From positions 1-42,072 of the forward strand of contig CANQMD010000003.1 of NCBI GenBank assembly GCA_947624885.1: a stretch of DNA of 42,072 nucleotides, in the 5' to 3' direction. The notes beneath the pieces were generated by a model. It was not told the DNA's origin and made no database searches. It worked only from the letters and a program-made list of their open reading frames with translations. This DNA is from an uncultured Clostridia bacterium. GTDB lineage: Bacteria > Bacillota > Clostridia > Christensenellales > CAG-917. The position numbers and the translations under genes were made by a program. Positions within the stretch are counted from its first letter, which is position 1. Each line of letters opens with the position of its first letter. This document shows, one piece after another, positions 1 to 42,072 of the stretch.

Positions 1-341
1 GGCTCGACGCCGCCCTTTGCGCAGAACACCGCGACGGCTCCGTCAAGCACTCTGAGGCTTCGCTCCACCTCCACCGTGAAATCCACGTGACCGGGGGTGT
101 CGATGATGTTGATCTGATGCCCTTTCCATATCGCAGTGGTCGCCGCGGATGTGATGGTGATGCCTCTTTCGCGCTCTTGCTCCATGTAGTCCATTGTGGC
201 GGATCCGTCATGGGTTTCTCCGAGCTTATGGTTGACTCCCGTGTAGTAAAGTATTCGCTCGGTGGTGGTGGTTTTACCGGCGTCGATGTGTGCCATGATG
301 CCGATATTGCGCACCTTGTCAAGAGCATATTTTCTTGCCAT
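1..341 (-). CDS. fusA: Elongation factor G, N-terminal part (truncated by window edge)
   Basis: Reverse-strand translation [114 protein letters not shown]; GTPase G1 and G3 motifs; follows rpsL-rpsG. Confidence 0.97.
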
Positions 342-344
342 AGT

Positions 345-815
345 TTACCACCTATAGTGTGCAAACGCCTTGTTTGCCTCCGCAGCGCGGTGCATTTCGT
401 CCTTTCTTCTGACGGCGCCGCCTGTCAGATTGTATGCGTCCATGAGTTCGCCCGCAAGCCTTGCGTCCATGGTCTTTTCGCCTCTCTTCCTTGCAAACGA
501 CACAAGCCATCTGATGGCAAGGGTCTGTCTGCGTTCGGGACGAATTTCCATAGGAACTTGATAGGTCGAGCCACCCACGCGCCTTGCCTTGACTTCAAGC
601 ATGGGCATGGCGTTTTCGAGCGCTTTGTTGAAAATATCCATGGGGGCTTGCCCCAACTTTGCTGCCGCAATATCAAATGCCCCGTAAACGATCGCCTGTG
701 CCGTCCCCTTTTTGCCGTCAAGCATCACCTGATTGATGAGTTTGGTGACGACCTTGCTGTTGTAGACAGGATCGGGCAGGACATCTCTTTTGGGCACGTC
801 GCTTCTTCTTGGCAT
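345..815 (-). CDS. rpsG: 30S ribosomal protein S7
   Basis: 156-aa [43 protein letters not shown]...; strong SD (taggaggtaa); operon order. Confidence 0.98.
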
Positions 816-855
816 AAATTACCTCCTATTTATGGTTTAAGATAACATTCGAAAA

Positions 856-1230
856 TTACTTTTTGGGACGCTTCGCGCCATACTTGGACCTTGCCTGCCC
901 GCGTTTTGCAACGCCTGCAGTGTCAAGAGCGCCACGTATGATGTGATAGCGCACGCCGGGTAGATCCTTGACTCTGCCGCCTCTGATGAGCACAACGCTG
1001 TGCTCCTGCAGATTGTGGCCTTCGCCGGGGATGTAAACAGTGCCCTCCATGCCGTTGACAAGGCGCACCCTCGCGATTTTACGAAGCGCCGAGTTTGGCT
1101 TTTTGGGGGAAGTTGTCGTGACGCTCAAGCATATGCCGCGCTTTTGCGGACATTGCTCCATGATAGGCGTAAGCGACTTTTTGACCTGTTTTTCTCTGCC
1201 CTTTCTGACAAGCTGATTGATGGTTGGCAT
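856..1230 (-). CDS. rpsL: 30S ribosomal protein S12 (start trimmed to [11 protein letters not shown])
   Basis: [22 protein letters not shown]...[67 protein letters not shown]; the ORF track start is 13 codons too far upstream. Confidence 0.98.
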
Positions 1231-1284
1231 TTTGATTCCTCCTTCTGGATTTTCCGAACGTACCCGCAACCCTACAGGTGCAAT

Positions 1285-1557
1285 TCATATATCTGCCTCA
1301 ACGGATGTGAGCCCGACCGCCGCCGCGGCAACCTCAACGCCCGCCGCCTCGCCAAGTTTCTTTTTGGATGAAACGTAACTGACTGGCACACGGTGTTTGT
1401 TTGCCGCCGCGCAAAGCGACTTTTTCAAATCCGCATCGGCGTCGGAAGCGACTATCACACACCTGATCGTCCCCTCCGACAATCCCTTCAAAACCTGTTT
1501 GGATCCGACAACTTTTGAAGAGCCTTTTAGCATGTCGATAAGTTTTTCTTTGTCCAT
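1285..1557 (-). CDS. L7Ae/L30e/S12e-family ribosomal protein (YbxF/L7Ae-like)
   Basis: MDKEKLIDMLKGSSKVVGSKQVLKGLSEGTIRCVIVASDADADLKKSLCAAANKHRVPVSYVSSKKKLGEAAGVEVAAAAVGL; typical position upstream of rpsL in Bacillota. Confidence 0.93.
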   Translation of the reverse strand: MDKEKLIDMLKGSSKVVGSKQVLKGLSEGTIRCVIVASDADADLKKSLCAAANKHRVPVSYVSSKKKLGEAAGVEVAAAAVGLTSVEADI

Positions 1558-1603
1558 ATTTCCAAAGCTAAAAACTGCCTGCATATACTGCAAGCGTGAT
1601 TAT

Positions 1604-1631
1604 ATTATCATCTAAACCCACCGCTTGTCAA
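1604..1631 (-). promoter_or_regulatory. Putative sigma-70 promoter of the str operon
   Basis: Minus strand TTGACA (1631-1626), 16-bp spacer, GATAAT (1609-1604), about 47 nt upstream of the L7Ae-like start. Confidence 0.65.
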
Positions 1632-1720
1632 ACGAAAATCCAAAAATAATAATAAAATATTTTTAAAAATTATTCTATTATATATATTGTGGAAGTGATA
1701 TGTAAAAAACCACAAAATAT

Positions 1721-1753
1721 AGGGCGGCTTGCTTTGCGAAAGCAAGCCGCCCT
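1721..1753 (-). terminator. Intrinsic terminator downstream of the acidic-repeat gene
   Basis: Perfect 15-bp inverted repeat agggcggcttgcttt-gcg-aaagcaagccgccct just after the stop at 1768; T-rich on the minus strand. Confidence 0.8.
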
Positions 1754-1767
1754 AGGAGAATGATGCA

Positions 1768-2655
1768 TCAAAGGTCGTCCGCGTCCTGAACGGGGGTGAC
1801 GTCCTGCTTGATTTCGGCTTGATCCATTGTCAACTCGCCGTCGGGTACGGAGGGATAGCCGTTTGTCGCGGCGGGCATGCCTACGTCGCCGAGAGCGTAG
1901 AAATCCGTGGCGATCTCAACGTCATGTGAGGGCGCGGGGATCTCCTCCACGGGCTTTTTCCACTCGCCGCTTTCGTACTTTGACGGATCGAACTCGATGT
2001 CGTTTTTGTAGATGTCGTCGCCGCTTTCCACGTCGTCCGACTTGTGCGAAATGTCATGCTCGGAATTTGAAGAATAAGCCTGCGACGCGTTGTCGTATTT
2101 GCCACAGTCGCAATCATATTCGTCGTCGGAGCAGGATATGTCCTTGCCCGCCTCGACGTCCATTGCTTCGTCGCCGTCGTAAACGTCGTCGCGGGAGGGA
2201 GCAAGATGGGAGATCTCGCGCTTTTCGCGCTCGCCGTTTTCGCCCTGCACGCGAGGGGTGTAGATGTCGCCGCCCGCTTCCGCCATGTTGTTGCCGTTCA
2301 TGCCGTCGGGATAGTCGTGACTTTGCATATCGCGCGTGTTTTGGGAATAGCTGTCGCCGTCTGTGGGCGCGACTTCGCCCTCCAGCGGATACTCCCTGCC
2401 CGCTTCAACGTCGTCATTGGAAAACTCGCGCTCGAAGTCGGGAGTTTCATGCGTCGGCACAAAGCCGAAAACGTCGCTGCCGCTTTCCGTATCGCGGCTG
2501 CCCTCGTCTTTAGGAGCGGAATAGTCCGAAGTTTTGTCCCAACCGTCGGGAGTGCCCGTCCAACTGCCGTTGGGGTCGTAGTGGGATCGCATGTTTTCAT
2601 GTTTGGTGAGATTGCTGTGCGCAAGCGGCGCTCTGTTTTTGTTTTTGAATTTCAT
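1768..2655 (-). CDS. Acidic, low-complexity hypothetical protein with repeated (D)VE(A/S)GxDIY motifs
   Basis: 295-aa ORF with SD (aaggagaaaat-ATG) and its own terminator; Asp/Glu-rich; no signal peptide or recognised domain. Confidence 0.75.
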   Translation of the reverse strand: MKFKNKNRAPLAHSNLTKHENMRSHYDPNGSWTGTPDGWDKTSDYSAPKDEGSRDTESGSDVFGFVPTHETPDFEREFSNDDVEAGREYPLEGEVAPTDGDSYSQNTRDMQSHDYPDGMNGNNMAEAGGDIYTPRVQGENGEREKREISHLAPSRDDVYDGDEAMDVEAGKDISCSDDEYDCDCGKYDNASQAYSSNSEHDISHKSDDVESGDDIYKNDIEFDPSKYESGEWKKPVEEIPAPSHDVEIATDFYALGDVGMPAATNGYPSVPDGELTMDQAEIKQDVTPVQDADDL

Positions 2656-2949
2656 ATTTTCTCCTTTTTTGGCGCATAACGCGCCTTTTTTGATAGTGTG
2701 TGCGCAAAGACAAGTTTTATCTCATCAAAATTTTGACATCGCCGCCTCCGCGCCGCGCACCGCCGATAACAATGAAAAAGCAATTTAATCATACATGGAT
2801 TTTGATATGTGTATCGTTGCGAAAATCTGTGCGGTTTTTTGCACAAAAGTTTGCCGCGCATAAAGAAACTTTAATGAAAAAATTTGCGCAAATGTATAGA
2901 AAATGAAACATATGTATGATAAAATGTATATGTCAAAAAGGACGGGACT

Positions 2950-3582
2950 ATGCGACAGAAAGATGTGGACAAGAGAATCGTGAGGACCAAGAGCGCCATA
3001 CGAAAGGCGTTCAACGAACTCGTGCAAAAAAAGGACATCTCCGCGATCACGGTGAGCGAACTTGTGGAAGCTGCGTCGATCACGCGCAGCACCTTTTATA
3101 TGTACTACGGCTCGGTGCTGGAAGTTCGCAACGATATTGAGCGGGAAATAATGCAAAACCTTGAAAAAATCATGTGCGAAAACGATTGGTTGCGCTTTAT
3201 GGTGGACCCCTACCCCCTGCTGGACAGAATTTGCAAAGAGATAATCAAATATGACGAATACAACCGCTATATCCTGCTGAAAGGCAGCTCGTCGCACCTG
3301 TTCGAGTTGCTGAACAAGCGCGTGATCGCCGAGTTTTTGGACTTCGTGAAGCGCAACGATGTGGATATCGACGCGGCAAGGGCAAAATACATAGCGGCGT
3401 TTATCGCGGCGGGCATCGAGGAGTGCTTTACGCTTTGGTACAACCACCAAAGCACGCTTACGCTTGAGGAACTGTGCATGAGGATGTCCGAACTGATAAA
3501 GGCGGGGCTTGCGACCATCCGCGCGTTGGACGGCAAACCCATCCAAATCGGGCAGGATCCGTCAACGCAACAATCCGATTGA
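2950..3582 (+). CDS. TetR/AcrR-family transcriptional regulator
   Basis: N-terminal HTH: RIVRTKSAIRKAFNELVQKKDISAITVSELVEAASITRSTFYMYYGSVLEVRNDI. Confidence 0.88.
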   Translation: MRQKDVDKRIVRTKSAIRKAFNELVQKKDISAITVSELVEAASITRSTFYMYYGSVLEVRNDIEREIMQNLEKIMCENDWLRFMVDPYPLLDRICKEIIKYDEYNRYILLKGSSSHLFELLNKRVIAEFLDFVKRNDVDIDAARAKYIAAFIAAGIEECFTLWYNHQSTLTLEELCMRMSELIKAGLATIRALDGKPIQIGQDPSTQQSD

Positions 3583-3655
3583 GGTCGGATCTCGTATCAT
3601 CAAAATCTCGTTGCCGTCGCGCAACTCAAGATAAATTTTTTTTGACAGGTGGGCT

Positions 3656-6600
3656 ATGCTCAGACTTTGCAACATCATCAAAAACTACCCTACAGCCACA
3701 ACGACCGTGCAAGCGTTGCGCGGCGTTTCGCTTGCTTTTCGCGAGGCTGAATTTGTGGCGATCCTTGGCCCCAGCGGCTGCGGAAAAACCACGATGCTCA
3801 ACATCATCGGCGGACTTGATCGCTACACTTCGGGCGACCTTGTCATAGGCGGCGTTTCCACCGCGGCGTTTGACGACCTGCACTGGGACGCTTACCGCAA
3901 CGCCACGATCGGCTTTGTGTTTCAAAGTTACAACCTCATCCCCCACCTCACCGTCATGGAAAACGTCGAACTTGCGCTGTCGCTTGTCGGCGAAAAGAAA
4001 AAGACGCGTCGCGCCAAAGTTGTCACCGCGCTGCACAGAGTGGGTATGGGCGACGAGATCAACAAACGCCCCAATCAGCTGAGCGGCGGACAGATGCAGC
4101 GAGTCGCCATTGCCCGCGCGATCGTCAACGACCCCAAGATCATTTTGGCGGACGAGCCTACGGGCGCGTTGGACAGCGAACTGTCGGTGCAGGTCATGGA
4201 CATCTTGAAAGAGATCTCAAAGACCCGCCTTGTCATTATGGTCACGCACAATGCTGAACTTGCCTACCAATACTGCTCGCGCATATGCCGCTTCAAGGAC
4301 GGCTCGCTCATCGAGGACACCAATCCTTACGACCCCGAAGAGGAGGCGCTTGAAAACGGTTTTGACGTGCTGGGGCTGCATGCGGCAACGGGCGACAAGC
4401 CTTTGCAGGAGGGCGAAAATGCGCCGGAAAACAACGCTGAAACGGAAGGCGACGCTCCTGAAGATATTGTCACAACCGACACTTTATCATTGCAAGATGA
4501 ACAGATAAACCCCGAAAACGGCGAATTGCCGCAACAGATCGTCGACAGCGGTCCGGAGCGGGACAGCATAGATCAGGACTCGCTTTTTGAAAGAGAAGAT
4601 CAACTTGAAGCGGGGCAAGATCCCTCCGCGGTTTTGTCGCAGGAGCCGCAGCAAATCGGTGAAAACGAACAACTTCCTCCCGTGCCTACGGTGGACGAAG
4701 AGGCGGACGACATAGACTACAAAAACCTGTTTAAGCGCACGCCTATCGCCGTCAAGCGCAAAAATCTTTCAAACCGCAAACGCAAAAAGCAGATGAAGCG
4801 CAACCGCTCCGCGGCAGACCCGATCCTGAACAGGTTGGGCATCAACTCGCTGAACAAGCGCAAGCGCAAACAGAAAAAACAAATGAAAAAGGAAAAGACT
4901 TTCAAGCCGACTTCGATGAGCGCGGGGATGGCGTTCGGCTTGAGTTTGCGAAACCTCATCGCAAAGCGCAGGCGCACGTTCTTCACGGCGTTTGCGGGCA
5001 GCATAGGCATCATAGGGCTTGGGCTTGTGCTGGCGATCTCAAACGGTTTCAGCGTGTTTGTGGACAATATGCAGACCGAGATGCTTGCGGGCGTGCCCGT
5101 GGGCGTGTACGAATACAACGTGCAGGTGTCCGTGCTTGACAACATCGTTGCGACAATGACCGCCCCGCCCTCCGACGAGGAGGCTTTCCCCGATTCGGAC
5201 AAAGTGGAGGTGAACAACTCCACCACATCCAGCGCGGAGTCGATCATGACCGTTTTGGATTCGTTTTTCAAATCCGTGACGCGCAACGAGTTGTCCAACG
5301 AATTTATGCAATACATGATGTCCTACAACAAGGGCTACGGCGCGATGAACGTGTTTTACGGCACGCGATTCAACCTGATCTCAAGATACTACGACATCAA
5401 CGATCACCAAGTGAAATATCTTGACGCGTCGCAGTCGCCCGCGGATATATCCGCAATGTCGATAGCCATGACCGTGCTTGGCGACAACGGCTTGCAACCC
5501 AAATATTGGCAGCAGCTGGTTGGCGACGAGGATTATATGACGGAACAGTACGACGTGCTTGCGGGCAAATATCCCACCGCGCCCAATCAGCTTGTGCTGT
5601 GCGTCAACGAGCACAATCAGATCAACAAGGGCTTGCTGGACGCGTTTGGCATAAAGTTGCTGAAATACGACACCGACAAACTCACCGTAGAGGAACTCAA
5701 ACCCGACGAAATCACCTTTGACGCCTTCATCGGCAAGCATTTACGCCTTGTTTTCAACAACGACTACTACGAGCGCGAAGAGGAGGAAGTGGAAGGCAAG
5801 CTGTTCTTCAAAAATCCCGGCTACCAAAACGGCACGGATCTGAGGTGGGCGTATACGGATCAGGACAAACTTCAGCAGATCTTTGAAGCGACCGATCCCG
5901 AAAAGGGAGGCAACGGCGTCGACCTTGAGATCACCGGCGTGATACGTCCCAAAAAGAACGCGCAGGCGGCATATATCTCGACGGGCGCGCTGTGCTACAC
6001 TCCCGAACTTGGCAAACTCGTCGCGGAAAACGCCTACAACAGCGAGATAGCAAAATTCCAGCGCGAACTGAAAGAGGCGGGCGACATCTTCTATCCCCCG
6101 GAATATGACAACACCTACGGGTGCACGGCGTTTGACTATCAGGACAGGCGCGAGGACGTGGACATCGCGAGCACGTCGATCATGGACGTGATCAGCAACT
6201 CCCTCAGCCTCACCTCCTACGAGGAGGCGATCGGCGCGGTCAACAAGCCGTCCTACATCGCGGTGTATCCCAGGACTTATCAACAAAAGCAGGACATCTG
6301 CGAGCATATTCAAAAGTGGAACAAAATGCATTCCACGGAATCCGGAGCCGACTCGGTGGGATACTTTGACGTGTCCGAAATGGTGGTGCACAGCCTGAAT
6401 ATGGTGATCAATCTGGTGTCGATACTGCTCATCGCGGTCGCGTCGATCTCGCTTGTGGTGTCGACGGTCATGATAGGCGTGATCACCTCCAACTCCGTCA
6501 TAGAGCGCACCAGGGAGATCGGTATTTTGCGCGCGTTGGGCGCACGAAAACGCGATATCCGCAACGTCTTTGTCGCCGAAACGTCGTTGATAGGCTTGGC

Positions 6601-6817
6601 GGCGGGCGTGCTGGGCATCGTGATCACATATATCCTGTCGCCGATCATCAGCCTGATCGTGGGCGCGTTGACGGACGTGCCGAATCTGTTGCACTTCCAC
6701 CCGTTGCACGCCTTCCTGCTGGTGGCGCTGAGTCTGGTGCTGACAGTGCTGAGCGGCATACTGCCCGCGATCACAGCTTCGAGAAAGAACGTTGTGGACG
6801 CGCTGAGAGTGGACTGA
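3656..6817 (+). CDS. ABC transporter, fused ATP-binding and FtsX/MacB-type permease protein
   Basis: Walker A GPSGCGKTT, signature LSGGQMQR, Walker B IILADEPTGALD; C-terminal FtsX-like domain with RTREIGILRALGARKRDI and 4 predicted TM segments; AGGTGG-type SD. Confidence 0.93.
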   Translation: MLRLCNIIKNYPTATTTVQALRGVSLAFREAEFVAILGPSGCGKTTMLNIIGGLDRYTSGDLVIGGVSTAAFDDLHWDAYRNATIGFVFQSYNLIPHLTVMENVELALSLVGEKKKTRRAKVVTALHRVGMGDEINKRPNQLSGGQMQRVAIARAIVNDPKIILADEPTGALDSELSVQVMDILKEISKTRLVIMVTHNAELAYQYCSRICRFKDGSLIEDTNPYDPEEEALENGFDVLGLHAATGDKPLQEGENAPENNAETEGDAPEDIVTTDTLSLQDEQINPENGELPQQIVDSGPERDSIDQDSLFEREDQLEAGQDPSAVLSQEPQQIGENEQLPPVPTVDEEADDIDYKNLFKRTPIAVKRKNLSNRKRKKQMKRNRSAADPILNRLGINSLNKRKRKQKKQMKKEKTFKPTSMSAGMAFGLSLRNLIAKRRRTFFTAFAGSIGIIGLGLVLAISNGFSVFVDNMQTEMLAGVPVGVYEYNVQVSVLDNIVATMTAPPSDEEAFPDSDKVEVNNSTTSSAESIMTVLDSFFKSVTRNELSNEFMQYMMSYNKGYGAMNVFYGTRFNLISRYYDINDHQVKYLDASQSPADISAMSIAMTVLGDNGLQPKYWQQLVGDEDYMTEQYDVLAGKYPTAPNQLVLCVNEHNQINKGLLDAFGIKLLKYDTDKLTVEELKPDEITFDAFIGKHLRLVFNNDYYEREEEEVEGKLFFKNPGYQNGTDLRWAYTDQDKLQQIFEATDPEKGGNGVDLEITGVIRPKKNAQAAYISTGALCYTPELGKLVAENAYNSEIAKFQRELKEAGDIFYPPEYDNTYGCTAFDYQDRREDVDIASTSIMDVISNSLSLTSYEEAIGAVNKPSYIAVYPRTYQQKQDICEHIQKWNKMHSTESGADSVGYFDVSEMVVHSLNMVINLVSILLIAVASISLVVSTVMIGVITSNSVIERTREIGILRALGARKRDIRNVFVAETSLIGLAAGVLGIVITYILSPIISLIVGALTDVPNLLHFHPLHAFLLVALSLVLTVLSGILPAITASRKNVVDALRVD

Positions 6818-6836
6818 ACGCACAATTTGCATTTGG

Positions 6837-6866
6837 TGCGTGCGGCAGATCGCCGCACGCATTTTT
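6837..6866 (+). terminator. Intrinsic terminator after the ABC transporter
   Basis: tgcgtgcggc-agatc-gccgcacgca followed by ttttt. Confidence 0.85.
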
Positions 6867-6977
6867 GTCCCCTGCCCCGCTAGAAACTCTATATATTTTT
6901 CAAACGCCCTGCACAAATCAAAAATATTGGGTTAAAACGCAAAATTTTTGCGGGATAAACGCAAAAAATGCAATAAG

Positions 6978-7006
6978 TTGACAATTGTTTGAACGCGTAC
7001 TATAAT
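6978..7006 (+). promoter_or_regulatory. Sigma-70 promoter for the membrane protein/lemA pair
   Basis: TTGACA (6978-6983), 17-bp spacer, TATAAT (7001-7006); CDS begins at 7052. Confidence 0.88.
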
Positions 7007-7051
7007 AGAACATTATAAAAGACGGCGCTCGCCGCCGAGCGATGAGATACG

Positions 7052-8869
7052 ATGAACGACGAATTGCTTGAGCCTTTGAAGGCGTACAAATCAAAATTGG
7101 AAAAGGAATTTGCGGACAACGCCGCCGCGATGTTCCAAGAAATGGTGGAGCGATCCAAGATCGACGTTGCGCAAAACCGCGCTACCGCCAAGGCGTACCG
7201 AGGCGAGATCGCCATTGCGGAAAAGATCGCGGCAAAACTTTCGGCGCACAAAAGTTTGCGCGGCTTTTTGATATTTTTGACGGTGGCGGGATTTTTGACG
7301 GCGGCAGTGGGCATATATCTGTTGGTGCAGGCGATCTACCTTGCGGGCGGGCTGTGTCTGGGGCTTGGCGCGGGAGTCGGCGCGGCGATGCTGGGAGTGA
7401 TTTTTGGAGTGCTGAACGGCAAGATCAAAAACTTTGAACAGCAGCGGCAAAAACACCTTGACAGATCCAAAAAATTGCTGGAGGAGTGCAACCGTCAGAT
7501 GGCGGCGCTGAACAGCCTGTTTGACTCGAATATGACCAAAAAGCTGATCGAAAAGACGGTGCCGCTGTTGAAGATCGACGACAATTTCAGCATGCGCCGT
7601 TACGACTATTTGAGCGGCAAGTACGGCTTCCCCATCGACGCGCCCAACAACCGCTCGACGATAGGCATTTTGACGGGCGAGATATTGGGCAATCCGTTTG
7701 TGGTGGATCGCGAACTTGTGTCGTTTATGGGGTCGGAAACGTATTGGGGACATCTGGTGATCACCTGGACCACCACCTACACGGACTCCGAGGGGAATGT
7801 GCACACGCAGACTCACACGCAAACTCTGACCGCGTCTGTCACAAAGCCTATGCCGCGATTCAAGCAGGAAACGCGCCTCATTTACGGCAACGAGGCAGCC
7901 CCCGACCTCAGCTTTACGCACGAGCCTTCGCACGCCGAGGATATGAGCGAAAATCAGCTGGAACGCCACGTGAAGCGCGGCTCCAAAAAGATACGCAAAA
8001 AACAGGATAAAGCGCTCAAAAAAGGCACGTCCAACTTCACGGGCATGGGAAACGAGGAGTTTGACGTGCTGTTTGGCGCGTTGGACCGCAACAACGAAGT
8101 GCAATTCCGCCTGCTGTTCACCCCGTTGGCGCAACAAAATATGCTTGCGCTGATGAAGGACGACTACGGCTTTGGCGACGACTTCCACTTTGCAAAGCGC
8201 GGCTGTTTGAATTATGTCAGTTCGGAACACTCCGCGCAGTGGGACATGGACACGGACTACACCAAATTTTACTCATACGACGCGGACATTTCAAGAAGCA
8301 AGTTTATGGAGTTCAACAAGCAGTACTTCAAGTCGCTGTTTTTTGACCTTGCGCCGCTGTTGTCCATCCCGCTGTATCAGCAGATGAAGCCGCATGAGTA
8401 TATCTACAAGGACAGCTACGGGCGCAACTACACCGCTTACGAGGCGGAGTTTATGGCGAATGCAATGGGACGATCTGCGTTTGCGCCCGCCGCCGCAAAG
8501 ACCGACAGCATCCTCAAATCCGCGATCATCTCAAAAGACGGACAGTCGGACAGCCTTGAGATCACAGCGTACTCCTACCGCACGGAGCCGAGAGTGGACT
8601 TTGTGCCCGTGTTTGGCGGCGACGGCATGATGCACAACGTTCCCGTCCCGTGGGACGAATATATCCCCATTCAAAAGAGTTCCACCGTCAAGCTGAAGGA
8701 GTTGGGACTGACGGGGCGCGAGTTTGCGGGCAAGCTGTCCTCCACCCCGCTGAAGGACGCGCTGGATCGCTATGGCAAAGCCACATATGCACACGGCTTG
8801 CTGTGCTGTATGGTCGCCGCCGCAGACGGCAACTTTGACGAAGAAATCAACAAATTTTTAAACAAATAA
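7052..8869 (+). CDS. Membrane protein with coiled-coil N-terminus and two TM helices (possibly DUF3137-related)
   Basis: 605 aa; TM pair SLRGFLIFLTVAGFLTAAVGIYLLVQAIYLAGGLCLGLGAGVGAAMLGVIFGVL; adjacent to LemA. Family name is tentative. Confidence 0.8.
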   Translation: MNDELLEPLKAYKSKLEKEFADNAAAMFQEMVERSKIDVAQNRATAKAYRGEIAIAEKIAAKLSAHKSLRGFLIFLTVAGFLTAAVGIYLLVQAIYLAGGLCLGLGAGVGAAMLGVIFGVLNGKIKNFEQQRQKHLDRSKKLLEECNRQMAALNSLFDSNMTKKLIEKTVPLLKIDDNFSMRRYDYLSGKYGFPIDAPNNRSTIGILTGEILGNPFVVDRELVSFMGSETYWGHLVITWTTTYTDSEGNVHTQTHTQTLTASVTKPMPRFKQETRLIYGNEAAPDLSFTHEPSHAEDMSENQLERHVKRGSKKIRKKQDKALKKGTSNFTGMGNEEFDVLFGALDRNNEVQFRLLFTPLAQQNMLALMKDDYGFGDDFHFAKRGCLNYVSSEHSAQWDMDTDYTKFYSYDADISRSKFMEFNKQYFKSLFFDLAPLLSIPLYQQMKPHEYIYKDSYGRNYTAYEAEFMANAMGRSAFAPAAAKTDSILKSAIISKDGQSDSLEITAYSYRTEPRVDFVPVFGGDGMMHNVPVPWDEYIPIQKSSTVKLKELGLTGREFAGKLSSTPLKDALDRYGKATYAHGLLCCMVAAADGNFDEEINKFLNK

Positions 8870-8887
8870 ATCTTTTGGAGGTCTATT

Positions 8888-9562
8888 ATGGCAAACGAAT
8901 TGGATGAAATGAACGCCGTCACCCTCGACGAGGGCAACGACACAAAGGTCATCGCAAAACAACTCACCGTGACGATCGGGACGGGATCGAAAATTTTCGA
9001 CGTGATGTGGTGGTTTTTGCCTCCCGTGATCGGCGGCGTTGTGTGGAGCATAATCAAGCGGAAGGCAATAAACTACTTCCAGCAACTCCAGCAAAAGCTG
9101 CAACACGACGCGTCTGAGATCGACAACTATCTTGAACAGCGCGTGCAGATCCTCAAAAACTGCGCACGCCTTGTGGACAAAGCGATTGAACTTGATCAAT
9201 CCACGTTCACCAAGATCGCCGAGTTGCGCGCAGGCAAGTCGGGAGCGCAGGACGACGAGGCAAGAAACGCCGTCGCCGCTCAGCTTGAAACGATAAGCCG
9301 CAACGTCAACATCGCCTTTGAAAACTATCCCGAACTGAGAGCGCATCAGGAATTGGCGGACGCTATGCAACAAAACTCGTACCTGCAACGCGAAATCACC
9401 GCCGCAAGAACGCAGTACAACGACACGGTGGCAACATGGAACAAGGCGCTGTTCGAGTGGCCCGCAAAACAGATCGTCGCGGCAAAACAGGGCTACACAA
9501 CGCGCATCCCGTTCATCGCCGACGCGGAGACCAAGGAAGCCGCTCGCGAAACTTTCTTTTGA
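8888..9562 (+). CDS. lemA: LemA-family protein
   Basis: N-terminal TM, helical core ...AAQLETISRNVNIAFENYPELRAHQELADAMQQNSYLQREITAARTQYNDTVATWNKALFEWPAKQIVAAKQGYTTRIPF typical of LemA; strong SD ggagg. Confidence 0.85.
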   Translation: MANELDEMNAVTLDEGNDTKVIAKQLTVTIGTGSKIFDVMWWFLPPVIGGVVWSIIKRKAINYFQQLQQKLQHDASEIDNYLEQRVQILKNCARLVDKAIELDQSTFTKIAELRAGKSGAQDDEARNAVAAQLETISRNVNIAFENYPELRAHQELADAMQQNSYLQREITAARTQYNDTVATWNKALFEWPAKQIVAAKQGYTTRIPFIADAETKEAARETFF

Positions 9563-9662
9563 TCGAGCATAAATTTGATCGGAGAATAGATCGAGCATAA
9601 AACGGCGGGCAAAATTTGCCCTGCTTTGGCGCCGAAAAAAATTCGACGCAAAAACAAAAAAT

Positions 9663-9705
9663 AACGCCTCGCAACGACAAAACTGCGGTTGCGGGGCGTT
9701 TTTTT
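9663..9705. terminator. Bidirectional intrinsic terminator between lemA and the MBL-fold gene
   Basis: aacgcctcgcaac...gttgcggggcgttttttt; T-run on + after the right arm and T-rich on - after the left arm; convergent genes. Confidence 0.85.
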
Positions 9706-9724
9706 GTATGCGGAAATATCAAAT

Positions 9725-10837
9725 TCAGGCGGACGCTCCGTCTGCGCCCGTAAACTCGTCGCTTGCGGAGGCTTGCCTGTCGCATGAGAAGCGGATGTTG
9801 CCTTCGCCGTCCACGGTGAGGAGCACATTGCCGTTGAGGTCGGTGCGGTAGACGGTCATTCCTCTCCTTCTGAGGCGGTCAAGCGCGGACTGCGTGGGGT
9901 GGCCGTAGGAATTGGGCTGGCCGCAGCTTATGACGGCATATTCGCACTTCACGGCGTTCAAAAACGCGTCCAGCGACGAGGTGGCGCTGCCGTGGTGAGC
10001 AACTTTGAGCACGTCGCAGTCGATGAAGCCGAGGCGATCGGCAATGAGAGGCTCGTTGAGTTGATTGCTGTCGCCTGTGAAAACTATGCGGCGGCCGTTG
10101 AACTGAAGTATGCCTACGGGCGAAACCGCGTTGAGTCGCTCGGCGGTTTTGAGGTTATTGTCGGCGTAAAATTGCTTTGTGGGGCACCAAAATGTGAGGC
10201 TGTAGCCCTCGCCCTCGATGGCTATGTCGTTTGAAAGATCGTCGCGGTCAACGTTAAGGTGGATGGTGCAGTTGTCCTCGCTGAGGGCGGCGATGAAAAA
10301 CTTTGCGTAGGTCGCGGTTGCAACAACGTCGGGATCGGTGAACAGCGCAAGTTTGTCCTTGTCAAGGGCGTTGACTTGCTCGTTGAGCCCCGCGTTGGTC
10401 GGAGCCGCCTTTACGTTTGGCATATAGATGTTGGCAACGTCAAACTTGTTGATGACTTCGTCCAAAAACTCCACGTGGTCCTGATCGGTGTGGGTGAGCA
10501 TAAGATGATCAATGACGTTGTCGTCGTTCAACTGCTCCAGCGCGGCAATCGCCTGCGTTTGAGTCATGCCGCTTGTGCTGCCCATGTCGATGAGCATATC
10601 CTCGCCGTCGGGAAACTCGATGTATATGCCGTCGCCCTGCCCCACGTCGATGAAGTGCACGCGCAGTTCCCCGTCGGAATAGGAGCGCGGAAACAGCGCC
10701 GAGATGAGCGCGTTCCACTTTTGTGGGAAACCGAAACGCAACACGCAAACGGCGACGATCACAAGCGCAAGCACGATCGCAACGGCGATGATGAGCGCCT
10801 TGCGCTGTTTGGGGTTGAGTGAAAATGCTTTTGCCAT
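9725..10837 (-). CDS. ComEC/Rec2-like secreted or membrane-anchored metallo-beta-lactamase-fold protein
   Basis: N-terminal TM; LRVHFIDVGQGDGIYIEFPDGEDMLIDMGS, LTHTDQDHVEFLDEV, VFTGDSN, LKVAHHGSATSS motifs. Confidence 0.92.
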   Translation of the reverse strand: MAKAFSLNPKQRKALIIAVAIVLALVIVAVCVLRFGFPQKWNALISALFPRSYSDGELRVHFIDVGQGDGIYIEFPDGEDMLIDMGSTSGMTQTQAIAALEQLNDDNVIDHLMLTHTDQDHVEFLDEVINKFDVANIYMPNVKAAPTNAGLNEQVNALDKDKLALFTDPDVVATATYAKFFIAALSEDNCTIHLNVDRDDLSNDIAIEGEGYSLTFWCPTKQFYADNNLKTAERLNAVSPVGILQFNGRRIVFTGDSNQLNEPLIADRLGFIDCDVLKVAHHGSATSSLDAFLNAVKCEYAVISCGQPNSYGHPTQSALDRLRRRGMTVYRTDLNGNVLLTVDGEGNIRFSCDRQASASDEFTGADGASA

Positions 10838-10973
10838 GCCTATATTTTATGCTTTTCCCCCTCCCTACGTCAAGCCAAAATAGGACAAGAACGGAGGATT
10901 TTTGCGCCGAAAAAAACATATGACGGCGGACGAGGGCGCGGAACATGGAAAATTTGATTTTGTTTGGAAAAGA

Positions 10974-11002
10974 TTGCTAACGCTGGATTTTGGTGGTATA
11001 AT
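10974..11002 (+). promoter_or_regulatory. Sigma-70 promoter for the small CxxC protein
   Basis: TTGCTA, 17-bp spacer, TATAAT (10997-11002), 31 nt before the start codon. Confidence 0.78.
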
Positions 11003-11033
11003 AACAACGATAAAATTTTTTGGAGGCGAAAAT

Positions 11034-11231
11034 ATGATTTCAAAGGATATGTTGATCGTGGACGTGCTTGAGCAGGGCGACGCGGAAAAATTGGCGGCGG
11101 TGCTCATGGAAAGCGGCATGCATTGCCTGCACTGCGCCTTGGCGCACGGCGAAACGCTTGAAGAGGCGGCGGCTGTGCACGGCATCGACGCAGACAAACT
11201 TGTCGACGCTTTAAACGCGGCTTGCAAATGA
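11034..11231 (+). CDS. DUF1858-type small redox protein with CxxC
   Basis: MISKDMLIVDVLEQGDAEKLAAVLMESGMHCLHCALAHGETLEEAAAVHGIDADKLVDALNAACK; SD ggaggcg. Start chosen downstream of the track ORF start. Confidence 0.88.
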   Translation: MISKDMLIVDVLEQGDAEKLAAVLMESGMHCLHCALAHGETLEEAAAVHGIDADKLVDALNAACK

Positions 11232-11248
11232 CCTACGTCAAACGGCAA

Positions 11249-11272
11249 AAGCGGGCATTTCGCCCGCTTTTT
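11249..11272 (+). terminator. Intrinsic terminator of the DUF1858 gene
   Basis: aaagcgggc-atttc-gcccgctttt followed by T-rich sequence. Confidence 0.85.
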
Positions 11273-11319
11273 ATTTTAAAATCATAGCGGAATTAAAAAA
11301 CTTAAGTTTATCTACAGTA

Positions 11320-11352
11320 AAATCGTGGGCGGCATAATGCCGTCCACGATTT
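11320..11352 (-). terminator. Intrinsic terminator of the giant lipoprotein gene
   Basis: 15-nt arms aaatcgtgggcggca / tgccgtccacgattt with one G-U type mismatch, about 40 nt past the stop codon; T-run on the minus strand. Confidence 0.75.
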
Positions 11353-11392
11353 GTCTTTGTGATTTTGCCGCGCGGTTGCGTTTGGCGAAGCG

Positions 11393-14300
11393 TCAGACTT
11401 CGAAGGATTCTTTCACAGTTCCCTTGATTTGATATTGCGGAATGATCTGCCCCGCCTTAATGACTCCGTTCATGGCGTCTGCCGATGTTGCCTCCTTTGT
11501 GACAACGACGTTGCCGTTTTGATCCACAATGGTGACCATAGGAAGCAGTTCGTATTTCACTTTTCTGCCCTTGTAACCGGGGACTTCGATATTGTCGCTC
11601 GTGCCTGCAAAGGTGACGGGGAATGACACTCCGCCGACAGTTGCCGTGCCCACCCAAGCGACGCGCACTTTCACGGAACTGGCGGAACTGATCGTGATAT
11701 ATGCGGGAAGCGTTGCTCCGCTGTGATTCAAGCCGTTCAGATCCGTCGCTGTTACATCGATCTTTGATCTAATGGCAAGCGTTACGACCAACCTCTGTTG
11801 CGCCCCGAGTTGTATTGTCGCATGCCCTCCCTTGAGTTCGGCGGATGTGATTCCGTCCGAATTTATCGTCCAGGTGTACGAAGGCATTGTGACAGTGGTG
11901 TGGCGGAACGTCTTGCCTGTCGTTTCGCTCGGGCTGCCGGGGAACGTCACTTCGCCGGTATCCTTATTATACGTGGGATAATACTCCTTGAACGTAACGT
12001 TGTATGCTGTCGGAAGCGCAAGATCCGTCGTCGTGTAAGGATTGATCTGGCGCGAACTACTACCGCCAACATGTCCAAATACAGCGCTGTTGACATTATA
12101 CTCGACCTCCGCGTTATATGCCGTGCCTTTGAAACTCGGATCGGGCACCACGGAATTAAAGTTGTACCCATCATGCGTACCGGAACTTGTTGAGATGTAA
12201 GAGGCAAGTTTGCGCATGACCAGGAACGGAATGTCGTAGGTGATCACAAAGTTGTTGATGACGATGTTTGCCGTCACGTACACCAAGCCGCCCATGTAAG
12301 ACGGACGGAACTTGCCGTACGTGTAATACACAGTGCCGTTTTCGCCCGCGTCGGAGGGCTTGACTTTGATTTCCTCAAGATCCTCGGATTGAGTGCCGTC
12401 CTCCAGGATATCGCCCTTGCGGACGTTCAGGATCAGTTCGCCCATCGTCGACAAGTCGGGTCTGGTGTAATTGTACGGGTCGATCGCCGTTGTAAGCGCC
12501 GTTCCCATTGCGACAGTGGGATTGAAGTAACCTTTCTCATCCTTGATTGAAGAGTTTGTTGCCAACTTGGGCATGCTGTCGAGGATGATCATCCTGAATC
12601 TGATCGTCACGGTGCCGAGGTCGTGCGAAACCTGCACGTCTTCGCTTGAAAGCGCCTCAAGTTGCTCCGCGTAGTTGTACTCGCCCTCGTCGTTGATGAT
12701 CGCTCTTGCGACGTAGGCGCCGCCGTTTGCGCTGACCGTCACGCCGCTCAGATCCCAAGTCACTTTGACCTTGCGCGTTTCGGCGCTACCGACAGTCTTG
12801 ATTGATATCTCGCCGGGCAGGTACTTGTACGCGCCGATCTCGGAATAAGAGAGTTCGTAGTACTCGCCGTTCCTCAAGCCGTAATCGCCTTTGGGATCGT
12901 ACTCGTAGTTGCCGCTGACCAACTTGAAGCGAGCGCCTGTGTAGGTGCCGAGTTCGCTCTCGCTGAGTTCAACGTAAGTGCCGCTATCCAGCTTGAACGT
13001 GCCGTATGCGTCCACAACATACTCGCCCGTCTGCGGATCGAGTTTGTAGCGGTCGCCGGTGTAGCCCTTTTCATCTGAGGACAAAGCGTAATACTGTCCG
13101 AAGTCGCCCTTCCTGTGTCCGTAGGTGCCTGCGCTGTCCCTGACGAAGGTGCCTTCGCTCGGCTGAGAGTAACGGAAGCCTTTGTAGGTGCCGTCCAACC
13201 TCTCAAACCAGTCGATGTACTTGCCGTCCTTTTGAGCAAGCAGGTTGACGACAAACGCATTTGCGTTGTCATTCCACATATCGCTGTCGTCCGCGGTGAT
13301 GGTGTACGGCGATTCGGAGTCAAGTCTGCCGCTCTTGATGTTGATGGGTGCGGAGAAGGTCGCGCTGATCGCGTCGTCCGCCGCGTCCGCCGCTGTGACG
13401 GTGCCGCCGACGTTGACCGTGCCGCCCACATAGGCATAATCCAAAGTCTTTACGTCCCAAGTTGCGGACAGCGTCTGCTTGGCGATGTAGATGAAGATGT
13501 ACAGCGTTCTGCCATCCGTCGTGGTGTAGCTGCCCTTGGACGGCTCATAGGTGACCTCTCCTTCATACAGCCTGTACGTCCTGCCGCTTTCGGTGACGGT
13601 GTAGAACTTCATGTTGTCCGTCTTCCCTTCCGCAAACTCGCCGTCCGTGCCGGTGTAGACCTTGTAGATCGCGTGGCGCTTGAGCCATGTGGAGATGTAG
13701 GTGAAGCCGCTGTCGCTCTTCGTCCTGCCCTCGTTCCACCACCTCTCGGCGGAGATGAACTGGCCGTCAACGTAGTAGTTGACCTCCTGCGGGTCGGACA
13801 GCTTGCTGTACGGGCTGTCGGCGTAGTCCGCATACGGGTCGAAGTCGTAGCGATAGCTGCCATAGGACATATCGTTGTAGGCGAGGTCGCTGTTGTAGGC
13901 GCTGAGCGCGGAGGCTCTGACCACAAACTCGACGTTTTGCGAAATGACCTCGTCGCTTTCGTTTGCCGTGCCGGACCAGACGATCATCCTGCCGTTCTGC
14001 CTGAGTGTGGAGGAGGATTCGTCCACCGCCCTGTTTTGAGGCGCGTTTTCAAACGACACGTTGTAGTAAGCGGAGGATCCGTCTGCAAAGTTGAGTTTGA
14101 CGCTTGTGGGCAGATTGTCCACGGAGTACGCCAGCTTGTTGTAGAACGTGATGGACGTGGGCATGCCTGCGCGCGACATCTCAACCTCGATGTACACGCC
14201 GCCCTCGCCGACGTAGATCATCTTTGTGGACGAGTAGCCTGTCGCGTCGGTGTAGATGTGAGTCGCGTCGCCAAACTCAAGTTCCGCCAAGGAGATCGCG

Positions 14301-17300
14301 CGGTCAAGCACCGTGACGGGGATGTTGACGTACTGCACCGCCATGTGGTAACGCGTGACGGGAGCCTCGTCGGAATCCCAAGTCCAATCCTTGTTTTGAG
14401 CCTTTGCATATTGCTCGTATGCCGCCGCCGTGACAAAGTATTTGAGATATCTGCGTGCAAACGCGGGCGTATCTTGCGCAATGCCGTGTTTGCCGACGAT
14501 GTCCTCAAACAGCACGTAGCCGCCGTCTGCCGCGGGTACGGCGACGTTTGCCGCCACCATAAGATCGCGATCGTTGCGACCCGCCTTGATGAGATCGTCA
14601 ACCTTGCTCCAATCGAAGTAGGCGTTGACAGTCCTGCTCTCCGCCGCAAGATAGACCGGGTACACCGCAAGTTTGACCTCGAAGCCGCTTGTATCCTTTG
14701 TGGTGAGCGTGTCGACCACGATCGTGCGGTAAGCATAGTCGTCTATGCTGTAGATCGTGCCGTCGCCTACCGTGACCGTGACAAAGCCGCTTTCGGTGAT
14801 CTGCCCGTTGCCGCCGGGATAGACGTAGGTGATGGGCAAGCCGTAGGTCCTGCCGAAGAAGGCGGAGATGTTTTGATAGAATTGATTTGCGTCGGCGATA
14901 TCGCTGCGGAACGCCGTGAAGTCGTAGACGACCTTGACATTTGCCTCGCTGCCGTTTGCCAACTTGACGGTGACATTGTCGCCGCTTGCAAACATGTTGC
15001 CGCCCTCAAAGCTGAGCGCCGCGAACGGATCGATCGTGAAGCTGTCGCGCACGTCCTCGCCGACCTTTACTCCGCTGATGGAGTTGCCCTCAACTATCAC
15101 TTTGACGGTGAAGGTCGCGCTGACTCTGTCGTCCTCGGTGTTGGTGACGGTGAGCGCCACGTTGTCAAACTCGCCGCCGTTGTTGTCATAATCCACGTTG
15201 AAGTCGAGGTTGAGCGTGACGGACTTCGATTTGCCGCCGACTGTCCATGTCTGAGTCGTGGGCAAGCCGCCGTACAGCTTGTCCGAGGACAGCGTGTAAG
15301 TGACGCCGCTGCCGAAGTTGCCCTCGAAGCCGTCGCCAAAGCTGACCTTGTTGTCTATTGCGAACGTAGCTGAGCCGTTGAGCAGCTGATCTCCGTTTTT
15401 GATGAGCACGTAGAAGTCCCTGGTGAAGGAGCCTGCGATGATCTCCTCCGCGGTGGGCATTGCGATGCTGTACCACTGCACGGGGATATTGTCGTAAGGT
15501 ATCATTTCGCCGCTCACCTGCAAAGTGACCTTCGCGGTGGTCGGATATTCAAACGGCAGGAGCATTGTGACAGAGTCGGGCTTGTCGTTGAGTTCGATCG
15601 TGCATTCGCCTGTCTGTCCGTAGCCAATGAGGTCGATACGCGCGGTGTACGTGTCGGACGTGAGCGCTCCGTCAAAGATATGATAGGTGCGCGTGACGTA
15701 AGGCGTGCCGTCCTCGTCGATGGTGGGTTGCTCGTCGCTGTTGGGAGCGGACGGATTGTCCCAAGTGATCGACACGTTTTGGATCGCCTTGCCCTCTGCG
15801 CTCTGCTCGCCGTAGATATCGACGGATGTTGGCAACACCCACGGTTTTATCACGTCGTAGGTGAGGCGCAATTGCTGTTCGCCCTCGCCGCCGACAAAGC
15901 CGATCATAGCGCCGCTTTCGGTTTCCGTCTTGACGGCGATACCGCTGTCGGGATCCACTTTGGGCTGTTCGGAGCCGATTGGCTTGTAGCTTGGCACCCG
16001 CACCTTGACGTTCACGATCTGATCGCCTATCTTCGCGCTGAGTTCAGCCTCCTTGCCGCCAATGCCGACCGTGCCGAGAGGCTGCAGCCACTCGGTGATG
16101 TAGGCGATGTACTCCTGATCGAGCGGGATGTAATTGCCGTCCTTGTCCTTACGATATGTGCCGGAATTGGACGGTCTGTAGTCATCCCCGCTCTGGGCGT
16201 ACTTGGTGCCTGTGAACGTAGATTGCACGCTGACCTTCACGCGCGTGCCATACGCGACGGACGCGTAGTCTATGCTGCCGTCGGGCTTGACTCCCGCGCC
16301 GAAGTAGTATTCGGGATGGTTGGCGTACGCAACGGGATCGACGCCGTAGGCAACCTGCTCATCGTCCTTGCTGAGAATGTGCGATTGCGCATATACGGTG
16401 CCCGTGTAGTTGTTGATATCGCCAAGCAATCCCGCCAAAGTTCCGTCTGTCAATCCTGACGGACCTTTTGCGTAGATGTCGCCGTACTCCTCGTTGTAGA
16501 AGTACGCGATTTCTTTGATCTCCTGCTTTTCGACGTACAGCGACAGTTTGACGGTCTGTGCCTCGTAGACATCCTTGCCGGAGCCGTCCTTGCCAAGATA
16601 CTTGCGAGAGAGCGGAGCGCCGTCCGCTTGGTCGTTCAGCCTCTTCACAGCCTGAACTGTGACGTAGATGGTGCCGCCGCCGTAGATGTTCTGATCCGCC
16701 TTGAGGCGTGTGCACGCGGAATCGGTGTAATACTTCGCGGTTTCCCACAGCGGGAACAGAGTGCGAGTTGCCGTGCCGCTGCCCGTCGCCAAACTTACGT
16801 CAACGCTCTTGTAATAGTCGCCCGCGTACCAATTGGGCAGCAGAGTGTCCTCATGGAGCACTTCGAGCGCGGTGGGCGAGCCTGCCGAGAGCGATTGCAC
16901 GTTGATCTTGACGTAGAACGTCTGTTCGCCGCAGAAACCGTTGCCAAAGACGAATCTTGCGTAAAGCGGTCTTGTTGCGGAGGCTGAGTAGCCCTCGTAA
17001 GTGATGTCGTCCTGCTTGAGCGGGTTGGAGGCGGTGTACGCGTCAACATAGCGCCTCGTCGCGGAGTTGTAGAAATACGGACCTGTGATCTTCAACAGAT
17101 CGTTGTCGTAATTGAACGTCTTGGTCTGTTCGTTTCTGTCGTTGTCCACGGTGGTGAATCTGATCTGAGCGCCTTCCGCAAACAGTTGTGTGCCGTCAAT
17201 GCCGTAGATGTTTTTGCCGCCGACGTTGATCTGTTTGACGTCGTACGGGTTGAAGTTGACGGCGGTTTCCACCTTGGATATGTTGTAGGATGTGATCACC

Positions 17301-20300
17301 ACATTCAACTCGAACGCCTGCGCGGTGTAGCCGCTGTTGGCATACGCGCTGCTTGTGCTGCCCTTGCCCACAAAGCCGTATCTTGTCGTCGAGGTGCCGA
17401 GCCTGTTGGACTGCGACACTGTGACGGGCTTGAACTCGTTGCCGCCGATGTACGCATTGACCTTGACGTTCAGTCCCTTGTAGAGGTCGGTGCCTATGCC
17501 CGTCAAAGCGGACCTGAGCGCTGACAGATCCCAACGGAGCATAAAGTCGGAGTAAGCGCCTTTGCCGAGTTTGCCCGAAACCTTGGTGAACTTTTCGAAT
17601 GTGGCAAGGATGTCGGACGAATCGCCGTCAAGTTTGATCGGGTCGATGGTGATGGTGCGGGTGTTGGCGTTGTAAGACCAGCCCGCCGGCGCAGACAAGA
17701 TTGTGCTTGAGCCGCCAAGTTGATTGCTGTCGCTGCTCATCGACTCGAGTTTTGTGACGGTGCGATCCAAAACGGGGATGCTCATCCTGTGCGAAACAGG
17801 CTGCCCAAGACCTATCTGATAGGTGTAGCCGACGGTGACGGCGTCCGCTTCCCATTCGTAGGTGAAGTCCTGCACGTCCCAAGTCAGAATGCCTGCGGGG
17901 AACATCTTTGCAGTCGGGCATTTGTCGTAGGCAATGACATAGACGGTCACGCCGTTTTCATTGACGGTTTCAAACTCGCCGTTGGCTTTGGTTGCGAGCA
18001 ACGCAGTCCAAGCGTTGTACAGCTTGCGTGTGCCGCCAAATTCGTTTTTGCCCTCGCCCGCCGGCATTGACTCATAGCTTGTGCTTGAGCCGCTTGTGCG
18101 CCTGACCGCTTTCATCACGTTGCCGTCGCTGTCATACTGCACGGTGCCTACCGTCACGTTTTTGGGATTGTTCGGCTTTGACGCGGAGCCGCTGTTGAAA
18201 GTCAACTGCACAAGGTCGGGCAAAGTGGCTCTGTAGCCGCCCGTTTCCGTAGTCTTTTGGTTGATGTCGATGGTGATGTTGTTTGCCTTCCAGGTGCTGC
18301 CCACCTTTTCGTACGCTTTGACCGATCTGAACTCGGTGCCGTCGTCGGGCAGAGCGCGGTCGCTGGTGATGTACACGGGGATGGCGTACATGACGATGTT
18401 CAGCGCGTAGCCGTACACATAGCCCGCGAGCCTCTTTGTGCCGTTTTCCGCCGCCGCCCAATCTATGGTGGAAGCGTCCCAGACGATATAGGTGCCGGGT
18501 GCGGCAGTCGAGCCGGAATAATAGCTGTGGTAATCGCCATCGACTGCAAACGTCACGTCGACCATCTGCGGGAAGTATTGAGGATCGCTGAGCACTGCGT
18601 CTGTCAGATACAGATCGCCCGCTCCGGACAGGTTGCCGCCGGTGTTTTGCGTGTCTATCTTCCTTGTGAACGGATCGGAGATGTAAATGCCGTTCCTGAC
18701 AAGCGAACTTACGTTTGCCGAGCCGGGCAACGCCTCCGCTTTTGCCGCCTCGTCAAAGGTGAGGATGGGATCCTTTTCGGACGATTCATGGTTGCCGTAT
18801 GGCGAGATGGACAGCATGAAGAAGTCCCACGCGTCGGCAGCTATGTTTTCGCCTGTTGCGGTCACTGTTTTGCCGGAGGTCAAATCGTCGCTTTCCGTCC
18901 TCTTGTTGTGTTTTGCAACGGTTGTGTTGGACGCTTGATTGAACTTTCTTGCTCCCTTGCCGCCCGTCACTTCGCCGTTGACCATGATCTCGATCGCCTG
19001 TATTCCGGAATGCATTGTGTACGCGCTTGTCAAGCCGTACTCGCCGCAGTCGGGAGCAAGGTCGATGTAAATGTTGAGGCTGGGCAGGATGCTGCCGCTT
19101 GCAAACGGAAGCGGAAGCAGGTTTGCAATGACCCTTGACAAGTTGCCAAGCGAGCTTGACAATATGCCCAATGAGCCCCAAGGTTTGAATGTGAACAAGA
19201 ATTGGAAACTCATGTCGTACATGAACATTTTGACAAACGAAGCGGGCAGGTTGCGCGCCAACATGTCGACCAATGCAACTCTGTACTCGGTGGATTCGCC
19301 GTGGTTCAAAGACCAATCAAGTTCATCAAACAGATACGTCAGGAAGTTCTTGTCCGTGTCCTTGACGGTAGCGTTGCCATGCGCATGGCTGGTGAACGTC
19401 ATTTCGTACTCACCCATCTTGGGAGCGGCTCCGCCGTCAAACCTTGACAGGTCCGCAAAGAAGGAAGTACTTACGCCACTGCTCGCCGGCGTTTTGGTCA
19501 AGAGAGTGTTGTTGATCATGTTGAGCAACAGGACGTTCACCATCAGGATGAGTTCGTTGTACGCGTCCTTGTTGAGTTTGACCTTGATTGCGATCTTGCC
19601 GTCGTCCTTCGGGCTGTTTGAAAGCCCCGTGTAGTACGGAGTGTAGCCGTGCGCCGTGAACAGGTCGAGTTCGACGGAATCCACAAGGTCCTTGAGTTGC
19701 AAAGGATAGCTGTACGAGCGAGTCCCGTCCTCGTTTTCCGTCCAGCCGTTGATGGTATCCTCCGCTGTGGGATAGGAATAGGAGTCATTGTCGCCGTCGT
19801 CGCCGCTGACAAAGTTGAGCAATTTGCCTCCGCCGCCGATCATGCCGCCGACATCCAACGGGAAGAGCGCACCATTGAGAATGCTTTCAAGCCACCCTGC
19901 TTCGGAGCCGCCGATCGCGATGACATTGTCGATCCTTCCAAGCCACAGATTGTTACCGCCAAAGTAAACGGGCAATGTAGGATTGCTGCTTCCACTGCCA
20001 AACCAGCCGCCTTCTTCATCGGACTTGCCGGAGTAACTGCGGAACGCTTCCAAACCAAGTTTCAGCATATAGCCCTTTTGGCCCTTGGTGCCATCTCCAC
20101 TGCTGTTGTCTATCTTGCTACCTGTGAGGATGGTTTTGGTCGCCTCATATTGAGGTCGCACTCTTTCTTCTGCGTTGTTGCCGACGGTGCCGTTCCACAC
20201 TTTGTTTTGAGCCATGATGTAGAGGTCGGGCGCGAGGCTGTCAATGACGTTTTGGATGAGGGACATCATGCCCGCGGTGTTGGACATGGTCAAGCCGGCA

Positions 20301-23300
20301 TAGCCAACCCTGACCTCGTTGATGAGGTCGCTCGGATTGACAACGGGTTGACCAAAGCCTGTTTCAAACTTGTTGACGTTGATTGCAAGCGCGGTATCCT
20401 TTGAGTCAAGCACGGCGTTGATGGCGATCGACGCAATGCCTTCCTTGTCGGTGTTGAGCCCTATGGACACGTTTTGAATGTCGGGCAATTCAAACGGCAG
20501 GCTTGCGCCAAGCAACAACTCGATGATGGCGCGGTCGAAGTTCAAACCAAGTCTGCCGTTTTCGATGTCAACGCCAAGATACAAGCCCTGCGACACTGCG
20601 CCGCCCAAAGCCGAATTGCTCGCGGCGGAATCCCTTGCCGAAGCGAGGTCCGTCGCCGCCGCGGTGCCGTCCGCGCTCTGCGTTCCTCTGTAGTAGGACG
20701 CGCCAAGCAGACCCGCCAAGCCCTGGAACTTGATCTTGCCAAGGCCAAGGTTGCTGAGGTCAAGATAGATCGCGTCGGAATAGATGGTGTGCGAGGCGTC
20801 TTGCAATGCAAGTTGGCCGTCTGAGTCAAGCCCCGAAGAGCCAAGATAGTACACCTTGGCGATCTGCTTGTTGAGCGGCGCTCCCGCGCTGATGGAGATC
20901 ACCATGTCGCTGTGCAAAATGCCGCCCAACCCGTAAAGCACAAGGTTGAGGAGGTCAAGGTTGAGGTCCACGTCGATCATCAACGACAGCTGACCTTCCG
21001 GCAGATTGATGTTGATGTCCGCAAGCACAAACTTGTAGTATTCCTCGTTCGACTTGAACGTGCTTTCCGTCTTGATTCCGCCGTTTGCGGGGTCGTAGAA
21101 CACGCTGTAGGTGCCATCGTCGTCCTTGGTGTAGATCTTGCGATCGTAAGTCATGCAATCCGCCGCGCTGATCTTTTCGTAGGAGCCGAGCAACTCGGTG
21201 CCGTCAAGCAATGTGCCAAGCAGGTTGCGCACCCAGCCAAGGAATGTGTCGTTGTACTCGGGCTTGTCGGAAGTGATGCCCGCCGAAGAAATGGCAAGTT
21301 CCGCGCCAAGCTGCAAGCCTATCGTGGGCAGATCCTTAAGCCCCGCAAGTATCGCCGTCGCGTCAACCGAGCCGCCGTCGGTCACGTTGCCGATCAAGTC
21401 GCCAAGGTTGAGTTCGCCTATCTTCTTATAGCCTGTTGACAGATCGACCTTCCACTTCCTCTCCTTGTTGTCGGAGGTGGAAGTCGCCGCATGATCTTTG
21501 AAGATGTCGCCCTGGTGGAATTGCTTTGTCACGTCGACGGGATCCATGTCGAGGCAGAGGTACATGCCGTTGCCAAGCATCAGGTTGAGGCTGAACACGG
21601 TGCCTTTGTCCGCGTCGCTCGCGTCCGCCTTGACAAGCAAGTCGCCAATGTCGTTGGGCAGCAGGTCGCGCGTGTAGTCCTTGCCGCGGATCTGCATTAT
21701 CTTTTTGTAGACGGCGTTGATGATCTGCGCGTTGAGTTGCAACAGCAACTTTTGCGGATTGACCGCGATGATGAGATATGCAAACTGCCTGCGCAAGGAT
21801 TGCAACACCGCAACGTCCTCGTAATTTGCAACAGCCGCGCCGTCGCCGGCGTCGTCCGCGCCGTCTATCCTGCCAAGCAAGCCGTCGATCAGCCCGCCCA
21901 CAAAGTTGCTGAGGCCTACGCCGCCAAGCGAGAGTTTTGCGGTCGAGCCAAGCAGGCCGCTCAAATCAAGACACAAGTCGTCGCCGTTGAGCGCTATGCC
22001 CAAAATGGTTTCCGGCGTACCGTCTTCCGTGCGGTGGCGCTGCAACGCGATGTACGCGTCAAGCGCAAACTCGCTGTTTGCACGATCCATGTCAAAGTGC
22101 GCACGGATGTCCAACGTCAGCCACGAGCCGTCGTTTCTGCCAAGTTCGTTGGTGATGCGCAACTCAAGCTGACTGCCCGCGATCTCGTCCGCAACGTTGG
22201 GCAACAACAGCCCTACGATCATGTCGAGCATCTCGCTGAGGTCAACCACGTTTTCGCCGCTCTTGCTCGCGCTGTACACCGACAGGTTGAGCGTGGTCGC
22301 CAACGTGATGTTGATGTTGTCAAGATCGACATACGGGTCAAGCACGGGCTTGCTGTCCTTGTCAAGCACGGGGTTGCCGTCCTTGTCCACAAGATAGGCG
22401 CCGTCTTCATCGATGTTGTCGTTCTCTTCCGCCTTGAAGAACTTGGAGCCTACGACTGTCGCCTGCTTCTCCTCGCTGATGGTGGTGCCCATCGCCGCGC
22501 GTTGATACATGAAGCCTTCGGGCAGAGAGATGTTCTCCTCGTTCATGCGGGCGTACAAGCCGTTGAGGTGCACGCCGATGTAGAAGTCGCCAAGTTTGAG
22601 ATATTTGCCGCCCTCTTGAAGCGTGAACGCCGCCTCGCCGTCCGTCAGGTAGTCCGAGGTCAACTCGTAGGCGTCGCCCGCCCATTCGGGATAGGCGTAT
22701 TGAATGAGGGCGTACTCGTCGCTCATCACAAGCACGTAGTGCTCGCTTGAGCAGTCGCCGTTGCCGCAGAACGTGTATTCGCCCGTTTCCGCGTCATAGT
22801 GATAGTAGTTTGTTCCCTGTGCGGGCAGATCCTCGCCCTTCACACTGCCGTGACTGTACGTGCCGTTTGCGCCGTACAGGCGGTTGTACTCCGCCACGGA
22901 CAGGAAGTACTGCTGACCGACCATAAAGCCAAAGTCGAGATCAAGCGTGGGATGTTCGCCGTACACGTTGAGCGTGATGCCCGACGACTCGCCGCCTCTG
23001 TTGACTTGCAACTTGGGCAGGAATTGCACAACGTCGTCGATCACCTCGTTTTCGCCGCCGACAAGCATCGCGATGAGGTCGCCAAGCAGATTTTCGTTCA
23101 TGCCGATCAACACGTAGTCGTTGGCAACCTTAAGCCTGCCCAGAATGACGTTGATGATGCCGAATATGTCCGCGGGAAGTATGCCCGTGTCAATATCGTC
23201 GTCCGCCGCCGCGCTTTGACCGTCAGCGGAAACAAGCGCGTCGCTCGCCGCCTTTGTCGTGTTGCCAAACAACAGACTCAACGGCAACTCAAGCTGCGCG

Positions 23301-26300
23301 TAGGAGAAGAAGTCGCCAAGCCCCACAACTTTGCCGTACTCCGAGAAGTCGCCAAGGAAGCGGATCACGTCCTCGCCCTTGTCGTTCTTGGTGATCTGCA
23401 ACAGTCCGTAAACGGATGGCTTATACTCGCCGTGGAAGTTGGTGGCATAGGTGATCTTGAGGTACACCGTCGCGCCTGACAGCGCCGACACAAGCGTATC
23501 GCCCGCCTTGCCGCTGAGATAGCCCAACAAACTCTGCATGTTGAGGTGCGCCTTGAGTTCGATGTCAAAGCCGATGGTGCTCTTGAAGTGACCGTTTTCG
23601 TCGTAGTCGTCATCTCTTGCGTCGCCAAGCGATGTCGCCAGGAACAGGATCTGCTGCGCGATGTCCTCGCCCACAAAGCGGCCGATCTGATACGCCCAGT
23701 TGATCACGTCCTCAAGTTCGACCTGTATGTTGAGGTTTGCGCCGATCTCAAGATATTGCAGATCGCCAAACAGCCCGTACACGTCAAACTCGCTCTCGTC
23801 GTCCTTCTGCGTGAGAGTCCTGAGGTCAAGCCCCATCGCCTTGGTGTAGTTGTTGAAGTCGCTGACAAGTTTGTACACGTGCACTGACGGCACAATGTAG
23901 TCCGCCTCCGTCATGCTTGTGAAGCCGTCGTTGTCAACGTCCACAGCGATATACTCCTCGCCGTCGACCGTGATCGCGGTCTTGCCAAGCAACGCGTTGA
24001 GTTGCGCAATATTTGCGTCTTTCGCCCCATCGCCCGCAACGTATGCGGCAAGATCGGACTTCTTGACATATTGCGTTCTGTCTTCGCCCGTGTAGCCCGC
24101 AAGATCGGACTTGTTGACGGCGACGTAGTTGCCGTTTGTGGCTTGCTTGTACAAAATGCCGGTGAACTCTGTGAATTTGGTGCTGTTGCAGATGGTGCGG
24201 TAGTCGCTGCTCTGCATGCCGAGCGCCGCGCCCAACTCCACGTACATGCCGTTGGTCATGGTGTACAGCCTGCCGGTGTAATGAGGCTGGTGCACGCTGC
24301 CATAGGCGTAGCGGCGAGCCTCTTGCGCGGGCATACCGTCAAGATCGCCGGAATCCTCCAGGATCATCGCCATCCTGTCGCCCGCGCGGCTGTAACGCTG
24401 CGTGGGTCCGGTGTACGGCGCATAGTGGGTCTTGTCTGCGTCTGTTGTCGGATCGGCAGGTCTGATTATGTTGTTATCGCCAAGCACGTAGCCGCCGCTT
24501 GCATTCTCATAGAACTCGTGATCCTGTGCGTCGCGATAGAGTTGCACGTAGTCCTTCTTGTTGTAGTTCTTTGCCCACGTGCCTTCGTCGTCGGCGTAGA
24601 AACTTGCATAATAGAAGATGTCGTTCACGCCCGTCTGCTCGCGCAAAACGGCGCTTTCCGTGCCAAAGTTGATCTCCGAATTGCCTTCCTCGCCGTTGAT
24701 GCCCTCAAGTTTCAAGCCGAGGTCAAGCAACGGTTTGGTGCCCGCTTCGTTGTAAAGCAGTGCGCCGATGGTGAGATCGTACGGGTTGAGGTTGGCTTTG
24801 ACGTAGATTTGCAGGTTGGGCAGTATGTCCGCAATTGTGCTGTCCGGCATCAACTCCGCCAACAACAGCTTGAGCAGACCCGACGTAACGTTGAGTGACA
24901 GCGCGTTGGTGAAGATGTTGATCGCAAGCCCCGATGTTGTCGAGCCGCTTTCATCCGTCGCGGAGGCTTTGTCACTCGCAACAAGCGCGTCCGCGCCCGC
25001 CGAGGCGTTGTCCTTCAGCAGATCGCCGATGTAGCCGTTGATCAGGCTTTCAAGCGGATATTCGCTCACGTCGACGTAGATCTTTGCCTTTTCGCCAAGC
25101 AGCCACTCCAGATCGATGTACAAGCCCGCCTCGCCGGTGTCCTTGTCATTGCTGTAGTAAATGCCGATGAGGTGAGTCAGCGAGCCGTCAAGCAGCTTGT
25201 CATAACTCGTGCGATTTTCTTCGTCGGAATATTCGGGCACCCAATCCTTGCCCTCGCCCGCCGCATCTTGTTCGGATTGATAAATATTTGCAGGTTTGAG
25301 GTCGTTCTGCTCGCCCCAAATGTCGATCGCAACGTCAAGGTCGCGCACGTTGAGCGACAGCGGAACTATGCTGATGTCAAAGCCGAGGTTGAGGCGGATC
25401 TCGAAGAAGATCTCGATCGTTTCGTCCTCGTCGACCTCGAATCTGCCCTCCAGCGAGCCAAGCAGACCGCTGAGCACTTCGCCAAACGCCTCGTTGATGG
25501 CGTAGTCGTCGCCGACGGACGAGTTCATCCAGATGTACAACAGACCGTTTTGGCGCAATTGCTCGATCTTTGCAGGGTCAGTGACCTGCCTGTAGTCGCC
25601 GTGATACTTTTCGTATGCGATGTCTTGATATGCGGAGGCAGGGATCTCGCCGTCCGCGATCTCGGGATGGAACTTTCTGTACGCCTCCTCAAAGATCTTG
25701 TACTCGGAGTAGACTCTGCCCGCGTTGAGATACAGGCTGCCGCGCAATGCGAACGACAGGTAGACAAGCTGGTCTACGTGCACATAATCGTACTTCGTGC
25801 CGGACAAATCGGGCGCGCCGATAGAGGAGGGCTGCCATGTGTGCACATAGAACTGCCCCGCAAGTTCATCGCCGCTGTTGGGATCATACAGATCGACTTC
25901 GTCGCCGGGAATGACCTCCTTGGACTTGGTGGTGTAGTGGTTGAGCCTGTAGATGTAAGCCCTCTGCATCCTTGCATACGTGGTGCCGACGTTGACGTAG
26001 TAGTCCTTGACGTCGTTTTCGATATCCGCAAGGTAGTCGGGGAATTTGCCCTCGTTTGCGTCTACGGCTTTTTTGTACTCGCCGGCGTCATAGACGTACA
26101 GCGTGTCGCGATCGATCATGATGTACTCGTTGTGGTACTCATAGTAGCGCGGGCCTGCGTTGGAAGCGTCCGCTGCGGCGAAGTACTTGTCCTCGCTGAA
26201 CGCGCCTTCAACATAGTAATCCTCCACCCAACGGTAGGTGCCGTCGGTCGCCTTGTCCTCGCTTGTGAAGTAGGTCCTTTCGACTTCCTTGTACCAACGC

Positions 26301-29300
26301 GATTTGGGAACTTCGCCCACAAGGTCTTTGAGGTCTTCAGCTTCCTGCAGATCCGTCCACTTCACGTCGCGGAACGGGACTGCGCCAAACGTGGGCATGT
26401 TCAGCCCAAGCGTTATGCTGTGATTCCACAGATAAATCTCAAGTTGCAACAGCGGATCGCGTTGATCGTCAAGCAGGTCGACGCAATACAGGTTTTCTGC
26501 GGGGATGTATTGAGCAATTTCCGCACTGCCCTCTGTATACTCGCTGTTTTCAACGTAAAGTTTGGGCGTTGACACTCCTATCGCGCCAAAGCCTTCGTCA
26601 AGTTCCGCACGGGAGAGTTGCGCTCTTGTTGCGGTGGCAAACTTGACATATTCGCCTGTGGATTTAAGTTTGATGTATGCGTCCGCGGCGGAAACGTCGT
26701 AGTACGCCTCCTCGCCGCTTTCGACCTTTGCGTCCAGCACTTGACGGTCGTACTGCGAAAGCGTGGTCTTAAGCACAAATGCGTTGCCCCTCTTCGTGTC
26801 CTTGTAGTAAGTGCCAAGTTTGCTCGCCCCATCGCCTTTGTACTCGGTCACGTTGAAGCGATATGACGAAGTTGCAAGCCAATTTTTGACTCCGGCGGTG
26901 ATCGTCGCCTTTGTCCCGTCGTCCGCGGTATCATACCTCTCCTTGGCGGTTTGCAGCGCTTCGTCGACGTTGATGTAGGTCGTGAGCGTGGTGTCCGCAA
27001 ACAACGTCAAAGAGGAGGAATTGAGGAATCCATCCTGCGGGAATTGAATGGCTTCCTCCTCGCCCATGAGGATGAGGAGAAGTTGGTTGATGAAGTCCGG
27101 ACGGACAAGTATCTGCACGTACTTGGACGTGATCTGCGCACTCTGCACAAACGCCCTGACGTAGCTTGTGATGCTGTCGTCCTTGAGCAACGGGAACAGA
27201 GGCTCCACCGGGGTTTCGTCGTCTGCGGAGTAGAATGAATCCACACTTGCGAGCGCCTCGGAGGACTTGCCGTCGTCACCGCCCATGATCTCCGCAAACA
27301 GGTCGCGCACCATCGCGCTGTTGACGTAGATGCCGGGCACGTTGAAGTAACTCAGGTCAAGATACAATCCGCCCATGTTGCGCTTGTAGTTGCCATTGTC
27401 GTTTTGATAGAAGTAGCTTGAATCGTAGGTGTAGCGCTCTTCGGGCAGAACGGTATCCTCCATCTCCTCTGTGATGGTCAGATACTTGTGGATCGTATCG
27501 TCATAATAGTAGCTGCCGAACTGCGCTTTGTAATAGTGGTCGTACCTGTCCTCGGGCTTGACATAGTTTTCGCTGTTCTCGTCCGTGTCCTCGGGATCGA
27601 GTTTTGCGTACGAACCTGTCGCCATATACAAGCCTACAAGGTCGTGGAAGTCTTCTTCGTCGCCGCCCTTTGTTTCAAGCGTGAGTCTGAGGTTGACAAA
27701 ACTTGACAGGTCGTCCAACAGGTCGATGAGGCTGCTGTCCTCGCCGCTGCCGTTAAGCAGATTCTTGAACATCTCAAGCACGTCGTTGAAGTCCATATCC
27801 TCTTCCTTGTTGGAAGAATCTTTGAAGTACTGCGTGCGCAGATAGTTGAGCATCGCCATGGTTTGCAACTCTGCGCTGACTTTGATGCGCAATTCGCGGC
27901 CGACGTCGCTGCCGTTGTCGGACTCTGCGAGGATCTGAACAAGTTTTTCACCGCCGATCGTGGGCAGGAAGTACTGCAACACTTCGGTGAGGTCTATGGC
28001 GTTGTCCGCGCCCGACCTGAAGTTGGTGGTGAGGTCAATGACCTCATCAAGCGTGATGTGGTCAAGATCGCCAAAGTCGGTGTAATCCGAAAGATCGTCG
28101 CCGCTCAAGGTGTAATCCCTGTAGTTGGTGAAGTCAACTTCAAGATCGCGCACGCCAAGTTTGAGGTCAAGTTTCATGTCGTACACGCCGCCGTCGCCCA
28201 CGTAGGATTGGTTGACTTTTGCGGCAGGCGTAAGTTTGTAGACGATCTCGCCCGCTTTGAGGTGTCTTGCCTCTTCATCCGCGGAAGTTCTGTCCTGAAG
28301 GACTTCGGAGCCGTCGCCAACGCCGTTGTCGATCACCTTGTCAAGGTGCAGACCGCTGCCATGCGTGAAGGACACCAGCCACTTGTCGTAACGCGTGCCG
28401 CTGTAATTTGCCGCCAACTCGTCGGGCTTGATGGCGCGGAAATAGTTGGAGCCTTCGGGCTGGATGTAGTATCCGCCGCCCTCGGTGTTGGGCCTGAACA
28501 CATAGTATTTGTTGTCGGTTGCGGGATTGCTGACGTCGTTTATGACCGCTTGCAGATCTGCGGGCAACGTCGCGATCTTCTCGTCGGTGTCGTACAGATG
28601 CGTCCACAGGCCATCTTGTTGCACATATTGATCGTCGGGAGAGGTCGCCGTTCCATAATAACGACTGCCGTCAAGCGCAATGCCCGCGGAAACTTCGAGG
28701 TCGATGCCGTCCTCGGTGTTGAGTTGCACTTGCAACGAGCCGTTGATCTCCTCATAGAACAGTTCTCTCACGGTGAATCCGAGATCCTGCGTGAGGCTGT
28801 CGGGAAGCAGATTGATGATCGCGTCAAACAGCATATCGCCGATGGTGATCGTCAGCAGATCCTTCCTGAAGAAGATCGCAAGGCCAAGGTTTTTGTTGTC
28901 GAGGTCGACTGCGCCGCCGCCGCTGCCGGATGTACCGTCGGAGGTCTGCGCCGCAACAAGCGCGTCGCTTGATCCTCCGCCTTCGCCGCCCGCAACAAAC
29001 ATCGGATCGGTGCTCGGCTTGTTCAGCTTGTTGATCAATTTTTCAAGCATCTCGCCCAAGTTGATGTCGCTGATGCTCATCTTGGGCAGATTGAGCACGT
29101 CCTTCATGTCGATGTAAACGGTGCTGTTGACAAAGTAGATGCCCGCCCACTTCACGTCGTAGCCTGTTTCGGCGACCTGAACAAGTTCGAGTTTGAGCTC
29201 GGACGAGTTGAGGTCGTACATGTCAAGCACAAGCGACGCGTCAAGTCTGAAGTGCGCCGAACTGTAACCCATTGTCGTGGAGGGCATATCAAGTTGTATG

Positions 29301-32300
29301 CCCGCAAGATTGCCCACTAGGTGGCTGAGGATCGTGCCGAAGTCTATCGTGCCGTCGTCAATGCCGAGTTCCAACTCAACGGAGAAACTCAACGTGACAA
29401 TTGTGTCGTAGAAGGGGTTGACGGGCAAAGTCAGATCCTCGTCGATCTCATCGCGGTGCTCGTCGTAGCCCGCCTTGGTGTAGCCGTACTCCAAGTTATC
29501 CACAACAAAGGAGTGCTTCATTCCGTCGCGGATGTACTCCGGCAACAGTGACTGCGTTCTGCCAACGCCGATGTCTATCGCGCCGACTTTTATGCCCGCG
29601 CTGAGCACGCCCGTCGTGATGTCCAACCCAAACCAGAATTGGTTGAGAGATGTGTAGTTGTCGACAGTCCTGTACAGGTTGCCGGTCGAATCTTTGACAT
29701 ATCCGTACAGGCGCTCGTACAGCTTGGTGATCTTTTTATAGGAGCCGTCGATGTATGCGTAAGTGGCAAGAGCGTGATGTTCGTCGCCCTCCCCTCCGTC
29801 ATAGTTGAGGAATATGCTTGCCGTGGTGAAATCGCCGTCGTCAAGTTTGAGCGCAACGCTGTAAAGGTTGAGCGGGACTTGTCCTCCCGCAACGCCTTCA
29901 ACGTCAGCATAGAAACTCGTCGCGGGCGAAATTTCAACGCCGTGCGCGACAAACGCGATCTTCTCGTAGCCGTTGGAGGTGAGGATGTAATATTCGCCCT
30001 CGTCCGAATACGCGCCTTCGTCATATTGATCCGCGCCGCCCTCTTCGCTCGCGGGGGTCTTTGTGTAAACAGTGGTGCGCTCCTTGTCGTAATAGCCGAA
30101 GCTGCCGTCCTTTCTTGTCACGACAAAGAAGTCAAATCCGCCGTCGTACTCTTTGAACTCCGGCTCTTCATACTTCTTGTAGCGCAGATCTTCGTACTCG
30201 CCGCCTTCCTGGAATTTTGCCCATTCGTCGGGATTTGTGGTCCTGAGCGAATCGATCTCCTTGTAGCTTTCCTCGCCGTAGGAGAGTCCGAGGTTGACGT
30301 TCATCACGTCAAACACGTCGTCAACGTTGCCAAGATCGGGCAGGAACGCCGCAAACACCGTGGAAACCAACGCCTGCGACAGCGTGATCTGGAATGCTTT
30401 GTCGGAGTAGGCAAGCGCGATGATGGCGTTGCGAATGACCTGTTCCTGATCGAGTTCCGCGTCCTCTGCCGTGACCGCTTCGGGAGTGGCTTCGCCGCCA
30501 AACAGGCCGCCGAAACCGTACTGCACTATGCGCTTGAGGTAGCCGATGAAGTTGTCTATGCGCGAATATTGCTCGGAATTGCTGCCAAGCCCCGTCGCGT
30601 CGAAATACAGCGTGCCCTCGCTCAGATATGCGCCGCCGAGCACTTTGTATTGATTGTTGCCGCTGTAGCGGGCAAAGTTGCCAAGATCGTCCACCTGCAC
30701 AAATTCAAGCGCGATCTCCATCTCGTCTATGCCGCTACTGCTGTTGATGAAGTCCTTCAGCTTCATGCCCGAAAGCAAGCCGCGCAGATCGAGTTTGGCA
30801 AGGTCGACGTTGATCGACGCCCTGATCCCAACGCCGCCGAAGAACGCTGATTGCGACGACAGCATGATGATCATGTCTTGCAATGTGTCAAAGTGATTGA
30901 CAAGCGCTCCGATGTTGTAATCCGCCGCGTCCGTGGACTTGAAGTAGGCAAGTCCGCTCAGGCTGATGGATACGATCTGATCGGAGTAATCGGATATGGG
31001 TTGATACGCCTTGACAGATCCCGCCTTGCCCAATGCTTCTGTGCCGATCGTCGCGGAGTAATGCACGATGTCCTCGATGTCGCCGTCATACAGGGCGTAG
31101 GAAACGTAAATGCCCTTCGCCTTGTCAAAGATGTACTCGCCGTCCGCGGATTCCGTGAAGTTGGTCACGGGATAAGGAACGCCGTTGACAAAGGTGACGT
31201 AACTCAAAGCATATCTCTTGGTGGAGGAGTCGAGTTTTTCGATCTCATCCTGCTTGAGAGGACGGTAGAGTTGCAACGTTTGCACATAGCCGCCGTTTTC
31301 GTCCTCCGTGAACGTGACGTAAAGCACGTCGTCCAAAGGAGTTGTTTCCTTAAACGTAACGTCGTAGAAACCGTTGAGCATTGCAACGATGTTCTCGATG
31401 TATTCGTCAAGACTGATGAATTCCATCGCGTCGTCGGGGTCGAGCAGCTTGTCCACTTGGTTGGTGGACAGCAAATTCACGTTCAGCCCAAGTCCGAGCG
31501 CAATGTCTATGGTGTAATTTTCGGGGATGTCGCCCTTTTCGCCCTCTATCGCGTCATATTCGGGGTTTCTGCTGTTGGCAAGCGAGGCAACAAACCTCAG
31601 CCCCAGCAGCGATTTGTCCATGCCGAATCTGTCGTCGGAGAAGTTGAGGAACAGTCCGCTGTTTTCGTCGTCGAGTATCGTCTGGTTGGTCGTGGAAGTG
31701 AATTCCTTCTTCAACAGACCGGAGAACAGTCGGCTGATCACCAAATTGAACGCGTTTGCATTGAACAGCACTTTTATGCCCGCAAGCGCGTTGAAGTTGT
31801 CGTTGTCGGGCCATGTCTTTGCAGTCAGCGCAATGCTCTGCACGATGAGGTTGAGAGCCTCCAACACGTGGTCAAGCGTGAAGATGCCGCCCGCGCTCTC
31901 CTCGGTCGTCTGCTCGCCCTCGCCCGCGGCGGGAAGCGCGTCGGCGGCTCCGCCCGCGATGTTCACGCCAAGCCTGTCAAGCAGATCCAGAAGTTCCACT
32001 TCCACCTTGGGACCGCCCACGCCACTGAGATCAATGTACAGCCTGCCGTTGTCAAAGTTGAGATTTATCTTCGCCTTGCTGTTTTCGCCGTCCTCCCATG
32101 TGAAGTCGAGGGTGAGTTGCAACTCAAGCGCTTGGAAAATCGTCGCAAGGTCAAACTTGAGTTTGGTCAGGTTATCAAAGAAATCCGTCGTGAGCGACAG
32201 CCACGGCACGTTGAGGTTGAGCGCCTCAAGGTCGAGTTGCGCCTTGATGCCCAGCATAAAGCCGTCGTCCATCTTGTCGTCAAGCATCAAGTTGAGCCCA

Positions 32301-35300
32301 AGCCTGTTGAGCAACTCGCCAAGCATAAAGCCTTCTTTATCTATGCCGTATTCAAACTCGCCGTTCTTCACGCCGAGGTGGATCTGAGGCATCATCATTG
32401 TCATGACGGACTTGAGGTCGTCAATGCCCAACACAAGTTCCAGGATGTCGTCAAATGAGAATCCGTCGCGCACAAAGCTGCCGTTCTTGTCCTGCACAAA
32501 CCTGTGCTGACGTTGATCGTAGCTGTAGCGCTCGCTGTCCTTGTAGGTGTAAAGCACGGTCCTGTCGTCGATGTGGAGATAGGTCGCGCTTGCGCTGTAA
32601 TCCACATACAGACTGAGGTCGAGGTTGATGAATCTGGTGTCGTCGTGCGCCTCGAAGTAGTCCGTCTGCGCGTATGTCCCCTCCTGCTTTTCAGAGCCGG
32701 TATACTTGTCGGGATTCGCGTCATACTCGCTCTTGAGCACATACGAATACGTTCCGTCGGCGTTTTTGATCCTGTAATATGCGCCGTCGTCGCTCTGCAC
32801 ATACGCCTTGCGGGAGGCGACTTCGTCAACAAGTTGTTTCACCTCGTTGTAAACGTCGCTCTGCCCCGCGCTTGTTGAAATGCCGATGTTCGACAAATCA
32901 AGAGAGAGGTCGATATAGTTGCTGGTCAAGTCGATGGTGAGCGCAAGCGGGCTGAAATCGAGGTTTGCCTCAACGTTTATGCCAAGGTCGAGGCTCTGGA
33001 TCTTTTCGTCCACGTCGCCCTTTACAAACGAGTCGATCAAGCCCAACATCACGTTTTCAACCAAAATCAACCCGATCCTGCCGCCCGCGATGTTGAGGAT
33101 CACTTCCATCTGCTCTCCCGCCGCCTGCAAGTCGGGATCATCCGCCGCCGCAAGCGCGTCGGAGCCCTCTGCTCCGCTGCCGCCTATGCCCAGCAACTTG
33201 CTGATCTCGTCGATGATGAGCGTGCAGATGTTGGTGTTTTCGATGTAGAACGGGTCTGCGGACAGCACGCCTATATCTACATAAAGAGTTGTTCCATTAA
33301 TATATATACCAATTAAATCTTGTCCGTTTGCTTTGAGCGTGACCGCGATCACGGTGTTGTTGGGGTCGCCAAGGTTGAGGTTTGCGCCCAACTCGATGTC
33401 AAAATCATAGGTGAACGTGTCGTTGATGTCCACGCCGAGATCCAGTTTGAGTTTGCTTGCAAACGCGTCAAGGAAGTTTTGGATCCTGATGCCGTCTTCC
33501 TGCTCCTTAAGCACAAGTTCCGCGCCGATGCTCAACTTGAGCGAAATGTCGTTGAGATTCTCCGCGCTGGTGTACCTGCTGCTGTCAAAATAGGATGGCA
33601 ACACATCGCCGTCGGAGCCAAGTTCGACGCCGATGTCGTTGATGTCAAGCCCCAGATATACGGGGTCGATCTGCAACCTGAGGCTGAGATCGTACAGCCA
33701 CGAGAAGCTGAAGTAACTCTCGTCCTCGTTGAGTCCGATGAAGTCGCGCTCCGCAATGTTGGTGCCCAAAATCATGTTGAGCACCGCGGTGATCATGCCG
33801 GAAGCGAAGTTGGCGGAAATGCCGTCCAACCCGACTTTGAGGCTGCTTGCAAACTGCCCGAGCATTGCCAGCACGGAACTTATCGTGCCCATTATGGACG
33901 TGTCGCCCGCAGCGTCGCCCGTCGCTTCGCCCGTGCTCTCGTCTGCGGAGTATGCCGCAGGCTCAACCTGCTCCCCTTCCGTATCCGTGGAGGGATGGAG
34001 CAGCTGGTTCAGGAGATCGCCAAGGCTGAGATTTGCCACGGCGATGTGGAATTCCTGACCAAAGTCGACGTACAGAGTGCTGACCGCCTTGCCGTGTGCG
34101 TCGTCGCCTTGATACACAAGCCTCAACGCGAGCAAAGTCGCCGCTTCCCTGTCTGCGTCGGAAGTCATATCGTCGATGTTTTCGACCGCGGTATTGAATA
34201 TCTCGATGGCGAGGTCCGCGTGGCTGAGCATGTAGTCGATGTCAAACGGCGAGATCGTCTTGTAAAGCGCGACATCTTCAAACGAGCCTGCGTTGAGATC
34301 GGTCACCTTCGTCTTGTAGTAGCCGTTGTCAGTCTTGACATAGTAATCGCCCGTTTCGTACTTGCCGTCCTTTGCGGTCGCCTCGGTCAGCGACATGCCG
34401 CCCTCGGTGTAATACTTGACGTAGACGGTTTCGGTGCCGTTTTGGATATGTTCGCGCGCGGTGGCAACGTCAACGGGGAGATACTTCACGCCGTATTGCT
34501 TTTGATACAGCGTGCCCTTGTAGGATTGCACGTCGCCCGTGAACAGGTTGTAGACCGTGTCGCCGCCTGCAAGCGTCTGTTCCTCATACAGATCGCCCTC
34601 GAACGTCGTGGGATTGTTCACCGCAGAGTATCTGCTCCTGAGTATGTACAGTTCGGAATATTTGTCAAGCCCCTCGTCGGTGTCGACTGCGACAAATTTG
34701 GCGCTTTGCAAAATATCTACGCTCGCCAACGGGTTGAAACGAAGTTCCAGCGCTATGCGCAAACCTATCGTCGCGCCCTCCTCGATGGGGGTGTTGAATT
34801 GCAACATGAGTTGATTGATGAATGAGTCGAGTTTTTCGTTGTTGCCGATGGTCACGTTCATCGCGTCGGTGACAGCGCCTATCCACTTGCCGAGCGTCCA
34901 ATCCTCTGTGCCCGCGATCGCGCCAACGGTGATGTTGCCTTTGATCTCCGCAAAGACGGAGGGCATCACAAGGTCGCCTGCCGTGTTGAACAACTCGACG
35001 GGAGCCCACTCAAGAGCGTCGTTGTTGACGTATTCGCCGACTTCGGTCTGAACGACCTCCATGCCTTCCTCGCCCTCCACGTTGCGCACAACGTTGACGG
35101 GAGCAAGCGTGGAGCCGCCGCCCTTGATGGCGATGTCCTTGGCGTAGATCTCGGCGGAAGTGACCTTCTGGTTAGCGTCGTTTTTGATCTCGCCCATAAA
35201 GCGCAACACTTTGCCTTCGTGGACGTCCTCTGCCTCAAGCCTGTCCCAAGCGATCTCAAGCCACGCCGTCAGATCCGCGACGTTTACGCCCGTGAGTGCA

Positions 35301-38300
35301 AACACAGCCTCGACAAGGCCTTGCATAAGTTCGACTTTGAAGCTGTCGGAGGACAGCGTCGCGATGAGGTCCAGCAAAAGCAAGTTCTTCGCCGCGCTTT
35401 CGCCTCCTTCGGCGGGATCGACTGCGGGCAGCGCGTTGGATTCGCCCGTAGCGCCCGCGTTGACCGTGATGCTGCTGTTGTTGGCAATAAGTCCCACAAT
35501 GATGCCGAACAGGTCGATGTCGACAAGCATGCGGTTGATGCCGAAGTTTTGCAGATCTATGTACAGCGAGCCGCCCGTGTAGTAAATGCCGAGCAACAGC
35601 TGATCCTTCTTGGGTTGCCCCGGAGAGGTCTTTGAGCCGATGAGTTCCAAAACCAACTCGGAAGCGTTGTGCGAAGTCTGCAAATCGCTCGCGCCCATCA
35701 GGTAGGACACCAGCGGCGCAAGGTCAAGACTGCTTGCCAGCCTCAACTCATAGGATATCTCCACGTTGTCGCTGAAGGACAGACGCGTTTCGGTGTAATC
35801 TTCGGGATGCCACTCGCCCTCCTCGTCCTGATAATACAAAAGTCCTTTGTAGTTTTTCGGAACGGGATTGTGCGCAATCAGTTTGTACTCGTTGTTGCTC
35901 GGATCAAGCCAATGCGTGCCCTTTGTGCCGAAACTCATCGTGGAGGAGCCCTCCTGCGATTCGAGTTCGATGCCGAGCGTCAAGCCGAGCGACAGATAGG
36001 GGTTGTCCATCACGTCTGTGAATGACTCCGCCGTGTAATCCGTCCCCTTGAGATAGTCGTCGAGGAAGCGCGTGGTGGAGGAGTGCAGACCCGCGGATAT
36101 ACCCTTGAGCGAGAGGTCCATGTTGACGCTGTTGCCCACGGCGACAAACAGACCAAGCTGAGTCTTTGACAGGTTGAGTCCGTCGACAAAGTCCAGCCTC
36201 AAGCCGCCTTCCGCCTCGGAATACTCAAAGGTGATGGGCCACTTTCTGGTCAGCTGACTCAACACGTCGGTGAGAATGCCTATCGAAATGGAGGTCTGCC
36301 CGATGTCTATCTGCTGCACCGCCATTGCGACAAGCGTAAGCAGTGCGTTGGTGTCAAACGTCGAGTCGCCGTCCGCCGCAACGGAAGCCTCCGCGTTGCC
36401 CGCTCCGTTTGCGTCGGAGCCGCCCTCGGCAACAGCGCCGAGCACGTCGGCAAGATTGAGTTTCAGTTTGTCGATGGACAGCGTCTTGATGTTTTTGGAA
36501 TCGATATACACATAGCCGTCTTGCAGGAAGATCGCCAGCTTGATGTCGGTCGCTTTGCCGCTTATGACAAGTTTCAACGACGATCCCGCAAGGATGTCGG
36601 CGATCGGCAAATTGCCGGATTGCAGATCCGCGCCGCTGAGGTCGAGGTCCGCGCCGATGTCCAAAGTGAGGCCGCCCGCCACATTGCCCAACTCGATGAG
36701 CAACTTGAGCAACACGCCCTCGTAGGTGTCGCCCATAGGCAGATCGTCCACAGTGATGTCCAATTGCGCAAGTTTGCTGCGCAGCGCCTCAAGATTGAGT
36801 TCCAGCCCCGTGGCGACGCTCACATGCAACATGGACATGTCAAAAGCGCCGTCCTTCAATATGGGCAGCCACGCCGATTCGTCGCTGTAGATGCTGCTGA
36901 ATTTCTCGCTGAATTCCTGCTCGTTTTCTATTGCGCCAAACTTGAGATTGATCGCAAAGTTCAAGCCCGCAACGGGGGATTCCGTCACCATATCCTCGTC
37001 CAGCAAGTTGAGTTCCAACCCGGACAGCGCCAAGGTCTTGACATGGCCCACGCCCTTGTTTTCGTAAGAGAGAACGGGAGGAGGATCCTTGGTGATGGGG
37101 ATGTTCAGATCCGCATAATCGCCCGTGAGGAACAGCCCGAACAGCGTGTTGAGCAGATCCTCCGCAAGCGTGATCTTGAGGTCTGTGATGTTGAAAATGT
37201 TGCCGTTTTTGACAAGTTCCACATGGTCGAGCACCTGGTTGATGAGCGGGATCACGTCCACAGACGATTCTTCTTGGGAGCCGCCCTCTTCGGTCGTGCC
37301 GCCTTCCGTGCCTGTGCCCTCCTCCTCGGCGGAGTAGCCGAGGTGGTGCTTCATCATGGTGCCGTCCGCGTATTTGGAACTGAGTTCCGCCGCGCTTGCC
37401 GCGTCGCCGTTGATCGCCGTCATAAGCATATTGATGAGGCTGTCTACGCCGTCGCGAATAAGCTGATTGACGTTGATGTCGGGGATGGAGAATCTGGTGT
37501 TGTTGTCGCCGAGAAGTCCTCTTGCGTCAAGATAGACGGTTTGCTTCTCGCCGGAATAGTACGCGCCGAGGCGCAAACTGCGCTCGCCGCCGCCAAGCAA
37601 CTCAACCGCTATCCTGGTTTTGGTGAAATCCATGGTGTTGAGTTTCACTTTCAGCGTAAGCACAAGCGGGATCGTGCCTTGCGAGAAGTTGATCGGCTTT
37701 GTCAACAGAGGATAGATCGCCCTGTAAAGATCCTCGTTGTTTATGGTCGTTTTGAGCAGATTTTGAAGCAGAGGTCCAAACGACTGCATTGCGCTCTCGG
37801 CGGTGACAGTCTTGTCTTTGATGTCAACGCTGAGGTCGACAGAGCCTTCGATTGTGAAAATGGAATATTCGTTTTGAAGATTGACAAGGTCGTAAAAATT
37901 GTCCGCGCCTTCGGCATTTTCGGGGCGCTGCTTGAGCATTTGCTCAAGGTTGAGCGTGGGTCTGACGGTGAACTCCGCCCTGCTCATGCCGAGCGTGATC
38001 CCGATGTCGTTTTGGAATTCGCCGTATTTGCTTGTGAAATCTTCGCCAAGCCCGTTTGAATTGAGGTTGACGTCAATGTCAAGCCCGACGCTTTGCAGCT
38101 TGTCGTTGTTGAGTTCCGCATTGATGTACAGCGCAACGCCGCTCAACGCGCTGAGTTTGCCGAGATCGAGCCCGACGACTCTGTTGACAAGCCCGACAAT
38201 ATCTTCGGAGATGAGATTTTGCAAAAGAGGGAATACTATGCCGACGATCATGGACAGATCGCACGGAATGCTGATGGATTTGTGCCCGTTGCCGTCATCC

Positions 38301-39073
38301 GTGAAGCGGCTGGAGGATCCGCCGAGGATGAAATTGACAAGCAAGTCCTCAACGGAGAGATTGATGAGGTCAAGATTGCCAAGCGCGGGGACGCTGTCTT
38401 TGAGGAGGGTTTTCAGCAGATCGCCGATGTTGTAGCCGAACAGCTTGTTGAAAACAAGATCGGTGATCCCCATGCTGTATATCGTGCTGGTGAGTTTTCC
38501 CGCGAAATATGCCGCGTCTATCTGATTTGTCCTCAGAATATGTACGCCGGAATCCTTTTTGATCCCGCGCAGATCCGCCACAAGCATATGGTCGTACAAA
38601 TACGTGCCAAGCAACAAAGTGCCCTCGCCGGAAGACGCTTTGGAGCAAAGCTGCGAATAACTCAACCCTTCTATATCGGTCTTGGCAAAACTCCTCAACT
38701 CAAGAATAAGTTCCGAATCCTTGATGTTTTCGGAGTTGAGGTCGATATCCGCGGCAAATCTCAGCACAAACGCGCTTTCGTACTCGTCTTTGCTGTAGCC
38801 CAGCAAAAAACTTGTGTCAAGTCGGACATACCTGGCGTTGTGACCCGCGTCCGCAGACGCAAACGCCGCGTCCTTGATGAGCGTCCAAGCCTGGCGCGAA
38901 CTGATAAGATTGTCTGCGTTTCCGCCCTCCGAACCGCTTGGGTCGCTCGGCAATACGGCAGGCGGAGTGTCGGGATCGGTTGTCCCGCCCGTAGTGTTGC
39001 ACGCGGCAAGCCCGGCCGTCATAACGAGGACCAAGATAAGAAGCAGTACAACCGCGACTATGTGTTTTCTCAT
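11393..39073 (-). CDS. Giant repeat-containing surface lipoprotein (about 9226 aa): lipobox, tandem lipid-binding-like beta modules, Tyr-rich inserts, C-terminal Ig-like repeats
   Basis: Single uninterrupted 27.7-kb ORF. True start is ATG at 39073 with SD ggaggg (the track start at 39085 is TTG). N-terminus MRKHIVAVVLLLILVLVMTAGLAAC. Promoter upstream, terminator downstream, coherent domain repeats throughout. Confidence 0.93.
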   Translation of the reverse strand: MRKHIVAVVLLLILVLVMTAGLAACNTTGGTTDPDTPPAVLPSDPSGSEGGNADNLISSRQAWTLIKDAAFASADAGHNARYVRLDTSFLLGYSKDEYESAFVLRFAADIDLNSENIKDSELILELRSFAKTDIEGLSYSQLCSKASSGEGTLLLGTYLYDHMLVADLRGIKKDSGVHILRTNQIDAAYFAGKLTSTIYSMGITDLVFNKLFGYNIGDLLKTLLKDSVPALGNLDLINLSVEDLLVNFILGGSSSRFTDDGNGHKSISIPCDLSMIVGIVFPLLQNLISEDIVGLVNRVVGLDLGKLSALSGVALYINAELNNDKLQSVGLDIDVNLNSNGLGEDFTSKYGEFQNDIGITLGMSRAEFTVRPTLNLEQMLKQRPENAEGADNFYDLVNLQNEYSIFTIEGSVDLSVDIKDKTVTAESAMQSFGPLLQNLLKTTINNEDLYRAIYPLLTKPINFSQGTIPLVLTLKVKLNTMDFTKTRIAVELLGGGERSLRLGAYYSGEKQTVYLDARGLLGDNNTRFSIPDINVNQLIRDGVDSLINMLMTAINGDAASAAELSSKYADGTMMKHHLGYSAEEEGTGTEGGTTEEGGSQEESSVDVIPLINQVLDHVELVKNGNIFNITDLKITLAEDLLNTLFGLFLTGDYADLNIPITKDPPPVLSYENKGVGHVKTLALSGLELNLLDEDMVTESPVAGLNFAINLKFGAIENEQEFSEKFSSIYSDESAWLPILKDGAFDMSMLHVSVATGLELNLEALRSKLAQLDITVDDLPMGDTYEGVLLKLLIELGNVAGGLTLDIGADLDLSGADLQSGNLPIADILAGSSLKLVISGKATDIKLAIFLQDGYVYIDSKNIKTLSIDKLKLNLADVLGAVAEGGSDANGAGNAEASVAADGDSTFDTNALLTLVAMAVQQIDIGQTSISIGILTDVLSQLTRKWPITFEYSEAEGGLRLDFVDGLNLSKTQLGLFVAVGNSVNMDLSLKGISAGLHSSTTRFLDDYLKGTDYTAESFTDVMDNPYLSLGLTLGIELESQEGSSTMSFGTKGTHWLDPSNNEYKLIAHNPVPKNYKGLLYYQDEEGEWHPEDYTETRLSFSDNVEISYELRLASSLDLAPLVSYLMGASDLQTSHNASELVLELIGSKTSPGQPKKDQLLLGIYYTGGSLYIDLQNFGINRMLVDIDLFGIIVGLIANNSSITVNAGATGESNALPAVDPAEGGESAAKNLLLLDLIATLSSDSFKVELMQGLVEAVFALTGVNVADLTAWLEIAWDRLEAEDVHEGKVLRFMGEIKNDANQKVTSAEIYAKDIAIKGGGSTLAPVNVVRNVEGEEGMEVVQTEVGEYVNNDALEWAPVELFNTAGDLVMPSVFAEIKGNITVGAIAGTEDWTLGKWIGAVTDAMNVTIGNNEKLDSFINQLMLQFNTPIEEGATIGLRIALELRFNPLASVDILQSAKFVAVDTDEGLDKYSELYILRSRYSAVNNPTTFEGDLYEEQTLAGGDTVYNLFTGDVQSYKGTLYQKQYGVKYLPVDVATAREHIQNGTETVYVKYYTEGGMSLTEATAKDGKYETGDYYVKTDNGYYKTKVTDLNAGSFEDVALYKTISPFDIDYMLSHADLAIEIFNTAVENIDDMTSDADREAATLLALRLVYQGDDAHGKAVSTLYVDFGQEFHIAVANLSLGDLLNQLLHPSTDTEGEQVEPAAYSADESTGEATGDAAGDTSIMGTISSVLAMLGQFASSLKVGLDGISANFASGMITAVLNMILGTNIAERDFIGLNEDESYFSFSWLYDLSLRLQIDPVYLGLDINDIGVELGSDGDVLPSYFDSSRYTSAENLNDISLKLSIGAELVLKEQEDGIRIQNFLDAFASKLKLDLGVDINDTFTYDFDIELGANLNLGDPNNTVIAVTLKANGQDLIGIYINGTTLYVDIGVLSADPFYIENTNICTLIIDEISKLLGIGGSGAEGSDALAAADDPDLQAAGEQMEVILNIAGGRIGLILVENVMLGLIDSFVKGDVDEKIQSLDLGINVEANLDFSPLALTIDLTSNYIDLSLDLSNIGISTSAGQSDVYNEVKQLVDEVASRKAYVQSDDGAYYRIKNADGTYSYVLKSEYDANPDKYTGSEKQEGTYAQTDYFEAHDDTRFINLDLSLYVDYSASATYLHIDDRTVLYTYKDSERYSYDQRQHRFVQDKNGSFVRDGFSFDDILELVLGIDDLKSVMTMMMPQIHLGVKNGEFEYGIDKEGFMLGELLNRLGLNLMLDDKMDDGFMLGIKAQLDLEALNLNVPWLSLTTDFFDNLTKLKFDLATIFQALELQLTLDFTWEDGENSKAKINLNFDNGRLYIDLSGVGGPKVEVELLDLLDRLGVNIAGGAADALPAAGEGEQTTEESAGGIFTLDHVLEALNLIVQSIALTAKTWPDNDNFNALAGIKVLFNANAFNLVISRLFSGLLKKEFTSTTNQTILDDENSGLFLNFSDDRFGMDKSLLGLRFVASLANSRNPEYDAIEGEKGDIPENYTIDIALGLGLNVNLLSTNQVDKLLDPDDAMEFISLDEYIENIVAMLNGFYDVTFKETTPLDDVLYVTFTEDENGGYVQTLQLYRPLKQDEIEKLDSSTKRYALSYVTFVNGVPYPVTNFTESADGEYIFDKAKGIYVSYALYDGDIEDIVHYSATIGTEALGKAGSVKAYQPISDYSDQIVSISLSGLAYFKSTDAADYNIGALVNHFDTLQDMIIMLSSQSAFFGGVGIRASINVDLAKLDLRGLLSGMKLKDFINSSSGIDEMEIALEFVQVDDLGNFARYSGNNQYKVLGGAYLSEGTLYFDATGLGSNSEQYSRIDNFIGYLKRIVQYGFGGLFGGEATPEAVTAEDAELDQEQVIRNAIIALAYSDKAFQITLSQALVSTVFAAFLPDLGNVDDVFDVMNVNLGLSYGEESYKEIDSLRTTNPDEWAKFQEGGEYEDLRYKKYEEPEFKEYDGGFDFFVVTRKDGSFGYYDKERTTVYTKTPASEEGGADQYDEGAYSDEGEYYILTSNGYEKIAFVAHGVEISPATSFYADVEGVAGGQVPLNLYSVALKLDDGDFTTASIFLNYDGGEGDEHHALATYAYIDGSYKKITKLYERLYGYVKDSTGNLYRTVDNYTSLNQFWFGLDITTGVLSAGIKVGAIDIGVGRTQSLLPEYIRDGMKHSFVVDNLEYGYTKAGYDEHRDEIDEDLTLPVNPFYDTIVTLSFSVELELGIDDGTIDFGTILSHLVGNLAGIQLDMPSTTMGYSSAHFRLDASLVLDMYDLNSSELKLELVQVAETGYDVKWAGIYFVNSTVYIDMKDVLNLPKMSISDINLGEMLEKLINKLNKPSTDPMFVAGGEGGGSSDALVAAQTSDGTSGSGGGAVDLDNKNLGLAIFFRKDLLTITIGDMLFDAIINLLPDSLTQDLGFTVRELFYEEINGSLQVQLNTEDGIDLEVSAGIALDGSRYYGTATSPDDQYVQQDGLWTHLYDTDEKIATLPADLQAVINDVSNPATDNKYYVFRPNTEGGGYYIQPEGSNYFRAIKPDELAANYSGTRYDKWLVSFTHGSGLHLDKVIDNGVGDGSEVLQDRTSADEEARHLKAGEIVYKLTPAAKVNQSYVGDGGVYDMKLDLKLGVRDLEVDFTNYRDYTLSGDDLSDYTDFGDLDHITLDEVIDLTTNFRSGADNAIDLTEVLQYFLPTIGGEKLVQILAESDNGSDVGRELRIKVSAELQTMAMLNYLRTQYFKDSSNKEEDMDFNDVLEMFKNLLNGSGEDSSLIDLLDDLSSFVNLRLTLETKGGDEEDFHDLVGLYMATGSYAKLDPEDTDENSENYVKPEDRYDHYYKAQFGSYYYDDTIHKYLTITEEMEDTVLPEERYTYDSSYFYQNDNGNYKRNMGGLYLDLSYFNVPGIYVNSAMVRDLFAEIMGGDDGKSSEALASVDSFYSADDETPVEPLFPLLKDDSITSYVRAFVQSAQITSKYVQILVRPDFINQLLLILMGEEEAIQFPQDGFLNSSSLTLFADTTLTTYINVDEALQTAKERYDTADDGTKATITAGVKNWLATSSYRFNVTEYKGDGASKLGTYYKDTKRGNAFVLKTTLSQYDRQVLDAKVESGEEAYYDVSAADAYIKLKSTGEYVKFATATRAQLSRAELDEGFGAIGVSTPKLYVENSEYTEGSAEIAQYIPAENLYCVDLLDDQRDPLLQLEIYLWNHSITLGLNMPTFGAVPFRDVKWTDLQEAEDLKDLVGEVPKSRWYKEVERTYFTSEDKATDGTYRWVEDYYVEGAFSEDKYFAAADASNAGPRYYEYHNEYIMIDRDTLYVYDAGEYKKAVDANEGKFPDYLADIENDVKDYYVNVGTTYARMQRAYIYRLNHYTTKSKEVIPGDEVDLYDPNSGDELAGQFYVHTWQPSSIGAPDLSGTKYDYVHVDQLVYLSFALRGSLYLNAGRVYSEYKIFEEAYRKFHPEIADGEIPASAYQDIAYEKYHGDYRQVTDPAKIEQLRQNGLLYIWMNSSVGDDYAINEAFGEVLSGLLGSLEGRFEVDEDETIEIFFEIRLNLGFDISIVPLSLNVRDLDVAIDIWGEQNDLKPANIYQSEQDAAGEGKDWVPEYSDEENRTSYDKLLDGSLTHLIGIYYSNDKDTGEAGLYIDLEWLLGEKAKIYVDVSEYPLESLINGYIGDLLKDNASAGADALVASDKASATDESGSTTSGLAINIFTNALSLNVTSGLLKLLLAELMPDSTIADILPNLQIYVKANLNPYDLTIGALLYNEAGTKPLLDLGLKLEGINGEEGNSEINFGTESAVLREQTGVNDIFYYASFYADDEGTWAKNYNKKDYVQLYRDAQDHEFYENASGGYVLGDNNIIRPADPTTDADKTHYAPYTGPTQRYSRAGDRMAMILEDSGDLDGMPAQEARRYAYGSVHQPHYTGRLYTMTNGMYVELGAALGMQSSDYRTICNSTKFTEFTGILYKQATNGNYVAVNKSDLAGYTGEDRTQYVKKSDLAAYVAGDGAKDANIAQLNALLGKTAITVDGEEYIAVDVDNDGFTSMTEADYIVPSVHVYKLVSDFNNYTKAMGLDLRTLTQKDDESEFDVYGLFGDLQYLEIGANLNIQVELEDVINWAYQIGRFVGEDIAQQILFLATSLGDARDDDYDENGHFKSTIGFDIELKAHLNMQSLLGYLSGKAGDTLVSALSGATVYLKITYATNFHGEYKPSVYGLLQITKNDKGEDVIRFLGDFSEYGKVVGLGDFFSYAQLELPLSLLFGNTTKAASDALVSADGQSAAADDDIDTGILPADIFGIINVILGRLKVANDYVLIGMNENLLGDLIAMLVGGENEVIDDVVQFLPKLQVNRGGESSGITLNVYGEHPTLDLDFGFMVGQQYFLSVAEYNRLYGANGTYSHGSVKGEDLPAQGTNYYHYDAETGEYTFCGNGDCSSEHYVLVMSDEYALIQYAYPEWAGDAYELTSDYLTDGEAAFTLQEGGKYLKLGDFYIGVHLNGLYARMNEENISLPEGFMYQRAAMGTTISEEKQATVVGSKFFKAEENDNIDEDGAYLVDKDGNPVLDKDSKPVLDPYVDLDNINITLATTLNLSVYSASKSGENVVDLSEMLDMIVGLLLPNVADEIAGSQLELRITNELGRNDGSWLTLDIRAHFDMDRANSEFALDAYIALQRHRTEDGTPETILGIALNGDDLCLDLSGLLGSTAKLSLGGVGLSNFVGGLIDGLLGRIDGADDAGDGAAVANYEDVAVLQSLRRQFAYLIIAVNPQKLLLQLNAQIINAVYKKIMQIRGKDYTRDLLPNDIGDLLVKADASDADKGTVFSLNLMLGNGMYLCLDMDPVDVTKQFHQGDIFKDHAATSTSDNKERKWKVDLSTGYKKIGELNLGDLIGNVTDGGSVDATAILAGLKDLPTIGLQLGAELAISSAGITSDKPEYNDTFLGWVRNLLGTLLDGTELLGSYEKISAADCMTYDRKIYTKDDDGTYSVFYDPANGGIKTESTFKSNEEYYKFVLADININLPEGQLSLMIDVDLNLDLLNLVLYGLGGILHSDMVISISAGAPLNKQIAKVYYLGSSGLDSDGQLALQDASHTIYSDAIYLDLSNLGLGKIKFQGLAGLLGASYYRGTQSADGTAAATDLASARDSAASNSALGGAVSQGLYLGVDIENGRLGLNFDRAIIELLLGASLPFELPDIQNVSIGLNTDKEGIASIAINAVLDSKDTALAINVNKFETGFGQPVVNPSDLINEVRVGYAGLTMSNTAGMMSLIQNVIDSLAPDLYIMAQNKVWNGTVGNNAEERVRPQYEATKTILTGSKIDNSSGDGTKGQKGYMLKLGLEAFRSYSGKSDEEGGWFGSGSSNPTLPVYFGGNNLWLGRIDNVIAIGGSEAGWLESILNGALFPLDVGGMIGGGGKLLNFVSGDDGDNDSYSYPTAEDTINGWTENEDGTRSYSYPLQLKDLVDSVELDLFTAHGYTPYYTGLSNSPKDDGKIAIKVKLNKDAYNELILMVNVLLLNMINNTLLTKTPASSGVSTSFFADLSRFDGGAAPKMGEYEMTFTSHAHGNATVKDTDKNFLTYLFDELDWSLNHGESTEYRVALVDMLARNLPASFVKMFMYDMSFQFLFTFKPWGSLGILSSSLGNLSRVIANLLPLPFASGSILPSLNIYIDLAPDCGEYGLTSAYTMHSGIQAIEIMVNGEVTGGKGARKFNQASNTTVAKHNKRTESDDLTSGKTVTATGENIAADAWDFFMLSISPYGNHESSEKDPILTFDEAAKAEALPGSANVSSLVRNGIYISDPFTRKIDTQNTGGNLSGAGDLYLTDAVLSDPQYFPQMVDVTFAVDGDYHSYYSGSTAAPGTYIVWDASTIDWAAAENGTKRLAGYVYGYALNIVMYAIPVYITSDRALPDDGTEFRSVKAYEKVGSTWKANNITIDINQKTTETGGYRATLPDLVQLTFNSGSASKPNNPKNVTVGTVQYDSDGNVMKAVRRTSGSSTSYESMPAGEGKNEFGGTRKLYNAWTALLATKANGEFETVNENGVTVYVIAYDKCPTAKMFPAGILTWDVQDFTYEWEADAVTVGYTYQIGLGQPVSHRMSIPVLDRTVTKLESMSSDSNQLGGSSTILSAPAGWSYNANTRTITIDPIKLDGDSSDILATFEKFTKVSGKLGKGAYSDFMLRWDLSALRSALTGIGTDLYKGLNVKVNAYIGGNEFKPVTVSQSNRLGTSTTRYGFVGKGSTSSAYANSGYTAQAFELNVVITSYNISKVETAVNFNPYDVKQINVGGKNIYGIDGTQLFAEGAQIRFTTVDNDRNEQTKTFNYDNDLLKITGPYFYNSATRRYVDAYTASNPLKQDDITYEGYSASATRPLYARFVFGNGFCGEQTFYVKINVQSLSAGSPTALEVLHEDTLLPNWYAGDYYKSVDVSLATGSGTATRTLFPLWETAKYYTDSACTRLKADQNIYGGGTIYVTVQAVKRLNDQADGAPLSRKYLGKDGSGKDVYEAQTVKLSLYVEKQEIKEIAYFYNEEYGDIYAKGPSGLTDGTLAGLLGDINNYTGTVYAQSHILSKDDEQVAYGVDPVAYANHPEYYFGAGVKPDGSIDYASVAYGTRVKVSVQSTFTGTKYAQSGDDYRPSNSGTYRKDKDGNYIPLDQEYIAYITEWLQPLGTVGIGGKEAELSAKIGDQIVNVKVRVPSYKPIGSEQPKVDPDSGIAVKTETESGAMIGFVGGEGEQQLRLTYDVIKPWVLPTSVDIYGEQSAEGKAIQNVSITWDNPSAPNSDEQPTIDEDGTPYVTRTYHIFDGALTSDTYTARIDLIGYGQTGECTIELNDKPDSVTMLLPFEYPTTAKVTLQVSGEMIPYDNIPVQWYSIAMPTAEEIIAGSFTRDFYVLIKNGDQLLNGSATFAIDNKVSFGDGFEGNFGSGVTYTLSSDKLYGGLPTTQTWTVGGKSKSVTLNLDFNVDYDNNGGEFDNVALTVTNTEDDRVSATFTVKVIVEGNSISGVKVGEDVRDSFTIDPFAALSFEGGNMFASGDNVTVKLANGSEANVKVVYDFTAFRSDIADANQFYQNISAFFGRTYGLPITYVYPGGNGQITESGFVTVTVGDGTIYSIDDYAYRTIVVDTLTTKDTSGFEVKLAVYPVYLAAESRTVNAYFDWSKVDDLIKAGRNDRDLMVAANVAVPAADGGYVLFEDIVGKHGIAQDTPAFARRYLKYFVTAAAYEQYAKAQNKDWTWDSDEAPVTRYHMAVQYVNIPVTVLDRAISLAELEFGDATHIYTDATGYSSTKMIYVGEGGVYIEVEMSRAGMPTSITFYNKLAYSVDNLPTSVKLNFADGSSAYYNVSFENAPQNRAVDESSSTLRQNGRMIVWSGTANESDEVISQNVEFVVRASALSAYNSDLAYNDMSYGSYRYDFDPYADYADSPYSKLSDPQEVNYYVDGQFISAERWWNEGRTKSDSGFTYISTWLKRHAIYKVYTGTDGEFAEGKTDNMKFYTVTESGRTYRLYEGEVTYEPSKGSYTTTDGRTLYIFIYIAKQTLSATWDVKTLDYAYVGGTVNVGGTVTAADAADDAISATFSAPINIKSGRLDSESPYTITADDSDMWNDNANAFVVNLLAQKDGKYIDWFERLDGTYKGFRYSQPSEGTFVRDSAGTYGHRKGDFGQYYALSSDEKGYTGDRYKLDPQTGEYVVDAYGTFKLDSGTYVELSESELGTYTGARFKLVSGNYEYDPKGDYGLRNGEYYELSYSEIGAYKYLPGEISIKTVGSAETRKVKVTWDLSGVTVSANGGAYVARAIINDEGEYNYAEQLEALSSEDVQVSHDLGTVTIRFRMIILDSMPKLATNSSIKDEKGYFNPTVAMGTALTTAIDPYNYTRPDLSTMGELILNVRKGDILEDGTQSEDLEEIKVKPSDAGENGTVYYTYGKFRPSYMGGLVYVTANIVINNFVITYDIPFLVMRKLASYISTSSGTHDGYNFNSVVPDPSFKGTAYNAEVEYNVNSAVFGHVGGSSSRQINPYTTTDLALPTAYNVTFKEYYPTYNKDTGEVTFPGSPSETTGKTFRHTTVTMPSYTWTINSDGITSAELKGGHATIQLGAQQRLVVTLAIRSKIDVTATDLNGLNHSGATLPAYITISSASSVKVRVAWVGTATVGGVSFPVTFAGTSDNIEVPGYKGRKVKYELLPMVTIVDQNGNVVVTKEATSADAMNGVIKAGQIIPQYQIKGTVKESFEV
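11400..18750 (-). repeat. C-terminal tandem of bacterial Ig-like/cadherin-like beta-sandwich repeats
   Basis: Recurring ends such as IPVLDRTVTKLE, LYVEKQEIKEIAYF, VIVEGNSISGVKV, VTVLDRAISLAELEF, IYIAKQTLSATWDV, FLVMRKLASYIST with Tyr/Asp-Pro-Tyr containing strand starts. Confidence 0.65.
12815..13190 (-). repeat. Short tandem of Tyr-rich about 35-aa units (YTGxRYKLxxGxYxxDxxGTF..)
   Basis: Successive segments YKGFRYSQPSEGTFVRDSAGTYGHRKGDFGQYYALSSDEKG / YTGDRYKLDPQTGEYVVDAYGTFKLDSGTYVELSESELGT / YTGARFKLVSGNYEYDPKGDYGLRNGEYYELSYSEIGA. Confidence 0.8.
19100..38990 (-). repeat. Tandem array of about 13-15 diverged beta modules within the giant lipoprotein
   Basis: Recurring strand motif: GTYLYDHMLVADL, GAYYSGEKQTVYLDA, LAIFLQDGYVYIDS, LGIYYTGGSLYIDL, IGIYINGTTLYVDI, LNFDNGRLYIDL, GGAYLSEGTLYFDA, AGIYFVNSTVYIDM, GGLYLDL, IGIYYSN..GLYIDL, LGIALNGDDLCLDL, DAIYLDL, each followed by an amphipathic helix ending LLxxLLG. 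Confidence 0.8.
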
Positions 39074-39122
39074 AATTCCCTCCAAATCTACATACGCGCA
39101 TAGCGTGTGTGCAGATTATTAT

Positions 39123-39140
39123 ACGTTACAATTATAACGT
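39123..39140. promoter_or_regulatory. Inverted repeat ACGTTA-N6-TAACGT overlapping the -10 box (candidate operator)
   Basis: Direct reading acgttacaattataacgt. Confidence 0.5.
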
Positions 39141-39159
39141 GCGAAACCTCTTTTGTCAA
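39131..39159 (-). promoter_or_regulatory. Perfect-consensus sigma-70 promoter of the giant lipoprotein gene
   Basis: Minus strand TTGACA (39159-39154), 17-bp spacer, TATAAT (39136-39131), leader about 50 nt to ATG 39073. Confidence 0.9.
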
Positions 39160-39458
39160 TACCCACATATCTGCGCGACGGTTGCTTAAAACGCCCTACA
39201 GGTTGTATCGCTCATGCCGAAGCACCACATTTTATTGTATTTTTTGCCGCGATCGCCCTTTTGAAGGCAAAATTTTCCTTAAAAATTTTTTCGGCATTTT
39301 TAATTGTGCCCGAAAAAAATTCTCTCCGCAAATTCAAAATTTTCAATCGTTTAGAATATCCGTTTTTGGCAAAATTTGTAAATCTGCGACGGTATTTTCA
39401 AATCCCGCGAGTCGTTTTGCCGCCCGCATGCGCCGCCCGCGTCGCTTCGCGCCTTTGA

Positions 39459-39487
39459 TTGACATCGCTCGGCGCGGGTGCTATACT
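39459..39487 (+). promoter_or_regulatory. Sigma-70 promoter immediately abutting the acyltransferase start codon
   Basis: TTGACA (39459-39464), 17-bp spacer, TATACT (39482-39487), ATG at 39494. Confidence 0.82.
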
Positions 39488-39493
39488 GTGCCC

Positions 39494-40405
39494 ATGACGT
39501 TCTTCCCCGACGACAACGACGGTCTTATTCCGTTTGAAACGCAAATGCGCTACCTTCCTCTCCCAAAACGCCGAATTTGGGAGTTGGATTTTCTGCGCGG
39601 AATTTGCGTCATCTTGATGATCCTCGACCACCTCACGATGTGCGTGGATATGTTCGCGGGGGAGTGGTACGGCGCGAGCGCATGGTTTGCGCTGGGCGCG
39701 GGCAATGCGTTTACAAGATTTTGCCACCAATGGGTCGCAAGCGACGCGTGGCGGACGGCGCATTGCGTCGTGTTGGTGTTTTTCTTTGGCATATCGGGCA
39801 TATCCTGCACATTTTCCCGCTCCAATCTCAAACGCGGGGCGCAACTTATGGCGGTCGCGATGTTATATTCCTACGTCACTCTGTTCGACGAGTACGTGCT
39901 GGGCATCACAGGCTCCTTCGTCACATTCGGTGTGCTGCACTTCATCGCGACGATGATATTGCTCTATACGCTTGTGGACTTCCTCTGCCGTCACAACAAA
40001 CGCGCCGTCGCGATATGCAGCGTGGGGCTGTGCGGCATAGCGCTCATACTTTACTTCTGCTTCACTCCGCCTTCGTCCACGCCGATATTTTTCGCCTTCC
40101 TCTTCCCGCCGCATGACTTTTGGGGCAACCCAAGCCTTTTCTATTCGCAAGGCGAGGTTTCTCCCGGCGACATGTTCACCGTCGTCGAGTACCTCCCCTA
40201 TTTCTTCTGGGGCGCGGCGATAGGCCCCTTCCTCTACCGCACAAGGGAGTCGCTCCTGCCCCGCCTTGACGGAAAATGGAATCGCCCGATCTCCTTCATC
40301 GGCAAGCACGCCTTGCTGATTTTCATCCTGCATATCCCCGTGCTTATGGGCTTGCTCGCCCTGCTTTCATTCCTGTTCATCACCCCCGGCAATTGGGGTT
40401 TTTAA
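39494..40405 (+). CDS. Heparan-alpha-glucosaminide N-acetyltransferase-like (DUF1624/HGSNAT_cat) membrane protein
   Basis: RRIWELDFLRGICVILMILDHLTMCVDMF... plus several TM helices and C-terminal FIGKHALLIFILHIPVLMGLL; start set at ATG 39494 instead of the track start 39107. Confidence 0.85.
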   Translation: MTFFPDDNDGLIPFETQMRYLPLPKRRIWELDFLRGICVILMILDHLTMCVDMFAGEWYGASAWFALGAGNAFTRFCHQWVASDAWRTAHCVVLVFFFGISGISCTFSRSNLKRGAQLMAVAMLYSYVTLFDEYVLGITGSFVTFGVLHFIATMILLYTLVDFLCRHNKRAVAICSVGLCGIALILYFCFTPPSSTPIFFAFLFPPHDFWGNPSLFYSQGEVSPGDMFTVVEYLPYFFWGAAIGPFLYRTRESLLPRLDGKWNRPISFIGKHALLIFILHIPVLMGLLALLSFLFITPGNWGF

Positions 40406-40948
40406 TGCCGTAAAAACCACATCCACACACACCCAAAACAGACATACATCGCCGCATAAATATACATATCAACCGCACAATTCCGCACTTTATTTATCTT
40501 TTTTGCGCAATAAACATCGCGTTCTGCAATTTTGAGCGCAAAATTTCCGCCCTCCTTCGCACCACTCTTTGTCCCATATTTACGCCTGCATTTTGCAATT
40601 GAATGTATAAAAATCATTCTGCCTTATCACAGCGTTTCGCCAAATGTTTGCACCCGTATTTTTGCAACTTTTACGCCCGCCGGTCAACGTATTTTACATC
40701 ATATTTTCGTCTGTTCCCGCCCTCGTTTTCTGCCTTATTCTCTTCCGCTTTTACGGCACTTGCTTTCGCTTCGCGCCGCGCTTACTTTCGTATTTTTCTG
40801 CACCTGCTCCCGCTTTTCGACTTACGCCATATTCAAATATGCCAAATTCCACTACGCGCCTTTCTCCGCTCCGCCGCTTTTCGCCGCTCTATTCCTCCCT
40901 CCCACCTCAAAAAATATCCCTTGCCTCCCCAAAAATAGCGCAAAAGCA

Positions 40949-40977
40949 TTGACATCCCGCGCTCGGTGTGTTACTAT
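40949..40977 (+). promoter_or_regulatory. Sigma-70 promoter of tRNA-Ser
   Basis: TTGACA (40949-40954), 17-bp spacer, TACTAT (40972-40977), 35 nt before the tRNA. Confidence 0.82.
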
Positions 40978-41012
40978 TTAATCCTAGCGCGACCGCCCCG
41001 CTTACATCCTAC

Positions 41013-41104
41013 GGAGAAGTACCCAAGAGGCCGAAGGGGCTCCCCTGCTAAGGGAGTAGTACGAGTGAATCGTAGCCAGGGTTCAAATCCCTGCTTCTCC
41101 GCCA
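41013..41104 (+). tRNA. trnS: tRNA-Ser(GCT), CCA encoded
   Basis: ggagaag...cttctcc acceptor stem, anticodon arm ctccc-ctgctaa-gggag (GCT), long variable arm, T-arm ccagggttcaaatccctg, terminal gcca. Confidence 0.96.
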
Positions 41105-42072
41105 AGTGCAACTCGTTTGAACTCTTTTGGTTCAAGCGAGTTGTTTTCTATTATCTCTTCAAGATTTTCGGCAGCCTCGGCTTCTTTTAATTGTTTTTTG
41201 TCAAGTTGTTTGATCTCTCGGTCGTTCGAGTTATAGAGGATAATAACCTTATCGTCGAAAAGAATGACACGGTTTATAAATGAGTTAAAGAATTCGTTTC
41301 TTTCCTCGCCGTCCTCGTATTTCATACGTGCAAAGTAAGACAAAAATTTCTTGACTTCGCTTGCTTTTAGCGGCTTTATCTGCCGCGCTTGTTCCACGGC
41401 GATTTTCGTTTCGAGATCGGACTTTTCCGCTTCCAATGAAAGTAGTCGCTCCTGCGTTGTCTTTGTAAAAATGCCGTGTTCTATCGCCGCCATAATGCCG
41501 CCGATTGATTTATTGACCTCTTTGAGTTCCTTTTCAAGCGACAGCAGAGCAACGGGTGTGGCAAGGTCGGCGTTGAATTTCTCGGTAACAATGTTCGATA
41601 TTTTGTCGATGATATTCGGGCGAAGGACGTACTTTATCGTCGCCTCGAATATCAAGCGTTCTATGTACTCTTGACTTACGGCTTTCTTTTGACAATCGGT
41701 TGTTCTCAGCTTTTTACCGTAGCACTTGTAGTAGTGGTACACTCGCCCCGTCTTGCTCGTTCCCGCCTCGGCAGTAATAGCCGAATGACAGTACCCGCAA
41801 ACGAGTTTGCCGCTTAAAATATACGGCTGTTCGTCATAATTTTTTCTTTGTTTGTGTTTATGCGTATCCATGACCGAATTTGCCTCGCGGAACAGAGTTT
41901 CGTCCACAATGGGCGGAATGACGTTGGTATAGACTTTGCCGTCTATGTTGACGACGCCTATATATTTCTCGTTTCGTATAATGCGGGCAAGTTGGCTCAT
42001 CGTGAACTTTTTGCCCGATTTGGTCTTTATCCCCGAGGCGTTCAGGCGGTCTATAATATCTTTCGCCTTCTC
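41083..42072 (-). CDS. Large serine recombinase, C-terminal part (truncated by window edge)
   Basis: Translation from the edge: EKAKDIIDRLNASGIKTKSGKKFTMSQLARIIRNEKYIGVVNIDGKVYTNVIPPIVDETLFREAN... (Recombinase domain), zinc ribbon LVCGYCHSAITAEAG..YHYYKCYGKKLRTTDC, coiled coil. Reading frame is open to the window edge. Confidence 0.93.
   Translation of the reverse strand, partial: EKAKDIIDRLNASGIKTKSGKKFTMSQLARIIRNEKYIGVVNIDGKVYTNVIPPIVDETLFREANSVMDTHKHKQRKNYDEQPYILSGKLVCGYCHSAITAEAGTSKTGRVYHYYKCYGKKLRTTDCQKKAVSQEYIERLIFEATIKYVLRPNIIDKISNIVTEKFNADLATPVALLSLEKELKEVNKSIGGIMAAIEHGIFTKTTQERLLSLEAEKSDLETKIAVEQARQIKPLKASEVKKFLSYFARMKYEDGEERNEFFNSFINRVILFDDKVIILYNSNDREIKQLDKKQLKEAEAAENLEEIIENNSLEPKEFKRVALGGEAGI
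41109..41149 (+). terminator. Intrinsic terminator of tRNA-Ser, inside the recombinase CDS (antisense)
   Basis: caactcgtttgaac-tcttttg-gttcaagcgagttg (14-bp stem, one G-U) followed by ttttct. Confidence 0.82.

Follow-up and report, generated by a model that had tools for sequence, protein, structure and literature searches.

How can the gene of a large serine recombinase (LSR) come to end inside a tRNA gene, and which DNA supplies its last codons? The question is raised by a stretch of 42,072 bp (hereafter, the window), which is the whole of contig C3 in the 160-contig assembly G000. We are highly confident in reading the locus as the attL junction of a genomic island that an LSR would have integrated at the 3' end of tRNA-Ser(GCT), binding the T-loop through its zinc ribbon and exchanging strands at a CC dinucleotide. 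All bacterial genomes named below are metagenome-assembled, and our conclusions are drawn from sequence comparison.

The recombinase gene and its overlap with tRNA-Ser(GCT)

The minus-strand frame that enters the tRNA gene (Table 1) ends in ...EPKEFKRVALGGEAGI before its stop, or ...FKRVALGGEAGI-TGA at the DNA level, where the T-loop and the 3' strand of the acceptor stem, read as their reverse complement, give GGA GAA GCA GGG ATT TGA. A preliminary description had placed this stop codon inside the T-loop of tRNA-Ser, and it had read the sequence correctly. The tRNA gene is still intact after integration and is 100% identical in relatives with and without the element. Since the window ends 968 bp past the tRNA, only the C-terminal part of the recombinase is present, but complete homologues of 515 aa are found in G004 and G016. 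The G004 copy (P0002), 98% identical to the window fragment, has the catalytic domain PF00239 followed by PF07508 and PF13408, that is, the complete LSR set of N-terminal resolvase, recombinase and zinc ribbon domains. Its PDB matches include chains of the A118 integrase and TP901-1. Most of the window is occupied by an uninterrupted frame of 9,230 codons (11393-39085, minus strand), possibly encoding a giant protein.

Table 1. Features of the tRNA-Ser(GCT) locus (window positions)
Feature	Position	Strand	Basis or remark
Host tRNA-Ser(GCT), attB	41013..41104	+	ARAGORN
T-loop G53-C61 (GTTCAAATC); putative attB half-site motif for the zinc ribbon (bp 19-11, counted from the centre)	41081..41089	+	Spacing compared with attP arms
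LSR, C-terminal 329 aa	41083..42072	-	N-terminus past contig end, which is the window end
Recombinase TGA stop codon, inside T-loop, host-supplied	41083..41085	-	Reading-frame translation
Recombinase domain PF07508	41866..42066	-	Pfam
Zinc beta-ribbon domain PF13408 (Zn_ribbon_recom)	41641..41820	-	Pfam
CCGCCA identity block	41099..41104	+	Sole block common to the tRNA and the far ends of G016, G004 and G001
P' arm of the element, CTCGTTTGAACTC; also encodes recombinase EFKR	41112..41124	+	Inverted repeat of the G004 far-end arm GAGTTCAACGAG
Hairpin and T-run, element DNA, likely replacement tRNA terminator	41108..41144	+	-22.6 kcal/mol, z -6.5

Element boundaries and the crossover site

The nearest named relatives are uncultured Clostridia from rabbit and ruminant guts. 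Genomes of the same genus have the tRNA and its upstream neighbourhood in common, whereas the sequence beyond the tRNA differs. The same recombinase adjoins tRNA-Ser(GCT) in G004 and G016, a relative of the same type is found there in G014 (~64% identity over 482 aa) and G005, and several other genomes of the genus have none. In G004 the far end of the element, 8,217 bp past the tRNA, corresponds to what G017 has immediately past its tRNA (98.8% over 327 bp); the G016 far end, 10,794 bp past the tRNA, corresponds to the G010 site (96% over 1.9 kb). Both far ends match empty sites in independent comparisons, so the two elements are insertions. The comparison of relatives with and without the element supports two earlier proposals, namely that the junction between element and host (attL) lies in the tRNA and that the element rebuilds the tRNA end, the last tRNA nucleotides being element-derived.

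A further expectation, a 25-bp direct repeat by which ggttcaaatccctgcttctccgcca would recur at the far end, was not borne out: the genome contains none, and the far ends in relatives share 6-8 bp with the tRNA, which is typical of LSRs. In G000 itself, a search for a repeat of the tRNA 3' end returned the tRNA and one match with three mismatches at another tRNA-like end, nothing else, and a search for the far-end arm of the element gave no match. The far ends of G016 and G004 (element B) read ...GTGCCGCCA up to the boundary, that of G001 (element C) ...CTCCCGCCA and the tRNA ...TCTCCGCCA. As CCGCCA alone is common to them, the exchange falls within this block. The crossover dinucleotide is most likely the CC at 41099-41100 (tRNA nucleotides 71-72), and given a crossover there, we propose that GCCA at 41101-41104 is element-derived.

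This placement can be compared with the symmetry of attP. Rebuilt on paper from the far and near ends, attP of element B reads GAGTTCAACGAG...CC...CTCGTTTGAACTC and that of element C GTTTGTTTTAG...CC...CTAAAACAAAC. The palindrome of C is centred exactly on CC and that of B within half to one base of it (counted by hand); in the clade of overlapping recombinases described below, the right arm stops at +18, one base off perfect symmetry about CC. The ~50-bp inverted repeat about the crossover dinucleotide that typifies an LSR attP is seen in elements B and C and also in Dulem virus 37 (PP511443.1). The latter is a complete circular phage genome, in which attP is uninterrupted and has a 12-bp inverted repeat with the same geometry. 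It lies in the 3' end of the annotated integrase gene (L218, 3951-4003), and its left half ends in the tRNA-end-like CTCCACCA, which suggests that this phage integrates at a tRNA.

The 45 bp past the tRNA contain the P' arm, the final recombinase codons and the hairpin with its T-run, and this hairpin probably replaces the displaced tRNA terminator. At two other loci (L194 and L200), native-looking tRNA terminator hairpins are found displaced at the far ends of the elements, with a new, element-supplied hairpin next to the tRNA. In G026 (C2:154069-154089, L005) and G035 (C3:57400-57420, L009), 21 bp of the tRNA-Ser 3' end recur some 140-200 bp beyond the tRNA, together with an inverted GCAGGGATTT; this looks like a miniature or remnant element.

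The T-loop as a probable recognition motif

In the Listeria integrase, the zinc-ribbon motif occupies bp 16-24 of the attP half-site and bp 11-19 of the attB half-site, a shift of 5 bp (PMC3783163). We observe the same relationship between the arms of attP and the T-loop. GTTCRA or ATTCRA starts 29 nt before the CCA end in 10 of the 10 reconstructed attP arms that show the motif (G004, G016, G309, G105, G111, G392, G032, G063 and two in G035); some far ends were chosen with arm similarity as a criterion, while the exact offset was not imposed and the far ends of G004, G016 and G001 come from comparison alone. In the tRNA, GTTCRA of the T-loop starts 24 nt before the CCA end, a distance set by fixed tRNA geometry. 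Counted from CC, the attP arm begins at bp 24 and the T-loop motif covers bp 19-11, so that the motif is 5 bp closer to the centre in attB than in attP (24 versus 29 nt), as is characteristic of LSRs. Because the two offsets reproduce the known zinc-ribbon shift, the T-loop is probably the recognition motif of the recombinase. The motif is not universal, since the attP arms of element C lack GTTCRA. A search of further genomes at fixed spacing returned far ends with CCGCCA for tRNA-Ser and CAACCA for tRNA-Met (L194, L200); its 16 matches, against 9 for the reversed pattern, include chance matches, and the far ends named here were recognised by their mutual similarity and their position on the contig of a known element.

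In its entirety, the process might run as follows. The zinc-ribbon domain would most likely bind the tRNA gene through GTTCRA of the T-loop, and strands would be exchanged at CC. The element carries the last tRNA nucleotides (G73-CCA, given that crossover), the hairpin and the body of the recombinase gene. That gene reaches the edge of the element without a stop codon of its own, so that its frame enters the tRNA in antisense and the host tRNA sets both tail and stop. The borrowed tail would be a neutral side effect of fitting the end of the gene, the arm and the terminator into the same 45 bp. By inference, the recombinase would also be catalytically active, the island mobile and the hairpin a site of transcription termination, and the G000 element would have a far end.

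Distribution across genomes and tRNA genes

The overlap is not confined to this genome, being present also in G004, G016, G014 and G005 of the same genus. In the recombinase tree it occurs in 40 of 72 loci, all in one clade, at tRNA-Ser of four isoacceptors and at tRNA-Met; recombinases outside this clade, located at other tRNAs, stop before att. Of 200 genomes from the order, 153 have a composite motif (T-loop, CCA and arm), versus 34 of 200 when the spacer was shifted by 6, and 13 genomes of the same family have 71 such sites versus 2 with the shifted spacer; these sums were made by hand from tables, and motif-based counts include some chance sites. The recombinases adjoining composite-motif sites are found at Arg, Ala, Val, Leu, Glu and Ser tRNAs. 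G000 itself has 8 sites. Besides the one in the window, seven tRNA 3' ends of this genome (contigs C19, C20, C38, C63, C71, C106 and C138) have an arm-like GAAC at +18/+19, which makes other elements or their remnants likely. When IMG/VR was scanned with the recombinase, a single distant match was returned.

The borrowed tail and alternative explanations

The preliminary description had also supposed that the recombinase takes its stop codon from host DNA. This holds: in the attP sites that we rebuilt for G016 and G004, the frame meets no stop at this point and passes into the other end of the element. Moreover, the copy at tRNA-Ser(GCT) ends in GGEAGI, whereas the near-identical recombinase of G396 (98.6% identity over 360 aa, same P' arm), located in tRNA-Ser(TGA), ends in GGR. 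Near-identical recombinases with different tails at different tRNAs indicate that the host sequence sets the tail. Integrated tails extend 1 to over 30 residues beyond GG (L101, for example, reads 30 or more codons through the tRNA), and a conserved functional tail encoded by the tRNA was rejected on this range. In view of this variation, we consider the tRNA-coded tail to be most probably a neutral by-product. In the rebuilt circle form, the frame ends in GGTSATLIELVLEF in G016 and GGVCASLIELLIEF in G309, and longer circle tails are predicted in G004, G105, G111 and G392. A conserved circle tail was also considered; as the tails are alike in close relatives only, it is not decisive.

Translation of the rebuilt attP predicts two forms of the recombinase, circle and integrated, and one could imagine that integration acts as a switch. 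The longer C-terminus of the circle form, possibly destabilising or activating, would be exchanged for a short tRNA-coded stub, changing the activity or stability of the enzyme; the stop in the T-loop would then arise because the zinc-ribbon motif of attB is nearer the centre than that of attP by 5 bp, hence in another frame. There is a precedent in mycobacteriophage BPs, whose repressor has a longer viral form with a degradation tag (PMC4557955), and the integrase frame of Dulem virus 37 likewise crosses attP. In addition, TSATLIELVLEF (G016) and VCASLIELLIEF (G309), circle tails of two proteins that are ~83% identical, are of the same length and resemble each other in sequence. However, the FEL/IEL likeness of these tails is explicable by the GTTCRA DNA motif alone, circle tails as a whole vary in length and sequence just as the integrated ones vary in length, and the frames of recombinases at other tRNAs end well short of att. 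We therefore consider such a switch unlikely.

Two other explanations seem to us very improbable. As tRNA 3' ends are the classical sites of tyrosine integrases, the island could have been inserted by an enzyme of that type, with the serine recombinase as a mere passenger. Such an insertion should have left a long tRNA repeat, yet the genome has none and identity is limited to 6-8 bp, on which ground we reject it; furthermore, a serine recombinase adjoins the junction in 40 related loci, and attP has LSR-like symmetry together with the 5-bp shift. The overlap might also be a chance meeting of an unrelated frame with the tRNA or a contig misjoin, a suspicion that a metagenome contig ending so soon after the tRNA invites. 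Against it, the same joint recurs in independently assembled rabbit-gut genomes and, with other tRNAs, in ruminant-gut genomes.

Relation to known systems

LSRs are highly valued for DNA integration, and in the literature consulted they naturally target mostly protein genes; A118, for instance, uses comK. The earlier remark that LSRs seldom use tRNAs fits this literature but fails in the present bacterial order, where LSRs are found at the 3' ends of many tRNAs. Our searches of open-access papers turned up no account of LSRs that target many tRNAs through the T-loop. Similar to the A118/LI integrases (PMC3783163), the recombinase combines Resolvase, Recombinase and zinc-ribbon domains with an attP inverted repeat and a 5-bp shift between attP and attB; in contrast to the protein-gene target of A118, the attB motif here is the conserved tRNA T-loop.

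A recombinase that obtains its stop from a host RNA gene is already known. In the ssrA islands of Dehalococcoides, the gene of the recombinase DsiB overlaps attL and its stop lies outside the island (PMC3146451). The likeness extends to a serine recombinase at the 3' end of a small-RNA gene, to tandem islands and to the stop codon lying outside the element, which for DsiB is only in host or neighbouring-island DNA. Yet DsiB is CcrB-like and is paired with a second, small serine recombinase, DsiA; its insertion point is inside the tmRNA T-loop, and the repeat is 20 bp long. Here one LSR would act, apparently alone, at tRNA genes, with the crossover in the acceptor stem and 6-8 bp of identity. 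Streptococcal ICEs at rumA (PMC4701971) also have very short repeats, one of them inside the serine integrase gene, but their target is a protein gene. Mycobacteriophage BPs similarly carries attP inside a coding gene whose C-terminus is altered by integration; there the gene is that of the repressor and the switch has been shown experimentally, while here it is the recombinase gene and the two forms are predicted.

The tRNA-wide targeting is more interesting than the borrowed tail. The lineage appears to use as its attB motif the T-loop, common to nearly all tRNA genes, and the position and spacing of this motif fit the structure of an A118-family integrase. If true, attB sites would be predictable in most bacteria, and many tRNA insertions whose 6-8 bp repeats easily escape notice would be accounted for. 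It would also be a clean case of host sequence writing part of the enzyme of a mobile element.

Tandem elements and cargo

In G001 a second element, C, separates the tRNA from the recombinase end of B, whereas G016 has B first and C after it. The differing order means that the site gathers elements in either order, the newest presumably adjoining the tRNA. Similar tandem-looking junctions are present in the relatives L092, L113 and L126. A Pfam scan of the eight other proteins of the G004 element found no relaxase, and no second, DsiA-like recombinase was seen among the scanned genes of this element. The cargo of element B in G004 (L063, 5413-9736) comprises two C5 methyltransferases and a FokI-like endonuclease, that is, a type II system, and that in G016 (L065, 9862-17655) a type III restriction-modification pair. 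One recombinase module is accordingly found with differing restriction-modification systems.
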